Origin: a virus
Direction: 5' to 3' (one strand)
DNA: 64,000 nucleotides
IMG/VR virus record: IMGVR_UViG_3300006923_000020
Location: 1 to 64,000 of that record
In this document: one piece after another, positions 1-64,000 of the stretch
Layout of the letters: every line of letters starts with the position of its first letter
Position numbering within the stretch: position 1 is the stretch's first letter
Made by a program: the position numbers and the translations under genes
Notes under the pieces: model-generated
Seen by the model: only the letters and a program-made list of their open reading frames with translations
The model's database searches: none
Told to the model about the DNA's origin: nothing

Positions 1-549
1 CCTTGAAATAGTCATACTAACCGTTCCTAATTCCTTATCTCCCCGATGTTTTTGGACATACTCTGCAAAGCAACCCTCTTTTGTTGCATCCCAAATCTCC
101 TGATGCAACCTCTTCCTCCTTTCGCTCTCCATTGCCCAAGCAGTGAAAACCCAAAAAAACCAAAATACTGAGCAAAATATATATCCTGCAGCGGCTATGA
201 TTGGCCCATAGGATACCGATATTTGTTTTGCCCCCCAGACCCTCGGTATATTCCCTAGCAATCTTTCTCTTCGATATTCCGCAAACGATTCCTCTTTCGC
301 CTCATCCGACTCACATAGACGCCCTAGCCACAATATAAATGTCACGAGGCCAAAAAATACTGCGTTCAATACAATCAGGTTCCCTGCCCAATCCTGCTTA
401 AACCAAGACAGTGATATCGCCAGTGCTAGAAACATCACATTTAGAAAATACGATAGAAAAAGCGCTCTCCTGCCCCTCGGCGATAAAGAAACCTTAAATT
501 TCCCTCGAGGCACCTCTTTGCGAAAAACTTCTTCGTTCTCAATGCTCAT
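1..549 (-). CDS. Multi-pass membrane protein, 3' end cut by window edge
   Basis: I do not recognise the family. The minus-strand frame is open from an ATG at 547-549 to the left edge of the window (183 codons, no stop), so the C-terminus lies outside. Hydrophobic stretches occur at about residues 36-50 (FLNVMFLALAISL), 57-75 (LIVLNAVFFGLVTFILWL) and 119-140 (IIAAAGYIFCSVFWFFWVF), with charged segments between them; three or more membrane spans are likely. The ATG overlaps the stop codon of the upstream SPFH gene (ATGA), so the two are probably translationally coupled. A role with the SPFH protein at the membrane is inference from this coupling only. Confidence 0.75.
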   Translation of the reverse strand, partial: MSIENEEVFRKEVPRGKFKVSLSPRGRRALFLSYFLNVMFLALAISLSWFKQDWAGNLIVLNAVFFGLVTFILWLGRLCESDEAKEESFAEYRRERLLGNIPRVWGAKQISVSYGPIIAAAGYIFCSVFWFFWVFTAWAMESERRKRLHQEIWDATKEGCFAEYVQKHRGDKELGTVSMTISR

Positions 550-1517
550 CGTATTCTTTTCCCGCCCACACTTGTTGCGGGGCTTTTCCGCAATCTCTTT
601 TTCGACTTTCTGCGCTTTCGCCTCGTTGTCCGACTCAAATCAAAAGTAGGAAGTAATCCCCGACTATTTCCTCCTGTAATAATTACCTTGTCCCCAGGAG
701 CCACTCTCTTGTAGAGAATTTCATTATTATCTAGCTCACGCAGCCGTAAATATTTGTTCGTCAGGGCTGCCCCAATAATCTTAATTCTCTCCGATTGTGC
801 CTTTGCCTCCAAAGCAATAACCTGACGACGCAGAAGAGCAATTCGCTTCCTATTCTGCATTTTTAATAATTCTATCGCTTGTCGAGCTTTTTCCTCTTTG
901 AGCTTGATCTCCTTCTCTCTCCGGCGCTCAACCGCTCTTGTAATCACATCAGGATAATCAAAATTAGAAGCTCTCACAAAAGGAACTTCCATAGGAGTCC
1001 CCTTCAAAGCAATTCTCAACTTGTTATGTATTGCTTTTTGTATCGCCGCACGAGATTCTCTGATCTGCACAGTTTGATAACTGGAGACAACCTCTCTCGC
1101 GATAGATTTCGCTGTTGGCTTTACATATGTATTGTATAATTCTTCAAACGTAAGAACATTCTTTTTGTTCGTACCTTTTCTATTAAACACTGCCATGAGT
1201 TCTCTGCCACTCTTTGCTTTTAGACGCGCTCTGATTTTTAAAGAGAACTTGAAATTTAAATCATCTGCGCAAAGAATATTCAACTTAATTGCTCTCATTA
1301 CCTCCTTGAATTCAACAAGAACAAGCTTGTCCCATTGATACATATTGTGCTTTCCGGGTTGCAAGATTTTACCCGTTAAACCCGACCGCGTCATCACCAT
1401 GCCCAGATAACCCGGAGGTACCATTTGGCTACACTTGCACCCAGAGGCTGTAAAGCTCAAAAGGAACAAAAAAACCAAGCTCCACTTCATGAATTTTATA
1501 TTTTCTTTTCTCTTCAT
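546..1517 (-). CDS. SPFH/band-7 (prohibitin-like) lipoprotein
   Basis: This is a 323-residue SPFH/band-7 protein. The N-terminus has a basic start, a hydrophobic core and a lipobox ending TASGC (Cys at about residue 27), so membrane anchoring through a lipidated Cys is expected. The SPFH core runs from about GYLGMVMTRSGL to the FDYP motif near residue 185, followed by a long Lys/Arg/Glu-rich helix (190-250) typical of oligomerising prohibitin/stomatin relatives. The C-terminus is strongly basic (RRKRRKSKKRLRK). A Shine-Dalgarno GGGAG lies about 9 nt before the ATG. It is coupled to the downstream membrane gene. SPFH proteins scaffold membrane microdomains and appear in phages; what this one does is unknown, with superinfection exclusion or lysis timing as guesses. 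Confidence 0.8.
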   Translation of the reverse strand: MKRKENIKFMKWSLVFLFLLSFTASGCKCSQMVPPGYLGMVMTRSGLTGKILQPGKHNMYQWDKLVLVEFKEVMRAIKLNILCADDLNFKFSLKIRARLKAKSGRELMAVFNRKGTNKKNVLTFEELYNTYVKPTAKSIAREVVSSYQTVQIRESRAAIQKAIHNKLRIALKGTPMEVPFVRASNFDYPDVITRAVERRREKEIKLKEEKARQAIELLKMQNRKRIALLRRQVIALEAKAQSERIKIIGAALTNKYLRLRELDNNEILYKRVAPGDKVIITGGNSRGLLPTFDLSRTTRRKRRKSKKRLRKSPATSVGGKRIR

Positions 1518-1530
1518 CTTGCCTATCTCC

Positions 1531-1549
1531 CTAAAGATTTTAAATCTTA
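1531..1549. repeat. Inverted half-sites of the dispersed palindrome
   Basis: CTAAAGATT is followed by TAAATCTTAT, so the two arms of the genome-wide palindrome occur here in swapped order and form a small hairpin (AAGATT/AATCTT). It overlaps the TAA of the gene ending at 1547, the same position many full copies occupy. It may be a decayed or rearranged copy; chance is not excluded in AT-rich DNA. Confidence 0.3.
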
Positions 1550-1975
1550 TTTTTGTTTTTTTCTGCGATTAGCTTCCTTTAAGATTCGTTTGACCTCCTT
1601 GTCCACTTCGCTTGTTGGCTTATCCATCTTTCTGAGTAGTGGATCCTTTCTCTTAACCGCATCCTTCTTTAGTTCCGGAAGAGGAATCTCTTGGGGAGCC
1701 GACTGATTCTGTTTGTAAGTCCCATCTTCTTCCACCGAAGGACCAGGATCAACAGGTCTTATCTGCAACATCCCTATCAAGGCAACACAACCAATAAAGA
1801 TACCAACTCCCAACAGCCAAGCTCTATGCCTCGATCGTAGACGTGATACTTCATCCATCTCCGTATCAAATGCAATGAGTATGTTTTTTATGCCGTATGC
1901 AGACATAATAACCATAACAATCACCACCAACATTGTTATGAAACCTTCTATATTATTCATAAAACTATCAAGCAT
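1547..1975 (-). CDS. Two-span membrane protein
   Basis: Unrecognised 142-residue protein. Hydrophobic helices at about residues 13-30 (TMLVVIVMVIMSAYG) and 53-70 (WLLGVGIFIGCVALIGML) flank a charged loop; the C-terminal half is hydrophilic and Lys-rich (ends NRRKKQK) and is probably cytoplasmic. AGGAGAAAGG precedes the ATG. It lies just upstream of the SPFH lipoprotein and the first gene of the window, making a three-gene membrane-associated cluster transcribed leftwards. Confidence 0.65.
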   Translation of the reverse strand: MLDSFMNNIEGFITMLVVIVMVIMSAYGIKNILIAFDTEMDEVSRLRSRHRAWLLGVGIFIGCVALIGMLQIRPVDPGPSVEEDGTYKQNQSAPQEIPLPELKKDAVKRKDPLLRKMDKPTSEVDKEVKRILKEANRRKKQK

Positions 1976-2043
1976 CTACCTTTCTCCTGTTTATCTAAAA
2001 TCAACACCCATATAAACACAAAACTATAAATAATCAGAACTTT

Positions 2044-2397
2044 CTATTTTTCTGGGTGACCTTTTTTACACACATGGTCCAGAAACTGTTCAACCTCCTT
2101 ATCCGTCTTTAAGAACGTACCCAATTTTTCTTTTTCTTCAGGCAAATCACATTCTTCTAAATCATCTGGTAAAACACCAAACACCTGACGATCAAAAGCA
2201 ACGCAATTGAATTCTCCTGACACAGAGACAAGAAAGGTGCCATCTTCCATATAACCTTCGATAGTAACTCGACGGTTACTTGTTTTTAAGAGATAGAGAA
2301 TATCTGGTGGATAATCTGCAATCATCTGGATGATCTTTTTTGGACGCGTTGAAACCCAAACCCAAAAAAGATCATCCATTTCACGAACTTTAACCAT
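2044..2397 (-). CDS. Hypothetical acidic protein
   Basis: 117-residue protein of unknown function. It has a Trp-containing N-terminus (DDLFWVWVSTRPKK), a central beta-rich part (RRVTIEGYMEDGTFLVSVSG) and an acidic Glu/Lys-rich C-terminus. AAGGAT lies before the ATG. It is one of a run of small leftward genes with short spacers, consistent with an accessory operon. No membrane segments or known motifs are visible. Confidence 0.55.
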   Translation of the reverse strand: MVKVREMDDLFWVWVSTRPKKIIQMIADYPPDILYLLKTSNRRVTIEGYMEDGTFLVSVSGEFNCVAFDRQVFGVLPDDLEECDLPEEKEKLGTFLKTDKEVEQFLDHVCKKGHPEK

Positions 2398-2414
2398 CTT
2401 TTAACATCCTTTTT

Positions 2415-3086
2415 TTACCAATACGCAAGTGGATTCTTATGGTCTGGATAATTTTCAGATAACCAAGTTTTCAACTCTTTATCCTCTCTATTCCGCGCAA
2501 CCCATATCTTCTCACCCGAATCAACAATCGTATTCTTCGATGTTTCAGGCATCCTATGTATCTCTACCCCTGCAGGTTCCCCCGGAATTCCTCTATCCAT
2601 AACACGCAAAAAAGAACGATCCATCCGCAATTCTTCTTCTACACTTTCATCGTCATAGTCTGGATAACATCTTTCCGATCCATACCTCTGGCTGAGAGAT
2701 ATGTGCGCGGATCTATCGTAAAAAGCTGCTTTGTAGAATATCATGGCTCTCCTTCGTCCATGTTCATCTAATAAATACGACCAATAAGAATTACCTTCCA
2801 TTGCTTCCTTTGACCAACCATCCGGAAATTCCACCTCAATAAATAAATCATCAGAACGATCACTGAAAACAAACCCCAAACTCTCGAAATGTTTTCTCGA
2901 GCTACCATAGAGATGTTTCTTGGGCAATGTCTGCATTCTTGCCTGTTGTCTTTGTCCTCGTGACTCTTGTGCCTCTATTCCTCCCTCTGTTGTCACGGCT
3001 ATAATGTTTTCCACATCCTCCCCGGTTCTAGCTCCTGCTAATAAAAAATGCAAAGCTTGCGGAGTTACTTCTTTTTTCATCTTCAT
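2415..3086 (-). CDS. Hypothetical protein
   Basis: 223 residues, family not recognised. The N-terminal part (to about residue 55) is Gln/Arg-rich; the middle contains many aromatic residues (SYWSYLLDEHGRRRAMIFYKAAFYDRSAHISL), suggesting a compact alpha/beta fold. The C-terminal WLSENYPDHKNPLAYW recalls the WLERNFPEYK and WLLDTFPEFQ tails of the two neighbouring GIY-YIG proteins. This could mark a shared C-terminal segment, but it is short and may be coincidental. Confidence 0.55.
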   Translation of the reverse strand: MKMKKEVTPQALHFLLAGARTGEDVENIIAVTTEGGIEAQESRGQRQQARMQTLPKKHLYGSSRKHFESLGFVFSDRSDDLFIEVEFPDGWSKEAMEGNSYWSYLLDEHGRRRAMIFYKAAFYDRSAHISLSQRYGSERCYPDYDDESVEEELRMDRSFLRVMDRGIPGEPAGVEIHRMPETSKNTIVDSGEKIWVARNREDKELKTWLSENYPDHKNPLAYW

Positions 3087-3137
3087 TTTTCTATATCCTT
3101 ATGTTCACTATTGGAAAAGACCACATAGATTAATGGC

Positions 3138-3560
3138 TTACTTCTCACCTTCCTTAAACCATTCACCTTCTCTGTGCCATTCACCCCCAGCCCAACCACT
3201 AGCCCTACCACCATCCCAAATAGTGGAAACTCCATGACAGCGGCATGGCTTTGTCTTCTCTTTCAACATCCTCCCAACCCAACCACACTTTTTACACTTA
3301 CCTGTAACGATATCTGATGGAGGTCTGTAACCTGGGGATGGCCCTATAGATAACATGCTAGGACCATATCCCCCCGCCCAATCTCCACGCATAACCCCCA
3401 CTGCATCACCTGTCCCCAACAACTCTGCAACATCATGAGCCAACGCCAACTCCTGTTCAAAGGAACGATTGTGGTCTTCTTCCAGGAAATCCATCTCTTG
3501 CTCCATTGCTTGGCGCATGGTCTCTTCGGTTAGCGACTCTATCTCATCCAGTTTTCCCAT
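3138..3560 (-). CDS. Small protein with Cys-rich ribbon
   Basis: 140 residues. The N-terminal half is acidic and helical. The C-terminal half contains GKCKKCGWVGRM followed by CRCHG, a CxxC...CxC(H) arrangement that could bind zinc, then a Gly/Trp-rich tail. AGGAG and GAGG sequences precede the ATG. It sits directly upstream of a zinc-finger/GIY-YIG gene. A nucleic-acid-binding role is plausible but not shown. Confidence 0.55.
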   Translation of the reverse strand: MGKLDEIESLTEETMRQAMEQEMDFLEEDHNRSFEQELALAHDVAELLGTGDAVGVMRGDWAGGYGPSMLSIGPSPGYRPPSDIVTGKCKKCGWVGRMLKEKTKPCRCHGVSTIWDGGRASGWAGGEWHREGEWFKEGEK

Positions 3561-3562
3561 AA

Positions 3563-4372
3563 CTACCTCATACTCCTCCTTCTACCAGGAGGGTCCGGAA
3601 CCAAACCAGAAAAAATCGAATATTTATATTCTGGAAAATTTCTCTCCAACCAATCATTCACGTCTTGGTATCTAAACCACTCTCCATGAGACCGACAAAA
3701 TGCAAGATCATCATGTACCTTCTTCTCCGACCAACCCCTGGCCATATGAGGAAACATGAACAATAAACTAAGCTTCGCAGGACTATTGGTGCGCAAACTC
3801 GATAATCGGGACTTCATGCCTCGAGACCTTCCTATTTTGATACGCCCTATACCCTCCGCAAGAACAAAATACACCTGCGAACCATAGCACCGTCCCAAAA
3901 CTCTTGTTTCTGAAGTAATATCAAGAGAACTACGATAAGATTGATCATAAAACCAACGCCCTCCAATATTCACAACTGCTGGTTTGGGATGTCTATATTG
4001 GCTTCGCACTACATACTCAACCCCATAGCCACAACTGCTCCTCGGACAAGCAACACAGCACCATGTGTATATGTGTTGTTTGCTTGCAACCATCAATGTT
4101 GAATGTCCGTGCATATCCTTTCTTATTGGACAAGCACATCCACCACAAGCTCTGATTGTTGGAGATGTATGGAGACTCGGTATCTCTGGTACCCAAGTCT
4201 CATCGTTTCCTAAACTGTCCTTAACAGTGAAGCTTTCCCCGGGATTCAATAAAGGAGGAATATCTACATACTCCCCACGATGATTGATCTTGAAAAAACC
4301 CAAAGGATTTTCCTCGATTGATTCCGTTTTTATTTTTGGTTCAACCGGAACAATCTCTTCTACCTCAACCAT
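3563..4372 (-). CDS. Zinc-finger plus GIY-YIG (Mug113/T5orf172-like) protein
   Basis: The C-terminal third carries the pattern of the Mug113/T5orf172 branch of GIY-YIG nucleases: VYFVLAEGIGRIKIGRS, then a basic segment (MKSRLSSLRTNSP), then the SEKKVHDDL...HGEWF block containing the Glu/His residues typical of this group. Upstream are CxxCxC and CCxxC clusters (ACGGCACP; TWCCVACP) likely to bind zinc. An in-frame start at 4414 is possible, but it would overlap the upstream gene by 40 nt; the ATG at 4372, 2 nt past that gene's TAG, fits better. It is a paralogue of the next gene upstream. Such proteins are often free-standing mobile endonucleases in phages; activity here is inferred. Confidence 0.7.
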   Translation of the reverse strand: MVEVEEIVPVEPKIKTESIEENPLGFFKINHRGEYVDIPPLLNPGESFTVKDSLGNDETWVPEIPSLHTSPTIRACGGCACPIRKDMHGHSTLMVASKQHIYTWCCVACPRSSCGYGVEYVVRSQYRHPKPAVVNIGGRWFYDQSYRSSLDITSETRVLGRCYGSQVYFVLAEGIGRIKIGRSRGMKSRLSSLRTNSPAKLSLLFMFPHMARGWSEKKVHDDLAFCRSHGEWFRYQDVNDWLERNFPEYKYSIFSGLVPDPPGRRRSMR

Positions 4373-4374
4373 AT

Positions 4375-5148
4375 CTATATTCTCAACCCAGACATCTTGG
4401 ACATAACCGCACATTGAAACTCAGGAAATGTATCCAGTAACCATTCAAATGCAGCATTACTTTCAAACCACTCACCATGACTACGATGAACAACCAACTC
4501 TTTGTGGATCTTCTTTTCTGTCCATCCCCGCATCCCCTCCATGAAAGAAAAAACGAGGAACAATGGTGTCGGTGAGTCACCTCGTAAAGAACCCAAGCGT
4601 TGATACAATCTAGAACTTCTGCCTATTTTCACTCTCTCGCACTCTTTCGATAAAATAAAGTAAACATGCTCCCCATGTAGGGATTTACAAAGGAGCCTTT
4701 CTCTATCCCTTAGAATCCCATCTCGAAACATACGAGAACTAAGCTTCTCTTCCTTTCCCCAAACATAAAAATTCTTTTCCTCTCCAGAACAAACATACGA
4801 CCTACAAGCTGTACTGCAGCGCATCCAGTATTGGTTCCTATGCACAAACCACAGAACTCTGCTTTCTATGGCCTGCTCCCACAACAATGCTGTGCAACTA
4901 GGACATCTATCCGGAACAGGATCCCCGCTGTAAACAGGTGCGTCTGCAATAATCTCATGCTTTCCTATTTTGATAACACCTCCCACAGGTATTATCTCTT
5001 CTGTCTGCGGAAAGCTAATAGTATCCACATGTGCGATGCTTTTATCTGAAGTTCCTCCCAAGTCTCTAGATAAACGATGTGGTGCACAACCTATTCGCGA
5101 CTCTCGAGAAAGATGGCGACGAACTATCCCATTGAATAAGTAACTCAA
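4375..5148 (-). CDS. Zinc-finger plus GIY-YIG (Mug113/T5orf172-like) protein, paralogue 2
   Basis: 257 residues with the same architecture as its downstream neighbour: a CPSC...CSTAC...C zinc-type cluster in the middle, then HVYFILSKECERVKIGRSS, RLYQRLGSLRGDSP and TEKKIHKELVVHRSHGEWF. The start is odd: the only long-frame candidate is TTG at 5148, overlapping the upstream stop as TTGA, so it is probably translated by coupling. The two adjacent divergent copies suggest an old tandem duplication. Nuclease activity is expected from the family but untested. Confidence 0.68.
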   Translation of the reverse strand: MSYLFNGIVRRHLSRESRIGCAPHRLSRDLGGTSDKSIAHVDTISFPQTEEIIPVGGVIKIGKHEIIADAPVYSGDPVPDRCPSCTALLWEQAIESRVLWFVHRNQYWMRCSTACRSYVCSGEEKNFYVWGKEEKLSSRMFRDGILRDRERLLCKSLHGEHVYFILSKECERVKIGRSSRLYQRLGSLRGDSPTPLFLVFSFMEGMRGWTEKKIHKELVVHRSHGEWFESNAAFEWLLDTFPEFQCAVMSKMSGLRI

Positions 5149-5438
5149 GACCCCGATGCTTCTAAATTGGTAAACGTCCTCTCCAAGATTTCAAAAGACC
5201 TCCAAATCTCCAACTCATCCTCAGTTAAAGGCTTTAGTTTTTCGGCAGGAAAAGATAGATCCATGATTCTCCGGTGTGCCCACACTAAAACTTCTCCCCC
5301 CTCCTCGCTAACACATACATCAAAGCCAGGATTTACTTCGTCTTTCCATGCCGACCTTAAAGCATGTATTACCTGCACCGGAGAAGTTGTAACATTCACA
5401 AACTCAGGAACTTTTTTAGCCGTAAGTCTAATCTCCAT
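5145..5438 (-). CDS. Hypothetical small protein
   Basis: About 97 residues from the ATG at 5438; a GTG at 5450 is in frame but lies inside the apparent Shine-Dalgarno (GTGGAGAAAGAG), so ATG is preferred. The protein is mixed alpha/beta with no recognisable motif. The 21-bp palindrome lies only 17 nt upstream of this start. Its stop overlaps the start of the GIY-YIG paralogue, so both are likely read from one mRNA. Confidence 0.55.
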   Translation of the reverse strand: MEIRLTAKKVPEFVNVTTSPVQVIHALRSAWKDEVNPGFDVCVSEEGGEVLVWAHRRIMDLSFPAEKLKPLTEDELEIWRSFEILERTFTNLEASGS

Positions 5439-5455
5439 CTCTTTCTCCACTTATA

Positions 5456-5476
5456 AATCTTTAGAGTCTAAAGATT
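5456..5476. repeat. Dispersed 21-bp palindrome (perfect, G centre)
   Basis: Two perfect 10-bp arms (AATCTTTAGA) around a central G. It abuts the stop codon of the upstream gene (TAA at 5477-5479) and leaves 17 nt, containing the Shine-Dalgarno, to the next ATG. This spacing is typical of the family in this window. Confidence 0.9.
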
Positions 5477-6202
5477 TTACAAATTCAGTTTCGAGTAAAT
5501 ATTCTCCAAGTCATCCGCAATGTACCCACTCGCTTCGTCATCTTCTTCGCGTAAATCTGTAACTCGGGAATCCAACAACTCACGTAACAAATCGCGCTCT
5601 CGTCCCGTTAGCAGATCAAACTGAAGTTCTTTGATAGAACCAATCATTAATCGAGAATAGGAAAACCACAGCTTTTTCTCTGATTGAGTTAGCTCCCTAA
5701 AGTGTCGAGTATCCTCTAACTCTTCCCCTAATGCTTCCTGATAAGCTTCCACCCAATTATTCTGCAGTAGACGAGCTATTCGATACTTCTGAGACTCAAT
5801 AATGAAATCCAAACGATCGGGATTCTCCAATACAAATCTGTGATCCTTTGGAAAATTCTCTCGAGGAGGCATATCCGACAAAGGATGATTGCCTCGCTCA
5901 TCCACAAGCCCACAAACATCACATTCATGAACAGTGCTTGCATGAACAGTGCTTGCAGGTCTTAAATTTATATCGTGTCTCGTGCAAAGCATTGCTCCAC
6001 GAGGGCACTCTCTACAAGGATAGGGAGATTGGACCGAACTATACCTCTTCGGATCAGACGTCTCTCCGGTATTACCATCATCCACATGCCGCAGAAGCTC
6101 AGATTTCCCACCCCCACCACAACTACTACACACCCCCGTCATAATAACGTTATCTGATGTCCGTTTCTCAAAGCCACACTCGCACTTGAAAATATTACTC
6201 AC
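5477..6202 (-). CDS. Cys-rich hypothetical protein
   Basis: About 241 residues from GTG at 6202, chosen because GGAGG lies 5 nt upstream; a GTG at 6214 is also in frame. Several CxxC/CxC pairs (KCECG, CSSCG, CRECP, CDVCG) indicate one or two zinc-binding modules in the N-terminal half; the C-terminal half is helical and acidic. A 15-bp tandem duplication gives the repeated peptide ASTVH ASTVH. Function unknown; protein or nucleic-acid binding is the obvious guess. Confidence 0.6.
   Translation of the reverse strand: MSNIFKCECGFEKRTSDNVIMTGVCSSCGGGGKSELLRHVDDGNTGETSDPKRYSSVQSPYPCRECPRGAMLCTRHDINLRPASTVHASTVHECDVCGLVDERGNHPLSDMPPRENFPKDHRFVLENPDRLDFIIESQKYRIARLLQNNWVEAYQEALGEELEDTRHFRELTQSEKKLWFSYSRLMIGSIKELQFDLLTGRERDLLRELLDSRVTDLREEDDEASGYIADDLENIYSKLNL
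5926..5955. repeat. 15-bp tandem duplication inside a gene
   Basis: CATGAACAGTGCTTG occurs twice back to back, keeping the reading frame and adding ASTVH to the protein. It looks like a recent replication-slippage event. Confidence 0.85.
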
Positions 6203-6213
6203 AGAAACCTCCA

Positions 6214-6423
6214 CTACTCACTTACTTGGCGTTCAATGGAATAAATCACACTGTCATCCCTTCTCTCTCCACTCGGAACACCACACTCCATTGAACAAGA
6301 ATGACCACCCCCTCCCGTCGCCCAATCTCGTCGCAAACCTTCTCGAATTTTCTCCGCACGCTCTGCTGGAGTCAAGGCATACCAAGGCTCTAATAACTCT
6401 TCCATAATCATTCTTCTGCTCAT
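6214..6423 (-). CDS. Small hypothetical protein
   Basis: 69 residues, with a helical N-terminus (EELLEPWYALTPAERAEKIREGLRRDW) and a GGGGHSCSMECG segment. GGTGAG precedes the ATG. It ends just before the Cys-rich gene downstream. Function unknown. Confidence 0.5.
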   Translation of the reverse strand: MSRRMIMEELLEPWYALTPAERAEKIREGLRRDWATGGGGHSCSMECGVPSGERRDDSVIYSIERQVSE

Positions 6424-6431
6424 CTACTCAC

Positions 6432-6887
6432 CTATCCTGGCCAAAGTTCACTTACACGAACACTGAAGTTGTCCTTGTCCAATTCTACCGTCGTAAAATC
6501 ATTTCCAAATGGATACCCTTCTCCACCTTCCTTTAAACCCCGCAACCATTCCATGAACTCAGCCTTCCCACCAGGATTCTCAAAGCGAAAAAAGACTGTA
6601 TCTCCTTCTCTCACATGTTCTTCTGCTAAGCTCTCCTGAACATCCAAAAGAAGATCCGGATCACGAGATCCAATTGCCAACAAAAGCTTTCGCCGATACT
6701 CCAATCGATGCACAACATTATCTAAATGAAAATATTCCCTCGTATCCATCGAAAGTTTTAAACAGTTAGTCACATCCTCAAGTGTGTCTATACCTTCTTG
6801 CAGTGCCTCTTCTACATCCTCGAGAACACTCTCACCCTCCAGTAATGAAGAAACTAATCTTTGCAACTCTTCAAAATTCTCCTTCAC
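6432..6887 (-). CDS. Hypothetical acidic helical protein
   Basis: About 151 residues from GTG at 6887, 7 nt after AAGGAG; an in-frame TTG lies at 6893. Long acidic helices fill the N-terminal 100 residues, then a beta-containing C-terminal part (DTVFFRFENPGG...FSVRVSELWPG). No recognised family. Confidence 0.55.
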   Translation of the reverse strand: MKENFEELQRLVSSLLEGESVLEDVEEALQEGIDTLEDVTNCLKLSMDTREYFHLDNVVHRLEYRRKLLLAIGSRDPDLLLDVQESLAEEHVREGDTVFFRFENPGGKAEFMEWLRGLKEGGEGYPFGNDFTTVELDKDNFSVRVSELWPG

Positions 6888-6939
6888 AACCAAACTCCTT
6901 TTAACTTATCCAGATCAATAATTAATATCAAAAAAACAA

Positions 6940-7314
6940 CTACTTCATAAAAGAAACTACTATCCAGAAAAGAACCGCAATAATAGACCAAAACAATCTC
7001 AAAAGAAGAGAAACACCGGTTCCATCCAACCATCCGCCATAAGTTACGTACATTTTTGCTTTTGGCACATTTAGAGAATCTAACCACAAATACAAAACCC
7101 AACCCGAAAACACCAGATTTACAGTCACTAATGTTGTCTTAGCATTTACCCCTCCAAACTTTGCTAAGGAAACAAGGCCCATGAGTGACAAAACAACACC
7201 ACCACCCAATAATCCGAAAAAAGCTCTTATCGAAAGATTCCTCCCCGTCCAGCCCCAGTACACCATTCCAACACCCAACACTAAAACAATACAAGACATC
7301 GTCTGATGTTCCAT
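6940..7314 (-). CDS. Four-span membrane protein
   Basis: 124 residues with about four hydrophobic helices: 8-22, 31-50, 62-77 and 102-121 (ending LLLRLFWSIIAVLFWIVVSF). Charged residues are few and lie between the helices. The start lies 2 nt after the stop of the CYTH relic, so coupling is likely. Function unknown. Confidence 0.65.
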   Translation of the reverse strand: MEHQTMSCIVLVLGVGMVYWGWTGRNLSIRAFFGLLGGGVVLSLMGLVSLAKFGGVNAKTTLVTVNLVFSGWVLYLWLDSLNVPKAKMYVTYGGWLDGTGVSLLLRLFWSIIAVLFWIVVSFMK

Positions 7315-7316
7315 CC

Positions 7317-7606
7317 CTACTTACCCCTATCTTCTTTAAAGAAAGACATTTTTTTCCTTCTTGACCACACCAACCATGGCTTCTTACTTAAAGCGTAGTT
7401 TGAAAAGTCATGATCATCCGTTATCTCGCAAACCAACTGCAATGGGCACTGTGGAAGAGTTGTTTCAATAGTCGGAAGCTCCACCTCCACTATGAAAAGA
7501 CCTGTGTTTGCCCCCAAAAACTCATCCAACTCCCACAAAAACTCTTCACCGTCTTCGTTGATGCTCCTAAAGCCGTAACGAACCTTCTCTCTATCTCAAC
7601 ACCCAT
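7317..7606 (-). pseudogene. CYTH-domain gene with internal deletion and frameshift
   Basis: The ATG at 7606 opens MGVEIERRF, the EIERRF signature that begins CYTH-domain proteins (adenylate cyclase IV/triphosphatase superfamily). At about 7580 the homology moves to another frame: RYGFRSINEDGEEFLWELDEF then GANTGLFIVEVELP and EITDDHDFSNYAL, which is the C-terminal part of the same fold. A normal domain has roughly 100 residues between these parts, so the core (most of the beta-tunnel ligands) is missing and the ends are out of frame. The first frame stops after about 38 codons; the second is open to 7317. I read it as a decayed gene; a short expressed remnant is possible. Confidence 0.6.
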
Positions 7607-7618
7607 ATCCCACCACCC

Positions 7619-7939
7619 CTATCCGTAACGTTGTTCATCTAAAAGATCTTCAAAACAGTCAACCAAACTATCTAATCCAGCAGTCCACGCTTCTTTTACT
7701 TTTCTATGCCCACCCGAACCAAACATCGCAGTCAGTCCCATACTCTCTCTCAAGGACCCAAATAACTCCTGCAACGCAATCATCTTCTCATCTACTACAC
7801 GATCCCACTCCTCCCCAAAATTCTCTCGAATCTCTCCCCACAACACACCCACATGAAAAATGAATGCACCATCCTTATCTGGCTCACCCAATAAAGATAA
7901 AATTTGTTCAAGACTATTTTCCAAACTCACCGTATCCAT
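7619..7939 (-). CDS. Hypothetical acidic helical protein
   Basis: 106 residues, mostly helical and acidic (SLENSLEQILSLLGE... LDSLVDCFEDLLDEQ). AGGAG precedes the ATG. It is the first gene of the leftward accessory cluster, about 70 nt downstream of a palindrome copy, so transcription probably starts in the large divergent region. Function unknown. Confidence 0.55.
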   Translation of the reverse strand: MDTVSLENSLEQILSLLGEPDKDGAFIFHVGVLWGEIRENFGEEWDRVVDEKMIALQELFGSLRESMGLTAMFGSGGHRKVKEAWTAGLDSLVDCFEDLLDEQRYG

Positions 7940-8299
7940 ACAAATTCTCCTTTTGTCTTTTTCAAATCAGTAAAAACACAACTCTTTCATTAACTTCTAA
8001 ATAAAAAAACTTTAGAGTCTAAAGATTCAACCCAAAAACCAACAAGAGCAGGAACACTCCTCCCAAAAAACAATAATCCCCACCGATCTCTAAAAGATCA
8101 CATCACCCCAAACACTAAAACATCTACCCTCAAACACCACTGCCACAAACAACTAAAGCTAAAATAACCACCCACTAAAGCCCCGTTTTATCAAACACCC
8201 CTAAAGACCCATGGTTTTATTAACTTGACGCTTCTCATATCCCCAATCTAGAGTCGTCCTCATTGTTGTTATGTTTGGTAGATGCTTCCCAAAAAAAAT
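7940..8299. other. Non-coding leader region, C/A-rich on the plus strand
   Basis: No convincing gene. It holds one palindrome copy (8007-8027) and an unusually C- and A-rich plus strand. A TTGACG at 8225-8230 followed by TAGAGT after 18 nt could be a weak sigma70-like promoter reading into the structured region to the right; this is a low-confidence pattern match. Confidence 0.4.
8007..8027. repeat. Dispersed 21-bp palindrome (one outer mismatch, G centre)
   Basis: The core CTTTAGAGTCTAAAG is intact, with the outer left arm reading AAA instead of AAT. It lies about 70 nt upstream of the first leftward gene and is the only copy next to the large non-coding region. Confidence 0.85.
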
Positions 8300-9610
8300 C
8301 AGCACCCCTCGGATAGGGCGACCCCGGCTTAAACGAAAAAAGCCACCCTAGAGTATGGCAGCTTCTTTCTAGTTGCTTGTACAAAACCTAACCGAGTAAA
8401 GAAAGGAAGCACAAACTACCCGAACAAGATTAGAGTAAGGAGATCGACAAGAAATGTCAAATGTTTTCTTCAACTCTGCAAACTCCCTTGCAGAGCCACT
8501 TCTCTCTTGCAATGAGAAAGAAATGATGAAGAATACAAATCTCTACAACACTTCTCGCAAAAATCCTCTCCCGGATGAGAAGGACCCTACCGTTCGATTT
8601 GGACCGAATGTATTTCATTGCGACTCTAACCTTGAACAACAATACCACCTAATCCCCACTACCCCCCACCAATCATGCAATGACAACGACTCCACCCGCG
8701 TGGCCAAAATTGGAGTCAACTATCCAATTGCACATTTCTCTACGATTCTCCAAAAGCAACACTTCATTGGCGAAGCGCTGCGGAAAATTATACGGCAATT
8801 GCATAATGGGCAACTGAGAGGCCCACCCCTCCGATTCTGCAGTACCTCCTACAAAATGACCCTTGCCCCCCGAGGTCCAGAGACAACAAACAGTTATTCT
8901 CCAACAGGCAACACCACACCGTCACCCACATCACATAAACTTTTGTCCTCCAGAAGAAAACCAAACCACGGTGCGAACAAAAGTAACACCAATACCTCTT
9001 CTAGAGCGTTATGTGATCGCATGACACCGAACAACCACCCTGCTTGTGGACGAACGTATCTGCAGACGCCCTCTGGTAAAAAAAACTGCACACTTATGGG
9101 GAAACCACAACTCTGCAAAGAGTTGCTACATAGATAAGGGAACAAGTAACAAAGTGGCTCTTTTTTCGATTACACACGAGAATGATAACGAACTAGACAC
9201 AAAACAAGTTCGCCCTCATACCTCACCATCCCTAAAAAGACACCCACTCTGATTGTCAGTCTTTGAGTTTCTTTGGTCATTTCTTCTCCGATAGGTCGTG
9301 AAACTCCTCCGGGAGTTACCCCCCAAATCCTATCCTACAAGCTCCTGACAACACCTCTTCAAAACTTATCGAACTATCCCGATAGCACAGCACCCGATCT
9401 GTACCTCTTTTTTTGCACTGCACCACGAACAGATCAACACCCCCTTTGGCCTTGTATTGGTTGTACCAATCAACCCATACGCCTAGCTGAAATCAAGAAG
9501 AGAAAACACAACACTAAAACTAGTTTCTCACATAAGTCAGAATCACCTTAAGTCATCCTTAACTTAAATTATCCCTGCCTTATTTCTTAACTAGTTCTAA
9601 TCTCCCCTCC
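8300..9610 (+). ncRNA. Candidate large structured RNA
   Basis: This span lacks a credible protein but contains many stem-loops, read directly: 8361-8370/8400-8410 (10 bp, one bulge), 8474-8481/8488-8495 (8 bp, 6-nt loop), 8551-8556/8577-8582 enclosing 8563-8566/8573-8576, 8591-8596/8605-8610, 8688-8694/8711-8717 (7 bp), 8939-8946/8977-8984 (8 bp), 9108-9113/9120-9125, 9189-9194/9207-9212, 9236-9241/9259-9264, 9302-9307/9312-9317, 9396-9402/9429-9435 (7 bp), 9452-9461/9465-9473, 9518-9525/9589-9596 enclosing 9548-9553/9562-9567. One G-U pair (in 8591-8610) works only on the plus strand. Phages carry giant RNAs such as GOLLD and ROOL; whether this belongs to either is untested. Ends and strand are approximate. 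Some 6-bp stems are expected by chance. Confidence 0.4.
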
Positions 9611-9785
9611 CATCAATTCTCTTCTTCTGATTAATTATTCTAATTTAAAATTTAGTGTTTTTTATCAGTTCTGCTCGGCCTCTCGCTTCGCTCTCTCTAT
9701 TTCACGCCAAAAAGGGGGGAGTGCGTCTTCTGGATTCCTTGCATTTCGACCTTTTTAGTATTTTTAGACCGGGCTCAATCAGACC
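9611..9785. other. AT-rich spacer before the rightward operon
   Basis: Very AT-rich at 9625-9670, then a CT-rich stretch (9678-9705) and a run of six G near 9713-9719. It probably holds the start site for the rightward genes, but I cannot pick out a convincing -35/-10 pair. No gene seen. Confidence 0.35.
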
Positions 9786-10352
9786 ATGATGATAAATCGA
9801 AAACAAAGAGACGATGATACTATCACCCACATCCTGGCTATTAGTTTCAAGAGAGACAGTGAAACAGAAAGAAACTTAAACATGATCCTCCAAGATGGTC
9901 CGTACAAAGACTGGGGGGATATGTTTATGAATTTGGCAGAGCTTGCCTTTTTCATTATCGACCGTAGAAAAAATGGATATAAATTCTACCTAAGAGAGAT
10001 TGGTCCCAATCAACCCTTTGTGGAGATACGCCAGCTTCCTGGTCCAGATCCCGATATAGAAAATCTCTTTAGACAAGAAGAAGAGACTGATATAAAATTG
10101 CTCGACTTTGTTTATAAAGATGATGTGGGTAGAGAGAAATCTCTTTTATCGTTATCCAAGGATGATGAAGACAATCCTGTGAATGAGCCTATGCCGGATG
10201 GACTATCTCAAGACATAGGTTCACCCGAGAATCTTCTTCTTCAGATCGATCCAGAAACGTTGCTAGGTATGAAGATATCGTTAGATCTTTCCTGGTATGA
10301 AAGAATCTGGTTCAGTTTTCGGCTCATGGTAAAAATAATCTTTAGACTCTAA
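9786..10352 (+). CDS. Hypothetical protein, first gene of rightward operon
   Basis: 188 residues, unrecognised. ATG codons at 9786 and 9789 lack a strong Shine-Dalgarno. The middle (FFIIDRRKNGYKFYLREIG...VEIRQLP) and the aromatic amphipathic C-terminus (WYERIWFSFRLMVKIIF) resemble the next gene (EFIVLRQEEGCRLCIQTP...VEGLP; WWVYVTNWLRKIF), so the two may be diverged paralogues. The last codons and the TAA stop are supplied by the 21-bp palindrome. Confidence 0.6.
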   Translation: MMINRKQRDDDTITHILAISFKRDSETERNLNMILQDGPYKDWGDMFMNLAELAFFIIDRRKNGYKFYLREIGPNQPFVEIRQLPGPDPDIENLFRQEEETDIKLLDFVYKDDVGREKSLLSLSKDDEDNPVNEPMPDGLSQDIGSPENLLLQIDPETLLGMKISLDLSWYERIWFSFRLMVKIIFRL

Positions 10353-10357
10353 AGATT
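10337..10357. repeat. Dispersed 21-bp palindrome (perfect, C centre)
   Basis: Perfect copy in a rightward operon, showing that the element is not tied to the leftward late genes. It encodes the last residues (IFRL) and the stop of the upstream gene and lies 27 nt before the ATG of the next, upstream of its GGAG. Confidence 0.92.
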
Positions 10358-10384
10358 ATAAAATTCAACATTGGAGTATGTTCT

Positions 10385-10762
10385 ATGAAACTGATAATGG
10401 GTAAAGATTCCATCCAGAAAATGGATGATTGCGTAAAGCTGACAACCCTCAAGAATCATGCGGACTTCATTGGCACTTCCTGTGCAGTAATGGAGTTCAT
10501 TGTTCTTCGTCAAGAAGAAGGGTGTCGGCTATGCATTCAAACTCCTCGTGGAGACATCTTGCCTGTGGAGGGACTTCCTAAAAATTTATCTTGGAAAAAA
10601 TCTGGGAAGAGAGAAAGAACTCTTTCAGTTTTTGATAATGTTATCGAGGTTTCTTTTGGCGAAAGTTCTTGTCTTGAGGTTGAACCAGTTCCGACAAAAA
10701 CAAGTTGGTGGGTTTATGTTACTAATTGGCTTAGGAAAATATTTAGCCTCAAGAGCAAATAA
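10385..10762 (+). CDS. Hypothetical protein, possible paralogue of upstream gene
   Basis: 125 residues. TTGGAG lies about 9 nt before the ATG. The beta-rich middle and amphipathic Trp-rich C-terminus (SWWVYVTNWLRKIFSLKSK) resemble the preceding protein, suggesting membrane-surface association or a shared fold. No known motif. Followed by DUF1643 after 15 nt. Confidence 0.55.
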   Translation: MKLIMGKDSIQKMDDCVKLTTLKNHADFIGTSCAVMEFIVLRQEEGCRLCIQTPRGDILPVEGLPKNLSWKKSGKRERTLSVFDNVIEVSFGESSCLEVEPVPTKTSWWVYVTNWLRKIFSLKSK

Positions 10763-10777
10763 CAACAGAGTACACAC

Positions 10778-11425
10778 ATGGAACAGCGGCCCTTATTTGC
10801 AAACCTTCCTATAATCCCTGCAACAGAGGGCATAGCCTACTATCACAAACACGCCGTATTTAGCTCGTGCGGGGCATATAGGTGGGTTTTGTTGCGTCGA
10901 TGGGATAGCGCTATCGGTCGCCTACCCAGAGTCCTCTGGATAGCTCTCAACCCGTCCACTGCTAGTGGCGAAGAAGATGATCCAACGCTCAGACAAATAG
11001 TGAGCTTTTCGAAGCGTGAAGGCTTTGGAAGTCTTATGCTTTGCAATCTATTTGCTTTTTGCTCAACAGACCCAAAGGCCCTCAATGAAGATGCCATTGA
11101 TTGTATAGGCGATCTATGTGACGCCTATCTCTATTCATCTGCCGCTTTATGTGATGCTGTGATCGTGGCGTGGGGAACAAATGTGGAAGGTTATGAAGAA
11201 AGGGCAAAGGCTATTGTCTCGCGCTTAAGCAAAACACAGAAAGTGTATTGTCTTGGGAAAACAAAGGATGGATTCCCAAAGCATCCACTCTATCTACCCA
11301 AAGATGCCCCGCTTAGAATCTTTGCGAGACCAAAAGCAAAATGCCTATCCGCTACTGTTGAATCGGTAGGTAGAAAATACATACAGAAAATTTCTAGAAG
11401 GATACGTTATTCCATACGCAAGTAG
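10778..11425 (+). CDS. DUF1643 family protein
   Basis: 215 residues matching the DUF1643 pattern in order: CGAYRWVLLRRW, then WIALNPSTA followed by EEDDPTLRQ, then LMLCNLFAFCSTDPKAL, then VIVAWGTN, and a C-terminal YCLGKTKDGFPKHPLYL. The NPSTA, DDPT, NLFA, AWG and HPLY blocks are all present, so the domain looks complete. The biochemical role of the family is not established to my knowledge. The phage copy lies in an accessory operon with Cys-rich proteins and MazG. The C-terminal 40 residues are basic. Confidence 0.85.
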   Translation: MEQRPLFANLPIIPATEGIAYYHKHAVFSSCGAYRWVLLRRWDSAIGRLPRVLWIALNPSTASGEEDDPTLRQIVSFSKREGFGSLMLCNLFAFCSTDPKALNEDAIDCIGDLCDAYLYSSAALCDAVIVAWGTNVEGYEERAKAIVSRLSKTQKVYCLGKTKDGFPKHPLYLPKDAPLRIFARPKAKCLSATVESVGRKYIQKISRRIRYSIRK

Positions 11426-11436
11426 GAGAAAAGAGA

Positions 11437-11652
11437 ATGAGTTGTTTTCGGTGTGGTTATCATACTTGCAGATGCGACGGTCGAAAATCTGTTCCGCCTG
11501 AAAAGCACAAAGACTTCACCAAGAATAATCCAAAAAATGAACCAGTCGGAAACTTCACGGGTAGATGCTATCATTGTGGGTCTTCTGATTTGTGGACCGA
11601 CAACCTAGCCTATGGCTGCAACTTTTGTGGTAAATTTCTAGGTGGAAATTAA
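11437..11652 (+). CDS. Small double zinc-ribbon-like protein
   Basis: 71 residues with CFRCGYHTCRC near the N-terminus and CYHCG...CNFCG near the C-terminus. The second pair is a classical CxxC-x(n)-CxxC zinc ribbon; the first may form another site. GGAG precedes the ATG. Likely nucleic-acid or protein binding, not more specific. Confidence 0.65.
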   Translation: MSCFRCGYHTCRCDGRKSVPPEKHKDFTKNNPKNEPVGNFTGRCYHCGSSDLWTDNLAYGCNFCGKFLGGN

Positions 11653-11655
11653 ATA

Positions 11656-12156
11656 ATGTCTCATTTTCGTTATTGGATACTTACTCCCGACAACAAAGTA
11701 ATAGAAACAACTCGAAAAAAACATCGTGATTGGTGGGCAAAGAACTTCGATGTAGAAGAATCCATAGCTGATACTGGTGGTCGCGCTGATAAATGCCCAT
11801 CTATCATTAAAAAAACTTGTTTTCTCGACGGAATAGTTCGAGTTTCCTCAGTTTTTCTAATGATCGAACATTGTTCTTATATGGGTGACGTAGTTATCAA
11901 TGGCGAAAAGAGAGGGGCTCTTTTTGAAACTATGATTTTTGTAGATGCGGACAGTCCTTTTTATGCCACTCTCAATGAACATCAATGGAGATCTCACACT
12001 GTTGGAGAGTCTCTTGGAAACCATAATAAAGCATGTGATTTCGTTATTGCATATATAGAGGCACATGAGATTAGTAACGGAAACTTGTTTCCCAAAATAG
12101 AGGGTAAAGATGTTGTCTACTTACCCAAAAAAGAAAACACGGAGATAGAGCAGTGA
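11656..12156 (+). CDS. Hypothetical protein
   Basis: 166 residues; the N-terminal FRYWILTPDNKVIETTRKKHRDWW is followed by a mixed alpha/beta body containing FETMIFVDAD. No recognised family, membrane segment or Cys cluster. The start lies 3 nt past the zinc-ribbon stop, and its own stop overlaps the next start (GTGA), so the three genes are probably co-translated. Confidence 0.6.
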   Translation: MSHFRYWILTPDNKVIETTRKKHRDWWAKNFDVEESIADTGGRADKCPSIIKKTCFLDGIVRVSSVFLMIEHCSYMGDVVINGEKRGALFETMIFVDADSPFYATLNEHQWRSHTVGESLGNHNKACDFVIAYIEAHEISNGNLFPKIEGKDVVYLPKKENTEIEQ

Positions 12157-12638
12157 GCACCCGGATGCGAAATGTTTCTTTGGGCTTCACAGAAGATGGA
12201 TATTCATTATCAGGCAAGATATTCAAGGATCATTTCCATAACATACTTTTAGGCTTACATGCTATTGCGCGATCATTTAAAGATGAAGATTGTGAGAAGA
12301 GTCTTTTTGGTAAAAAAACTTATTGCTTGCCATGCCCAACAACAAAAGAACAATGGGAGAAAATATTAGAAGTATCAGAAAATGTTGCAACAGAGTGCGC
12401 AGGGATTATTTTATTTGTATCTGGAATAAGTGGAATTGATTGCTATGTCTTCTTAGACAAAGACTCAATAAGAGAATGTTTAGATGCCTCGGTATTTGAA
12501 TCTCTTCATCATAACAATACGGAAACTGTATTTTTAGATCATCATAGAATTATCCCCAACACCATGTGCCCGTCTTGTAAACATAAATTTCATAGTGATA
12601 ATCCAATAGATTTTGTTTCTATTCTTTTATCTTCTTAA
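12153..12638 (+). CDS. Hypothetical protein with C-terminal zinc knuckle
   Basis: 161 residues starting at GTG (12153) with GGAG upstream and a GTGA overlap with the preceding stop. The C-terminal CPSCKHKFH segment could bind zinc. The rest is unrecognised. It ends one base before the stop of the convergent gene 12639-12932. Confidence 0.55.
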   Translation: MSTRMRNVSLGFTEDGYSLSGKIFKDHFHNILLGLHAIARSFKDEDCEKSLFGKKTYCLPCPTTKEQWEKILEVSENVATECAGIILFVSGISGIDCYVFLDKDSIRECLDASVFESLHHNNTETVFLDHHRIIPNTMCPSCKHKFHSDNPIDFVSILLSS

Positions 12639-12932
12639 TTATCGCCTCTCATCCATATCCATCTCGCTCTCCTCTTCAATCTCAATTATCCCCTCCTCAC
12701 TCTCTTCTGTAGGTAAACAAAAAAAGGTCGCCAACATCCTCCCTTGTCTTAACCTTAGTGAAATCAAGTCTTCCTTCTCCAATCCCATCTCTTCTGCTCT
12801 TACCCAAATTCTAGAAACCGCGTTACGTCGGCTTTCTCGTTTTCTTTTCCTCTGTTGGCGTCTATATCTCTTTCTTTCTGCAGGGCTTTGGTTTTGCTGT
12901 ATCCATTCCCAGGTTTCGTTTCTTTTGGCCAT
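12639..12932 (-). CDS. Small basic/acidic bipartite protein
   Basis: 97 residues, convergent with the preceding gene. The N-terminal 40 residues are strongly basic (ERKRYRRQQRKRKRESRR); the C-terminal 20 are strongly acidic (EEGIIEIEEESEMDMDE). CGGAG precedes the ATG and a palindrome copy lies 31 nt upstream, as for other genes. Charge layout suggests a DNA- or RNA-binding or mimic protein; this is inference only. Confidence 0.55.
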   Translation of the reverse strand: MAKRNETWEWIQQNQSPAERKRYRRQQRKRKRESRRNAVSRIWVRAEEMGLEKEDLISLRLRQGRMLATFFCLPTEESEEGIIEIEEESEMDMDERR

Positions 12933-12963
12933 TTCAAAACTCCGAAAAAAAAATGAAGACGTA

Positions 12964-12984
12964 AATCTTTAGACTCTAAAGATT
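12964..12984. repeat. Dispersed 21-bp palindrome (perfect, C centre)
   Basis: Perfect copy upstream of a single leftward gene and close to the start region of the next rightward genes. It shows that the element also accompanies monocistronic genes. Confidence 0.9.
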
Positions 12985-13142
12985 TTGACAAAAACATCTT
13001 CTAAAAACAAGAGGAAATCAAAGGAAGAATGATGAAAGAAGAGACACAGGCGAAACAATCCCAATTTGAATGGATTCAATTATCTTTCTAGATTTCAATC
13101 GAGAACTAGCCTAATTTTTTCTACTTACAGAGGAACTATCTC

Positions 13143-13628
13143 ATGAGAAAAGCTTTACCAGATCGAATTAGAAACATCCTAAACCACCCCACCATCAGAT
13201 TTGTTATTGATGCAATGGATGAAAATTTTGACAACGATCGCATCGGGGACTTATATCGTGAACTAAGCTCCATTGCCAATGATGTCGAAGAGGAACTGGG
13301 AAAAAGAAGTCGTCGAAGAAGTCGAGTCAAAGAGGCATCTACGGCGACTGTTGACGTAATCGAAGATAATGATAAAATTCTATCATCCCACGGAGTAGCA
13401 AGACTTCTACAAGTTAGCCCCTCCGCAGTCATTTCTTGGATTGACTCGGAAAAGCTTGATGGTTTTCGCACAAGTGGTGGCCACCGTCGCGTAAAAACAA
13501 GCAATCTTATCCTATTTCTCAAAGAACAAAACATGCCCATCCCCGCCGCTCTCATTGATACTGATGTCGACATTAGCGTTGATACTCGTATCGACCTTAA
13601 TGAGGATAAAGCACCACGACAACAATAA
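13143..13628 (+). CDS. Excisionase/MerR-type helix-turn-helix DNA-binding protein
   Basis: 161 residues. Residues about 79-132 form a classic HTH_17/excisionase domain: LSSHGVARLLQVSPSAVISWIDSEKL, then FRTSGGHRRV and LILFLKEQNMPIP. The GGHRR wing is diagnostic of this class. The N-terminal 70 residues are helical with a basic linker (KRSRRRSRVK). AGAGGA precedes the ATG. It is the only clear DNA-binding regulator in the window and therefore a candidate binder of the dispersed palindrome, but nothing links them directly. Confidence 0.8.
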   Translation: MRKALPDRIRNILNHPTIRFVIDAMDENFDNDRIGDLYRELSSIANDVEEELGKRSRRRSRVKEASTATVDVIEDNDKILSSHGVARLLQVSPSAVISWIDSEKLDGFRTSGGHRRVKTSNLILFLKEQNMPIPAALIDTDVDISVDTRIDLNEDKAPRQQ

Positions 13629-13672
13629 TAAATTGCGCCTTATCCATAACAAAGAAGGAACTATGCACAATC

Positions 13673-14062
13673 ATGGAATCTCGCAACAAACCACGCACAT
13701 GGAAAGAAAGAAAAGCGGTCATCGACCGCTGGGGATGGGGACTCTTCTCCTTTTTGGTAACAAACGGTCTAACCGACATCAAACAAATACGATATATTCT
13801 ACAAGCCCAAAAGGCCCTGTTGCGTGGTAGAGTGCAAAAAGCATTGGAGCTTATAGATCTGTGCTTGGATCTTATGGAGCGAACTGCAGAGATATACGAA
13901 CCCGCGATAGAAAAGCGACTTCGAGAATTGATCTTCGGCACATCATTCAAGGACGAGACTGAAGAACCTACTACACCAAATGCAAAAAAGAGTGCTACGG
14001 GAGAAAATAATAATGGGGACTACGGAAATTTTCCCACCGGAATCGGTCGATATAACATGTGA
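13673..14062 (+). CDS. Hypothetical helical protein
   Basis: 129 residues. The N-terminal region contains WKERKAVIDRWGWGLFSFLVTNGLTD, then a helix-rich part (KALLRGRVQKALELIDLCLDLMERTAEIYE) that looks like a helical bundle. The C-terminal 30 residues overlap the start of the MazG gene by 50 nt in another frame. Family unknown. Confidence 0.55.
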   Translation: MESRNKPRTWKERKAVIDRWGWGLFSFLVTNGLTDIKQIRYILQAQKALLRGRVQKALELIDLCLDLMERTAEIYEPAIEKRLRELIFGTSFKDETEEPTTPNAKKSATGENNNGDYGNFPTGIGRYNM

Positions 14063-15164
14063 AGACTGCAAAGACCACTATTGGTTTTCTAATAATATTG
14101 TCAAAGTCATTGCAGACACCACGGGGAGAGAGTTTGATATCCCCACCCCTCCCTTATTCGCAGTTCATATCTACATAAAGAAAACGAGCCATCATCCTGC
14201 CTGCCCCCGATATATGGAATGGGTTGAAAAACTTACAAGCGAATGCTCATGTAAGACAGATGTATGGTCCGGAGAAGAAGTCAGAGAACTCTGCTATCTT
14301 ATGGGTTGGAGTTTTTACGGGTCGATAGATGTTATAATGATACCTCGACATCATATCTCTTGTCCTCATTTTGAAACGTGGAAGACTAGATATTTATACT
14401 ATAAAGAGCTATTGGTCGGTGTTGATATAAAACCACAAGCATCAGATACTTCTTTTACAGAAACGAAAGAAGATTCCAAGAGAAGTGTAATGGTTAAAGC
14501 GCTTGATAAACTTATAGGAATAAGCGGACTCAACGCTAGGTTCTCTCCATGCCATCAAGAGAGAACATCCAGAAACTGGCTTGATCTCATTGGGGATGAG
14601 TTGGCAGAAGTTAGAGACCATCTGGATACGGATGGATCCTTTCTTGGTGATAAGGTCGACAATGAAATAGGTGACTTGCTTTGGAATGTTGTTTGCTTCT
14701 GCAGACATCTTGCCGATGAATACCCAAACACTATCGAAAATGCTGTTCGCGATATACAAACAAAACTCATGAGACGCAAACCCAATATCTTCGAGGGACA
14801 TTCTTTGCCATCGTCCGATGACGAGCAAAGAATATGGAATAGAGAAAAGGGTGCAGAAAAGAAAGAACGATTCTCTTATATTCTGTCAGATATAGATTTT
14901 GGAAAAGAAATAATAGGCCCGGATGAGTCAACCAGAGTCTTTCCCGTTATTCTTCGAGAAGACTTCCCCACAAACTGTCTAGTCATTGGGGACGCTACAT
15001 TCTTGGATCTTTACCTAAACGGACTCCTTACAAAAGAAGCCTGCCTAAAAGAAATACATCTGCACTACAATGTAGAGGGAGTAACTACTCTTCCCGATAC
15101 TATGAGCGAAGAACACCAAGAGAGATGGCTAGCTCTACTGAATCAGCTAGCTCTACTGGATTAA
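14013..15164 (+). CDS. mazG: MazG-type nucleotide pyrophosphohydrolase with N-terminal extension
   Basis: About 383 residues from ATG 14013 (GGGAG upstream). The middle holds the all-alpha NTP-PPase signature: DELAEVRDHLD near residue 194 and NEIGDLLWNVVCFCRHL near 216, giving the ExxE...ExxD metal-binding set, followed by KLMRRKPNIFEGH and WNREKGAEK as in MazG. The N-terminal 150 residues have spaced Cys/His pairs (CEDCKDH; HHPACPRYMEW; HHISCPHFETW) and two similar HxxxCP[RH] segments, perhaps a metal site. The C-terminal 100 residues are unassigned. MazG hydrolyses NTPs or (p)ppGpp-like alarmones; phage copies are thought to alter host starvation signalling or nucleotide pools. Confidence 0.78.
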   Translation: MGTTEIFPPESVDITCEDCKDHYWFSNNIVKVIADTTGREFDIPTPPLFAVHIYIKKTSHHPACPRYMEWVEKLTSECSCKTDVWSGEEVRELCYLMGWSFYGSIDVIMIPRHHISCPHFETWKTRYLYYKELLVGVDIKPQASDTSFTETKEDSKRSVMVKALDKLIGISGLNARFSPCHQERTSRNWLDLIGDELAEVRDHLDTDGSFLGDKVDNEIGDLLWNVVCFCRHLADEYPNTIENAVRDIQTKLMRRKPNIFEGHSLPSSDDEQRIWNREKGAEKKERFSYILSDIDFGKEIIGPDESTRVFPVILREDFPTNCLVIGDATFLDLYLNGLLTKEACLKEIHLHYNVEGVTTLPDTMSEEHQERWLALLNQLALLD

Positions 15165-15745
15165 AAAATAGACCCAACCACAACACCCTGCTCATCACTG
15201 TTAGCAAGGATGTACTGCAGGGCATCATAATTTAGTCTAAGCAATCGAAAAGCAGAGTAATCGCTTGTTATATGAATCGCCATAAATCGAGGAAGATTTG
15301 TTCTTCTCCCTGTTGGAAGCCCCAAACGACGTCGAACATTGTTTAGATCTTGACGTATAGCCGTTTGCGACTCTTCAAATGTCAGATTTTGACGTCTAAG
15401 ATTCCTCTCTTCGGGACGCTTGAACATGATGAACATTTGCTTGAGAAGTGGAAGCCTGGAGAACAAAGTCCCCACTCGTCTTGCGAGTTGTGAGATGCAC
15501 TGATAGGGACATGAGCAGGAACCAGACTCCTGCAAACAAACCATCGCAGGAACGCTTGGATTATCACGACGCCATAAAATATCTTCGGGTTGCATATATT
15601 TCAACCCAATAAACATTGTGTGACCCGCAAATAAAAAATAAGGAATACTCGTATTTTCTGCGACCTGTATGCTTTCGACGGACTTTATTATTCTGTCGCT
15701 AGGAGGAACTCGACTCCCATCGAGATTAATATCTCTACCTTCCAT
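15161..15745 (-). CDS. Hypothetical virion-region protein after the tail spike
   Basis: 194 residues; the leftmost gene of the leftward structural run, starting 2 nt after the spike gene's stop, hence coupled. It contains CLQESGSCSCPYQCISQL and a basic C-terminal half with RRRLGLPTGRR. No known family. Candidate spike chaperone or spike-associated protein on position alone. Its stop overlaps that of the convergent MazG gene. Confidence 0.5.
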   Translation of the reverse strand: MEGRDINLDGSRVPPSDRIIKSVESIQVAENTSIPYFLFAGHTMFIGLKYMQPEDILWRRDNPSVPAMVCLQESGSCSCPYQCISQLARRVGTLFSRLPLLKQMFIMFKRPEERNLRRQNLTFEESQTAIRQDLNNVRRRLGLPTGRRTNLPRFMAIHITSDYSAFRLLRLNYDALQYILANSDEQGVVVGSIF

Positions 15746-15747
15746 TC

Positions 15748-18582
15748 CTATGTCCTGTGAGTGTTGTAGATATATAATAGGTTTTCATTACTATCATCAC
15801 CAAACCATATTTGAAAACCGGGAGACACTGCCAACTGGCCATGGTTTATATGTCCACCCGTGTTTTTTGTTCCATTTGTGACGTCGTATGGTGTGTGTGT
15901 AGGGCTTCCCTCCACATGATTTCCAGAAACTTGATTTTCATGACAATTATTGAGGTCGAATCCTATAAATAATGGATTTTTAGCGACATTACCAGTGATT
16001 GTGCAGTTTTTTGCGCCCAGGCCATTTGGTGAATTAAGTGAGAATATGGGATTACCTGCAAAGCCACGATAACAACTTGCGGCATAATTATTAGAAATAA
16101 CACAATTCAAAACGTCCGCAAAAACAAATCCTGCATGACATCGCTCGACGTGGTTTCCTGAACAAATAATGCCAGATCCTTTATTTACAACAATTCCATG
16201 ATTCCCTAACGGTGTCCCGAAAATTCCAAAATATCTATTACTAGTTATCATGCTTCGCCTGGGTCCACTTGACGAAGAAGATAGAAACTGAAATCCAATT
16301 AAAGATTGTTCACCCTCATTACCTGTAAACTCTAACCCCACTAAATTAGAAACTAAGACACAGGCAGGTTGTGCATTCGCCGAAACAGATAATTGTGGGG
16401 ATGATGTAAACGAACAGTTTTTTATACTTCCATCTCCAACCCCACTTATCCATAACCTTGCCTTTGATGAAGCACCTCCTCCTAAAGAAACTTCCAAACG
16501 ACTATTTTCAAGATGAGACCATCGCCATTCACTGGCCATTATCCCCGCAATGGTCACTTCTCCTCGTATTTCTAAATCAGAGAAGACTGTTTTTAAGATA
16601 GATGTTGCTTTCAGTATATAATTATTTTTCGCCGCATCATTCAAAGTTGTTGATAATTTGCAAGTTCTCCACGAACAATTTGTTTGAATCCCAGAATTTA
16701 AACCTTCTCCTGCAACGCGAAAAATACATTTTTCAAAAAGACAATCTGTAATATCACCCAAATCTAATGTTGAAGTCGTTAGACCAAGATTTTGTCCACT
16801 GGTATCATTCCAGTAAAGTCCATCGAATATACAATTGATGAATCGTATATTCGAACAACCAACCATTTTAAAGATCTTGCCCTTACCCGTAAACGTCAGG
16901 TTCCGAAATTCAATATCAGAGCAATTACTTAGATCAAAGATTATGTGTTCGCCTTGAGTGTCGTCTTGTGTTCCATAAGAAAGTGTTGTTTGAATTGCAC
17001 TTTCTCCTTCAAAGATAAGTCCATGAGCACTACTTAATGTAAACAAAGATGTCTTGGGGAGTTCTGCATCAAAATTGTGAATTCCGCGACGAAAACGAAC
17101 AGTTCCACCTTTTCGGGTATTAGCAACATAATCAAGGAAGTACTTTTGTTCTGCAAAGGGTCCAAAGGTATCTGCAGGAAGCTGTGTGGTTGGATTGCCT
17201 GTAGCAGCATCTTTTGTGTCATTGGGGGAAATCGTAAGAGCTACAGACTTGTTGCCATCTAAACGACTCCGCAGAGTAGAAAAGCTTTGAGTGTTGTGGG
17301 CGTCAACCATAGCCTCCCAAACATCTTTATCCAGCGCATTTAAGCCCCTTTTGCCCGACGAAGGCGTGGGGTGCGCCAACCAGTTTATATTTCGTTGCTG
17401 GATGATTGTGACAGACGGATTCCCTGCAGGGAGTTCTTCCCATTTGGGAATATTGCTCTTACTTTGGATATAGACGCGAGTAACGCCCCCGCCATCCGTC
17501 GCATCGTTACCCATAATTCGAACATAAAAGCCCGACCACGCCCCGCTTGTTATTTGGAAGGTGCATCCCATGAAGTCGTCTTGTCTGGCGACGTGCGCTT
17601 GTGATTGGGGGCTATTATCAATCAAGTCTTGGATATCAATATACTGCCAGTCTGGATCCACAGCATTTATTTTTGCCCCCATTGTAGGACCCAAGTTTGA
17701 TGCGCCAACACCATGCTTGATTTGGCTAATAGCAGTCGCCAAAAAGTCCACCAAGCTGGCTATGTCTCTCATCCAGTGATCTGAAGTCGCATCCCCGATG
17801 ACTTCATTCAACTCACCAAAGAGCATCGGTGGGACGAGTGGCTCAAATAAACGTAGTCGTTGGTCTGTGGTTTTCAAGGCGCGGATAATATCGTAACCAC
17901 CCACCTGTGTCTTCACTTCACCGTAGCCAATGGACTGCATAAAGCGATGCTGACCAGTTGGTGTTGTCACTGAGATAAGATCATTTTTATCTTTTTCGGT
18001 ACTGGCCACACCCTGCATAATCCGACCCAGGTTATCTGTTCGGAAAACACTATGAGGGACAACAAGCGTATCATTATCAGAGAACCTCGCGGGAGTGTAT
18101 CCAGCGTCACCCCTGTTCCCGATAGCATTCTGCTGTATTGGCTGCAATACCCTCCAAAACAAGGTTTTTCTTGTAAAAGTTTGGGCAATCGCAACCTCCT
18201 GACCATCTGGGACAGGATCAGGGTTATCTACTTGTGTGTCCCAGAAGACTCTTTGGTCTGGATCAGAGTTCGCGAAGAAAAATTCAATCTCTAACCAAAA
18301 CTCCTGATTTGTTCCACCCAGGGTAATTTGTTGTGAGTTAGTTCCGTCCGGAGAAGTAATAAACCCACCTGTCTGATCGTAGGCAAAGCCATTGTAAATC
18401 TCGATACGACCAGTGTCTGCACTCTGTTGAGGCAGAACTTTTGTCCTAAACCCACTCAAAACACCTATTCCAAGCGACGACTGCACGAATCTTCGCAAGA
18501 CCTCTCTTGGGTATTCATCCACCGCAAACAAGAAATCTTGAAGATTTACACCTTCTGCCGGGTGAAAAAGCGGAGTTTTCAT
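15748..18582 (-). CDS. Tail spike with right-handed beta-helix
   Basis: 944 residues. The N-terminal part (1-200) looks like a virion-attachment module. Residues about 500-900 show the short, repeating beta-strand turns of a right-handed parallel beta-helix (FDLSNCSDIEFRNLTFTGKG; KMVGCSNIRFINCIFDG; ITDCLFEKCIFRV; CTITGNVAKNP; NNCHENQVSGNHVEG), as in pectate-lyase-like phage depolymerases and spikes. A palindrome copy lies just upstream. Likely adsorption or polysaccharide degradation; catalytic residues cannot be assigned by eye. Confidence 0.8.
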   Translation of the reverse strand: MKTPLFHPAEGVNLQDFLFAVDEYPREVLRRFVQSSLGIGVLSGFRTKVLPQQSADTGRIEIYNGFAYDQTGGFITSPDGTNSQQITLGGTNQEFWLEIEFFFANSDPDQRVFWDTQVDNPDPVPDGQEVAIAQTFTRKTLFWRVLQPIQQNAIGNRGDAGYTPARFSDNDTLVVPHSVFRTDNLGRIMQGVASTEKDKNDLISVTTPTGQHRFMQSIGYGEVKTQVGGYDIIRALKTTDQRLRLFEPLVPPMLFGELNEVIGDATSDHWMRDIASLVDFLATAISQIKHGVGASNLGPTMGAKINAVDPDWQYIDIQDLIDNSPQSQAHVARQDDFMGCTFQITSGAWSGFYVRIMGNDATDGGGVTRVYIQSKSNIPKWEELPAGNPSVTIIQQRNINWLAHPTPSSGKRGLNALDKDVWEAMVDAHNTQSFSTLRSRLDGNKSVALTISPNDTKDAATGNPTTQLPADTFGPFAEQKYFLDYVANTRKGGTVRFRRGIHNFDAELPKTSLFTLSSAHGLIFEGESAIQTTLSYGTQDDTQGEHIIFDLSNCSDIEFRNLTFTGKGKIFKMVGCSNIRFINCIFDGLYWNDTSGQNLGLTTSTLDLGDITDCLFEKCIFRVAGEGLNSGIQTNCSWRTCKLSTTLNDAAKNNYILKATSILKTVFSDLEIRGEVTIAGIMASEWRWSHLENSRLEVSLGGGASSKARLWISGVGDGSIKNCSFTSSPQLSVSANAQPACVLVSNLVGLEFTGNEGEQSLIGFQFLSSSSSGPRRSMITSNRYFGIFGTPLGNHGIVVNKGSGIICSGNHVERCHAGFVFADVLNCVISNNYAASCYRGFAGNPIFSLNSPNGLGAKNCTITGNVAKNPLFIGFDLNNCHENQVSGNHVEGSPTHTPYDVTNGTKNTGGHINHGQLAVSPGFQIWFGDDSNENLLYIYNTHRT

Positions 18583-18607
18583 GATTTATAGCCTTGTTAT
18601 AAGTAAA

Positions 18608-18628
18608 AATCTTTAGACTCTAAAGATT
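18608..18628. repeat. Dispersed 21-bp palindrome (perfect, C centre)
   Basis: Lies 26 nt upstream of the tail-spike ATG, flanked by A-run and T-run that extend the dyad to about 12 bp per arm. Confidence 0.92.
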
Positions 18629-18664
18629 TTTGTTTTACTGAGTAGAGAACATCAAACAGACATT

Positions 18665-21301
18665 CTAATTATTGCGAAAAGGCAACGCAGGTAAAGATAT
18701 TTTTCTATCCTTATCATCATACAGGTCTATCTTTATCCCCGCAGCAACCACTTGATCAAGTAACCATATCAATCGCATAAGGACTGAATTTCCATCTAAG
18801 AAGAACGTAAAGCTAAACCCATCTGATCTAGCAAGAGCATTTGCGAGTATTCCTGTTCGAATAATATTGACCCCTGTAACAGTCGTGCCGTCTATGTTTG
18901 AGACTGCAAACGGATTGTGACTGCCTTGTGGAGAGAATCCTCTATCGAAGACCATAAGCGCTCGAGTCGGCGTCTCAAGTTTTAAACTATCGTAGATGAT
19001 AAGCTCTTCGGATTCTCTCGTATGGTCAAATAAAACATATCCCTCTTTGAGAGGGAGTCCTTCATCCACACCCAAGACACCAGTTAAAGCTTCTATGGGT
19101 ACTTCTGTTTGGTAGGAAAATATTTTAGTGCCTGCTTGATGAATCCTCTGAATACCCGAAACATAAATAGTGTCTTGCGCACCACCAGTACCTTTACCCC
19201 AATAATAGAGAGAGGTTTTACCAAACCCTCCTTCCCCTGCTATCTTCATTTGCATGGGAAATCCAGGATTTGGATTCGAAGCACTCACTATCCAGGCATT
19301 GACTTGAGCCGTCGTAGGCAAACCCGAAGCATCATTTACGTAGACATCCATAGGAGTAAAGACTTGTATCGCTCCTCCTGGTGGAGAAACAATGATTTGA
19401 TTGAATGTCTTTTTTGCTTTACTGGGATCAAACACCGAAAAGATCGTCATGCTTGTGTTATAGATCCGCAAATCATTCGCATCGTTTCGAGCGACGTTGG
19501 CTAAAGCAAGAGGATTAGAAGTACTGCTCTTTCTTATATGAACAGGACCCTGTCTCGAGTTATCCCAAAGGAACGGACTTGGCCACGTTCCATCAGGTGA
19601 GGCTGGTGGGGGCCATGTGAAACGAGGAAGGTGCGCTGCGTCTGTCGCAAGTGCCCCACTCACACCTCCAATCCTATAGAAACGACGAAGTTGCTCCCCC
19701 GCACCCCTTGTTGTAGCAAGAGGTCTCGATAAGGTAAGGGTAACCTCTCCAGAAACAAGATCCACCAATTCTACATACGTCTTCTTGTTTTTTATGTCTG
19801 TCGAGAAAGCTACTGATGCAGCGAGTGTGAGGATTGGAGATATTTTCTTTGTATCTCCTCCAACATACCAAGAGACGTTATTGACGGTCGCATTCCCCAA
19901 ATATCCCGTGTCGTCAAATACTCGAAAAGTTAGACTGACCGTTCCCTCCGGAACATTGTCTAGCGGACGATCTATATGGAAAACAAGAGACGCATTTGTA
20001 ATCTCTGATGTCAAAACTCGTCTTTGATATGTCGTCTTCGTTACAAAAACCAATTCCTCCGTCAAACCTATAGGGTCTATAATAATCCATGGTCCGATTA
20101 CATTTTCTTCTCTACAAATCGCTTTTATGGTTTGAATAGTTGGCGATACCACAGGACTAGCGATTTGTGTTAATCCTCCTGTGACCTGATCTGTCTGGTA
20201 CCACTGTATCTCTGTGCCCCTAATAAACCGAAGCCCCGCAGGAAGAGGCGATGCTAAACTCAGTGTTCTCGTCGTTGTGTTTACAGAATTAACAGTGACC
20301 TCGAGAAGTTTTTTGAACCTTTGTGACGGATCGATAATGAGCTTAAAAGGAGTACTTGGGAAAACATCCAGACTCTCGTCTGCATAAAGTAAACTGGTGT
20401 CCGCTCCGCGAGCAGTCGATCGAAGGGTCGCTTTTTTTACAGGATAAGGAGGAAGATAGGCCCTGCCAGGGATCGATGCAGGATTCTTATTAGAGCACTT
20501 TATCTTTACTGCAATCCTTCTCATCTGGGCGGTATAGATATCCCAACACCCACCCTGTAAAAATACGGGTGTTTTAGAGGAGTGGGCCTTTGTCAACGGG
20601 CTTTTTAGACGGAAACGGCGAAGACGATAGTCAATTCCAACAAAATCGATCGTTTCCTCATTAGCTGTTCCAGGCTCAAAAACAAGAGTTCCATATAGGG
20701 GCATTCTGTGAGTAACGGGGATGGTAGTATCAGACACTTGCCTAAGATGAGCAGAGCTTAATGTCACCGTCGCACCCGAGTCTGCACCCTGTAAGACCAT
20801 TCCCGAGACAAGAGATCCTCTCTGTCTTTCTGCAAAATGTACCTTCAAATCTCCGGTGTCGAGATATCTGAACTTTGCCTTTATCTTCCCACCAACGCTA
20901 TCAATTATCCACTCATCATGAATGAAAGTTCCTGCGGTTGCACTGTAGGTAGCGTATTCCAACTCTGGGGCCAAAGTGATGTATGTATCTCCGACAGCCC
21001 GTGTGGCTTCTAGCTGGAAGACCAAATTATCATATGGGCCAAGCGCGATCTCTAGCAGTTGCCAGAGAGGTCTTGGTATATTCTTATCGCTTGCCATAAT
21101 GACCTGCAGACAAGATCTAAAGAAATCATCGTCTGTAAAGCCCAATGGAGGACGAACAACCCCGTAATTTCCTGCGATGGCGTCCAAATACTCCCCGACC
21201 GACCATCGGAGTTGCATCATTCGCTTAACCATCTGCAGATCAGAACGAATCAAATCATCAGGGACTAAACTACCCGGAACAGTTACAAGATCGAGAGCCA
21301 T
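18665..21301 (-). CDS. Large baseplate/tail protein with repeated beta modules
   Basis: 878 residues. The N-terminus (LDAIAGNYGVVRPPLGFTDDDFFRSCLQ) resembles baseplate proteins that connect fibres to the baseplate. The body has repeated beta modules of about 80 residues: EPGTANEETIDFVG...LKSPLTKAH and LYADESLDVFPSTPFKLIIDPS...LSLASPLPAGLRF; the same module occurs inside the tail sheath. AGAGGAAAA precedes the ATG. Likely a baseplate or fibre-network structural protein; exact role unknown. Confidence 0.65.
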   Translation of the reverse strand: MALDLVTVPGSLVPDDLIRSDLQMVKRMMQLRWSVGEYLDAIAGNYGVVRPPLGFTDDDFFRSCLQVIMASDKNIPRPLWQLLEIALGPYDNLVFQLEATRAVGDTYITLAPELEYATYSATAGTFIHDEWIIDSVGGKIKAKFRYLDTGDLKVHFAERQRGSLVSGMVLQGADSGATVTLSSAHLRQVSDTTIPVTHRMPLYGTLVFEPGTANEETIDFVGIDYRLRRFRLKSPLTKAHSSKTPVFLQGGCWDIYTAQMRRIAVKIKCSNKNPASIPGRAYLPPYPVKKATLRSTARGADTSLLYADESLDVFPSTPFKLIIDPSQRFKKLLEVTVNSVNTTTRTLSLASPLPAGLRFIRGTEIQWYQTDQVTGGLTQIASPVVSPTIQTIKAICREENVIGPWIIIDPIGLTEELVFVTKTTYQRRVLTSEITNASLVFHIDRPLDNVPEGTVSLTFRVFDDTGYLGNATVNNVSWYVGGDTKKISPILTLAASVAFSTDIKNKKTYVELVDLVSGEVTLTLSRPLATTRGAGEQLRRFYRIGGVSGALATDAAHLPRFTWPPPASPDGTWPSPFLWDNSRQGPVHIRKSSTSNPLALANVARNDANDLRIYNTSMTIFSVFDPSKAKKTFNQIIVSPPGGAIQVFTPMDVYVNDASGLPTTAQVNAWIVSASNPNPGFPMQMKIAGEGGFGKTSLYYWGKGTGGAQDTIYVSGIQRIHQAGTKIFSYQTEVPIEALTGVLGVDEGLPLKEGYVLFDHTRESEELIIYDSLKLETPTRALMVFDRGFSPQGSHNPFAVSNIDGTTVTGVNIIRTGILANALARSDGFSFTFFLDGNSVLMRLIWLLDQVVAAGIKIDLYDDKDRKISLPALPFRNN

Positions 21302-21310
21302 GATTTTCCT

Positions 21311-23161
21311 CTATAGTTTTTCCCAGTCATCTTGAAGAAAGACACCACCAATTCGTTCGTCTTGATGGGATATAGCAGTGATGATTTGTCGTAAGTTTGT
21401 GTCTGTTCCCAATGCCTCAATATCCAACATGTTTTGCCTAACGATGTCTACTTTTGAGAACTTCGCCCGGTATTGAATCCAATGGTCTGGGTCCACAAAA
21501 GTACAAAATGTGTTTCCGTATTCATCGCGAAGGTTCTGGGTGCGAACACGATAGACTCCCCACCCAATGTGCGGAGATGTTTCCAATATGACAAAGGTTG
21601 GAAGCCCGTCACCCAGACGACTTACGGGATTTTCTGGGTCTGTTGGCTCCGGAAACCTTTGGGGAACAACACCAGTAACTCGAATATCAATGGCATTATC
21701 TTGAACTGGCTCAACTATGTAGTTTTCGGGAACCCTCAAGGCACCGGAGTTCTCAACTGGGGCAGTAAATTCCACATAGAGAAGATTCTCTGCCAAACAC
21801 AGAGCCTTTTTTACCCGAACACAATCAACAACTCTAAACCCGCAGATATCTTCAACAGAATTTCCTGCTAAATCATCTCCCAACACTCTGAAATACACGA
21901 GACCATCAGCAGGCCACAGCGGCGATGTCGTGGGGCGGAAAATTGTCACATCGAATCCCCCGGATCCATCCGCAATAACCAATCCCGTAAAGTTGTTTAG
22001 GAATGTTGCTCCATTTTGCAGTACTTGAGTCCAGGGTCCTCCAACTGCGGTACCATGATAGACCTGTATAGTCGTTTGATCGACACCACTGTCTACATCG
22101 CTGATCTTAAATGTGTAAGCCGTGTCCCTCTTGGCTCGGCTGGTGTCGCTTGCAGTTAGACCCGTCCCACATTTTGGCTTTTGATTTGTTACGGTTGGAA
22201 TAGTTTGATCGATTGTCTCCATTGTAAAAGTACATGTGTGGGTTGTTTTATTCCCATCCAAGTCTTTGACTACAGTGACAATTGTCACAACATCAGCAGA
22301 TTTCAAATACCCTGCAGGTACTGTAATGGAGACATCCCTATCAAGAACTGGATCCACACCATTCGTTACAGCGCAGGTGATGGTGGGCGACCAAGGCTCA
22401 AGCACACCATCTCTTATAAGAAGAGCCGACCCACCTTGCTGGGAGACAACTGCAAGGGTTATTCGAATGCTTGAATCGTCAATACCTGATCCACCTGCAG
22501 GATAAGGTAAGTCTTGTAATGTATATGTGATGTTTGTAGTAGAAACTAAAACGCCCGTAGACCCACAAGCAGGACTTTGGTTAGCCACAACCGGGGGAGA
22601 GTACTCTTGACTCTTTATATACCAATAACCACTGCCGAAGTTCCCTGCCGCGCTTCCCTCTGATATAGACATGCCCGTATGAGGGCTCCCATCAAAACCA
22701 TTTGGGAAAACCTGCAGGTAATCAATAGTGTCTGCTACAACACCATCTTTTGTTTGTATCTCATGCACCCCAAGTCTGTCTGCGTTTCCCCATGTACCAT
22801 TTGCAACAATAACCACGTTTCCATACAGAGAGAAAAGACCTGTCACTCCTCGGGTCTTAGCTCGGTAATGATAGTCTTGCACCGCGGGTGGCCTATCTAT
22901 ATGGAAAAATGAATCTCTAACGACACCAGAAATATCCGCCCACGTTTGTCCAAAATCATCAGACCTTTCAACAATAAATCCATCATGTAATGGAGTCAGA
23001 GCCGATACGGTCGGAGCTGTCATCGAAATACACACCGCAGAGGGGATATTCAATAGTTTTGTGTATCGATCGTCTGGCGCAGAGCAGATATAAATCTTTG
23101 GAATTGTAAGATCCAGACTGAATGGGAGCGTGAGAGAGTAACCACCAAATGAAAAAGACAT
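21311..23161 (-). CDS. Tail fibre/adhesin with Ig- or fibronectin-like domains
   Basis: About 616 residues from ATG 23161 (a GTG one codon earlier is in frame). Several beta-sandwich-like domains: an FnIII-like segment (FIVERSDDFGQTWADISG...HYRAKTRGVTGLFS), then two related domains opening with VVANQSPACGSTGV and VTNQKPKCGTGL that include DSGVDQTTIQV-type text typical of bacterial Ig-like repeats. A palindrome copy lies 39 nt upstream. Likely receptor-binding or fibre component. Confidence 0.65.
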   Translation of the reverse strand: MSFSFGGYSLTLPFSLDLTIPKIYICSAPDDRYTKLLNIPSAVCISMTAPTVSALTPLHDGFIVERSDDFGQTWADISGVVRDSFFHIDRPPAVQDYHYRAKTRGVTGLFSLYGNVVIVANGTWGNADRLGVHEIQTKDGVVADTIDYLQVFPNGFDGSPHTGMSISEGSAAGNFGSGYWYIKSQEYSPPVVANQSPACGSTGVLVSTTNITYTLQDLPYPAGGSGIDDSSIRITLAVVSQQGGSALLIRDGVLEPWSPTITCAVTNGVDPVLDRDVSITVPAGYLKSADVVTIVTVVKDLDGNKTTHTCTFTMETIDQTIPTVTNQKPKCGTGLTASDTSRAKRDTAYTFKISDVDSGVDQTTIQVYHGTAVGGPWTQVLQNGATFLNNFTGLVIADGSGGFDVTIFRPTTSPLWPADGLVYFRVLGDDLAGNSVEDICGFRVVDCVRVKKALCLAENLLYVEFTAPVENSGALRVPENYIVEPVQDNAIDIRVTGVVPQRFPEPTDPENPVSRLGDGLPTFVILETSPHIGWGVYRVRTQNLRDEYGNTFCTFVDPDHWIQYRAKFSKVDIVRQNMLDIEALGTDTNLRQIITAISHQDERIGGVFLQDDWEKL

Positions 23162-23200
23162 CACAAACTCTTTATCAAATAGACGAGGTGAATTATTCCA

Positions 23201-23221
23201 AATCTTTAGACTCTAAAGATT
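23201..23221. repeat. Dispersed 21-bp palindrome (perfect, C centre)
   Basis: Between the virion protein gene ending at 23296 and the adhesin start at 23161. The 75 nt separating it from the upstream stop hold nothing else recognisable. Confidence 0.92.
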
Positions 23222-23295
23222 TAAACGAAAAGAGGACCAGCAACCATGTGTTGCGGTCCTCTAGAGTATCACGTCTTTAATAAGAGTTGGCTACT

Positions 23296-23919
23296 TTAGG
23301 AGCTTTCTCTTTGTCCCGCGTGTCTTCTTTGAATGTTGAATTGACACACAACTCGAACATTCATCGCGGTGTTACTTGCGGGTGGAGTGATTTTCACTGC
23401 CATGGCTTTTCCTGGAGGAAGGATGAGGAAACACTCCAGATCATATCGAGAAGCATCCTTGATATACATGGAAAATCCGTCGTCGCCATCGGTGAGGGTG
23501 CTTCCCTCTGCCCCAACATATCCAACGAGTTCACTTGGAATTCCCGCTTTCGGATCCATGTTCAGAGCAGACTTCGTTTCGAGAACAGTCGCTCCTGAAA
23601 TCAGAGTTCCTTGTGTTGGGTTGTGGATGATTTCTGCCAAAGCACCATCACCACCAGGACCCCCCGTGGAGAGTCCGCAATTCACAGACAGTCCTTTTCG
23701 AGGAATAACGAGATTTCTATCAGAGTAACTATTTTTGAGATAGAAAACATTACTCGCGTTCGCGGTAGTAAGCGAAACGTCTGCGGTGGCAAAACAAAAA
23801 CCCTCCGCATGCTCCGTGGCAAAAGCGAGGTCATCTCGTACCACTGCATCAGAATGCGCTCTCCCTCTGACATCAACCTCTTGAATTTGTCCGCTGGGAC
23901 CTTCTTGCTTCAAACCCAT
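23296..23919 (-). CDS. Hypothetical virion protein, beta-rich
   Basis: 207 residues, Gly/Ala/Ser-rich, no membrane segment. The text (FLKNSYSDRNLVIPRKGLSVNCGLSTGG; MYIKDASRYDLECFLILPPGKAMAVKITPP) fits a jelly-roll or decoration fold. AGGAG precedes the ATG. Its place within the fibre/baseplate block suggests a structural role. Confidence 0.55.
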   Translation of the reverse strand: MGLKQEGPSGQIQEVDVRGRAHSDAVVRDDLAFATEHAEGFCFATADVSLTTANASNVFYLKNSYSDRNLVIPRKGLSVNCGLSTGGPGGDGALAEIIHNPTQGTLISGATVLETKSALNMDPKAGIPSELVGYVGAEGSTLTDGDDGFSMYIKDASRYDLECFLILPPGKAMAVKITPPASNTAMNVRVVCQFNIQRRHAGQRESS

Positions 23920-23932
23920 TGTCTATATTCTC

Positions 23933-24082
23933 CTATGAACTTTCTGGTAAAGATGGGTGATCGCCACTTTCTATTGGCTCTCCTCCCGTTAAACGCTTCA
24001 AAGCTTCTGTCAGAGTATCTAGCTCTTGGAAGATTTCCTCAAGTAAACGACCCTCTGCTTCATAGTATTCTTGATCAGTCAT
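23933..24082 (-). CDS. 49-residue acidic helical protein
   Basis: ATG at 24080-24082, stop TAG at 23933-23935. The peptide begins MTDQEYYEAEGRLLEEIFQE and continues as an amphipathic acidic helix (LDTLTEALKRLTGG). It starts 6 nt after the upstream stop and ends 13 nt before the next ATG, filling an otherwise empty gap in a tight gene block. GGTGAGGA lies 14 nt upstream. Possible small structural or chaperone peptide. Confidence 0.6.
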   Translation of the reverse strand: MTDQEYYEAEGRLLEEIFQELDTLTEALKRLTGGEPIESGDHPSLPESS

Positions 24083-24088
24083 TGGATT

Positions 24089-24724
24089 CTACCAGTCCTC
24101 ACCACCATGGTATTTGATGATGAAATTAATCTCACGGAGTCTTTTTACCATTTCTTCTAACAGGGAAAGGTTTACCTCTCTTTGCCTTTCAATTATCGGA
24201 TCCTTCGGTGCTACCAGAGTTGTGAATGTAACATCTAGTCGTATTAGCGATATGCTCTGGAGGTGGTTGTCGGCGACGTTTGTTCCTATTCGCTCTACAC
24301 CCAAAAGAAGCTCTTGGCCAGACTTGAAATTCAGTGCGCTAATGCTCTGCTCAAGCGCAAACTCTTTTCCAACCACACCAGGAACAGATATCGTTTCACC
24401 CACTGGTGTATTTGTGGAGACAACCGACAATGCCACATCGTCTCTGTTGTCTCCTTCATTAATAACCCTTTGATAAAAGGTTAGCGATACTACACCCGTC
24501 CCACTTCCATTTTGGCGAAATAATGCCTTAAGCTTTATGGGAACTGATGTATCCAGATCCGCAGGAATCACAAATCCATGGGCATTTGTTCGTCTAACGA
24601 CACCCGAATGAAAGACCCGCTCCAGAAAAGCAAAATTACTGGCCGCAGTCGATCGTGGAGGTGCCCCATCGGCGTTTCGACCAAGCATTGACCCGGCAAG
24701 TATTGTAAATGTCTGCTGGCCCAT
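24089..24724 (-). CDS. Hypothetical virion protein
   Basis: 211 residues. A beta-sandwich-like body (IKLKALFRQNGSGTGVVSLTFYQRVINEGDNRDD; ISLIRLDVTFTTLV) ends in a helical C-terminus (REVNLSLLEEMVKRLREINFIIKYHG) that could trimerise. GTGGAAA precedes the ATG. Located in the fibre/baseplate block; role unknown. Confidence 0.55.
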   Translation of the reverse strand: MGQQTFTILAGSMLGRNADGAPPRSTAASNFAFLERVFHSGVVRRTNAHGFVIPADLDTSVPIKLKALFRQNGSGTGVVSLTFYQRVINEGDNRDDVALSVVSTNTPVGETISVPGVVGKEFALEQSISALNFKSGQELLLGVERIGTNVADNHLQSISLIRLDVTFTTLVAPKDPIIERQREVNLSLLEEMVKRLREINFIIKYHGGEDW

Positions 24725-24752
24725 ATTTCCACGCCTTCCTAAAAAAAGTATA

Positions 24753-24770
24753 TTCTTCTATATAGAAGAA
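24753..24770 (-). terminator. Hairpin TTCTTC-TATATA-GAAGAA with T-run
   Basis: A perfect 18-bp palindrome 15 nt after the stop of the leftward gene at 24785. On the minus strand it is followed by TATAC and seven T, the layout of an intrinsic terminator, though the stem is AT-rich. It lies before the gene starting at 24724. Confidence 0.5.
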
Positions 24771-24784
24771 AAGATAATAACAGG

Positions 24785-25387
24785 CTAGCTTGGTGCGATG
24801 ATCCACGCAAATTCAAATGTTGGATCCTCGGCCATCTGCGCAAATTCTATATAGCCTGATTCTGCATGAGTAAAAGCAAAAGTGTGCAAGAGGTCCCATA
24901 TGCCTGGAGAACTCTCATAATAGAGAGAGTATACATCCTTAACTCGTTTCAATCTAAGTTGGGAAGATGTCGCAGTATTATCCTGGGATAGATATCCCCG
25001 TACCACCTCACCATGAGTAAAGAGACGCTGCTGAAAAAATAAATTCCCATCTGCTTTAAGTAGAGCAATTACATCTACACCATTCAATGGGACTGCTCCG
25101 GGAGATGTTTCGCGCAAACTTCTCCACCCCAAATACACCGCTAATGATGCCTCTACTAAAGGTGAGATCGGACCATAGCTGATTTTTACATCAAAATCTA
25201 ATCCTGCAGGAATGCTAACTTTTCCCTTAGAATCCACAAAGAAAGCATCGCCTTCATTTTCAACACCTGAGACAAATAGACCCGGCGATGGAGTCCCAGA
25301 AACGTAAGAAGCATTTCCAGCGCTCGTCACATTCCACATGTCCGAATCAATCGAACTTGATACAAAATCATCATTTACTACTGGCAT
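24785..25387 (-). CDS. LamG/concanavalin-like virion protein
   Basis: 200 residues. The start MPVVNDDFVSSSIDSDMWNV and the later FDVKISYGPISP, ASLAVYLGWRS, RLKRVKDVYSLYYESSPGIWDLLHTF read like a concanavalin-A/LamG-type jelly roll of the DUF1349 kind (opens with DDFxxxxLDxxxW). Such domains bind carbohydrates. The ATG lies only 14 nt from a palindrome copy, with AGAGGA between them. Confidence 0.6.
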   Translation of the reverse strand: MPVVNDDFVSSSIDSDMWNVTSAGNASYVSGTPSPGLFVSGVENEGDAFFVDSKGKVSIPAGLDFDVKISYGPISPLVEASLAVYLGWRSLRETSPGAVPLNGVDVIALLKADGNLFFQQRLFTHGEVVRGYLSQDNTATSSQLRLKRVKDVYSLYYESSPGIWDLLHTFAFTHAESGYIEFAQMAEDPTFEFAWIIAPS

Positions 25388-25401
25388 AGGATTCCTCTTA
25401 A

Positions 25402-25422
25402 ATTCTTTAGACTCTAAAGATT
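25402..25422. repeat. Dispersed 21-bp palindrome (one mismatch, C centre)
   Basis: Overlaps the TAA stop of the 990-residue fibre gene (25421-25423) and leaves 14 nt, including AGAGGA, to the next ATG. It is one of the tightest spacings seen, so there is no room for a separate promoter downstream of it. Confidence 0.9.
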
Positions 25423-28393
25423 ATGGGCGCGGCATTAATCCAGGGAATGCCCAACCATCTCCCAAAATAAAATTATTGCTTGTAGCGGAAATTGGGAGTT
25501 CTCGCAATGAAATAGTTCCCGCAACACTTCCCAGGTTCGTCGAAGCTATTGATGGGTATAATATCGGATGAAAATATGGATTTCCAATAGGGTCATCTGA
25601 TGGAGCCAATCGTAGCGAGGTCCATTCGACGCTCACCGATGCAGGGTTCCCTGTATTGTCTCTTAGCTCACAAAATACACCACAAAGCAAAGGAACAACA
25701 GGACCAATAAAAGTCGAAACAACAATCCAACTCGAGAGTCCCTCATCGAAATACAAATACTCCCAAGTCTGTCCCGTTCTCTTGACGCGAAGGCGAATCA
25801 TGGCTCCTGTCTTCAATGCAAATCCTGGATCAGGGCTATGGGAACCTGAGAAATTATTATGCCCACCAGACACGAGATGTCCTAGTGAAGTGCGAATTGT
25901 TGCCCCACCCACTAAACCAAGATTCCCTTCCAGTCTCTTATAGAATTTACAAACAGTCGACTTCTCACCCAATAAGACCATACCAAAGTCTATATTTTGT
26001 GTGACAGGCATATAATCCAAAGCGTTTGTTAGCAACGTCGAAGCAAATGGCATGTTTAGGTAGCCAAGTAACTCTAGAACAAAGTCGCCTTCGTTTATCC
26101 CCACGCTCCTTATGGCGGTGTGCTTGAAGCTCTCGCCCTGAATCCCATCCCATCTGCCATAAGAAATACAAAATCCATCCGCAACGCCCGAATTAGAGTC
26201 CTGTCCCACAGCGCCACTGTATACGTTTCGACAACGATCCAGACTCGCATTTGTTGTTTCAGTTCTAAATGGAAACCATCGAGGAAAATCAGACGCCGGG
26301 TAGATAGCCTGCATTTCAGTCCCGGGATTTTCCGCTGTAGGAGCATGTCCAAAGCTGCGGACAACGGATGCTGCAGGGTCTAGCAAATCATAAAAAAGTA
26401 TAGACACCCAGGATCCACCGTCCCATCCAGAGACCACCTGCACCACCTCATCATCAGCACCTGTCCCCTGGTCTTGGCAGTATAGATTGTATCCCTTCCC
26501 TCCAAAATAATCTGGTGAAGTCCACGTATTGTAGGGGAGGTATGGGGCAGTTGATGCGTTATACGAAGCATCGCCAGAAAAATCTCTGTGATTTAATGCC
26601 CCAAGCAATCTTCCATTTTCATCGGGATTATTAGCCTGGGTCCACCATATGATCTTGTTATAGGAAAGACCCACCTGAACCCAGCCTTCACTCGATCTTT
26701 TCCAAGGCGAGTAGGACGCGGGGTCCATAGTGAATAGTCTTCGCTCTATGGAGTCCGGAGAATTACTATCCGAAAGACTCAAAACTCCTGCAAAATACTG
26801 ACCTTCTCCATACTGAGTCGTTGGAGCTTCTTGTATCCCATATGCAATGTGGACGTTATTGTCATCGAGCCTTCGTATGTTCACCCCATACGTAATGGCG
26901 GGAACGACAGTCTCCGTTGCAATATTCTTCAAACTTCCGACATAGGGGGTCGCCGTATTTGGCAGGCGACGATGATCGTAATTCCCGGCAGGGACATAGG
27001 TTTCTTTACCGCTAATCCAATGTCGACTTCCCCAGGTCCCTCCCTCCCTGATAATTCTACCCGTTGCCGCATCGTATGTTGTCGCTAGTTTTCCTATCTG
27101 ATCTGTTGCAAAGACCATGACTCGATCCCAGCGGAGGGAGAAAAGCCAAATTTCCCCTCGCATGGTTGCCGCGGATCCACCTGTCTTCTGTCCCTGTGTG
27201 TTGCGGGTCAGAACAATGTGTCCCTCTGCGGCATCCATCCATCCAGGAGACCAGTGCGGGAAGTCTTCTCTATCCCAATCCTTCCACGTTCCTATATTTT
27301 TCCAACGCCGCCAGAGCAAAGGATTATTCGTTGCGTCTGCGTTGATTAGCGCGAGATGACAATTACCAAGATGGTCTCTCTCCCAATTGACAATGATTTC
27401 ACTTGGGGCCTCTGACAAAAGACCTGCATCATAGACATTCGCAGGGTCATATGTCTCCAACCACCATGTAGCCCTTGCTTGCCCAGACCAGCTGCCACCA
27501 TTCACTTCTACTCGGATGTCAGATAAACGATGTTCTCCAGACGCAACATAAGCTGCGGGGAACTCCGCATGGATTCGAGGGACCAAATCAAAAGGCCAGC
27601 TTGCTGGGAAAGAGATCGGGGCACTGACAGGAGTCCATGATGCGTTTGTGTAATCCGCATCATTTGGGTCTAAGGAGAAATATCCACGATATTGACCATT
27701 TGTAAAATCGGCTTCTATCGCCACTGTTACTTCGTTGAAGCCTGCTGGTATAGGCTGTGAGCTTCTTACCGTTGCAACGCCTGCTGTTACATCTCCATGA
27801 ATAATAGCCATGGGATGTGTTGTGGTATTCACCAACCCGACAAAGATATACTCATTGTCATCTAACACATTTTGCATCCCCAAAAGAATGCTGTTCTCGA
27901 TTCCTGTACCTGCAATCTCTCCGGGCAGGAGCATTCTTCCCGACAAAGCCGCTTTTCCGCCCCCAGGTTGGGTGAAGATCATACTACCCTTGCGGTCATA
28001 GGTTTCGGCTACCGGACCTGTGTAGGTTGTATATAGACGTCTTCCAAAGGGAGCATGTGCTACAACATCAATCCCCCCTTCTGAGAAATCTGCACCAAGC
28101 CCCACCCACCGATTTGGGTCGGTGACCTTGTCGGAGAAATCATCGATCATTTCTCGAGGACCCCAGGTTTTACCTTTTACTCCCGCCTCATAAAACCAAC
28201 CATCTGCGCCATATCCACTAAACTCTGCAACACCCAAAGGATTTGCAAAATGACTCGCGGATAAAGGTGCGTGACTTCTTGCTATAGGCAAAGTCGATAA
28301 TCTGTGTATTGTTGGTAGAACCTGTAGAATTCGACCGTCTGTATCGGGCTGGGAAGTGACCACAGTATGAGTGAGGGGCTTAATAAGGGACAT
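25421..28393 (-). CDS. Large tail fibre/adhesin
   Basis: 990 residues. The N-terminus (FANPLGVAEFSGYGADGWFYEAGVKGKTW) leads to LamG-like segments (FSDKVTDPNRWVGLG...RLYTTY; FEPGF-type repeats near the C-terminus with RLRVKRTGQTWEYLYFDEGLSSW). The centre (350-650) contains Trp/Asp-rich beta-propeller-like text (RRWKNIGTWKDWDREDFPHW; MRGEIWLFSLRWDRVMVF) that may be a sialidase-type propeller. Probably a receptor-binding or carbohydrate-active fibre. It starts next to a degenerate palindrome (28395-28415). Confidence 0.65.
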   Translation of the reverse strand: MSLIKPLTHTVVTSQPDTDGRILQVLPTIHRLSTLPIARSHAPLSASHFANPLGVAEFSGYGADGWFYEAGVKGKTWGPREMIDDFSDKVTDPNRWVGLGADFSEGGIDVVAHAPFGRRLYTTYTGPVAETYDRKGSMIFTQPGGGKAALSGRMLLPGEIAGTGIENSILLGMQNVLDDNEYIFVGLVNTTTHPMAIIHGDVTAGVATVRSSQPIPAGFNEVTVAIEADFTNGQYRGYFSLDPNDADYTNASWTPVSAPISFPASWPFDLVPRIHAEFPAAYVASGEHRLSDIRVEVNGGSWSGQARATWWLETYDPANVYDAGLLSEAPSEIIVNWERDHLGNCHLALINADATNNPLLWRRWKNIGTWKDWDREDFPHWSPGWMDAAEGHIVLTRNTQGQKTGGSAATMRGEIWLFSLRWDRVMVFATDQIGKLATTYDAATGRIIREGGTWGSRHWISGKETYVPAGNYDHRRLPNTATPYVGSLKNIATETVVPAITYGVNIRRLDDNNVHIAYGIQEAPTTQYGEGQYFAGVLSLSDSNSPDSIERRLFTMDPASYSPWKRSSEGWVQVGLSYNKIIWWTQANNPDENGRLLGALNHRDFSGDASYNASTAPYLPYNTWTSPDYFGGKGYNLYCQDQGTGADDEVVQVVSGWDGGSWVSILFYDLLDPAASVVRSFGHAPTAENPGTEMQAIYPASDFPRWFPFRTETTNASLDRCRNVYSGAVGQDSNSGVADGFCISYGRWDGIQGESFKHTAIRSVGINEGDFVLELLGYLNMPFASTLLTNALDYMPVTQNIDFGMVLLGEKSTVCKFYKRLEGNLGLVGGATIRTSLGHLVSGGHNNFSGSHSPDPGFALKTGAMIRLRVKRTGQTWEYLYFDEGLSSWIVVSTFIGPVVPLLCGVFCELRDNTGNPASVSVEWTSLRLAPSDDPIGNPYFHPILYPSIASTNLGSVAGTISLRELPISATSNNFILGDGWAFPGLMPRP

Positions 28394-28481
28394 AGTCTTT
28401 GGATCCTAAGTTTTGTGTCTTTTTGGCTTCGACAAAGAAAACTATAGTGGATCTGAAGACAATAGAAAAAGAGAAAAAACT

Positions 28482-28898
28482 TTAAGGTTTCGAGTTTTTC
28501 TTTTTTGGAAGGAGCTTGGCAGGAGTTTTTAAAGGGAGGCTTGTGGGGATCATTCTCTTGGATACTTTTCTTATTCCTTTTTCACAATGCTTGAGTTTTT
28601 TTCTCATTCCTTTGAGGATTTTTTTGATTTGTTGGGACATTTTACTTTTTAGAGGAATCTTGAATCGCTTTCTAACAAGATGACGTTTCTTGCGAGATCG
28701 CTTTCTTTTTTTTATGCGATTGAGAAACTTCTGCATCATTTTTTGATGCACGTTGAGCTTTTTTTTGCCCTTTGCATCGGGTTTACTTTGGGGTACGAAC
28801 AAAAGCAGGGCGAGGAGACCCACGAGAAACCCGATAAAGCATTGTTGCAACACGATCAATCGCGGTCTTGAGGTCTCTGAGAGATGTGACGATTCCAT
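28482..28898 (-). CDS. Membrane-anchored, extremely basic protein overlapping the upstream gene
   Basis: About 138 residues from ATG 28898, preceded by GGAGG 9 nt upstream; a TTG at 28922 is also in frame. One hydrophobic helix near residues 14-38 (LIVLQQCFIGFLVGLLALLLFVP), then about 95 residues dominated by Lys and Arg (KKRKRSRKKRHLVRKRFK). It overlaps the preceding gene by 116 nt in another frame. The geometry recalls overlapping spanin or lysis genes, but there is no lipobox, so Rz1 identity is not supported. A membrane-active or lysis role is inference. Confidence 0.55.
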   Translation of the reverse strand: MESSHLSETSRPRLIVLQQCFIGFLVGLLALLLFVPQSKPDAKGKKKLNVHQKMMQKFLNRIKKRKRSRKKRHLVRKRFKIPLKSKMSQQIKKILKGMRKKLKHCEKGIRKVSKRMIPTSLPLKTPAKLLPKKKNSKP

Positions 28899-29169
28899 TG
28901 ACTTGGCCCTCCACTTTGGCAATTTCTACCTTATTGTTTTGAACATCAGAGAACTTCTTCAGAATCGCAGAAGTGACTTGCTCAAGCCGGGTAATATCTT
29001 TGCGAAAAACTTCCACCTCGCGCTTTAGTTTATCACTACCCGTATTCTCTTTGGTTTTGAGAACACTTACATCGGTATACAACTTTGCAGCGAATATAAT
29101 GGTGGGGATTACCAGAGCTTGTAACCCCCACTGAATCCACTTCCCCCAGTTTTCATTAAGGCCACTCAT
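28783..29169 (-). CDS. Membrane-anchored coiled-coil protein (holin or i-spanin candidate)
   Basis: 128 residues: one N-terminal transmembrane helix (about 12-31, WIQWGLQALVIPTIIFAAKLY) followed by a long coiled coil (LKTKEN... REVEVFRKDITRLEQVTSAILKKFSDV; KLEGQ-like KVEGQVNGIVTSLRDLKTAIDRV). This is the layout of inner-membrane spanins and of some single-span holins. AGGAG precedes the ATG. The next, overlapping gene also has one membrane span. Together they are the best lysis-cassette candidate in the window; no endolysin is adjacent. Confidence 0.55.
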   Translation of the reverse strand: MSGLNENWGKWIQWGLQALVIPTIIFAAKLYTDVSVLKTKENTGSDKLKREVEVFRKDITRLEQVTSAILKKFSDVQNNKVEIAKVEGQVNGIVTSLRDLKTAIDRVATMLYRVSRGSPRPAFVRTPK

Positions 29170-29179
29170 GCTTCGACTC

Positions 29180-30835
29180 CTAAGATACTAAAATTTGCAA
29201 ATTCTCCAGATCCGGCATTTCATCTTCAAGCATTACAATATCAGTTGTCGGAGCAAGCGCTTGCAAGTTATACATTCCCTCTACTGCCATCCCTCTTTCT
29301 ATAATTTCGGCTCGAATAATATCGCTTCCTATCTGAAGCTCCGTATAATATCGCTCCACCGCATTTGCGACGAGTGGTGCCAATGTTGTTTCTGAGTACC
29401 CAGGCTTTGCTTGGATTGCTATACGAATTGGGTCTATTTTTCGAGGTCGTGGCATAGTAACAAGAACCTTCACTCCCTCTGCGGCTATGCCTGGAAATAC
29501 AGTTGGATCTGTGACATATCCATTGATATGCTTTTGAACAAGCTCAATCATCCCCGTATAGTGGGTATAAGAAGTTGCTCTTATCTTGTCACCCTTTGAT
29601 AGTCCTGGATCTGCAATCTGAATATCTCCATTCATCTCGTTGAGAAAATAATCAGTTCCTAGTGTTATGGGTATATAGCCAGCGGCACCCACGGCTTGTT
29701 TTTCTAAAATAAGCGATCCGGGAACAATCGCTATCTTGCCCAGCCTGAAGAAGCGTTGCCCGTCTTCGGCGCTCGTTGTTATTTGCTCATTCGTAATCTT
29801 TGCAGATGTTACAAAGTCAAAACCACCGGGCCACATATACAAATAAACAAAATCTCTGAGGGTGTTAGGCGAAAAGAACATACGCGATTTAGCAGATTGA
29901 ACACGAAACTTCTTTCCCGAAGACATTGTGTACTCAATACCTAATATCAATTGCTCAATCGCAAGCTTTGTGGATTTCGCGAGAGTTCGATGATAGGTTC
30001 TGGCCCTCGAGAGAAATTGAGCATCTGACTCCACATCTCTTCCACCTGATATGGGAGCGTCATTTCTTATCTTTGCTCCATCAAAAGGAGCCGAACCAAC
30101 GAACTCTGTGACCCCATCTATGCCAGATGTTATATTTCCAACAATCCCCGGCGTGCTCGAGACTACCGCTATAGGATCACTCTCGTAGTTGCCTGCAGAA
30201 ATCTCCCAATCCTGTGCAAAGGTAACACTGCGGGAGGGGAGAGACCCAGATGCGGGAGACCGCGCCTGTTGCCCCGCCGTTCCAGAAAGAGACGCACCCT
30301 GCACTAATGAAATCCTCTCACCTCTAGCGTGAGAGTGCTGCAGCGCATCAATTGTAAAGTTTCCCGTTACAGAATCATTCGCGCTCACAGTTCTGTCTTC
30401 AACTGTGGACAGGCCCTCCCCAATCCGAATTGTATAGGGTGCTTGTGAAGATGGTGGAAATGGAAGACTTGAGACGCCTTGGATGACTGTATTTCCCTTC
30501 GAAGCCCCCGTGGAAACAAATGTTGTAACAAGGCGTGTATTCTCTAGAACTATGTGCCCTGCTGCGCTCAACGATCCTAGACGCACTTGGTTGTATTCTA
30601 CCAAGCGTTCATCCAGAAGAGTACCCTTCACATTTGATAAATTCCACAGACGCAGAAGATCTATCATTTGCTTATATTGTTCATCATCCTCCCAGGCCGC
30701 GGCTTCCAAAATGGTTCTTATCAGTGAGCCGATATTGAAATCCGTGAGACGAGGAGCAACTGTTCTAACGAAGTTGATCATCTCCTGTAGAATTTGCTCA
30801 AAGGTCCGAGGAGTGAATTGGGGAAGAGGCATCAT
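29180..30835 (-). CDS. Baseplate J-like wedge protein
   Basis: About 551 residues from ATG 30835 (GGAG upstream; an in-frame TTG is at 30844). The N-terminus PQFTPRTFEQILQEMINFVRTVAPRLTDFNIGSLIRTILEAAAWEDDEQY is typical of baseplate J/gp6-family proteins; the middle carries ISGGRDVESDAQFLSRARTYHRTLAKSTKLAIEQLI, the GGxDxESDxxFRxR block of the family. It forms the baseplate wedge ring. A palindrome copy lies 21 nt upstream. Next upstream is the LysM/gp25-like gene, the usual wedge neighbourhood. Confidence 0.85.
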   Translation of the reverse strand: MMPLPQFTPRTFEQILQEMINFVRTVAPRLTDFNIGSLIRTILEAAAWEDDEQYKQMIDLLRLWNLSNVKGTLLDERLVEYNQVRLGSLSAAGHIVLENTRLVTTFVSTGASKGNTVIQGVSSLPFPPSSQAPYTIRIGEGLSTVEDRTVSANDSVTGNFTIDALQHSHARGERISLVQGASLSGTAGQQARSPASGSLPSRSVTFAQDWEISAGNYESDPIAVVSSTPGIVGNITSGIDGVTEFVGSAPFDGAKIRNDAPISGGRDVESDAQFLSRARTYHRTLAKSTKLAIEQLILGIEYTMSSGKKFRVQSAKSRMFFSPNTLRDFVYLYMWPGGFDFVTSAKITNEQITTSAEDGQRFFRLGKIAIVPGSLILEKQAVGAAGYIPITLGTDYFLNEMNGDIQIADPGLSKGDKIRATSYTHYTGMIELVQKHINGYVTDPTVFPGIAAEGVKVLVTMPRPRKIDPIRIAIQAKPGYSETTLAPLVANAVERYYTELQIGSDIIRAEIIERGMAVEGMYNLQALAPTTDIVMLEDEMPDLENLQILVS

Positions 30836-30856
30836 AAACTCCAAAATGAAATAAAA

Positions 30857-30877
30857 AAACTTTAGACTCTAAAGATT
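30857..30877. repeat. Dispersed 21-bp palindrome (outer mismatch, C centre)
   Basis: The core of 15 bp is intact; the left outer arm reads AAA. Located 2 nt beyond the stop of the LysM/gp25-like gene and upstream of GGAG of baseplate J. Confidence 0.88.
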
Positions 30878-30879
30878 CT

Positions 30880-32697
30880 TTATTTTTTTATGTCTAGTGA
30901 AACACTGTCGTCCAAGTATATAGGGATGATTTGTCCCTGTATTTCGAGAATATCCCCGTCAACGAGTACATGCAATTTCTCGATTTTGTCAACGCGGGGA
31001 TCTTGAACAAACGTGTTGTAAACTTGCAGATGAGCCTTCGCAGCCGTGTCTATCTCCAAACCCTCTCCCGCATCCAATGCCAGCCCGTACCATGGATGCG
31101 CAACCAAATCTCCTGGCTTTCTTCGAACCTTTAGAATAGCTGCTTGTCGCAGATTCTCTAACCCCTCCACCACATCGATATCACCATTACTTGAAGCAAC
31201 ATCTCCGTTAGCTTCATTCATTCGTAAGTCACGACCATATCGGTAGACATCTATTTGGCTTCCATCCGGAGAGAACACCTGATTCTCTAAATCAACATTA
31301 GGTTGCGATGGTATTTTTATCGGGTCTCCCGGACGAAGAACTGATACTCCGTCACCTTGTTGGTGGATATAAGGAGGCTGCAAACCATTCAATAAAACAA
31401 TCTCTTTCCATCGAGAAGAACTTCCCAAATAATGTTTGGCGATATTGTAGATTGTTGTTCTCGCTCGAGGAACATTTCTGATAATAGAACCACTCGGAAT
31501 TCGATGACCACCCACAGAATTCCCAGATCCATTATCCACTATGCCATTGGGATATTGCTCTCTCGGATCCACGTTTGGATTATTGTACGCAGAGGCAAAA
31601 TCATCGGCTTGTTGGTTTATATCAGAACCAGACTGTGCAACGCTTAGTGAAACATATAACTCACTCGCCATTCTCGCCATATGTCTAAATTGTATCGCAA
31701 CATCATTATAGACATTCCCCACACCCTTTATGCTCTTGACGTCATCCAAAACACCTATTGCATTCAAGCATGTTCTGTGAACATTTTGTGCAATCCTGGC
31801 CGGAAACTCTGCCACACTCTTTACAGATTGAAGCGCCCCACGAACAACATCTGTAATCGCATTAACAGGAGAAAGAACAGTCGTGACAATGTTTTGTCCT
31901 AAATCTAGTGCCGAATTTGTTATGCGAGAAATAGAGTCTGTTACTGCTCCCAAAAGCTGCTCGAACTGTTTCATCTTCTGGAAGAAGTATTGCAACCCTT
32001 TTGGTGTATTTGGCTTTGGAAGAAAGTCCTTGATGTTGAATGTGGCATGTAGTGGTGAAATTAATCTCAGGGTCAGGGCATAGGATATACGAAACTTGTC
32101 CTTCGGTACTGTTCGGCTGCGTCTGAAACGAAGCGGTTGGCACATATATACTTCGCCCATTCTCCAATTGGCATACACCATGATTGTATAAGCCGCATGA
32201 GTTCTTGTTTTTTTCCTATCCCAATAATATCGAAACAAATTTTGTAAATCGATAATACGATCAAGACCTGTCCGCTCTTTTCTCGGAATACCTCGACTGC
32301 TTTGCTGCCTACCTGTCAAAGCCGCGACCGCATTTCCGATCTGCTCCGCTGACTTCTTTATGCCCAAAATGTCATTGTTTTGACCTGTCGTGTAACTTCT
32401 TGTCGGCCTAAAACCAAAATTCCCAGAAAGCTGAACCATCTTGAAATATTGTCCACGCTCATCCAAATAGACACCACCCTCCTGCATTGCCATAGCTTCC
32501 GCTGCGGCAGTCTCATCTAACTCCATTTGCATAGGAGGAATATCGAAACCAAAATATCTACTTTCGTCTGGAGTTCGCAAATCTAAGACATAGAAAGCAT
32601 AGAGAGCAACAGGTTTCTTCTTATTGCTCGGCTGCGCTTGAATGTTTTGCAAATTGCGAAGCGAATCCGAGAAAACTATTTCAGTACTGGTGCTCAT
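30880..32697 (-). CDS. Baseplate wedge protein: LysM plus gp25-like fusion
   Basis: 605 residues. The N-terminal half is baseplate-specific. At about residues 400-460 there is a LysM-type motif (RTTIYNIAKHYLGSSSRWKEIVLLNGL...VLRPGDPIKIP), as in T4 gp53-like wedge proteins. The C-terminal 120 residues match gp25/GPW: LRQAAILKVRRKPGDLVAHPWYG...DPRVDKIEKLHV. In many phages these are separate genes, so this is a fusion. It probably bridges the hub and wedge next to baseplate J. Confidence 0.75.
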   Translation of the reverse strand: MSTSTEIVFSDSLRNLQNIQAQPSNKKKPVALYAFYVLDLRTPDESRYFGFDIPPMQMELDETAAAEAMAMQEGGVYLDERGQYFKMVQLSGNFGFRPTRSYTTGQNNDILGIKKSAEQIGNAVAALTGRQQSSRGIPRKERTGLDRIIDLQNLFRYYWDRKKTRTHAAYTIMVYANWRMGEVYMCQPLRFRRSRTVPKDKFRISYALTLRLISPLHATFNIKDFLPKPNTPKGLQYFFQKMKQFEQLLGAVTDSISRITNSALDLGQNIVTTVLSPVNAITDVVRGALQSVKSVAEFPARIAQNVHRTCLNAIGVLDDVKSIKGVGNVYNDVAIQFRHMARMASELYVSLSVAQSGSDINQQADDFASAYNNPNVDPREQYPNGIVDNGSGNSVGGHRIPSGSIIRNVPRARTTIYNIAKHYLGSSSRWKEIVLLNGLQPPYIHQQGDGVSVLRPGDPIKIPSQPNVDLENQVFSPDGSQIDVYRYGRDLRMNEANGDVASSNGDIDVVEGLENLRQAAILKVRRKPGDLVAHPWYGLALDAGEGLEIDTAAKAHLQVYNTFVQDPRVDKIEKLHVLVDGDILEIQGQIIPIYLDDSVSLDIKK

Positions 32698-32707
32698 CTT
32701 TTAATTC

Positions 32708-33013
32708 CTATGGAACCGGTGGTTTGGGTATTGGGGGCAAGGATGACTGTGGATCAGGTAGTGTTGGTAAAGGACAATTACAAAGCGCATATCGCTTGAG
32801 CAATTCTACACGTTTCTCGACACGAAGTTTAGCTGCCGCTGCCTGATCTAGTAAACGTTGTTTCGCTTCCAACCCTCGTAAAGTTGCTCTTACTGCAGGC
32901 AACTCCGCAACACGCTTCGCAGCATTTTTCACGACATTGCTCAAAAAACCAGACACATCTGGCATTTCTTTTGGTTCTGGAATCTCACAGGAGGGATTGG
33001 GTATTCTGCTCAT
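32708..33013 (-). CDS. Small Pro-rich helical baseplate-region protein
   Basis: 101 residues: a helical Ala/Leu/Arg-rich middle (NAAKRVAELPAVRATLRGLEAKQRLLDQAAAAKLRVEKRVELL) flanked by Pro-rich ends (IPNPSCEIPEPKEMP; PTLPDPQSSLPPIPKPPVP). It overlaps the upstream gene's stop by 4 nt (ATGA). Unknown; possible baseplate linker. Confidence 0.5.
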   Translation of the reverse strand: MSRIPNPSCEIPEPKEMPDVSGFLSNVVKNAAKRVAELPAVRATLRGLEAKQRLLDQAAAAKLRVEKRVELLKRYALCNCPLPTLPDPQSSLPPIPKPPVP

Positions 33014-33612
33014 TTATCCTTATCCTTTCTAGGGCTAAAGGTCTTTGTATCAAACGAAAAGTTGATAGAATAATGCGTCGGTTCTGAATTTTCATCGAAA
33101 CGATCATCATCGTTATAAGTGAGCTTTTCTTTGACTTCTATCCCAAAGAAACCCAGACGAGATGCCTCTTCCATAAGAAGCCTTATTTTTAGTAGTTGGT
33201 TCACAAAGACATCGGATGCAGTAAGGTTGTCTTTGATCGGTTCTTGTAAGACTGTAGCCAGTCGATGGACCAAAAAATGACGTTGTTCGTCTGAAATACT
33301 TGGAAGGTTGTCGTTTGTATCAGGAAGAACTGCGGGGAGATCTTCGACTCCCTCCCGGATGACATCCAGAGGACAGTTCTCTTCCTCCGTTGTTGCAATT
33401 TTTGCCTTCAGGGCGATAAGAACATCTGCATCGACCTCTATTTCCTCTGGCACAAAAGTGATAGAAGCTTCGTTTAGACTTTTATTATCTATCTGAAGAT
33501 CTAAACGTTTAAGATGCTTTATCCTTTTTCCATCAATAGAAACAACAACATCTCTACCAACAAGACCACGACCTGTAAATTCCCGGTTGCTCTGTATGGT
33601 AAGCTTACTCAT
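33010..33612 (-). CDS. Hypothetical baseplate-region protein
   Basis: About 200 residues from ATG 33612, which has GGAGAA 7 nt upstream; an upstream in-frame extension to 33693 overlaps the spike gene and is rejected. Beta-rich N-terminus (VGRDVVVSIDGKRIKHLKRLDLQIDNKSLNEASITFVP), helical middle, polar C-terminus. Located directly after the spike gene, so it may be a hub or spike accessory. Confidence 0.55.
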   Translation of the reverse strand: MSKLTIQSNREFTGRGLVGRDVVVSIDGKRIKHLKRLDLQIDNKSLNEASITFVPEEIEVDADVLIALKAKIATTEEENCPLDVIREGVEDLPAVLPDTNDNLPSISDEQRHFLVHRLATVLQEPIKDNLTASDVFVNQLLKIRLLMEEASRLGFFGIEVKEKLTYNDDDRFDENSEPTHYSINFSFDTKTFSPRKDKDK

Positions 33613-33616
33613 CTCT

Positions 33617-34663
33617 TTATTCTCCATATAAAACTTTTGTTGAATTGGCCTGCGATATAACCAATGCTTCCAATGCAGTAACAATCCCTTCAAAAGAAAG
33701 CTTGCTTCCAGTGGCGGGATCTGTGGCTTTAGCAGCAGCTTTAAACATAGCCAATAATGCCGAGACGAACGAGTCCATCAAAAGGGGATTAGGATCCCCC
33801 CCAGCGGTAGCTGTTATCTGTTCTGCTAGAATATGGTTCTCTTTTGCCAGAATACTTGTCGCGCCCCCAGGTGAAGAGATGGTAATGCCACTCCCACTGA
33901 TCTCAACAAAAGACTCTCCGTTGTTTGCCGTCACTCCATCTTTATCAATGGTAAGAGTGACCCCATCCTTGTTTTGAATGGAGATATCCCCCTTTTCATC
34001 AATCAATACCAGGGCACCTTTTGAGTGCTTTAGGGAAAACTCTTCTCCCCTAAGTTGAAGATAATGACCTGCTCGATGCGTGAGTGTGAACTCACCATTT
34101 TTATCGATCTTCTGTTCTGTCCCATTTCTTCTAAGAACCCAACGGACCCCATCCTCCGTGGTTGCTGCGTCTTGCAGGTTATACGGTGATGGGTACCAAT
34201 CTTGTACAAAAGGTTGCTCCTGGAGACCCCCTATAAAATTCACCAAAACCCAATCACCCGATAATGCTTCTATACCAGAGAAGTCGTGTGGGTTTCTGAA
34301 TCTCTCCACTTCATCTGGTGTACTTCCTCTTGGAACATCTTCTGTCCAATCTGCAAACGTATTCTCATCCACTCCTTTCGTGGAGCATCTTCCCTTTGGA
34401 ATAATTAAGCAATTAGGCAATGTGATCCCCATTGCTTGGTCGCCATGGATAACAAAAACAGTAGCTTCCAGATAAGGAGCCTTTGCTCCCGAACCAGACT
34501 TGGCTTGCATTGACTGATACCAATGGTTCCCACCATCATCCGCAGGATGCACTGACAATATGATTCCTATCCACGGTCCACTAACATGATTTACGCCAGA
34601 ATGTTCTTCATGAAATCCCAAAATACCATACTGAATAGGATCCCCATTTTCATCAAAAAACAT
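33617..34663 (-). CDS. Baseplate spike (gpV/gp5-like)
   Basis: About 348 residues from ATG 34663, GGAG upstream. The N-terminal portion ends in an OB-like block (LSGDWVLVNFIGGLQEQPFVQDWYPSPYN), the phage_base_V hallmark, followed by short repetitive strands (EFTLTHRAGHYLQLRGEEFSLKHSKGALVLIDEKGDISIQNKDGVTLTIDKDGV) that form the triple-stranded beta-helix of membrane-piercing spikes. The C-terminal 60 residues are helical. A palindrome copy lies 13 nt upstream; the hub gene precedes it. Confidence 0.8.
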   Translation of the reverse strand: MFFDENGDPIQYGILGFHEEHSGVNHVSGPWIGIILSVHPADDGGNHWYQSMQAKSGSGAKAPYLEATVFVIHGDQAMGITLPNCLIIPKGRCSTKGVDENTFADWTEDVPRGSTPDEVERFRNPHDFSGIEALSGDWVLVNFIGGLQEQPFVQDWYPSPYNLQDAATTEDGVRWVLRRNGTEQKIDKNGEFTLTHRAGHYLQLRGEEFSLKHSKGALVLIDEKGDISIQNKDGVTLTIDKDGVTANNGESFVEISGSGITISSPGGATSILAKENHILAEQITATAGGDPNPLLMDSFVSALLAMFKAAAKATDPATGSKLSFEGIVTALEALVISQANSTKVLYGE

Positions 34664-34676
34664 AATCTTCTCCAAA

Positions 34677-34697
34677 AATCTTTAGACTCTAAAGATT
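34677..34697. repeat. Dispersed 21-bp palindrome (perfect, C centre)
   Basis: Fits exactly between the TAA of the hub gene (34699) and the GGAG of the spike gene; only 13 nt separate it from the ATG. Confidence 0.92.
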
Positions 34698-34698
34698 T

Positions 34699-37047
34699 TT
34701 ATTTAATTTTATTGATTTCTTCTTGTAGCGCTATGCCAGGATTCGGCAGTATTGTTTCTGCCCTTCTATAGGGATCCCACATAGAACCAACCGTGTCTTC
34801 TTGATCTATCCAGGGAGGCTTCCCTGCTTTTGCCCGATCTTCCATCACAGGAATTCTCGGTTCGGATGGAATAGTTTCACCAAAGATGGCTCTTGCCTTT
34901 ACTGCCTCACCCCTTGTGATGTATTGCAAGAAGACAAGATGACCAAGAGGATCAACACCCTTACTTTGAGCTTCTTCTATCCCTTTTTCTATTGTGGGAA
35001 GCACCGTAGAAATACTTCTAAACACTGTTCCTCCAGATTGTTCTGCAAGTAGAAGAACCTGAACAATATCTCCCTTCTTTCTTGGATTCCATACTTTCCT
35101 ATCTACAAGAGGTTGTTCTTTCTTTTTTGTTCTTGCTACTGGAGTCGAACCATCTGATTGAAAGACTTTTACCGAATCTGGTGGGGCATAATCAAAACGA
35201 AGTTTTGGATTCTCCCACCCTGAAGGCTGCCCTCTGGTAACAGTTAATGTTGTCACCATGATACCAGGATGATGCCACTCATGAGCAACACCCTCGATAT
35301 AAAATGTCTCATTGCGCGGAGACAATATGTCTAAAGCCATTCCCGGTCTTGCTTTTGGCATCCCCGGAATTACTATTTGTCCCGCCAAATAGTAAGGCTG
35401 GTGTTGATACCAAAGGTCATGAGCCATTATGGTGCGAACAAGAAAATCAAATGCAGCATTTGAATCCATCTTGGCATCACCTGTGAACATAAACTTTGTA
35501 GCAAGTTCATTCACACGTAATCCGTGACGTCTTATTGATTCATGAGTAAAGAGTGGGATCAATCCATCCAGCAGCAGTACGTATTTTTCATGCTGCATTG
35601 GCATCGCTGATTGACTAATTGTCCAAAAGTTAAATGTGTCGTTATCTGAGGTGCCTAGAGATTCCGAGATAATATCAGATGGTCGTATTTCAACTCTGTC
35701 TATATAGCGAGATCCCGAGAACCCCCCATAGGCTGATGTAACCCCTGCCAGTCTTTCTCCTAAATTGGATAATCCCTCTGCACTAAAATCATTCCCCTGC
35801 TCTTGTTTCAAAAAAGACGACACGTCTCTAAAAATCTCATCCCCAAGACCATGTATTTGCAACCGAGGAACACTCGCTGGTTGCTCGGGTGATGAAAAGA
35901 ATATATTGCCATACCGTATATTTCGAGAAGCACCCTTCTTTTTACTAGGTAACTGAAAAACATTATCAACCCAAGAAAAAGGCTTTTCTCTTATAAAAAG
36001 CGTCGGAGTGTATGCAGGACCCTGCCCCCACTCGTCTTTTGCGAATTGCAGCGCTGGTAGCCTGGAGCGTGCCAGAGAGACAAACATCTCATTCATTATA
36101 GGATTCACATTCGACATCATCATTCGCCATACGGAGCCTGTCAGGTCTGTTGTAGGCGAGTTTTGAACCATCCCATCGACATAGGGATCCTCAACTCTTG
36201 AAAAGAAGTCCATCACGGATGACAGAGAATTAGAGGGAACCTCTCCTTTATGCTTCCTCTGTATGCTCTGCAGAATACTCCCTCGTTGCGGACCCGGCTG
36301 TCCTAAACGAACATTGTGAATACCTGCCTGCTCTTCCAATTTTAGACCCAGCTCCAAGAAGTCTTGGAGCCTAGCATCCCTATCCCCTCGAGTATCCAAG
36401 CCTGTTGGGTAATTGTCGGGCATTACAAACTGACCCGCATATCCTAAATATGTAAGAGCAATAGCTCGAGCCAGTGTCGTCGGAGTTCCAGATAGAGGTA
36501 CGTGCTTTGTAAGTGTCGACAAACCCGGCATCATCGCACCAAATAATGTCTTAGGCCCCAGCATCTCGTTATAATAAACGCTGCTTCTTTGAAATGCTTT
36601 AATAAAACCAGAACACGCAATCTCACAACGAACACTCGTTTCACCAGAATCCTTATCCACCACTACTGTTTTGCGAACAGAGTCAATAAATCCAAACAAA
36701 ACTCTATCATTATCTTCAGGTGAGTTTGGTTGTCCTACTACACCAAACCCAATAGGTGAATCGTTTCCTGTAGAGAAATAAACAGAAATCCAATCATTTG
36801 CGAAGAAAATCTCCCACCATGGCAAAGTTGGCAATAGAGTTATCTGCGCTTTGCCAGAACCAAAACCATCTTCGGTCCCACATTTTACAACTGCAGATCC
36901 TACCGTATATCTCCCTGTTCCCAAGTTTCCACGATACCGAGGATGTACAGAATGTGTTGCTATAAAGACATCACAAGTTGAATGATAGTTATGTATCTGA
37001 GAAACATAACGTGAAACTGCATTTTGGAGACTGCTTTGGATTGCCAT
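34699..37047 (-). CDS. Baseplate hub protein (gp27/gpD-like)
   Basis: 782 residues. The N-terminal third carries the beta-barrel style text of hub proteins (AQITLLPTLPWWEIFFANDWISVYFSTGND...RVLFGFIDSVRKTVVVDKDSGETSVRCEIACSGFIKAF). The later part includes FYIEGVAHEWHHPGIMVTTLTVTRG, a typical hub closing strand before the C-terminal extension. Position between tape measure and spike supports the role. The start is coupled to the tape-measure stop (37050). Confidence 0.72.
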   Translation of the reverse strand: MAIQSSLQNAVSRYVSQIHNYHSTCDVFIATHSVHPRYRGNLGTGRYTVGSAVVKCGTEDGFGSGKAQITLLPTLPWWEIFFANDWISVYFSTGNDSPIGFGVVGQPNSPEDNDRVLFGFIDSVRKTVVVDKDSGETSVRCEIACSGFIKAFQRSSVYYNEMLGPKTLFGAMMPGLSTLTKHVPLSGTPTTLARAIALTYLGYAGQFVMPDNYPTGLDTRGDRDARLQDFLELGLKLEEQAGIHNVRLGQPGPQRGSILQSIQRKHKGEVPSNSLSSVMDFFSRVEDPYVDGMVQNSPTTDLTGSVWRMMMSNVNPIMNEMFVSLARSRLPALQFAKDEWGQGPAYTPTLFIREKPFSWVDNVFQLPSKKKGASRNIRYGNIFFSSPEQPASVPRLQIHGLGDEIFRDVSSFLKQEQGNDFSAEGLSNLGERLAGVTSAYGGFSGSRYIDRVEIRPSDIISESLGTSDNDTFNFWTISQSAMPMQHEKYVLLLDGLIPLFTHESIRRHGLRVNELATKFMFTGDAKMDSNAAFDFLVRTIMAHDLWYQHQPYYLAGQIVIPGMPKARPGMALDILSPRNETFYIEGVAHEWHHPGIMVTTLTVTRGQPSGWENPKLRFDYAPPDSVKVFQSDGSTPVARTKKKEQPLVDRKVWNPRKKGDIVQVLLLAEQSGGTVFRSISTVLPTIEKGIEEAQSKGVDPLGHLVFLQYITRGEAVKARAIFGETIPSEPRIPVMEDRAKAGKPPWIDQEDTVGSMWDPYRRAETILPNPGIALQEEINKIK

Positions 37048-37049
37048 CG

Positions 37050-39143
37050 TTATTTTTCTGCACCACCCTTTCTCACAACACCCACACCCTTTCCATAAAC
37101 CTTTACATCGACCTGTTTATTCTTTTTTAGAGTTCTATATATGCTCGTTAATAATCGAAGCATTTTTTCTAAACCTGTAGCACTTCCTTTGTCTATAGGC
37201 ATACTGCCTATAGTGCCATACTTAGCTACTATCTTATGTGTATTTTGAGTAGTGTAAGGAAGTTGACTATAGGCTTCGGTTACCATTTTCTTCGATTTCT
37301 CCAGACCAAAACGTTGAAGCATATCCATTGCCCCTCCTCTTGAAAGTCCTCTGCTTATATCTACTTCTGTTCCGGACTTCTCATTGTACACATTAAGGAA
37401 CGCTCCCCACCCATTGCTCATACCAGAGAACATATTGCTAGAACCACTATACGCTTTTGCAAAAGCACCAATCCCTTGCAAAAGCTTTGTCACCGATCCA
37501 GAAATCGCCTGTATGCCTGTTCGCACAGGCCCTGCAATGGCTCTCATTCCATCTCTAATTAGAGGAACGAGGGTTTTTATATCTTCGAACATTGGTCCCA
37601 CCATGTGAAGCATCGATTGCTGGATGCTATCAATCGAGAACAATGTATCCAGCTGATTAGAACCAAGATTGGCCATTCGATCAAAACGTTTTGCCAAAAT
37701 AGCTGGGAATCCTCCAAACTTCTTCATCGCTGCCCACGCTTCCCTTTCTGCCCTGGGTCGGCTCTCTGCTTTTTCTTTCTCCTTTATGTCTTGAATCTTT
37801 TGTCTCGCTTCTTCAGGCGAAAGCTTTCCTTGCTTCTGCTGCAGATAAACCTTGCTAAACTCTTCTGCCATATGGATTGAACCCATCCCCATCCCTTTGA
37901 ATGCAAGCTTACCCGCATCCGACAAACCTCCTTGCTTGTTTGACCCATACTCACTGCGAAGCTGCTCCATGATTGCCATCATGTTGCCACCACCCGCCCC
38001 TTGTTCCTGACGCTTCAACACGTCAATGAGACCGGCTCCCTTGCCAAACCCAAAGGCCCTCATCGCAAAGGCTTGTTGGACTCCTGTGGCTCCCTGGATA
38101 GCGGAATGCGCCTGAGCCAAAGCCCCACCCGCAAAACGTCCCCTCATTCCTCCCAGTTGTAGTCGCGCCAACTCTTCGGCAAATCCCTTGTAGCCATCTT
38201 TACCAGGAGTAATCCGTATCTGCTGTTCAGATAGTTGATTAGCCGCCGCGAGAAACTCTCCGATCCTTGCGCGTTCGAGTCCGGTCTCAACTCCTAAAGC
38301 CAAGGATTCAGATATTGTTCGCATCATGGCGTCAGAACCTGCACCCCCTCTCAGGTTCTGGCGAGACATAATGCCTCCACCAAAAGCTAAGGATTCTTGA
38401 CCCAATCCTCGCATTAGCTTTAGAGCATTTCTTCCTCCTCTTCTCCCTCCAGTAATTCCCTGTCTAGCCGCATTTGCTTGAATCTGCGCAGCTTCCGCAG
38501 AGTTATATGCATAGTCCGCTCCGTGAGCATACTTTGCTTTTGGGCCTAAAACCGCGCTTCCTTCCATTCTTGCCCTGGTTTGCTTCTCATAAGATCCTAT
38601 CGCTTCTCGGAAAGCAGAAACAAGAAATCCTAAAATACTACCCGCACCAAAGACACCCGCTTTTATTGCATTCCGGCTAGTCCATCCACCCGCAGTTTTA
38701 GCACCTCGGGCCATCCGACCACCAATGCCAACCTTACCCACACCAGGACCACGACCACCACCACCACCTGATTGATGTCGACGCTTGGATGCAGCATATC
38801 TCTCGTCTGCCTTCCTTGCTTTATCAGCACTGTCCATCAATTTGTTAAATTGTTGTTCCGCAGTCCTCGCTTCTTTTCCCAGAGCCTGAACAGTCTGTTG
38901 CATACCACGCAGACCCTGCTGCGCCTGTTGGCCTTGACGACGTACATTTTGCTTCATTCCCTTCCTTGAAGGAAACATCACTTGACCAAGAACTCCAGAA
39001 TTACCACCACTACGATCCATATAGCTCATTGTGGTCTGCACAGTTCTCCTGGCAGAACGTAGAAAATTTTGTCTCGCCATCCTTTCCGACGCTGCGTCTA
39101 GCGTCAATATAAGAGGTACTTCAATTCCTTCTTTCGTAGCCAT
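37050..39143 (-). CDS. Tape-measure protein candidate
   Basis: About 697 residues from ATG 39143 (GAGGA upstream; an in-frame start at 39161 is less likely). Helix-rich, Gln/Gly/Arg-rich N-terminus (QQAQQGLRGMQQTVQALGKEARTAEQQFNKLMDSADKARKADERY), a glycine-rich basic linker (SGGGGGRGPGVGKVGIGGRMARGAK), a hydrophobic stretch (AGVFGAGSILGFLVSAF) and further helices. Place between chaperones and hub is diagnostic. It is short for a jumbo phage, predicting a tail of about 100 nm if the usual 0.15 nm per residue applies. Confidence 0.7.
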   Translation of the reverse strand: MATKEGIEVPLILTLDAASERMARQNFLRSARRTVQTTMSYMDRSGGNSGVLGQVMFPSRKGMKQNVRRQGQQAQQGLRGMQQTVQALGKEARTAEQQFNKLMDSADKARKADERYAASKRRHQSGGGGGRGPGVGKVGIGGRMARGAKTAGGWTSRNAIKAGVFGAGSILGFLVSAFREAIGSYEKQTRARMEGSAVLGPKAKYAHGADYAYNSAEAAQIQANAARQGITGGRRGGRNALKLMRGLGQESLAFGGGIMSRQNLRGGAGSDAMMRTISESLALGVETGLERARIGEFLAAANQLSEQQIRITPGKDGYKGFAEELARLQLGGMRGRFAGGALAQAHSAIQGATGVQQAFAMRAFGFGKGAGLIDVLKRQEQGAGGGNMMAIMEQLRSEYGSNKQGGLSDAGKLAFKGMGMGSIHMAEEFSKVYLQQKQGKLSPEEARQKIQDIKEKEKAESRPRAEREAWAAMKKFGGFPAILAKRFDRMANLGSNQLDTLFSIDSIQQSMLHMVGPMFEDIKTLVPLIRDGMRAIAGPVRTGIQAISGSVTKLLQGIGAFAKAYSGSSNMFSGMSNGWGAFLNVYNEKSGTEVDISRGLSRGGAMDMLQRFGLEKSKKMVTEAYSQLPYTTQNTHKIVAKYGTIGSMPIDKGSATGLEKMLRLLTSIYRTLKKNKQVDVKVYGKGVGVVRKGGAEK

Positions 39144-39164
39144 AACAAATCCTCGAATCAATAA

Positions 39165-39185
39165 AAACTTTAGAGTCTAAAGATT
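39165..39185. repeat. Dispersed 21-bp palindrome (outer mismatch, G centre) with a degenerate partner
   Basis: Core intact, 21 nt upstream of the tape-measure ATG. A second, degenerate copy (TTCTTTAGACCCCAAAGATA) lies at 39223-39243, just past the nuclease-gene stop, so this gap has two. Confidence 0.88.
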
Positions 39186-39246
39186 CAATCCGGAAATATG
39201 GAAGAAAGACTAACCAGAATGAATTCTTTAGACCCCAAAGATATAT

Positions 39247-39672
39247 TTAAGCATATTCTACTGCATGACCTTGACCGATCATCCAGTAATTAACGTACTT
39301 ATAGCCTTCACCATCTTCTAGGAAAACATGGATGATATATCTCCCATATTTCCCCGCTTTATCTTTTTCAGACCTGATAATGACTTCCTTGCCTTCGATC
39401 AAGTCTTGTAAAGCCTCCTTTGCCAGAAGTCCCTTCTCTCTTTCCTCGCCGCGAAGTTCCCATGCATCAATACCCGCCAAACGCACGGTCTGATCTCGAA
39501 GCCAAACACCAAACCCCAATGAAATATCAAGTTTGACCGTATCTCCATCATATACAGATGTACAAAGCGCTCTGTATACATAGAAATCATTTTGATCCGG
39601 TGGCGATGTTTCGGCATCTCTTTCCCTCTGTGGAAAAATTGTTTGAGATGCGTTTGGCAACAATCCTGACAT
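39247..39672 (-). CDS. Staphylococcal-nuclease-fold (TNase) protein
   Basis: 141 residues. The full SNase pattern is present: SVYDGDTVKLDI (Asp42/Asp44), VRLAGIDAWELRG (Arg64, Glu72), GLLAKEALQDLIEGKEVII, KYGRYIIHV (Arg111) and a C-terminal VNYWMIGQGHAVEY. Counterparts of the Ca2+ ligands and both catalytic arginines can be seen, so an active Ca2+-dependent nuclease is expected. GGAG precedes the ATG. It sits between the tail chaperones and the tape measure. There is no signal peptide; it may be a virion enzyme or act on host DNA. Confidence 0.8.
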   Translation of the reverse strand: MSGLLPNASQTIFPQRERDAETSPPDQNDFYVYRALCTSVYDGDTVKLDISLGFGVWLRDQTVRLAGIDAWELRGEEREKGLLAKEALQDLIEGKEVIIRSEKDKAGKYGRYIIHVFLEDGEGYKYVNYWMIGQGHAVEYA

Positions 39673-39683
39673 TTTGTCTACTC

Positions 39684-40151
39684 CTATTTCACAGCACCGA
39701 TTGAATTCATAAACTCATCGAATTGCTCGGGGGGGATATTCCCTATAGCCGCATTATACCTGTCGGAAACTCTATCCACTGGCATGTCTCTGAAGTCCAT
39801 GTCTTCCTCTAATTTCCCATGAGATCTTTCCAGTTCATAAAGCTCTGCTGCTTCTCCCGTATATCGATCTCGGGCTTTTGGAATATAGATGGCTTCTCCG
39901 GTTTCTTCGTATTGTTTTTGAGCTAAGTGTCGAACTCTGGCGTCAAATCTTTTTGTTGACTCATCTTCACCTTCATCCAAGTCTGGCTCTATTCCCATAG
40001 CAAACTGACGTTCCCACTTGTCAAAGAGAGGATCTCCCGTAAGCGAAAGTTCGTATCCAAGGTGTCGGAGCCGTACCTTACGAGCCAACTCTTCATCGAA
40101 CATATAGAGGTCTTCTAAATACTCAACTATCAAATCAGCCTGCTGGCTCAT
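39684..40151 (-). CDS. Tail-assembly chaperone, second (shifted) frame
   Basis: 155 residues from ATG 40151; the frame is open further upstream to at least 40268. It overlaps the end of the preceding gene by 17 nt from this ATG. The protein is acidic and helical (DLIVEYLEDLYMFDEELARKVRLRHLGYELS). Overlapping frames just upstream of a tape-measure gene are the hallmark of tail-assembly chaperone pairs made by programmed frameshift. It may be made as a fusion with the first frame, independently from the ATG, or both. Confidence 0.65.
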   Translation of the reverse strand: MSQQADLIVEYLEDLYMFDEELARKVRLRHLGYELSLTGDPLFDKWERQFAMGIEPDLDEGEDESTKRFDARVRHLAQKQYEETGEAIYIPKARDRYTGEAAELYELERSHGKLEEDMDFRDMPVDRVSDRYNAAIGNIPPEQFDEFMNSIGAVK

Positions 40152-40911
40152 CCCCCATGACGGGTGTGTTATCGGAAGTTGGTATTTCTTCGTCCACCAA
40201 ATCCTCAAGAGCGTTAGATGGTTCGGCTCTGTGATGTTCCTGATCGCTATGGCTTCCGCCATCTCCATGCTCTGGTTCTCTGGAATTAAGGATGCTTGCG
40301 CGAAAGGGGTCTACCAAGGCGGCTTTCTCGTAGATTAAATCTATGAGTTCCATATGGTAGACATTACCTCCTATTATCTGGTTGTTATACCAAGGGGGAC
40401 ATTGCGTGATGGTGTATAAAAGAAAGCACATCCTGTCCGCAAGCTCATCCACACCATCTGGAATTCCCCACCCCGGATTAGTTGGATCGTAGTAATACCC
40501 ATTCAGCATCGAGCCTTTGCGAGATTGTATGAGCAGTTGAGTGAAGACATTAGGGCGAACCACAGTGAAAGACCCCACATAATGAATTCCTTCTATGGTG
40601 ACATTAAGCTCAAACTGCCGCTCTAATTGAACCTTTGAAACAATGCTTCGCTTTGAATGGTCCAGGGGATGAGGGTTGGCTGGTGGTAGCCCCGTTTGGG
40701 GATGTCCGTAGGGAGACGGTTGCGTGTTTTGGGGCGGATGCCCACCCCATGCACCAGGAGGTTGTTGCCCTTGTGGAGGATATGGTTGTTGCCCTTGTGG
40801 AGGATATGGTTGTTGCCCTTGTGGAGGATATGGTTGTTGTTGGTATTGTCCCTGTTGAGGGGGATACCCTCCAGGATACTGTCCGGGTTTTCCACTTTGG
40901 CCATGGTTCAT
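40135..40911 (-). CDS. Tail-assembly chaperone, first frame, with Pro/Gln-rich N-terminus
   Basis: 258 residues. The first 85 residues are a low-complexity Gly/Pro/Gln/Tyr region with YPPQGQQP repeated, unusual for this protein class. The rest is a folded domain (VQLERQFELNVTIEGIHYVGSFTVVRPNVFTQLLIQ) ending in an acidic tail. AGGAG precedes the ATG. It overlaps the next frame, with a GGGGG run at the overlap. Position downstream of the tube-like gene and upstream of the tape measure fits gpG-like chaperones. Confidence 0.65.
   Translation of the reverse strand: MNHGQSGKPGQYPGGYPPQQGQYQQQPYPPQGQQPYPPQGQQPYPPQGQQPPGAWGGHPPQNTQPSPYGHPQTGLPPANPHPLDHSKRSIVSKVQLERQFELNVTIEGIHYVGSFTVVRPNVFTQLLIQSRKGSMLNGYYYDPTNPGWGIPDGVDELADRMCFLLYTITQCPPWYNNQIIGGNVYHMELIDLIYEKAALVDPFRASILNSREPEHGDGGSHSDQEHHRAEPSNALEDLVDEEIPTSDNTPVMGDEPAG
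40149..40158 (-). promoter_or_regulatory. Possible +1 frameshift site (ATG GGG G ATG)
   Basis: Minus strand reads GTC ATG GGG GAT GAG in the first frame. If the glycine tRNA on GGG slips one base forward it still pairs with GGG, and the next codon is ATG AGC CAG of the second frame. The first frame ends five codons later. The same GGGGG could instead serve as a Shine-Dalgarno for that ATG, though only 0-1 nt apart. Confidence 0.4.
40761..40832. repeat. 24-bp unit, three tandem copies in coding sequence
   Basis: Three identical 24-bp units in a row, followed by a partial one, encode the YPPQGQQP repeats in the chaperone N-terminus. Perfect identity suggests recent expansion. Confidence 0.9.
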
Positions 40912-40955
40912 TTTGGGATCTCCTGATCGACGAAAGAAAGATCTTCTCTTTCTTC

Positions 40956-41369
40956 TTAAATTGTGGACTCGTCAATGCAACGAGTTGCAACAAAGGCGAC
41001 GTTCTCGGTAACAATACCTCGAGCCGCCATATCAAAGTTCTTTGTAGTAGCTTTCACACCAATGAAGTGATAAGCCGTCCTTCCTGTCGCAGATTCTTCG
41101 ACGGAAGCGGTTAAAGCACCATTTGTCAGAATGTTTGTGTGAATTGGGAAGATGCCGAGGTTTTTCAGAGATTTCGTGAGGACACGAAACACATTGGCGT
41201 TGAGCGATGTTCGATATCCCACCTCGACATACTCGAGAACCTCAACAAAGTCTAGAACATCGACAGGCTCCATGTCGACGCTTTCTTCACCAGAAACACC
41301 ACCCGCATAGGCGACCTTCTGACCATTGATCTTGAAACGACTGCGAACGCCTGCAAATACTTCTGCCAT
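40956..41369 (-). CDS. Tail tube-like virion protein
   Basis: 137 residues, AAGGAG upstream. Text such as FAGVRSRFKINGQKVAYAGGVSGEESVDMEPVDVLDFVEVLEYVEVGYRTSLNANVFRV and ILTNGALTASVEESATGRTAYHFIGVKATTKNFDMAARGIVTENVAFVATRCID is compact beta-structure of the size of phage tail tube subunits. It lies between the CsrA gene and the chaperones, the expected place for a tube. Assignment is by size, fold look and position. Confidence 0.6.
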   Translation of the reverse strand: MAEVFAGVRSRFKINGQKVAYAGGVSGEESVDMEPVDVLDFVEVLEYVEVGYRTSLNANVFRVLTKSLKNLGIFPIHTNILTNGALTASVEESATGRTAYHFIGVKATTKNFDMAARGIVTENVAFVATRCIDESTI

Positions 41370-41478
41370 CTTGTTTTCTCCTTGAAGAAAAAAACATATT
41401 CATAACAACCCATAAGGACCTACAAAAAAAGGATTGGTATGAATACGTATGTGGAGATGTCGGGGATAGTTTAGAGAT

Positions 41479-41514
41479 GAATGGGGAGTCGCGAGAGACT
41501 CATGGAACCCATTC
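41479..41514. promoter_or_regulatory. Strong two-step stem-loop between csrA and tube-like gene
   Basis: GAATGGG (41479-41485) pairs with CCCATTC (41508-41514) and, inside, GAGTC (41486-41490) pairs with GACTC (41497-41501) around a 6-nt loop. No T-run follows on the minus strand, so it is not a plain terminator. It lies in a 205-nt gap and could be an mRNA-stability or processing structure for the abundant tube transcript. Confidence 0.5.
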
Positions 41515-41574
41515 TTTGGGGGGAGGCGCAACCGAGAGGGATTCGTGGGAGATGATGTGCCCTAGAGAAGCAGC

Positions 41575-41763
41575 CTACTGGGAGGGGTCGTTTGGGTCTG
41601 TTGTGCTTTCTTGCTTTTGGAGAAGTTCTTCTCTGTAGATACTGACATCCTTTGGGGCCTTAACCCCAAGCCTCACGGTCTTTCTCGTTATGGCTTTGAC
41701 TTCGATGACAATATCTCCATTGATAATGATTCTTTCTCCAACCTTCCTTGTCAACGTGAGCAT
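41575..41763 (-). CDS. csrA: CsrA/RsmA RNA-binding translational regulator
   Basis: 62 residues, full length for the family. MLTLTRKVGERIIINGDIVIEV is the canonical N-terminus, followed by RLGVKAPKDVSIYREELL. The RNA-contact positions Leu4, Arg6, Val40, Ile42 and Arg44 are kept. AAGGAAGG precedes the ATG. CsrA dimers bind GGA in mRNA leaders. This copy lies between two tail genes, 29 nt after the preceding one, so it should be expressed with late genes. It may redirect host translation or tune phage mRNAs. Confidence 0.95.
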   Translation of the reverse strand: MLTLTRKVGERIIINGDIVIEVKAITRKTVRLGVKAPKDVSIYREELLQKQESTTDPNDPSQ

Positions 41764-41792
41764 TTGCCTTCCTTGGCACTGGAGGATGTTAT

Positions 41793-42332
41793 CTATCCGA
41801 AAACTTGGACTTTGTGTCGCTTGTCGTCGGCAAGGGCTCCAGGATGGATGGTGATGTAGTTGGCGTTGGTCTCCGCGATATTGTTGAGGCGAATCAACGA
41901 ATTTTCAAAAGTCCAAGTGGGAGTGGCCCCAAGGACGCCTTTGATGCAGAAGTCTTTGATCGCCGCAAGACCCATACCCCAAGCTTTGATATAAATCTCG
42001 CTAGTGGTTGTATCTTTTTCGATAAAGACGATAACCAGTTTGGGTTCAAAGCCGCAGTCGATTTCGAGCGTATCGGTGTGTCGGAGATCTTTGGTCACAT
42101 TCGGAGAAGCGGATGTGTCCAAGACTTTCGTTACATCCGTGTGCGTGTTCACACCTACCACTAGGTCGCAGACGAGTTCGAACTCAATCTTTTGTTCATG
42201 TTTTCCCATAATACTCGCGAGGAAGCGAGCATCGACTTCGGGTGTTCCGCCAGGACCATCTCCGTGATCGCGGAGATTTGCGAGAAAACTACTGTGTTCG
42301 CCACCATGCGGGACAAGACGTGTGTTTGCCAT
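41793..42332 (-). CDS. Virion protein after the sheath (tube candidate)
   Basis: 179 residues from ATG 42332 (AAGGAG 8 nt upstream); in-frame starts up to 42359 are less likely. A beta-rich protein (IEFELVCDLVVGVNTHTDVTK; LEIDCGFEPKLVIVFIEKDTTTSEIYIKAWGMGLAAIKDF). Directly downstream of the sheath gene, where tail tubes usually lie, so it competes with 40956-41369 for that role. Confidence 0.55.
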   Translation of the reverse strand: MANTRLVPHGGEHSSFLANLRDHGDGPGGTPEVDARFLASIMGKHEQKIEFELVCDLVVGVNTHTDVTKVLDTSASPNVTKDLRHTDTLEIDCGFEPKLVIVFIEKDTTTSEIYIKAWGMGLAAIKDFCIKGVLGATPTWTFENSLIRLNNIAETNANYITIHPGALADDKRHKVQVFG

Positions 42333-42481
42333 GAGAGACTCCTTGATATCGTGCAACAATCGCCCGCATCAAAATAACAGGCGGATTTGATCAAAAATGA
42401 CCAACTCGCGAAGATCATTTCTAGATCTTCAATTATGCATTCAAGCTATGGGAAAAAAAGAATCCCGTCAAGAAATAACGA

Positions 42482-42502
42482 AATCTTTAGACTCTAAAGT
42501 TT
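42482..42502. repeat. Dispersed 21-bp palindrome (outer mismatch, C centre)
   Basis: Core intact; the right arm ends TTT. It lies 150 nt upstream of the next start and about 40 nt downstream (leftward) of a clear intrinsic terminator, so here palindrome and terminator are separate elements. Confidence 0.88.
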
Positions 42503-42540
42503 TATTTTCCGCACCTGCAATGAAAATAAACTTTAATAAG

Positions 42541-42588
42541 CAAAGCCCCTATTAAAGTTCTAAGGAGAAAAACTTAATAAGGGCTTTG
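42541..42588 (-). terminator. Intrinsic terminator after the sheath gene
   Basis: CAAAGCCC and TATTAAAGTT pair with AACTTAATA and GGGCTTTG (a long stem, one extra C, about 11-nt loop), 28 nt past the sheath stop, followed on the minus strand by a T-rich stretch. A conventional Rho-independent terminator for a highly expressed gene. Confidence 0.75.
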
Positions 42589-42615
42589 TGCGAACAGATT
42601 CTAATATTTTGTTGG

Positions 42616-45486
42616 CTATGCGGACAATCTCGGAATCTGGAAATCAAAGTCGATGAGGATGTAGTTAATCCCTGTCTTTGGAAAGACAAGAACCTTGATC
42701 CACACAGTATCTCCCGTCTGCTTTACGCTAAGAGCATACCATGCATGAGTCCACTCATTGTTCTCGTCCAAAGAATCGACGATGATTCCGTTTTCGCGAT
42801 CTTCATCCAAAAGATCGCCCATATACTCACGTATAGACGCGATGCCACCCGGAGCCACGTATCGAACACCTGGGCGCTGATTTCCGGATCCAACACCACC
42901 GAATCGATCTTCCATCTTGGTTCGATAGCGGCGTCGGATATAGTTTCGAATTTCAAAAACATTCAAATCCGTCAATGCAAGATTCGCATCTTGGACATGT
43001 GTACTGAATCCCCTGACAAACCTCCACCCTTTTCCGTGGGGTTCGCCGTAGAGAAGGCGACCATCCAACGCATCTTTTATATCCAGAGGTTCTTGTGGGT
43101 CCCAATCGCCATAACGCTGGACAAGCTCACTGCCTTTGACAAACTTGAGAGTAATGGGTTCACCTAAGTCAGTACCCATCATCGTCCCTGCCGCGGCAGC
43201 GGCAAGTGCCCATTCGTCCAAGAGCTTGGTTTCACCACCGCTGTTGCTGCGTCGTAACTGCTGTCCTGTCAAAGCCAAACGCGGTTCATTTGCTTCTCTC
43301 ACGATGTCCAAAAGACCTTTTGGGAAAACCTTGTTTGCAAAGGTTCCTGCGCGAAGAGGCAATGCCATCCCCATAAACCCAATGCGTTCACCCTTATTGT
43401 CCTCACAATCCAGGAGATGAGTCTTGAATAGGTTGTGGAGAGTAAAGATGTCGTCTGTAGCCCAATTCGGCTTATCTTGCGAAGCTGCGAGAACTTCAAC
43501 TCGAATATCTCTGTTTTTCAAGAGAGTATCCATGCCGTGTTCCCAAGAAATGGGATACCCAGGAAGAGTTGCTACCGATGGTTTTTGAACGATGGATGTT
43601 CCAACTTCACCACCCGAGAAACGCCGAAACAAATCTTTATTGTCTTCAGGTTGCGCAGAGCCTATCATCGTGTTCCAGGCTGCAGAAACGGCTGTGGTGC
43701 CTGTAGAGCCAGGACCAACTGCCCGATCTGCAGTGAAGTGACCTATTGAGTTTGCGATAAGATCAAGCATAGACTTCAGATTATCGCGAACAGGGAACCC
43801 AAGACTGGTGTTTCCCGGCCCTTGTATAAGCTGCGATCCACGAACAAACTCAACAACACTGTCAATAGCGTGTGCTTTTACCAGGGGATCCACTGTAAGA
43901 GTGTCTGTGCCTGTGTCGTTACCAGTGACACGAACAGTCTCTTCATTAGCATCACCCGGCTCAATACGAATCAGATATGTTACTCCACCAGCCGTCGTGG
44001 GGAAGTCGTCGGAAACTTCCAAAGACAGTGTGGTGTCGCCAGTGACAACGGCTGTATCTATGGCAGAGCGACGATCTTGCCCATAATGGTCGGATAAAAT
44101 CCCAAAGTCTAAATCTTTGGTGAGATAGCCGGAACTCACACCATGGCCAATCGTCGAGAAAATTCCGGCTATCCCATCAAGTTTCTTCTCCAGATCCCCT
44201 AGCGTGGGGTATAAGGTCAAATCTAGCGAAATAATTGTGGTAACACCACCACCATCTCGTTTTTGAATCTTGAGCGATGTGGCCGCGCCATCGGTTCCGC
44301 CTATTTCCATATAGACATCAGTAATAGCAAAGACCTTCCACTTCAGTCCGGTGAGGTCTGTTCCCGATGGCAATCCAAGTCCGGGACGCATCAAAGAAAT
44401 AGTAGTAGCCGTGTTGGTGAGAATTTTAAAGCACTTACCCAGAACCGGGGCTTGGGCGGGAACAAGACTACTTACTTCAGTAACAATGAGCCATCTGTTG
44501 GGCATCAGTGCGGCAGGCACTGTGGTCATCCCACTCCCACCATCCAGGGATGTATTGGTGGCCACCCCTGTTGCTGTTCCTTCTACTGCACCATTATCTA
44601 CAGCCTGTGGTATCACCCAGTTTGCAGGGATATTCCATGTTCCTAGTGGGCCACCACCTGTTGGGTCAAATTTGACATGGAATGGTGTCTTTCTCAATCC
44701 ACCATAAGGAGTCTTGGCAACCTGAACGCGCTTCGATTTTTTTGTCTGAAGCTCGTAGCTTTGGCTAAGGGGTTGTCGTCCGTGCTCAATCTCGTTGTCA
44801 TTTCCATCTGTACCCCAAGGAATAGCCGTCAGTTTCGCTTGAGGAGTAAGAATACGAATAGTAGAAGTGCTATCAGGCAGTACATCCCAATCTTGATCAT
44901 CACGTAATTCCAGCTTCGCTCTACTTGTTGTGAGATCAGTGGAGGCTTGAATAAAACGCTGCTGTCCTTTGCCCGTCCCACCCAAAACCTCGGCAACAAG
45001 ATTATTTAGCTCTCCCGTCGCGAAACTGAATGTGGGAGTACTGATGTTTACAAATGCTGGTGTAATCGGATCAGTTGTATCATCACGCTTTGCCGCATAA
45101 GCAGCGGATACTTGCACTGTCGGAAAAGTGAGAGCCTTTACTTGCGATTGCTCAGGATCTCGAACAACCCAGTATTCTGCCTGCGTTGTTCTGTTCGGTT
45201 TGTAGATGTAAACAACATCAGCACCGCCTTCTACTCTTGTATCCTTTGAAGGATCCATGAGAATCTTGACAAGATTCGATGCATCTGATTGACCAAACAC
45301 GGAATGCGCCGTCTTTGACTCAACAAAGACATGCGTTACACCCGGTTGCCCCCCAGGAGCTTCTGCTATTCCTCCCGCCACTCGGGTTTCATCAACCCCC
45401 GGCTGCACCATACCAGATAAATCAACGTAGACTTCCGCGCCGGGATGTCGAATAACTTTGTTATGAAACAGAACTCGATCTGACAT
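42616..45486 (-). CDS. Tail sheath protein
   Basis: 956 residues, about twice the usual length. The N-terminus (FHNKVIRHPGAEVYVDLSGMVQPG) and the C-terminal region (VFEIRNYIRRRYRTKMEDRFGG... RYVAPGGIASIREYMGDLLDEDRENGIIVDSLDENNEW...KVLVFPKTGINYILIDFDFQI) are typical of contractile sheath subunits. The extra length includes an inserted beta module near residues 490-560 (LSLEVSDDFPTTAGGVTYLIRIEPGDANEETVRVTG...DPLVKAHAIDSVVEF) shared with the 878-residue baseplate protein. It contracts to drive the tube. Followed by a strong terminator. Confidence 0.88.
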   Translation of the reverse strand: MSDRVLFHNKVIRHPGAEVYVDLSGMVQPGVDETRVAGGIAEAPGGQPGVTHVFVESKTAHSVFGQSDASNLVKILMDPSKDTRVEGGADVVYIYKPNRTTQAEYWVVRDPEQSQVKALTFPTVQVSAAYAAKRDDTTDPITPAFVNISTPTFSFATGELNNLVAEVLGGTGKGQQRFIQASTDLTTSRAKLELRDDQDWDVLPDSTSTIRILTPQAKLTAIPWGTDGNDNEIEHGRQPLSQSYELQTKKSKRVQVAKTPYGGLRKTPFHVKFDPTGGGPLGTWNIPANWVIPQAVDNGAVEGTATGVATNTSLDGGSGMTTVPAALMPNRWLIVTEVSSLVPAQAPVLGKCFKILTNTATTISLMRPGLGLPSGTDLTGLKWKVFAITDVYMEIGGTDGAATSLKIQKRDGGGVTTIISLDLTLYPTLGDLEKKLDGIAGIFSTIGHGVSSGYLTKDLDFGILSDHYGQDRRSAIDTAVVTGDTTLSLEVSDDFPTTAGGVTYLIRIEPGDANEETVRVTGNDTGTDTLTVDPLVKAHAIDSVVEFVRGSQLIQGPGNTSLGFPVRDNLKSMLDLIANSIGHFTADRAVGPGSTGTTAVSAAWNTMIGSAQPEDNKDLFRRFSGGEVGTSIVQKPSVATLPGYPISWEHGMDTLLKNRDIRVEVLAASQDKPNWATDDIFTLHNLFKTHLLDCEDNKGERIGFMGMALPLRAGTFANKVFPKGLLDIVREANEPRLALTGQQLRRSNSGGETKLLDEWALAAAAAGTMMGTDLGEPITLKFVKGSELVQRYGDWDPQEPLDIKDALDGRLLYGEPHGKGWRFVRGFSTHVQDANLALTDLNVFEIRNYIRRRYRTKMEDRFGGVGSGNQRPGVRYVAPGGIASIREYMGDLLDEDRENGIIVDSLDENNEWTHAWYALSVKQTGDTVWIKVLVFPKTGINYILIDFDFQIPRLSA

Positions 45487-45777
45487 TGCATTTCCCTATC
45501 TTATAGAACTTCTTCGCGAAAGCTGAGGGCACTCTTATAGTTGATGTGAGACTACACAAAAGCCACTTCGCTTTCAATTTATCAGATTCTTGTGCATAAA
45601 AGTAATTTACATAAAAAAATACACTCCCCCATAGAGACTTTCCTTCTCTCCCAATTTATTTGCAGCGTTTTGGGGGTTGTCGAAAAATCTTTAGACTCTA
45701 AAGATTTTCTTTGAGAAAAAAGCAACTCTCTTTAGAGAAATGTACAAAATCGATCTTATCAAAATACAGAGATAATG
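45487..45777. other. Intergenic region upstream of the sheath gene
   Basis: 290 nt without a gene. It holds a palindrome copy (45686-45706) about 200 nt upstream of the sheath ATG, leaving room for a separate promoter and leader, unlike most sites. No convincing -35/-10 pair was identified by eye. Confidence 0.5.
45686..45706. repeat. Dispersed 21-bp palindrome (perfect, C centre)
   Basis: Flanked by A-run and T-run giving a longer dyad. Located in the widest late-gene gap, before the sheath gene. Confidence 0.92.
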
Positions 45778-46713
45778 CTACTTCACAGTTGTATCTGGAT
45801 CGATAGGGGCAGGCGCCTGGGCTTCTGCAGTAAAGTTTAGATCGTGGATTTCAATCGTCCCATCTGGTCTTCTCGTCGCCAAATCCATATCAAAAATAAA
45901 TTTAGCAATTGTTGCCTCTACTTCTACATCAACATCAAAGTGGAGGAAATTTAAGACCATTTTTTGTTCATACGCCGTTATGTTCCCTGTTGGCATTGTC
46001 ACCATTCTTGGCTTTACACCAGAAGAAGACAAGTGAAGGTCTTGTACAGAGTTTCGCTCCAAAAGATTTCGAAATCTGCGAAAGATACTTTTTAGAACAG
46101 AGTGGTAGATGAGAGTTTTTTCATAGTTTCCTGTAATGAATGATATCGTAATCGTGTGAGTGTCTCCCACCGCACGACCCAAAAGCCTTTGCTTGTCGAT
46201 ATCCCAAATGGGTTGCGGGTCTTCAAAGGAAACAAACTGCTCATCACCCATAGATCCCGACTCGCGCTGCTGCCACAAGTTCTTTTCTCGCGGAGCAAAT
46301 TGACGAACCTTGTCTCCGGCCTCTCCCATACCTTTTGTGTTTGGTCCTGGATTCCCCTCACTTACATATGTGACTCCATAGAAATCATAAAAAGCATCGT
46401 CATAATCATCGTTCCCAGGCGAAGGGTAGGGCATACGTCGATTGTCTGTCGCAATATCATTGAGAGGGGATGCTTCCGAAGACTCATCCTCACCATCCAC
46501 TTCAACAACAATAAAAGGTAGACTCGGAGCTTTCTGAGGCCACCCCATTACAACGCTAATGTTTTCATCCCCTTCTATCATACGTTTGTATCTTTCCTGA
46601 CGTTCAGGAGGAAGTTGTCGAAGCTTATTATTGAGCATGACCGTTAGATTTTGCGCATAATACATCCACGCATATTCAACAAATTGCAAAATTGTAAACT
46701 GGGGCATACTCAT
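45778..46713 (-). CDS. Neck/tail-completion-type virion protein
   Basis: 311 residues, upstream of the sheath. Helical N-terminus (FTILQFVEYAWMYYAQNLTVMLNNKLRQLPPERQERYKRM) and a beta-rich C-terminal half (THTITISFITGNYEKTLIYHSVLKSIFRRFRNLLERN; VVLNFLHFDVDVEVEATIAKF-like text). The start overlaps the preceding stop (ATGA). Position between connector-like proteins and sheath suggests a tail terminator or neck protein. Confidence 0.55.
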   Translation of the reverse strand: MSMPQFTILQFVEYAWMYYAQNLTVMLNNKLRQLPPERQERYKRMIEGDENISVVMGWPQKAPSLPFIVVEVDGEDESSEASPLNDIATDNRRMPYPSPGNDDYDDAFYDFYGVTYVSEGNPGPNTKGMGEAGDKVRQFAPREKNLWQQRESGSMGDEQFVSFEDPQPIWDIDKQRLLGRAVGDTHTITISFITGNYEKTLIYHSVLKSIFRRFRNLLERNSVQDLHLSSSGVKPRMVTMPTGNITAYEQKMVLNFLHFDVDVEVEATIAKFIFDMDLATRRPDGTIEIHDLNFTAEAQAPAPIDPDTTVK

Positions 46714-47162
46714 AGTTTTTCACCACCAATCTCAGGAATGTTCCCAGAACCAAAGTTTCCACTTTTGGTATAGGCGTATCTGCGAAGAGTCAAAAGAACA
46801 GCCTCTTTTGCTTGTTCCTCAGCCTCGCGTCGAATGTTATCATCTATTTGGTCTTCGTTGTCGAAGGAATCATCGACAAATGTACCCAAACCCGTTAGAT
46901 CGGAGATCTGCTGTTCTTGGGAATCAGGACCAGAAGTTAAACCCGTCAAGTTGTTCAAAATGCCTTCTGAAGGGTCTAAAAAGAAATTATCAACATCAAA
47001 TGTTTCATTTGCCTGGACGAGGTCCTCTTGCTCTTCTCGTTCCTCTATTTCACTTATTTCACTTAAGGCTTCAGGTAGATTATCAAGAAATAAATTCCAT
47101 TTCTCCAAAGCCGTGCGAAGAGCACGAGAGAGCATATTATTTCGATTTACAACATTGCTCAT
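46710..47162 (-). CDS. Acidic hypothetical virion-region protein
   Basis: 150 residues: a short helical N-terminus (MLSRALRTALEKWNLFLDNLPEAL), a long acidic disordered middle (EEREEQEDLVQANETFDVDNFFLD), and a helical C-terminus (RREAEEQAKEAVLLTLRRYAY). Coupled to the next gene by ATGA. Possible connector accessory; not recognised. Confidence 0.5.
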   Translation of the reverse strand: MSNVVNRNNMLSRALRTALEKWNLFLDNLPEALSEISEIEEREEQEDLVQANETFDVDNFFLDPSEGILNNLTGLTSGPDSQEQQISDLTGLGTFVDDSFDNEDQIDDNIRREAEEQAKEAVLLTLRRYAYTKSGNFGSGNIPEIGGEKL

Positions 47163-47166
47163 CTTC

Positions 47167-47982
47167 TTATCTACTCGGCTCTACAGAAGGAAGCGTCATA
47201 AAAGCATCCTTGTTGCTATGGTTGCCTCTTGTCGCATTGCTTACACGATCTTGCCAAGGTGGACGAATTTGTTTTTTCTTGGGATTTACTTGCAAGGCTA
47301 TCTTTCTCATTAGCGCAGATGGTCCGATTAATTTCATTCCATCAAAATTTTGTGTTGGTGTCGCCCAACATATGTATTCGGGGTACGCCTTGTATTTAAT
47401 TGTGTATTTTTTACCCACTGCTGGACCCGCAACCCATTCAATATATCGTCCCTTTAGCACATAGCAGGCAGGCTCATAATAAACTCCGTCCTCATCCTCT
47501 ACCCAAATAGCCTTTTCTTCCCCCGCCTCCCACTCTAAAACATCTGAATTGTCGGGTGTATCGTCGTATCGAATAGAGTAAGTAGACTTTTTCCCCCGAA
47601 CCAAAACCATAGGCTGAACAGGAACTGGTATTCTTATTGTAATACGATCAAAATCACTAATGTCTCTTGGGTGCGTTCCCATGGATAAGAACATGTCACC
47701 CTGTTGAACCCATCCAATATCTTGCAGGTCTTTTCTAAAGGAAACATTTGATATAATTCCTCGTAATTCAGCGGCCCCTCTCCAAAGATATCCAAAACCA
47801 CTGCATCTATCGCATGTTGGATCTGAATGTCCTACCGCACCTTCTTTTGGACTCAACATCATACATGGACACGGCACTCCGATCTCATGAACAAAAGGTG
47901 TGCTTCTAGCACCATGAAATCCCTCCATTCCCTCGAAATCAAAATCAGTAGCAAATCCACCTGTATCCATCACATGTGTCAT
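47167..47982 (-). CDS. Head-tail connector-type protein with Cys cluster
   Basis: 271 residues. An N-terminal cluster CPCMML...CDRCSGFGYLWRG resembles a zinc-bound treble-clef or DnaJ-type knuckle; the remainder is beta-rich (DRITIRIPVPVQPMVLVRGKKSTYSIRYDD; VYYEPACYVLKGRYIEWVAGPAVGKKYTIKYKAYPEYICW). GAGGAA precedes the ATG. Position two genes downstream of the portal fits a neck or connector protein. Confidence 0.55.
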   Translation of the reverse strand: MTHVMDTGGFATDFDFEGMEGFHGARSTPFVHEIGVPCPCMMLSPKEGAVGHSDPTCDRCSGFGYLWRGAAELRGIISNVSFRKDLQDIGWVQQGDMFLSMGTHPRDISDFDRITIRIPVPVQPMVLVRGKKSTYSIRYDDTPDNSDVLEWEAGEEKAIWVEDEDGVYYEPACYVLKGRYIEWVAGPAVGKKYTIKYKAYPEYICWATPTQNFDGMKLIGPSALMRKIALQVNPKKKQIRPPWQDRVSNATRGNHSNKDAFMTLPSVEPSR

Positions 47983-48014
47983 TATGAAGTTTCCTCAAAA
48001 CAATATAGATAAAG

Positions 48015-49349
48015 CTAAATGCTCTTTATCTGTAGACTGTTCTGATTCTGTCTTTGTTTCATCATATTTGTAAACTTATAAAGATCTTGAGAATCCCAAG
48101 CAAAATCCATAGAAAGCATATTTTCAACCATATACTGAAGAGCATATGTCAATGTCAGTGCTAAAAATGGAGCAGAATTATTTAAGAACGCACTCTCACT
48201 GCCAACATCTTCTAACTTGTCGGGTATGTAGGGATTATCAATAGATTTAAAAGTAAAAATGCCTTGATCCAACATATCCTCTCTACCCAAATCGGGCACT
48301 ACCTCTTTCAATAAAAAACTGTGAAGATATTCAATCATTTTCATATTGAGTCTGTCGCCCATTGACTCATGGGCAATTCGATAAATACCCCCATTTAAAC
48401 AATATTTGTAAAATGTTGGCCCCACGACTGTCATCCAAAACGATCCTGCCAACCATGGCTCATAACCCTCATCACTCCCTGGCTTTCTACCCAGTATCTC
48501 CACTCCCGCAAACCATGCTGCACTGTAGCTGCTTGGGGGTGTCATTGTGCTAAATGGCATATAAGCCCAAGTGTACTGAGCTAAATAAGCGGATCCTAAA
48601 GATACCTCTGCTGGTGTGATTTGAAGTGATTGTATTTTCTCGCTTGCCCAAATTGAGATCTGCTCTCCTGCTATCCCAAGCTCTTTTGTATCTCGTTCTA
48701 GTGTCTCCAAAAATGCCAATGTCAGTATTTTTAAAGCACTCTTATGATTCTTTTTTTCAATATTTCCCATTTTTGGGATATGCAATAATAAGTTTTCTTG
48801 AATTATTTGGCGGAACCTTTCACTACCCAAATCCTCTGAGAAAGAAGAAGTAATCATACTCGATATCAAAGAAGGGTTTTGCACTAATAGATCTACGGGT
48901 TTCTCATCTTCTCCTTCATCTAATATTGATGAAGCAAATGGTGTACCTCTTCCAATACTCTCGGCACTTAGTCGGCTCGATTCGTACTCTGAAAACAACC
49001 GAAGAGCATCGTCTTCATCATATTGACTACCTAACGCCGACAACTCAGACCCATCCATCCCTGTATCACCCAGAGCCATTTGGCTACTGTCATCGTCTTC
49101 TTGTGGCCTTATCTGTAATGCTCCCTCTTCTTGTCCACCTGATTCATTATCCACCGGCACCCATTCGCCCGGAGCCACTTTCTTGAAATCCCCATCAGTC
49201 CAATGATGGACTTCTCCTATTGCAGCCTCGTCTTTTCCAAACGATCCTCCTACCGGAGAGAAGGGATTGCCTTGTCCTGTTGTAGAACTACTTCCACTTT
49301 CCTGTGATGTTTGAATGGTCGAATTTTGTTCCGGTTGCGGTGGTAGCAT
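48015..49349 (-). CDS. Virion protein with disordered N-terminus and GALQIRP motif
   Basis: 444 residues, unrecognised. The N-terminal 170 residues are polar and disordered, containing VHHWTDGDFKKVAPGEWVPV (a short W-x-DG...PGxWVPV motif I associate with phage head-region proteins, from memory only) and GALQIRPQEDD, which recurs in the giant protein. The C-terminal 270 residues look like a helical folded domain with many aromatic residues. The Shine-Dalgarno is weak. A capsid-internal or assembly role is plausible. Confidence 0.5.
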   Translation of the reverse strand: MLPPQPEQNSTIQTSQESGSSSTTGQGNPFSPVGGSFGKDEAAIGEVHHWTDGDFKKVAPGEWVPVDNESGGQEEGALQIRPQEDDDSSQMALGDTGMDGSELSALGSQYDEDDALRLFSEYESSRLSAESIGRGTPFASSILDEGEDEKPVDLLVQNPSLISSMITSSFSEDLGSERFRQIIQENLLLHIPKMGNIEKKNHKSALKILTLAFLETLERDTKELGIAGEQISIWASEKIQSLQITPAEVSLGSAYLAQYTWAYMPFSTMTPPSSYSAAWFAGVEILGRKPGSDEGYEPWLAGSFWMTVVGPTFYKYCLNGGIYRIAHESMGDRLNMKMIEYLHSFLLKEVVPDLGREDMLDQGIFTFKSIDNPYIPDKLEDVGSESAFLNNSAPFLALTLTYALQYMVENMLSMDFAWDSQDLYKFTNMMKQRQNQNSLQIKSI

Positions 49350-49431
49350 GGATGTCTCACTATATTTTTTTCAAAACAATGCCGAGAAACAAACCCATAA
49401 TACCTACTGTTTTTTTCAATTAGCAAGCAAT

Positions 49432-49887
49432 TTAGATTTCTTTCACACAAAGAGATTTGGACGCACCAGGAAAAGCAAGGGGAAGCTCAAACTTCTGTGT
49501 CGCAAAATATCTTTCCCAAAGAAACTGAAAAACTTTCTCTTCAAACGAAGAAAGTGTCACTAACTTTGGAAGAACCCCCTCGGGGCTTATTTCTATAATC
49601 GGCTTATTGTCATGCCTGTTGATTATCAACTTCGTTGTCTTTAATTTCTCGTCGCGAAATAATGCTTGGATCAATAAGTTTGCAAATGTCCCCGGATGTA
49701 TATCCGTATTCATCTTCCAATACGGTGCCTTCTCTCGAGGGTGAATTCGAAAGTAAACTTCTCCCTTGAAAACAAAGTCAACACACCCCACCTCCTCCAT
49801 AACCTCCTCAGTGCTTTCTAAGGATGACCAAATATCCGAAGGTTTACTAGGTAATATATAGAGGTCCCGTGACTTTCGTTTAATCAT
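49432..49887 (-). CDS. Hypothetical protein after the portal
   Basis: 151 residues from ATG 49887, 8 nt past the portal TGA; a longer in-frame reading to 50022 overlaps the portal and is rejected. The body has alternating beta and helical parts (CVDFVFKGEVYFRIHPRE; TFANLLIQALFRDEKLKTTKLIINRHD). No clear Shine-Dalgarno, so it may depend on termination-reinitiation. Unknown function. Confidence 0.5.
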   Translation of the reverse strand: MIKRKSRDLYILPSKPSDIWSSLESTEEVMEEVGCVDFVFKGEVYFRIHPREKAPYWKMNTDIHPGTFANLLIQALFRDEKLKTTKLIINRHDNKPIIEISPEGVLPKLVTLSSFEEKVFQFLWERYFATQKFELPLAFPGASKSLCVKEI

Positions 49888-49894
49888 ATTTTTT

Positions 49895-52800
49895 TCACAT
49901 TTGATTTGGATCGTTTGGATCTGGCACACCACCCAAAGGAGGAATTTTGTTTCTATCCGGATTAGTCTGCATATAAAGCGGAACTGGCTTGGCTTGACCA
50001 TACCCTGGAATTTCATTCTCACCCGCAGTCATATACGCCATTTGCTCCTCACTGGGATCGGGCAACATCTGCCCCTCTTCTTCCAATAAGGTTCTCGCCT
50101 GAATCCAAGCAGGGTTCAAAATCACATTGCCATCCGGACGAGGAGGAAGACCCTCAGATGCACGACCTTCATTAAGTGTCATAAACGCGCTCATCTTCAT
50201 ATTAAGAAGCTCCACGCGCTCTCTCTCAGACAACTCATCCAAACCAACAAAATCGAAATACAACCTCGAATCCAATGGGTCCACTATGTACTTCGTGATT
50301 TGTTTCGATATAAAACGAAGCAGAGGCCGAAGCCCTTTGTCTCGAGAGTGCTTTATTTTCCACTCGTGCTTACTCTCAAACACAGGTGCCCCACCACTCC
50401 CACCACCACTTGTTAAATCAAAACCAACCTCAGATGGATCAATCAAGTAAGACGCGCAAACCTGACGAATCAAATACTCCAGCCAGGACTGGAATTCCAT
50501 CTCCCGATTCGTATGCTGCAGGTCGATGTATTCCATCTGTTCCGCCTGCAATATAGGGGTTCTGAACGAGTTTGAAATGACAATCCCGTTCGCGGCAAAA
50601 GCGTGTAGATCTGTGTTGATAGAAACATCAAACATGTCAACGAAATCAGTTGTTATCTCAATTTCTGAGATAGGAGAGAAGTGATACTCAAGAAGCCAGT
50701 TGGGTGGAGTAATATTTACTTTCTCAAGAAATCGAAGAATGCGGGGGAGACTACACCCATCATCGCCTCGAATTATCGCATTAAGGTCCAACCTTTCTCG
50801 CAGGGTTAGTAATTCGTAATTAGCCTCTTTGTTCTTTTTTTGTATTTTTCTGGCGAAGAAATAAGTTGTTCGCGGAGAAACCCGGCTATGTTTATTCGCC
50901 TCGTTGGGGTTTACTAAATCATCGGGCTGCTTGTGGTCTTGAAGGAATCCAATGTTTTCATAAAAGTAGTCTTTGTCTTTTATGCGAAGAAGCGACTCTT
51001 TCTCTTCGTAATACCGAAGAGGGCCATCTATGACAATTTTTTGTTTTCCTTCCGACAGATTTGTTCGGATTCCAACTGAACTAAGAAGCCACTTCACTTC
51101 CTGACGCAAACTATCATTTGTGATCGTGATTGCGACAAAACGTCCATCTCCTATGTGACCATCGGCAGAGAAGAGTCCTCGGAGAAAAGCAAATTTCAAT
51201 TCATTGGGAAGGGTATACACAAACGGAGGGACGTTTTTCCCTTCAGAGGAAAACTGGAATCCGACTTCTTTTAACCATCTGGCAAAATTGACGTTATTTA
51301 AAACAATTTGAAGTCGCTCAGACGCAACACTCTTGAAACCATATCGTTCTTTGATCTTTTCCTGTTCTTCGGGAGTAATGTGGATATCTTTCAAACGTGC
51401 TGCAGGATCAAAGTCTTTGAGTATGGAAAGATGTCGTTCTCGTATCTCTCTTTCTTTTTCATGGTGATAGAAACAAAGCATTCCTTTATCACTAAAGTAC
51501 CCATCACCAACAGCCCATCCTAGGACTTCCATGAGATCGGGTGTGACTTGTTTTCCGTTGCAGTGTGGAATATTGTCCGGGTTTTGTGGGGATTGTTTGT
51601 TTACAAGAACATAATCCCCTTCTTGAAGATCTTCGAGTCGTTTCCAAACAGGAAGACCATCTCCACCACCTAAAACTCTAAACTTATGATCTGGTGATGA
51701 TTTGATCTCCAATCCACACGCCAGTTTTAGACGACAAAGTTGTTTTTGCTCCTTTGTGCGATAGACCAGACCAGAAGCCCATTCTTTTCCTGTCCAGATT
51801 GTCGCTTCTTTTTCTTCCGTGCCTTCAATATAGTTTTCAAGAGAAACCATCCCTTCTTCTCTTGTCCAGATTGTCGTATCTCCATGAAGACAGTTTTCCA
51901 CACCTGCGATCATGGCATACCAAGCTCTTCTAAAGCTTTCCATTTGGGCCTCGGAAATCTCGTCGCCCTTAATGTTGATCAATCCCTTCGGCGCGGAGTT
52001 GGAGAGAATCACTCCACCACAGGACCACTGGTGCGAGGAATCCTTGATTCTCACATCGTACATTGGGCGCATCTCTTCCATGTCTTCGATAGAAGAAACA
52101 CGAATCCATTGGTAGGAGAGTTCCTCCAGGAAATCCCAACAATCCAGTTTCTGACAGATTTCAATTATTTCATCTCTAGAACATAACTCTTGGCTAGAAT
52201 CATCCGCAAAATTGGCAAGTTTTAGCAAAAGTGTTCTTTCCTCGAAGAATAAAGAACTTATATCGCAATGCTCCTCTAAATGCTTTGCCATTCTTTTTAA
52301 TAGAGGCTTGGGTATATTTTTGTTTCTTATGTAGATCAGAGATTCGGGCAATTCTATGGGGGCTACTTCTAAGCTACGAGCAACAAAATCACCTTCTTGT
52401 ATCTCCGCGATTGGCCTCATGAGTATCTCGCCGCTATCCGTCAGTGCGAGGAACTTATGGTCGGGTGATGTGTGTATCTCAAATCCATCATCAAGTGTTG
52501 TTCGAATGGTTTCTTTTTGCCCCGTAGAGACAACATCAAAAGGAACCCACCTCGATCCATTCCAAACATTTCCGATGGGTGAAAATTCGACATCTGGATT
52601 TACTGGGAGATCTTTGATGTAGAAAACACCTTCGTCAGTAAAAACTCTTGTGTCCTCTCCCACACAACCCTGCTTAAAGAAAGCTCGATTATAAATCTCG
52701 CCCCAAAGCATCCCCAGGACAGCGTTGAGGGCTTTCTCTAGTTCACTGGTTCCGTATCCATTGTTCCAGATATTGGTTTCAGGGTTTCTCACACAGAATG

Positions 52801-53761
52801 CAAGATCATTGTATGAAAAGATATTTTCGATGCGGCCATGAAGGAGTTGTATAGAAAAGACCTGATCAGATGTCATGCCTCCAAACTCTTCTCCATATAC
52901 TTTTTTCCATCTCTCCTGGAAGCCATCTGTAAATTGTTCACGCTGCAGTCTGTTGGGACCGCTTCCTCGGAAACCTTCAAATGTGGCTGCGAGTCTAATT
53001 GTTGCGGCATCTACTGCTCTGAACTCATAGGGGCGACCATATGTGTCTGGAGTGATTTCGGCGCATGCCTGATCTAGCGTAAGTGAGTCTGTGGTGAATT
53101 TTCTAAGAAAAGTCTCAAAGTCATCTCGTGGGTAGGGAGAGTATGGGTTGGGTCCAAATCCACACGCCATAATCATTTGCTCGAGTCTTCGAATCTGTTC
53201 CTTTTCTTCATCAGATGGTTGATGTCCATCGTCCTTGAATCGGATTTGAAATCCGACCTGCTTGTTTTCTCTATAGGGTTGGGCGAAGGCTGCGACTTGG
53301 TTGACTCGTGTCGTGATAATGGAAGCGATGATAGGCACCTGCTTCACAATGGCGCGTAGGGCGTCAAAGGACACCGAGAAGCGACGTTCTCTATATCCGG
53401 CAGAGTACATGAGTGTCAGAGGGTCGAAGAATCGCGTGCGTGGCCCTCTCGCAGGAACCATTCCACTGGGAAGAGACTTGTATGCGTCCGGGCCTTGTCT
53501 ATACATACTGGGAGACATTTGGGTTGATGGAGTGATAATACTGCTTTGTTGTTCTGCGGCATTGTGAGTAGCCAGAACATTCCCTGTTCCTACAGGGACT
53601 CCATTATTTTTTACCTCACTCCCTTTTGCTCCATGCACTCCACCATGATAATGATCTTGAAAAAAAGCATTCGGTGAAGAAGATACAGTTTGCTCCTGCA
53701 TCATCAACATCGAATCTTCTTGACCCATAGCTCTGTTTTTCAACCAACTATTTATACTCAT
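49895..53761 (-). CDS. Portal protein interrupted by two inteins
   Basis: 1288-residue precursor. The extein text is portal-like: RERRFSVSFDALRAIVKQVPIIASIITTRVNQVAAFAQPY, GFGPNPYSPYPRDDFETFLRKFTTDSLTLDQACAEI and MLWGEIYNRAFFKQG, then SAPKGLINIKG, SFRTPILQAEQMEYIDLQHTNREMEFQSWLEYLIRQVCASYLIDPSEVGF and a disordered C-terminus. Inteins occupy residues 366-588 and 624-1064. Splicing would leave 365 + 35 + 224 = 624 residues, a usual portal size. The palindrome lies 50 nt upstream. It forms the dodecameric DNA channel and head-tail junction. Confidence 0.88.
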   Translation of the reverse strand: MSINSWLKNRAMGQEDSMLMMQEQTVSSSPNAFFQDHYHGGVHGAKGSEVKNNGVPVGTGNVLATHNAAEQQSSIITPSTQMSPSMYRQGPDAYKSLPSGMVPARGPRTRFFDPLTLMYSAGYRERRFSVSFDALRAIVKQVPIIASIITTRVNQVAAFAQPYRENKQVGFQIRFKDDGHQPSDEEKEQIRRLEQMIMACGFGPNPYSPYPRDDFETFLRKFTTDSLTLDQACAEITPDTYGRPYEFRAVDAATIRLAATFEGFRGSGPNRLQREQFTDGFQERWKKVYGEEFGGMTSDQVFSIQLLHGRIENIFSYNDLAFCVRNPETNIWNNGYGTSELEKALNAVLGMLWGEIYNRAFFKQGCVGEDTRVFTDEGVFYIKDLPVNPDVEFSPIGNVWNGSRWVPFDVVSTGQKETIRTTLDDGFEIHTSPDHKFLALTDSGEILMRPIAEIQEGDFVARSLEVAPIELPESLIYIRNKNIPKPLLKRMAKHLEEHCDISSLFFEERTLLLKLANFADDSSQELCSRDEIIEICQKLDCWDFLEELSYQWIRVSSIEDMEEMRPMYDVRIKDSSHQWSCGGVILSNSAPKGLINIKGDEISEAQMESFRRAWYAMIAGVENCLHGDTTIWTREEGMVSLENYIEGTEEKEATIWTGKEWASGLVYRTKEQKQLCRLKLACGLEIKSSPDHKFRVLGGGDGLPVWKRLEDLQEGDYVLVNKQSPQNPDNIPHCNGKQVTPDLMEVLGWAVGDGYFSDKGMLCFYHHEKEREIRERHLSILKDFDPAARLKDIHITPEEQEKIKERYGFKSVASERLQIVLNNVNFARWLKEVGFQFSSEGKNVPPFVYTLPNELKFAFLRGLFSADGHIGDGRFVAITITNDSLRQEVKWLLSSVGIRTNLSEGKQKIVIDGPLRYYEEKESLLRIKDKDYFYENIGFLQDHKQPDDLVNPNEANKHSRVSPRTTYFFARKIQKKNKEANYELLTLRERLDLNAIIRGDDGCSLPRILRFLEKVNITPPNWLLEYHFSPISEIEITTDFVDMFDVSINTDLHAFAANGIVISNSFRTPILQAEQMEYIDLQHTNREMEFQSWLEYLIRQVCASYLIDPSEVGFDLTSGGGSGGAPVFESKHEWKIKHSRDKGLRPLLRFISKQITKYIVDPLDSRLYFDFVGLDELSERERVELLNMKMSAFMTLNEGRASEGLPPRPDGNVILNPAWIQARTLLEEEGQMLPDPSEEQMAYMTAGENEIPGYGQAKPVPLYMQTNPDRNKIPPLGGVPDPNDPNQM
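50570..51892 (-). mobile_element. Intein 2 with LAGLIDADG endonuclease (portal)
   Basis: 441 residues (624-1064). Block A: CLHGDTTIWTREEGMVSLENY; block B: GLEIKSSPDHKFRVLGG; two LAGLIDADG helices at about 746 (LGWAVGDGYF) and 858 (LRGLFSADGHIG); block F: MFDVSINTDLHAFAANG; end IVISN followed by extein Ser. The catalytic Cys1, TxxH-type block (SPDH) and terminal Asn are present, but the penultimate residue is Ser rather than His. Probably a homing-competent element. Confidence 0.9.
51998..52666 (-). mobile_element. Intein 1, endonuclease-less (portal)
   Basis: 223 residues (366-588). Block A: CVGEDTRVFTDEGVFYIKDL; block B: GFEIHTSPDHKFLAL; block F: MYDVRIKDSSHQWSCGG; end VILSN followed by Ser. 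The 75-residue centre has no LAGLIDADG motif, only leftover-looking helices, so the endonuclease is lost. As in intein 2, the penultimate residue is Ser instead of His. Splicing is expected to remain active because the portal is essential. Confidence 0.88.
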
Positions 53762-53810
53762 TATATAAAAACTCGCCTATAGGTTATGTAGAAGATAAAC
53801 CATCTTTGAA

Positions 53811-53831
53811 AATCTTTAGACTCTAAAGATT
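53811..53831. repeat. Dispersed 21-bp palindrome (perfect, C centre)
   Basis: Upstream of the portal gene and downstream of the superoxide-dismutase gene, with A/T extensions on both sides. Confidence 0.92.
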
Positions 53832-53892
53832 TTGTACAAACTTTATTGTTTTTTTAGCAGTGTTGTAAAGAATAAGTTTTGGGAAGAGAGAA

Positions 53893-55392
53893 TTATTGGG
53901 CAGGATAAATGGGAGGATTTGTTTCGGATGGAAGCGGTTGACTGTCATCGCTTGGGGTGGGAGAGGCGTTGGCAACACCCGTTGCTTCTCTTGAAAAATC
54001 AAACTCTCTTTCAACCGCGGCTTCTTGCGGCGAAAGCCTGCGTTCCCCTCCGTCTCCCTGTCCCATGCCCTTGTCCATTTTGAATACGAGAGGAGGAAAT
54101 TCGTTCTCTCCGTCTTTTTCTTTCTCTTCTTGTAACTGCGACTTGTGTACGATTGTGAGGGGTTGCATGGACAAATCCTTGTCTTCTTCGGGTTCTTCTA
54201 AAAGTTCCTCTGCCGTGTTTGATTTTAGCAGATCCGAATCAGGAAATCCTTTTGCTTGCCAAAGCCTTTGGTTAATGACGTCCCAATTTATTATTTGAAA
54301 AAAATCCTCCACATATGCTTCTTTGTCGGGTCCATACTCAGCGAGGTAGGCGTGCTCCCATAGATCTATTCCTATGAGAGGGATATCACCAGGAATACTT
54401 GGGTTGTCTGGACCCACATCATACATAATTTGTGGATTGCCATGATTTCTCAAGGTATACATCGCCAACCTATCCGTGGCCCCACGGTATACCAACCACA
54501 ACCATCCCGATCCCACTAAACGATTCGCTTCTCGTTTAGCACTAGCAATCATTTCCTCCATGCTACCAAATAAATCTTTTATCGCATTTCTTAAAAGATC
54601 GGAGATAGATGCTCTAGATGTGTTTTTCTCCTCTTCTTCTTCAGTTCTCTCTTGAGGTTGTATAGAAGCCCAAAGGAATGAATGATTAATATCTCCACCC
54701 AAATAGTGAATGAGTTTATCTACCAATCCCGGTGGCATCTGAGAAAGAGATATCATAATAGACAGAGGAGAAAGCCCCTCCCATGCAGTTCCTTTGAGAG
54801 TTTCCTCAAACATCTCTACATATTTTCTATGAAGTACTTCATAGTGATGTCGTAGACTGCTCTCCTTAAACACAGGACCAAATGCATCATAGGCATAAGG
54901 AAAGGCAGGCATAGAGATTTCAGAATTATCCGATGACTTCCGAAGCAATTGGAAAGATTTCCCCATCTCTTCTTCTTCCATCATTTGCTCTTGCATCATC
55001 TCTTCTTCAGGATCAACACCAATACCGTGCGATGCCGCCACATCGTCTTCTAGTTGAGCGAGCCTTTGCTGCTTTGCTCCCTCAATAATAGCCTCGTGGG
55101 CTTCGTATTCCTCGTCTTGTCTTTGCCGAAAAGTATAGGCAACTTCTGCTATGTCATCTTGCGGCCACCCATCCATCTTCATCTGACGCAAAATCTCTAC
55201 ATGCTCTGGCCAAAGGCGATGGAAAATTCCACCCAAAGCTTCAAGCTTCTCTGTTAGAGGATGTATTCGATATCTTGGAGCATCCCAAAGGTGCGCCTCA
55301 ATAGGATGAATCCCCCATCCTGGTGGTGGTTCTCCTCCGAGAGCATTCACTAAACCTTCTTGCTGCTCTTCGTTTCCACCATTGGGTTTCAT
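53893..55392 (-). CDS. Virion-type protein with complete Fe/Mn superoxide dismutase domain
   Basis: About 499 residues from ATG 55392 (GAGG upstream; another ATG three codons earlier at 55401; residue numbers count from the latter). Residues 164-384 are an Fe/Mn-SOD: MPAFPYAYDAFGPVF, LRHHYEVLHRKYV, GGDINHSFLWASI, FGSMEEMIASAKREANRLVGSGWLWLVYRG, PLIGIDLWEHAYLAEYG, INWDVINQRL. Ligands His186, His240, Asp346 and His350 are kept, and Tyr194 matches the gateway Tyr. The gateway His (E. coli His30) is Leu here, and His320 lies where MnSOD has its outer-sphere Gln. The SOD is flanked by an acidic helical N-terminus and a disordered C-terminus containing PPLVFKMDKGMG. The enzyme converts superoxide to H2O2. 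Neighbouring the portal, it may be a packaged virion enzyme. Confidence 0.88.
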   Translation of the reverse strand: MKPNGGNEEQQEGLVNALGGEPPPGWGIHPIEAHLWDAPRYRIHPLTEKLEALGGIFHRLWPEHVEILRQMKMDGWPQDDIAEVAYTFRQRQDEEYEAHEAIIEGAKQQRLAQLEDDVAASHGIGVDPEEEMMQEQMMEEEEMGKSFQLLRKSSDNSEISMPAFPYAYDAFGPVFKESSLRHHYEVLHRKYVEMFEETLKGTAWEGLSPLSIMISLSQMPPGLVDKLIHYLGGDINHSFLWASIQPQERTEEEEEKNTSRASISDLLRNAIKDLFGSMEEMIASAKREANRLVGSGWLWLVYRGATDRLAMYTLRNHGNPQIMYDVGPDNPSIPGDIPLIGIDLWEHAYLAEYGPDKEAYVEDFFQIINWDVINQRLWQAKGFPDSDLLKSNTAEELLEEPEEDKDLSMQPLTIVHKSQLQEEKEKDGENEFPPLVFKMDKGMGQGDGGERRLSPQEAAVEREFDFSREATGVANASPTPSDDSQPLPSETNPPIYPAQ

Positions 55393-55444
55393 TGGACACA
55401 TCCTCTAACAAAAAATAGAAATTTATTTCTCTTTCGAGAAGTAA

Positions 55445-55993
55445 TTACTTGCTATCAACAGACTCCGGAACAGGAACCTCTGGCAATACAGGCACTGCCA
55501 CCAGATCTAAAGCCTCCACAATGACCGAATCCGAAGCGCTACCATCTTCGGAAACCACCCGAATTTCTTGACTTATAGGAATTGTTTCGACCATTGGGTT
55601 ATCAAACCCAGCGCCGAAGTCTTCTTCTGTGATGGGGCTCTGATTCGCAGTTCCATTCTCAACGACCGAAACCGCTCCATCATCTCCAACCTCAATCCTC
55701 CCCACCGGCTGTGTCTTCCCAAATGAATAAACAAGATTATCTTCGCCTTGCTTCTCAGGAAGAGCAAAGTCTCCCAAACGAGCCCTTTGTCTGCGTATTT
55801 CTCTGTTTTGTCTTCGCATCTGACGGGCTATCCGAGAATCCACTGGAGGACTATCTGGAGCCGCGTTCGGATCTATATTGGGAGCGTTCTCTTTTTTCTT
55901 CTGTTCCTCTTCAAAACTCTCCAGACGTGGCGGTCTAATCGCCATCGATCTTGGAACACTCATCGTCATGCTGTCACGCTCAGATCGTCGCAT
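55445..55993 (-). CDS. Hypothetical disordered protein
   Basis: 182 residues, unrecognised. Basic, Arg-rich N-terminal third (RQMRRQNREIRRQRARLG), then an acidic, Val/Pro/Glu-rich C-terminus (VEALDLVAVPVLPEVPVPESVD). AAGGAG precedes the ATG. Between the SOD protein and the next structural gene; possibly a minor head protein. Confidence 0.5.
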   Translation of the reverse strand: MRRSERDSMTMSVPRSMAIRPPRLESFEEEQKKKENAPNIDPNAAPDSPPVDSRIARQMRRQNREIRRQRARLGDFALPEKQGEDNLVYSFGKTQPVGRIEVGDDGAVSVVENGTANQSPITEEDFGAGFDNPMVETIPISQEIRVVSEDGSASDSVIVEALDLVAVPVLPEVPVPESVDSK

Positions 55994-56023
55994 TTCTATA
56001 ATCTCCTTCGATAGTTCTAATGA

Positions 56024-56044
56024 AATCTTTAGAGTCTAAAGATT
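56024..56044. repeat. Dispersed 21-bp palindrome (perfect, G centre)
   Basis: 30 nt upstream of the ATG at 55993, before AAGGAG; about 70 nt past the stop of the preceding gene. Confidence 0.92.
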
Positions 56045-56114
56045 TTTCCTTTGCTTCTGTGTAAGTGTAAACGGTATTGCAAAAAAAGAAACATATTTCT
56101 TTGCAATAAAATAT

Positions 56115-57626
56115 CTATACCACACTCAAAGAAATACCATAGTAGTGTCGTTTCAACTGGTGCTCCAATAATTCAAGTCTTTCTTTATAGTCTTTAATCG
56201 TCGCAGAATACACACCATAACTAGCCGAAGATGTAAATGTAACTGACTGCGAGACACCACCCTTTGAAAAAGATTGACCCGCAATACCACCACGAAAAGC
56301 TTGACCTAAAACAGGCAGCGCCTTTACAGCCGCTCTCATTCCAATGCAATCCAAGATGGGTGTCGGTGTTTCCCTGCTTTCTATTCCAGCCCAGTATCGA
56401 AGTCTCCAGAAAGAAGGAATCTCAACAGATCCTCGCAACGACCCTATATGAATGAGACCAAGATAAGAGAACGCGGTGCTGTGATTAAAGGGCATAATCT
56501 GCAAAAAATTGTGTGCATCAAAGTGAACCCAAGACAAGTTTATATCAATAACCCGTGTCCCCCCCACAGCGCCTATAAGATAGTCGAACTTGATAGGGTG
56601 ACAATAGGGCAAGCGAAGGCGCAACCAGTGCGCCCCAGACGCGGGGAAATAAGATATAGGCTTGGACTTCAAGTCATAGTCGAAGTTCTGGGGTATTGCT
56701 GGAAGAGGTTGGGAGCCACTTGTGGTACTGGATTGTAATGTTGTCAGATCATCATCCGTAACAACCAAAGAAGGTTCAATGGGTGTCTTGAGAAGTTCCT
56801 TCTCCATCCAGTCACACTCTGCATCAATCCACTCTCGCAAAGTCTTTCTCTGGAACTTCTTTTTGTCAATAATGAGATTCTCTGTGGCGTCTACTGCAGG
56901 CACAAGCCTTGGATTCACTCGAACAGTAATAAAGCTCTGCTGGTCTTGTGCTAATAGAACGTACTCCTTATTAAGTCCTCCCGGTAAGCTTGTATCAATT
57001 GGGATAGTTGTCCCACCCCAAGATAATGAAGGCATGGGAGGAGTTTGACCATCATAAACGAGATTTAAACGATGCATCCCCATTGGATGATTTTTCGAAA
57101 CCTCACTAACCACCACACCTGCAATTGCCGAAGGCTGCGTTCGACACATTCTATCATCATTGCTCTGTCTAGTCGCTCCCTCCAACCACCTCCTCTCAAA
57201 GGCTTCCGTTGTCATTAAACAAACGCGAAAAGTTTCGGAACCCTTCTCTAAGACAGACGTATCGTGCGTTACCTTTATAAAATAACTCCCCCTCCGCAGC
57301 ATCGGAAACGGCTTTGTCGCAGAATAGACAATCTCCCGAATGTCCCACGTCAGTTGTTGTCCACCATTAGGCACCTGACCCGCAAAAGTAAATGTTTTTC
57401 GGGACTGCACAATCTCCTCTAAATCTCCTCGACGCTTCTTCCAAAGAGATACCGTTATAGCTTCCCCAACATTTGTTGCGTCATTTGGAGTAGGTATAAT
57501 ATTGACTGTCAGTGTCTCGCGACCATCTTCATTTCGACAGAACTCATGCACTCCATCAAAAGGCAAGGTCGAACCTGTGTCTATCGGGGGTGGTTCTATA
57601 TATACTTGCAGATCTGTAAGGGCCAT
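56115..57626 (-). CDS. Hypothetical structural protein
   Basis: 503 residues, beta-rich, not recognised (ETLTVNIIPTPNDATNVGEAITVSLWKKRRGDLEEIV; RLNLVYDGQTPPMPSLSWGGTTIPIDTSLPGG; HWLRLRLPYCHPIKFDYLIGAVGGTRVIDINLSWVHFDAHNFLQIMPFN). The C-terminal 30 residues are helical. GGTGG and AGGA precede the ATG. Located upstream of the portal block, so a head or neck structural role is likely. Confidence 0.5.
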   Translation of the reverse strand: MALTDLQVYIEPPPIDTGSTLPFDGVHEFCRNEDGRETLTVNIIPTPNDATNVGEAITVSLWKKRRGDLEEIVQSRKTFTFAGQVPNGGQQLTWDIREIVYSATKPFPMLRRGSYFIKVTHDTSVLEKGSETFRVCLMTTEAFERRWLEGATRQSNDDRMCRTQPSAIAGVVVSEVSKNHPMGMHRLNLVYDGQTPPMPSLSWGGTTIPIDTSLPGGLNKEYVLLAQDQQSFITVRVNPRLVPAVDATENLIIDKKKFQRKTLREWIDAECDWMEKELLKTPIEPSLVVTDDDLTTLQSSTTSGSQPLPAIPQNFDYDLKSKPISYFPASGAHWLRLRLPYCHPIKFDYLIGAVGGTRVIDINLSWVHFDAHNFLQIMPFNHSTAFSYLGLIHIGSLRGSVEIPSFWRLRYWAGIESRETPTPILDCIGMRAAVKALPVLGQAFRGGIAGQSFSKGGVSQSVTFTSSASYGVYSATIKDYKERLELLEHQLKRHYYGISLSVV

Positions 57627-57648
57627 TATCCTGCCACCTCTTTGAGGA

Positions 57649-57669
57649 AATCTTTAGACTCTAAAGATT
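57649..57669. repeat. Dispersed 21-bp palindrome (perfect, C centre)
   Basis: 22 nt upstream of the ATG at 57626; lies in the 94-nt gap after the giant gene's stop. Confidence 0.92.
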
Positions 57670-57720
57670 CTGTTTTTACAGATGACAGAATAACGGCTTA
57701 TTCTCTTTGTGCAAAACTAT

Positions 57721-60700
57721 TTATTTATGTATCGGAACAAAACAAAGAGGACCAGTAGACTTTTCTATTGAAACATTTTCTTGCTCAAAAGAAACACCAA
57801 TGGATTTTAGAAATCCATCCATTCCACCATCTCCCCAACCGTTCGACTCTTCTCCGGAGTTTGAAATAAAATCTACCACTTCTTGTTCTGGTCCAGGATC
57901 TGATATCCCATGGTCATCAGGACTCCCCGGCTGATAATACTCGTCTCCTCGAGTAAACTGCCAAACACCCACACCTTCTTCCGGCGTCTCTTGCTGCATA
58001 GGCGATGGTTGCGGAGGCTCTGGCTCTGCAGGGGCTGGTCCTTCTATAAAGACAGGCTGGCCTCCCATTTGTCGATAATGACCAATATCACCCTGCTCAC
58101 CAACCTCTTGGCCTCCAGGCATAGGATCTCCCATAGCCTTCTCCATCGGTGTTATCACGAGAGGACCTTTAGCGCCCAATACAGAATCTGGATCTTTATC
58201 ATCATTATCTATGGAAACACTTTTGTTAGAAAGATCATCTTCTTCAATGTTTTCTTCATTGCCAGATACATTCACACCATACTCTGCCAAATCATCCACC
58301 ATGTCCCCGCCTAGCCAGTTTGCAAAATCGGGCATTTCTGCTTGAGAGTCGGAAACTTCTGCTTGAGAGTCGGAAATTTCTTTGATTCTCTGAGTTTCTT
58401 GTTTGCGTGACTCCTCGAGACTGGCCGCTTGGTCTGGGGGCAACATATTGTGTTCAATTTGAGCATCCTGAATCAGCTTGCCCAATTTTTGCCGTTTTTC
58501 TTCTGGATCGTCGATCTTTCCAAGAATTGTGTGCCATGCAAATGGCATAGTATCAGGCTCTCGAAGAAGATCTTCTGCCTTCCAACTTCCTTTTCCTAGA
58601 TGTCTTAGTACTTTCTTTACACCATGCCTTGCCTTGGTTTGTGATAGTTCTTTTTGTGTTTCCTCTTCCTCCTTTTTCTCCCGTTCGACTCTTTCTCCAT
58701 CTGCTATTGCAGTTTCTGTGTACTCTTCATCCCCAGTTCGATCAGTCAAGCCTAAGACTTTCTCAACTATGCCTTGTTTCTTTTTTTGTTTCTTTTCTTT
58801 TTCGACTCTTTCTCCATCTGCTATTGCAGTTTCTGTGTACTCTTCATCCCCAGTTCGATCAGTCAAGCCTAAGACTCTCTCAACTATGCCTTGTTTCTTT
58901 TTTTGTTTCTTTTTTTGTTTCTTTTCTTTTTCGACTCTTTCTCCATCTGCTATTGCAGTTTCTGTGTACTCTTCATCCCCAGTTCGATCAGTCAAGCCTA
59001 AGGCTCTCTCACCCCAGCTCTGCTTCTTCTTCTTTTGAGTCGGAGCAACTTCTTCTTCTGCGGAAACATCTTCGTTTCTCATTCCTGTATCCTCTGCTTG
59101 TTCTTCGGGCAACTCTGGAAGATCTGGCAACTCTTCACCAGTAAATAATTCCGGGAAACGTTGTTGTAGTTCGCTCTGATAATGAGAAGCTGCCTTGTAT
59201 TGTGGATCTATATCACGTCCAAACTGTTGTGCCTGTCGCACAAAATCTTGCGCAATTCCTTTTGGATGCCAATTACCCATATCGTAATTATCATCCAAAT
59301 ATTCTTGCAGACGATGTCCCGAAGAACCTTCCTTATGCAAACCCTTTAGACGAGACTCTAGATTTCGAACCATTGTTCCGTATGCAGATCTGTATGCGTC
59401 TTTTCCTAATGTCCTTTGTAATCTTTTACCATGATCCCTAAAAATCGATTTATTCTTATCTAAAAGATCAAACGCCTCACTATGAGTTCCTTGAGCAGCC
59501 TCGAAGATTTCTGGATTCTCTCCCATTCCTGCCAATGCATTTTGTATTGGATGAGAATGGTCGTTTACAACGCGGAAAGATGGTGGCGTTTTTTCTTTGG
59601 GAGCCTCTCCCGCGTTCTCATCAAAAAGATTAGAATCCGGAGTCTGGTTAGAGTCGGGAGTCTGATTCTCTTGATTCAGTTTTTCTCCTGTTCTTTGGCT
59701 TCGATAAGATCTGTTCCCAGTTATTAACTCAGATGCATCCGATATAAAGGCGGTTGCATCATCAAATAAACCACCTTCTCCCGAAGCCTTTGCTTCTTTC
59801 ATCCTTTTACGAGACTCTCTTCTTGAAGATTCTTTCAAGAGCTTTCGTATATTTGATGGGTAGTCACCGTGTAGAGCATCTTCACCAAATGCACTTATCA
59901 ATGGACCAAAAAGCGACCTACCCAAACGCACAACTTCTTCCTCTTGATCTGGACCTATATCTTGTCCCAATAGATGGGACAGGGCTTCTGCGTGCTCTTG
60001 GTTGTAAGCTTGATCAAAAGCTTTCATTGTAGAACCATGAAAAAGTCTATCAGACAATCTACGTAGCCATGGTGAGTCTTCTGATTGCTCTCTAAACTCG
60101 TCCATATACCCTTTTAGCTTTTGGCTATGTCGGAGGAACTTTCTGGCTCTATTAAGCGTTGCACTATTGTTTTTCTTTTTCTTTGCTTGTTTTGCCTGGG
60201 GTTGAATTTGAAGGGCACCCTTCGTTCCCGGAGCATTGCTTTCTGTGCTTTCTATGGGTTGGCTCGGAGAAGCATCATCTTCTTGATAGTCTTCTTCTTG
60301 ATAATCATCTTCTTGTTGATCATCTTCTTGATAATCATCTTCTTGTTGATCATCTTCTTGTTGATCATCTTCTTGATAATCTTCTTCTTGATAATCATCT
60401 TCTTGTTGATCATCTTCTTGATAATCATCTTCTTGTTGATCATCTTCTTGTTGATCATCTTCTTGATAATCTTCTTCTTGATAATCTTCTTCTTGATAAT
60501 CTTCTGTATCTATATCCGAAGACTCTGCTCTAGGCTCACTCTTCGCAGAGTCAACTTGAACACCTTCATCAGTATCCTCGCTCTGGGTTTCCTGCGTGTC
60601 TTTATCAAACTCCGCAGTCCCCTCTCTCTCCTCTCTCGAAGATAAGAACTCGTCATCTCTCTCTCGTCGAGAACGACTTTGTTTACGATATTCACTCAAA

Positions 60701-63700
60701 CGAGAGCGATTTTGCTCTAGATGGGCATCTAGAGCAAAATCGTCATCGCCCCCTACTCCAGGACCTTCTCCTAGTTGTTTGAATATTTCTTCTAGTTGAG
60801 AACGGTGCTCTTCATCACCAACGCCAGAGAGATGATCAAAGATTCGATCTTCTGTTTGTCTAAAGGCCGGATCATGCTCGGCTCGTAAATTTTCTAATCG
60901 TGAGAGGTGATGCTTGAACTTTTCTCCTCTGCTCATGTATCGAGTTTCTTCAGGCTCGCTACCTAAGTCTGCACTTCCCCCTAAACTCTCTCCAGTTAAG
61001 ACAGAGAATATCGGGCTCTGCATATAGTTTTGTAGAATTTGACCGTGCTTTTCCAATTCCTCTCTAAGAGAAGCCGGTGCTGTGTTCGGAAGAAGCTGCT
61101 GCAATAGGTGTGTCGTATGTTCCTTTTCGCGAATATTCTTCACATGCTCGATAGCACTATCTACCAAGTGTTGTTCATTTGCCGCCGACAATTCTTGCAT
61201 AACAGGATGATCGTCCGAGAGCCCTGGTGTGGACGCTTCATGCGAGAGCCCTGGTGTGGGCGCTTCATGTTTTTTAATATCCTCTATAGTTTGGGACAGA
61301 TCCTTGAAAGCAAACTCTTGTTTTCCTGTGTCTTTGTTGTCCTCTTTTTGATCTAACTGGTCCTTAGCAGATGATTCTTCACCTACTTCATTTTGTTGAG
61401 CATTATGTCCACGTTTATATGTTTCGGGATTTCTTCTTAATGTGCTTTTGAATTTACGAAGCTTTGTTCGAAGTTGCCCCATATCCGAATGATATTTCTC
61501 TAGTTCTTCGGGGCTAGGAGCTTCTTCTGATTCAGACCATTCGTTCGCACGATCCTCTAAATCAGAAAGACCATCTCTTATATCTCTTGGAAAATGATCT
61601 GTTGCAATAGGACTTCCATCCGAATGACGTAACCCTTCCTTTAGAAACTTAAATTTCTCCAGGTTCATATCCCTTTGAATAGACCTATCTTCATCATTAC
61701 CTATATGTCGTTCTGGTGAATCTATCTCAACATCTTCATATGACTTTGTTTCTGCTCCCTTTCTTCTAGGAACTCTTGAAGCTTTTCCTCTAAGTTTAGA
61801 TTCATTTCCATTATTGTCGCTTGCTTCATTGCCTATCAGTTTTTCGTCTTCAAAAACATCTTCTTCAATAGCACCTTCGGAGGTATCTTCATCAAATCCT
61901 TCAGTATCCTCTTCTCCCGAATCTAGACCCAAGGCATCTTTTATAGCAAATTTGGTGTCTTGCCATTGCTTCCATCTTGACTCCTTAGCCTCTGGGGAGT
62001 CTGTTGGCATGGATTGGACTTCTTCAAGTTGCTCCACTAGATCTTTATGCTCTGGGGCGTCTCCCAACGCCTCTGAGATGCTATTCGCCAGAGAAGTTAT
62101 TGACTCGTGAGACTCGTCAGAGAGAACATCTTCAGTCTCTGGCTTCTCTGCGGGGAGAAGATTTTCCTTTATATCCTCATCTGAAAGTTTCTCTGCAGAT
62201 GCACCTGGATTGTAGAATCCTCTAAACTGTCTTGTTTCATTCTCGTTCCAATCTTTAGAGTCTAAAGATTCTTCACCATAAGAAGACGGTTGCTCTGCCG
62301 CTTGTAATATTTCTTTTATATCCTCCAAGTTTCTTGCTTCCATCGGATAAGAAGGTTCTTCTTCTTTCATCGATGGAGACGATGCTTCCGTTTCTGGAGC
62401 AGATATTCTTTCTGTGGGGCTTGGAGTGTCTGTTGACGTCTCTTCGTCATCGCCCCAAGGATCCCCATCAAAAGGACTTTCGGATCCTGGACGACTAGAG
62501 ACCTGTGTGTCTTCTTCGGGACGACTAGAGACCTGTGTGTCTTCTTCGGGACGACTAGAGACCTGTGTGTCTTCTTCGGGACGTCTAGAGACCTGTGTAT
62601 CTTCTTCTGGACGACTAGAGACCTGTGTGTCTTCTTCTGGACGACTAGAGACCTGTGTGTCTTCCTCTCTTGCTTTTATTTGAGGAGTTGGCGCGGTTCC
62701 TAGATTTGTTGGATTTGAAGATCCTGATAAACTATTCTGTGTTCTTATCATCAAGGCATTGTAATCTTTTTTTATTTGATTAATTTCTTCTTGCGAAGCT
62801 CCTCTCTTCTCTGCTTCTTCTGTTTCTCTACGTAATGCTTGATGAAGGTCGCCCAAGATCTGAGTTTGATGACTCACGTTATCCGAAGGAGCTTCATCTC
62901 GGTATAACCTATTATTCGATGGTTGCTCTCTTCTATCCTGTAATCTCTGTTTATTCCCATGCGCTTCTTTTATTCTGCGCTTTAGCTCATTGCGCTGCTC
63001 AGTTGAAAAATCATCGGGATGCTCTAAATCTGTTTCTTCAAGAAGTCCATCTCTGAGATGTGACATCTCTTCATGACTCATTTGTCCAGACTCGAGAAGA
63101 GATGCAATTTCTTTTGTTTCTGGAGCAGAAGCAAGAGCAGGATCCTTAGAATCTTCTCCTAATGGACTCTCCATTACACCTGTATCCGCAAACGCAGAAT
63201 TGTCCATCATATCCGTATCGGCAAACGCTCTAGGAGAAACGTCTTGTTCTTTTTGATCGACTAGGTTCCCTGGCATTCCATCATCAAAAAGCTTCGCATC
63301 ATTCTCACTGAATCCTGCATTTTCTAAAACATCTGGATTTAGCTTCTTAAACTGATCCCATATTTTTTTATATTCACCCATCTGTACCCGTTCAAATTGA
63401 GACAGACCTCCCTTCTCTTCCACAATCCTCTTGAATTCAGAAGCCACCCTTTCTACATTATCAAGGATTTCACCTTGCTCCTCATCGAGACCCCCTTCAC
63501 GAAGCCTCTCAAAATGAGAACTATCCATATCAAGAAAAGATTTCTCTTCTCCATCCAGCTTATCTACTGGATGGAAAAAATCATGCATTTGCGCTTCTTG
63601 TAAGTCTCTTTCGAGTTTAGCACCCGACGATCTTTTTGGTAGCGACCCATGATCAACAAAAGGCTGAAATTGTTGCGGCGTTGAGCTAGAGTCGAATGAA

Positions 63701-64000
63701 GGTTGTGCTTGATTTCCTCTTCCCACCGGAGCCAATTGACCAATCTGAGCATGCTCCCCGGTATTTGATAAATCTTGTATACCAGAAACATCCGACATAC
63801 GATCACTCAATCCAGGAATTTTACTTTGCGCGACGTTCCAAATTTGTTTCGCTTCATCCAACTGCTCTTGCTCACGAGGAGAAAGAGTCATTGGAGAGTT
63901 TTTACTAGCGGGTTGTCTCTGTTGAATATACGACAGTCTACTTTGCATCTCCTCGAAAACTTTTTTCTCTTCAGGACTCTGAGCAGAAGAAATCAAGTTT
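57721..64000 (-). CDS. Giant repeat-rich acidic protein, 5' end outside the window
   Basis: At least 2091 residues; the frame stays open to the right edge and an apparent TTG there is unlikely to be the true start. Very hydrophilic (Glu, Asp, Gln, Ser, Lys), mostly predicted disordered, with helical segments. Contains three repeat blocks: a 30-bp unit (EEDTQVSSRP), a 15-bp unit (YQEDD/QQEDD) and a 120-bp unit (GLTDRTGDEEYTETAIADGE with Lys-rich linkers). Two copies of a shared motif occur: GTKGALQIQPQ and GAKGPLVITPMEKAMG. A palindrome copy is embedded in frame. Place before the portal block suggests a head-internal, scaffold-like or ejected protein. Function unknown. Confidence 0.75.
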   Translation of the reverse strand, partial: NLISSAQSPEEKKVFEEMQSRLSYIQQRQPASKNSPMTLSPREQEQLDEAKQIWNVAQSKIPGLSDRMSDVSGIQDLSNTGEHAQIGQLAPVGRGNQAQPSFDSSSTPQQFQPFVDHGSLPKRSSGAKLERDLQEAQMHDFFHPVDKLDGEEKSFLDMDSSHFERLREGGLDEEQGEILDNVERVASEFKRIVEEKGGLSQFERVQMGEYKKIWDQFKKLNPDVLENAGFSENDAKLFDDGMPGNLVDQKEQDVSPRAFADTDMMDNSAFADTGVMESPLGEDSKDPALASAPETKEIASLLESGQMSHEEMSHLRDGLLEETDLEHPDDFSTEQRNELKRRIKEAHGNKQRLQDRREQPSNNRLYRDEAPSDNVSHQTQILGDLHQALRRETEEAEKRGASQEEINQIKKDYNALMIRTQNSLSGSSNPTNLGTAPTPQIKAREEDTQVSSRPEEDTQVSSRPEEDTQVSRRPEEDTQVSSRPEEDTQVSSRPEEDTQVSSRPGSESPFDGDPWGDDEETSTDTPSPTERISAPETEASSPSMKEEEPSYPMEARNLEDIKEILQAAEQPSSYGEESLDSKDWNENETRQFRGFYNPGASAEKLSDEDIKENLLPAEKPETEDVLSDESHESITSLANSISEALGDAPEHKDLVEQLEEVQSMPTDSPEAKESRWKQWQDTKFAIKDALGLDSGEEDTEGFDEDTSEGAIEEDVFEDEKLIGNEASDNNGNESKLRGKASRVPRRKGAETKSYEDVEIDSPERHIGNDEDRSIQRDMNLEKFKFLKEGLRHSDGSPIATDHFPRDIRDGLSDLEDRANEWSESEEAPSPEELEKYHSDMGQLRTKLRKFKSTLRRNPETYKRGHNAQQNEVGEESSAKDQLDQKEDNKDTGKQEFAFKDLSQTIEDIKKHEAPTPGLSHEASTPGLSDDHPVMQELSAANEQHLVDSAIEHVKNIREKEHTTHLLQQLLPNTAPASLREELEKHGQILQNYMQSPIFSVLTGESLGGSADLGSEPEETRYMSRGEKFKHHLSRLENLRAEHDPAFRQTEDRIFDHLSGVGDEEHRSQLEEIFKQLGEGPGVGGDDDFALDAHLEQNRSRLSEYRKQSRSRRERDDEFLSSREEREGTAEFDKDTQETQSEDTDEGVQVDSAKSEPRAESSDIDTEDYQEEDYQEEDYQEDDQQEDDQQEDDYQEDDQQEDDYQEEDYQEDDQQEDDQQEDDYQEDDQQEDDYQEEDYQEDDASPSQPIESTESNAPGTKGALQIQPQAKQAKKKKNNSATLNRARKFLRHSQKLKGYMDEFREQSEDSPWLRRLSDRLFHGSTMKAFDQAYNQEHAEALSHLLGQDIGPDQEEEVVRLGRSLFGPLISAFGEDALHGDYPSNIRKLLKESSRRESRKRMKEAKASGEGGLFDDATAFISDASELITGNRSYRSQRTGEKLNQENQTPDSNQTPDSNLFDENAGEAPKEKTPPSFRVVNDHSHPIQNALAGMGENPEIFEAAQGTHSEAFDLLDKNKSIFRDHGKRLQRTLGKDAYRSAYGTMVRNLESRLKGLHKEGSSGHRLQEYLDDNYDMGNWHPKGIAQDFVRQAQQFGRDIDPQYKAASHYQSELQQRFPELFTGEELPDLPELPEEQAEDTGMRNEDVSAEEEVAPTQKKKKQSWGERALGLTDRTGDEEYTETAIADGERVEKEKKQKKKQKKKQGIVERVLGLTDRTGDEEYTETAIADGERVEKEKKQKKKQGIVEKVLGLTDRTGDEEYTETAIADGERVEREKKEEEETQKELSQTKARHGVKKVLRHLGKGSWKAEDLLREPDTMPFAWHTILGKIDDPEEKRQKLGKLIQDAQIEHNMLPPDQAASLEESRKQETQRIKEISDSQAEVSDSQAEMPDFANWLGGDMVDDLAEYGVNVSGNEENIEEDDLSNKSVSIDNDDKDPDSVLGAKGPLVITPMEKAMGDPMPGGQEVGEQGDIGHYRQMGGQPVFIEGPAPAEPEPPQPSPMQQETPEEGVGVWQFTRGDEYYQPGSPDDHGISDPGPEQEVVDFISNSGEESNGWGDGGMDGFLKSIGVSFEQENVSIEKSTGPLCFVPIHK
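58683..59016. repeat. Three tandem copies of a ~120-bp coding unit
   Basis: Each unit encodes GLTDRTGDEEYTETAIADGE then a Lys/Gln-rich linker of varying length (KKQKKKQ). Units are nearly identical at DNA level; linker length differs by short slippage. Confidence 0.88.
60275..60505. repeat. 15-bp coding microsatellite (YQEDD/QQEDD)
   Basis: About fifteen imperfect 15-bp units encoding five-residue repeats such as YQEED, YQEDD and QQEDD. Higher-order repetition (blocks of about 90 bp) suggests segmental duplication. Confidence 0.9.
62250..62270. repeat. Palindrome copy inside a coding sequence (perfect, G centre)
   Basis: A perfect copy lies in the only one of the three frames free of stops on this strand, adding SLDSKD to the giant protein (GEESLDSKDWNEN). 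No gene start is evident nearby. Confidence 0.92.
62489..62668. repeat. Six tandem 30-bp coding units
   Basis: Near-identical 30-bp units with no spacers encode EEDTQVSSRP, once with an Arg change (SRRP). A plain tandem repeat, not CRISPR. Confidence 0.92.

Follow-up and report, generated by a model that had tools for sequence, protein, structure and literature searches.

A candidate minus-strand long non-coding RNA in a 1.85-kb gene-free gap of an uncultured phage

The DNA analysed here, called the window, consists of bases 1-64000 of a phage contig of 65,904 bases (G000). Its genes encode the tail and baseplate of a myovirus (sheath, baseplate wedge, tail lysin), and ORF calling with codon statistics gives a coding share of 92.5% for the record, in which a single gap exceeds 545 nt. 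This gap is located between a minus-strand gene (7619-7939) and a divergent plus-strand gene (9786-10352), and the question is what it specifies. The original prediction placed a giant structured RNA in it, at 8300-9610. The features discussed are collected in Table 1.

Coding signal and origin of the contig

A base-by-codon-position signal was absent throughout the gap, in each 300-nt stretch (p 0.12-0.87) as well as in its ORFs (p 0.33-0.62). No frame in the gap matched Pfam or PHROGs, and none resembled other genes of the contigs. The claim that 8300-9610 contains no credible coding was thus borne out, although it had overlooked an open frame of 227 codons; other open frames of 60-92 codons are also retained in the gap. 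A length of 227 codons was reached in none of 1000 shuffles (99th percentile 167), and AAGGAG, a motif enriched upstream of the genes of this phage, occurs 11 nt before the frame. Both observations favour a real gene, fast-evolving or overprinted, with AAGGAG as its ribosome site. However, its codon positions are alike in base composition (chi2 5.3, p 0.5, 228 codons), its codon usage differs from that of the phage genes, and neither relatives (IMG/VR scan included) nor a Pfam or PHROGs family was found. The frame was judged non-coding and is treated as such below. More than 500 nt without coding potential, as observed here, is a criterion for phage long non-coding RNAs.

Near the gap are encoded a T5orf172/MUG113 (GIY-YIG-like) domain protein (4375-5148, minus) and a DUF1643 protein (10778-11425, plus). 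In a run of structural genes, 53893-55401 (minus) encodes a 502-residue protein that includes an entire superoxide dismutase of the iron/manganese type (both Pfam domains, E 1e-24 and 9e-9).

IMG/VR was queried with 9786-10352, 10778-11425, 15748-18582, 5477-6214, the 227-codon frame, the sheath gene and the palindrome CTTTAGA(N)TCTAAAG. These scans yielded only two contigs, G002 and G001, and two distant matches to single genes (37% and 31%); no homologue of the gap was found across the phage, plasmid and IMG/VR searches. G002 corresponds to 36.4-62.7 kb of the window at 95-99% identity and stops short of the gap region. G001 (IMGVR_UViG_3300025133_000029, 161 kb) carries replication proteins, terminase, major head protein and a tRNA island, and has no gene in common with the window. 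The palindrome scan of IMG/VR recovered these two contigs only, and a genome collection gave one isolated match. Because the gene sets of G000 (tail) and G001 (head, replication, tRNAs) are complementary and the rare palindrome is common to both, the two contigs are probably pieces of a single phage type with a genome of at least about 227 kb. The head protein of G001 is about 41-43% identical to those of SPO1-like Bacillus phages, and the source is best read as a large myovirus with a distant relationship to the SPO1/Twort group (Bacillus phage SPO1, staphylococcal phage K).

The palindrome occurs in 68 exact-core copies (0.002 expected), 16 in the window and about 52 in G001, mostly intergenic and nearly always with C or G at the centre. 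Complementarity of its flanking arms is slightly above chance. It may be a terminator, a processing hairpin or a protein site. Strand assignment from the T-runs beside it was rejected, as no orientation rule emerged among about 70 copies. The region of G001 at about 131-161 kb, mostly on the minus strand, is similar to the part of SPO1-like phage genomes that carries the early genes, and contains about 45 sites of the promoter-like motif GTAAATGCT(C/T)TGCTTTTTTATA, many of them upstream of small genes and some adjoining the palindrome. G001 also encodes a 694-residue UvsX-like recombinase (L050:9455-11539, plus) that matches HNH endonucleases at about residues 282-345; this HNH segment beside the recombinase domain is possibly an intein or a homing insertion.

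Table 1. Coordinates of the gap, of the features within it and of the loci compared with it
Feature	Position	Strand	Remark
Gene-free gap, 1846 nt	7940-9785	none	ORF calling with codon statistics; no codon periodicity
Candidate long non-coding RNA, approximate bounds	8290-9640	-	hairpin excess; strand and ends inferred
227-codon ATG open frame, judged non-coding	8454-9137	+	length, codon-position, relatives and family tests
Terminator-like hairpin CGCCCU AUCCGA GGGGUG then CUGAUUUUUUUU	8290-8320	-	likely 3' end
Terminator-like 13-bp hairpin GAAAGAAGCUGCC/GGUGGCUUUUUUC (3 G-U)	8335-8369	-	U6 in 3' arm
12-bp hairpin UGGCUCUGCAAG GGAG UUUGCAGAGUUG	8471-8498	-	8-bp core is the predicted 8474/8488 stem
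12-bp hairpin UCAUUUCUUUCU CAUUGCA AGAGAGAAGUGG	8496-8526	-	G-U-allowed hairpin scan
11-bp hairpin GCAGCGCUUCG CCAA UGAAGUGUUGC	8756-8781	-	G-U-allowed hairpin scan
9-bp hairpin AUUUUGUAG GAGGUA CUGCAGAAU	8834-8857	-	G-U-allowed hairpin scan
8-bp hairpin GCAACUCU UUGC AGAGUUGU	9107-9126	-	plus-strand reading is a GCAA tetraloop
9-bp hairpin UUUAAGUUA AGGA UGACUUAAG	9547-9568	-	G-U-allowed hairpin scan
Palindrome copy CTTTAGAGTCTAAAG	8010-8024	none	71 nt upstream of minus-strand gene 7619-7939
Palindrome, 16 window copies	5459, 8010, 10340, 12967, 18611, 23204, 25405, 30860, 34680, 39168, 42485, 45689, 53814, 56027, 57652, 62253		
Phage K lncRNA2	NC_005880.2 about 38,024-38,566 (L063:1525-2067)	-	PMC11598898, PMC7698491, PMC9241854

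Local hairpins and their strand

The region contains 21 Watson-Crick stems that are 6 bp or longer and have loops of at most 40 nt, versus 7.9 +- 2.6 in dinucleotide shuffles (none of 100 reached 21), and 7 that are 7 bp or longer versus 2.0 (0 of 100). Ordinary windows of this phage exceed their own shuffles about 1.35-fold; the factor of the region is 2.2 (rank 2 of 97). The stems of the original prediction are therefore more than chance and present as placed, but the lengths of 7-10 bp given for them were overstated: no perfect local stem with a loop of at most 40 nt is longer than 8 bp, and 9-10 bp are attained only with G-U pairs. Recovered as predicted were 8474-8481/8488-8495 (8 bp, 6-nt loop), 8688-8694/8711-8717 (7 bp), 8939-8946/8977-8984 (8 bp) and 9396-9402/9429-9435 (7 bp), together with the CTCCC of the loops 8482-8487 (ACTCCC) and 8567-8572 (TCTCCC). 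The stem proposed at 9452/9465 exists but has 6 bp (ATTGGT/ACCAAT) and lies at 9456-9470, and the pairing at 8361/8400 is present but broken into two 5-bp pieces plus a bulge. The folding energy of 8270-9260 is below that of shuffles by z -5.0 on the plus strand and -5.7 on the minus strand, values that do not separate the strands. In 400-nt windows it reaches or approaches the background extreme only at about 8100-8300 and 9300 (plus), and only around 8300 and 9300 (minus).

G-U pairing is a property of the transcribed RNA strand only. Hairpins whose loops have at most 12 nt were counted at three score thresholds, admitting G-U pairs, and compared with 400 shuffles per strand. On the minus strand we observed 39, 21 (those scoring at least 14) and 10 hairpins versus 21.1, 8.5 and 3.3 in shuffles (0 of 400 each), and on the plus strand 19, 9 and 3 versus 10.8, 3.7 and 1.3 (equalled in 4, 7 and 48 of 400). 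Among 328 equal-length stretches of G000 and G001, the minus strand of the region ranks first by hairpin count (z 5.7) and 13th by the sum of its eight best hairpins (12 stretches are as high), the plus strand 28th and 108th, respectively. As a control, the same kind of statistic favours the transcribed strand for both phage K lncRNAs: the top-8 sum was reached in 0 of 200 shuffles for the sense strand of lnc002 and in 2 of 200 for its antisense strand, and in 1 and 27 of 200, respectively, for lnc001. A strand-specific hairpin excess, which is a criterion for phage long non-coding RNAs, is thus present on the minus strand of the gap. The RNA strand is probably minus, because the G-U-allowed excess sits there, and not plus, the strand whose A-rich loops had been described at the outset.

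The hairpin at 9107-9126 has CAACTCTGCAAA in common with 8471-8482. Terminator-like sites number 6 in 7500-10500 versus 3.1 +- 1.6 expected, and as a class they are not significant.

Long-range helices and known RNA families

The original prediction looked to GOLLD, ROOL, OLE and HEARO. An Rfam search with 1391 bases left these and all other families unmatched at E up to 10; its only three hits scored far below the gathering threshold and were to unrelated families (best SNORD48, E 0.016, 22.2 bits, gathering 36). Duplex scans of either strand gave no helices beyond shuffles for spans of 60-150, 150-300, 300-600 and more than 600 nt. The same scan detects the closing helix in phage K lncRNA2 and three relatives, and it is less sensitive here, where the sequence is rich in G and U and its shuffles themselves attain about -31 kcal/mol. 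A closing helix 8330-8342/9160-9172 (12/13-bp inverted repeat; about 20 bp on the minus strand with G-U pairs) was considered and rejected, shuffles being equal or better: its duplex has -27.3 kcal/mol versus a shuffle best of -32.0 +- 2.4, and the comparison was repeated by distance class. What stands of the predicted giant structured RNA is its non-coding character and local hairpins above chance, but neither an Rfam match nor a detectable long-range closing helix, as would be expected of an ornate RNA, accompanies them, and a "giant ornate RNA" is unproven for this gap.

Readings of the gap and known phage RNAs

The best-supported reading, to which we give an even chance, is that the gap encodes a minus-strand long non-coding RNA of an SPO1-related phage, comparable to the lncRNAs of Kayvirus. 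Such an RNA is plausible because the distantly related Kayvirus phages have abundant intergenic lncRNAs, and it is a reasonable prior for an orphan gap of 1.85 kb because of the SPO1-like head protein and the abundance of the staphylococcal lncRNAs. We infer the transcription, strand, ends, trans action and function of the candidate as follows. It would be about 1.0-1.3 kb long, be transcribed leftwards from near 9600-9640 and end at the terminator-like U-run hairpins near 8337 or 8290. On the model of the Kayvirus lncRNAs, it would have a transcription unit to itself and build up as an RNA rich in hairpins, which would act in trans in the course of infection, either on the expression of host or phage genes or as a scaffold. 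The start of the RNA is the weakest point of this model, since no promoter was recognised: the gap region contains no sigma-70-like promoter better than chance, and the GTAAATGCT promoter motif of the phage has zero copies in 7940-9785. It is possible but doubtful that the minus strand of about 8290-9640 encodes a large structured phage RNA that belongs to a new class, its sequence being unrelated to GOLLD, ROOL and the lncRNAs of Twortvirinae.

Among the other explanations, a long regulatory intergenic region would combine divergent promoters, the leader of 7619-7939, terminators and ordinary mRNA-leader hairpins. The location in a divergent gene arrangement, the palindrome copy that precedes the minus-strand gene (other copies are also near gene starts or ends) and the undetected closing helix all agree with it; we nevertheless hold it to be rather unlikely, as 1.85 kb far exceeds every other gap in the record and the hairpin excess is spread across 8335-9568, away from gene starts. 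An excess on one strand is also not a product of decay, which argues against decayed or recently replaced genes, or an acquired fragment, with no present function. Persistence of the 227-codon and shorter frames, the lack of relatives and a base composition that tracks the strand bias of the adjacent minus-strand genes speak for such remains, but the frames have no codon structure, family match or resemblance to genes of the contigs, and this origin is unlikely.

A replication origin, a packaging site or another element acting as DNA is very unlikely. The divergent position and a shift in GC skew at about 10 kb are consistent with it; however, this shift tracks gene orientation, iterons are absent, the repeats come in two copies that are identical over 12 nt at most or share 73% over 26 nt, and the hairpin excess is clearest with G-U pairs, which are relevant to RNA only. 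Given the tests described above, a real gene at 8454-9137 is highly improbable.

The long non-coding RNA that we favour can be compared with several known systems. GOLLD, of more than 800 nt (PMC12286853), and ROOL resemble the candidate as large phage non-coding RNAs. Both are usually found near a tRNA island (PMC12286853), whereas no tRNA was found in the record that contains the gap, a tRNA island being present in the companion contig G001. Neither of the two matches the gap in Rfam at E up to 10, and in a further difference from ROOL no closing helix is detectable in it. OLE, HEARO and other large Rfam RNAs resemble the candidate in size class only and have no Rfam match there.

The intergenic lncRNAs of Kayvirus (Herelleviridae) are the most abundant phage transcripts (PMC11598898, PMC7698491, PMC9241854), accounting for as much as 27% of the phage reads (PMC11598898); two lncRNAs of staphylococcal SPO1 relatives together represent 10.6% of reads (PMC7698491). 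We aligned phage K lncRNA2, which is reported to be among the most abundant transcripts of phage K, across 11 Twortvirinae phages (loci L065-L074 and phage K). The consensus structure has 121 pairs and is closed by a 15-bp helix; for 74 of the pairs, at least one sequence has both bases changed with the pairing retained. lncRNA2 matches no Rfam family at E up to 1 and appears to be a large ornate RNA that has not been listed.

A covariance model (R1) of the 140-nt lncRNA2 core matches only the phage K control (160 bits), neither the window nor G001, and the gap is therefore not claimed as a member of this family. The two also differ in that they have no sequence similarity, that lncRNA2 adjoins tRNAs whereas the record of the gap has none, and that the strong, covarying helix closing lncRNA2 has no detectable counterpart in the candidate, for which the noise floor is higher in G/U-rich sequence. 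They are alike in being intergenic, non-coding and located on the minus strand, with a hairpin excess on the sense strand, and the Kayvirus/Twortvirinae group has an SPO1-like head protein in common with G001. The lncRNAs of SPO1-related phages are very highly expressed and their function is not known. If transcribed, the candidate would be a further case of large non-coding RNAs in these phages and would extend this kind of RNA to an uncultured phage group without a recognisable relative of the known families.
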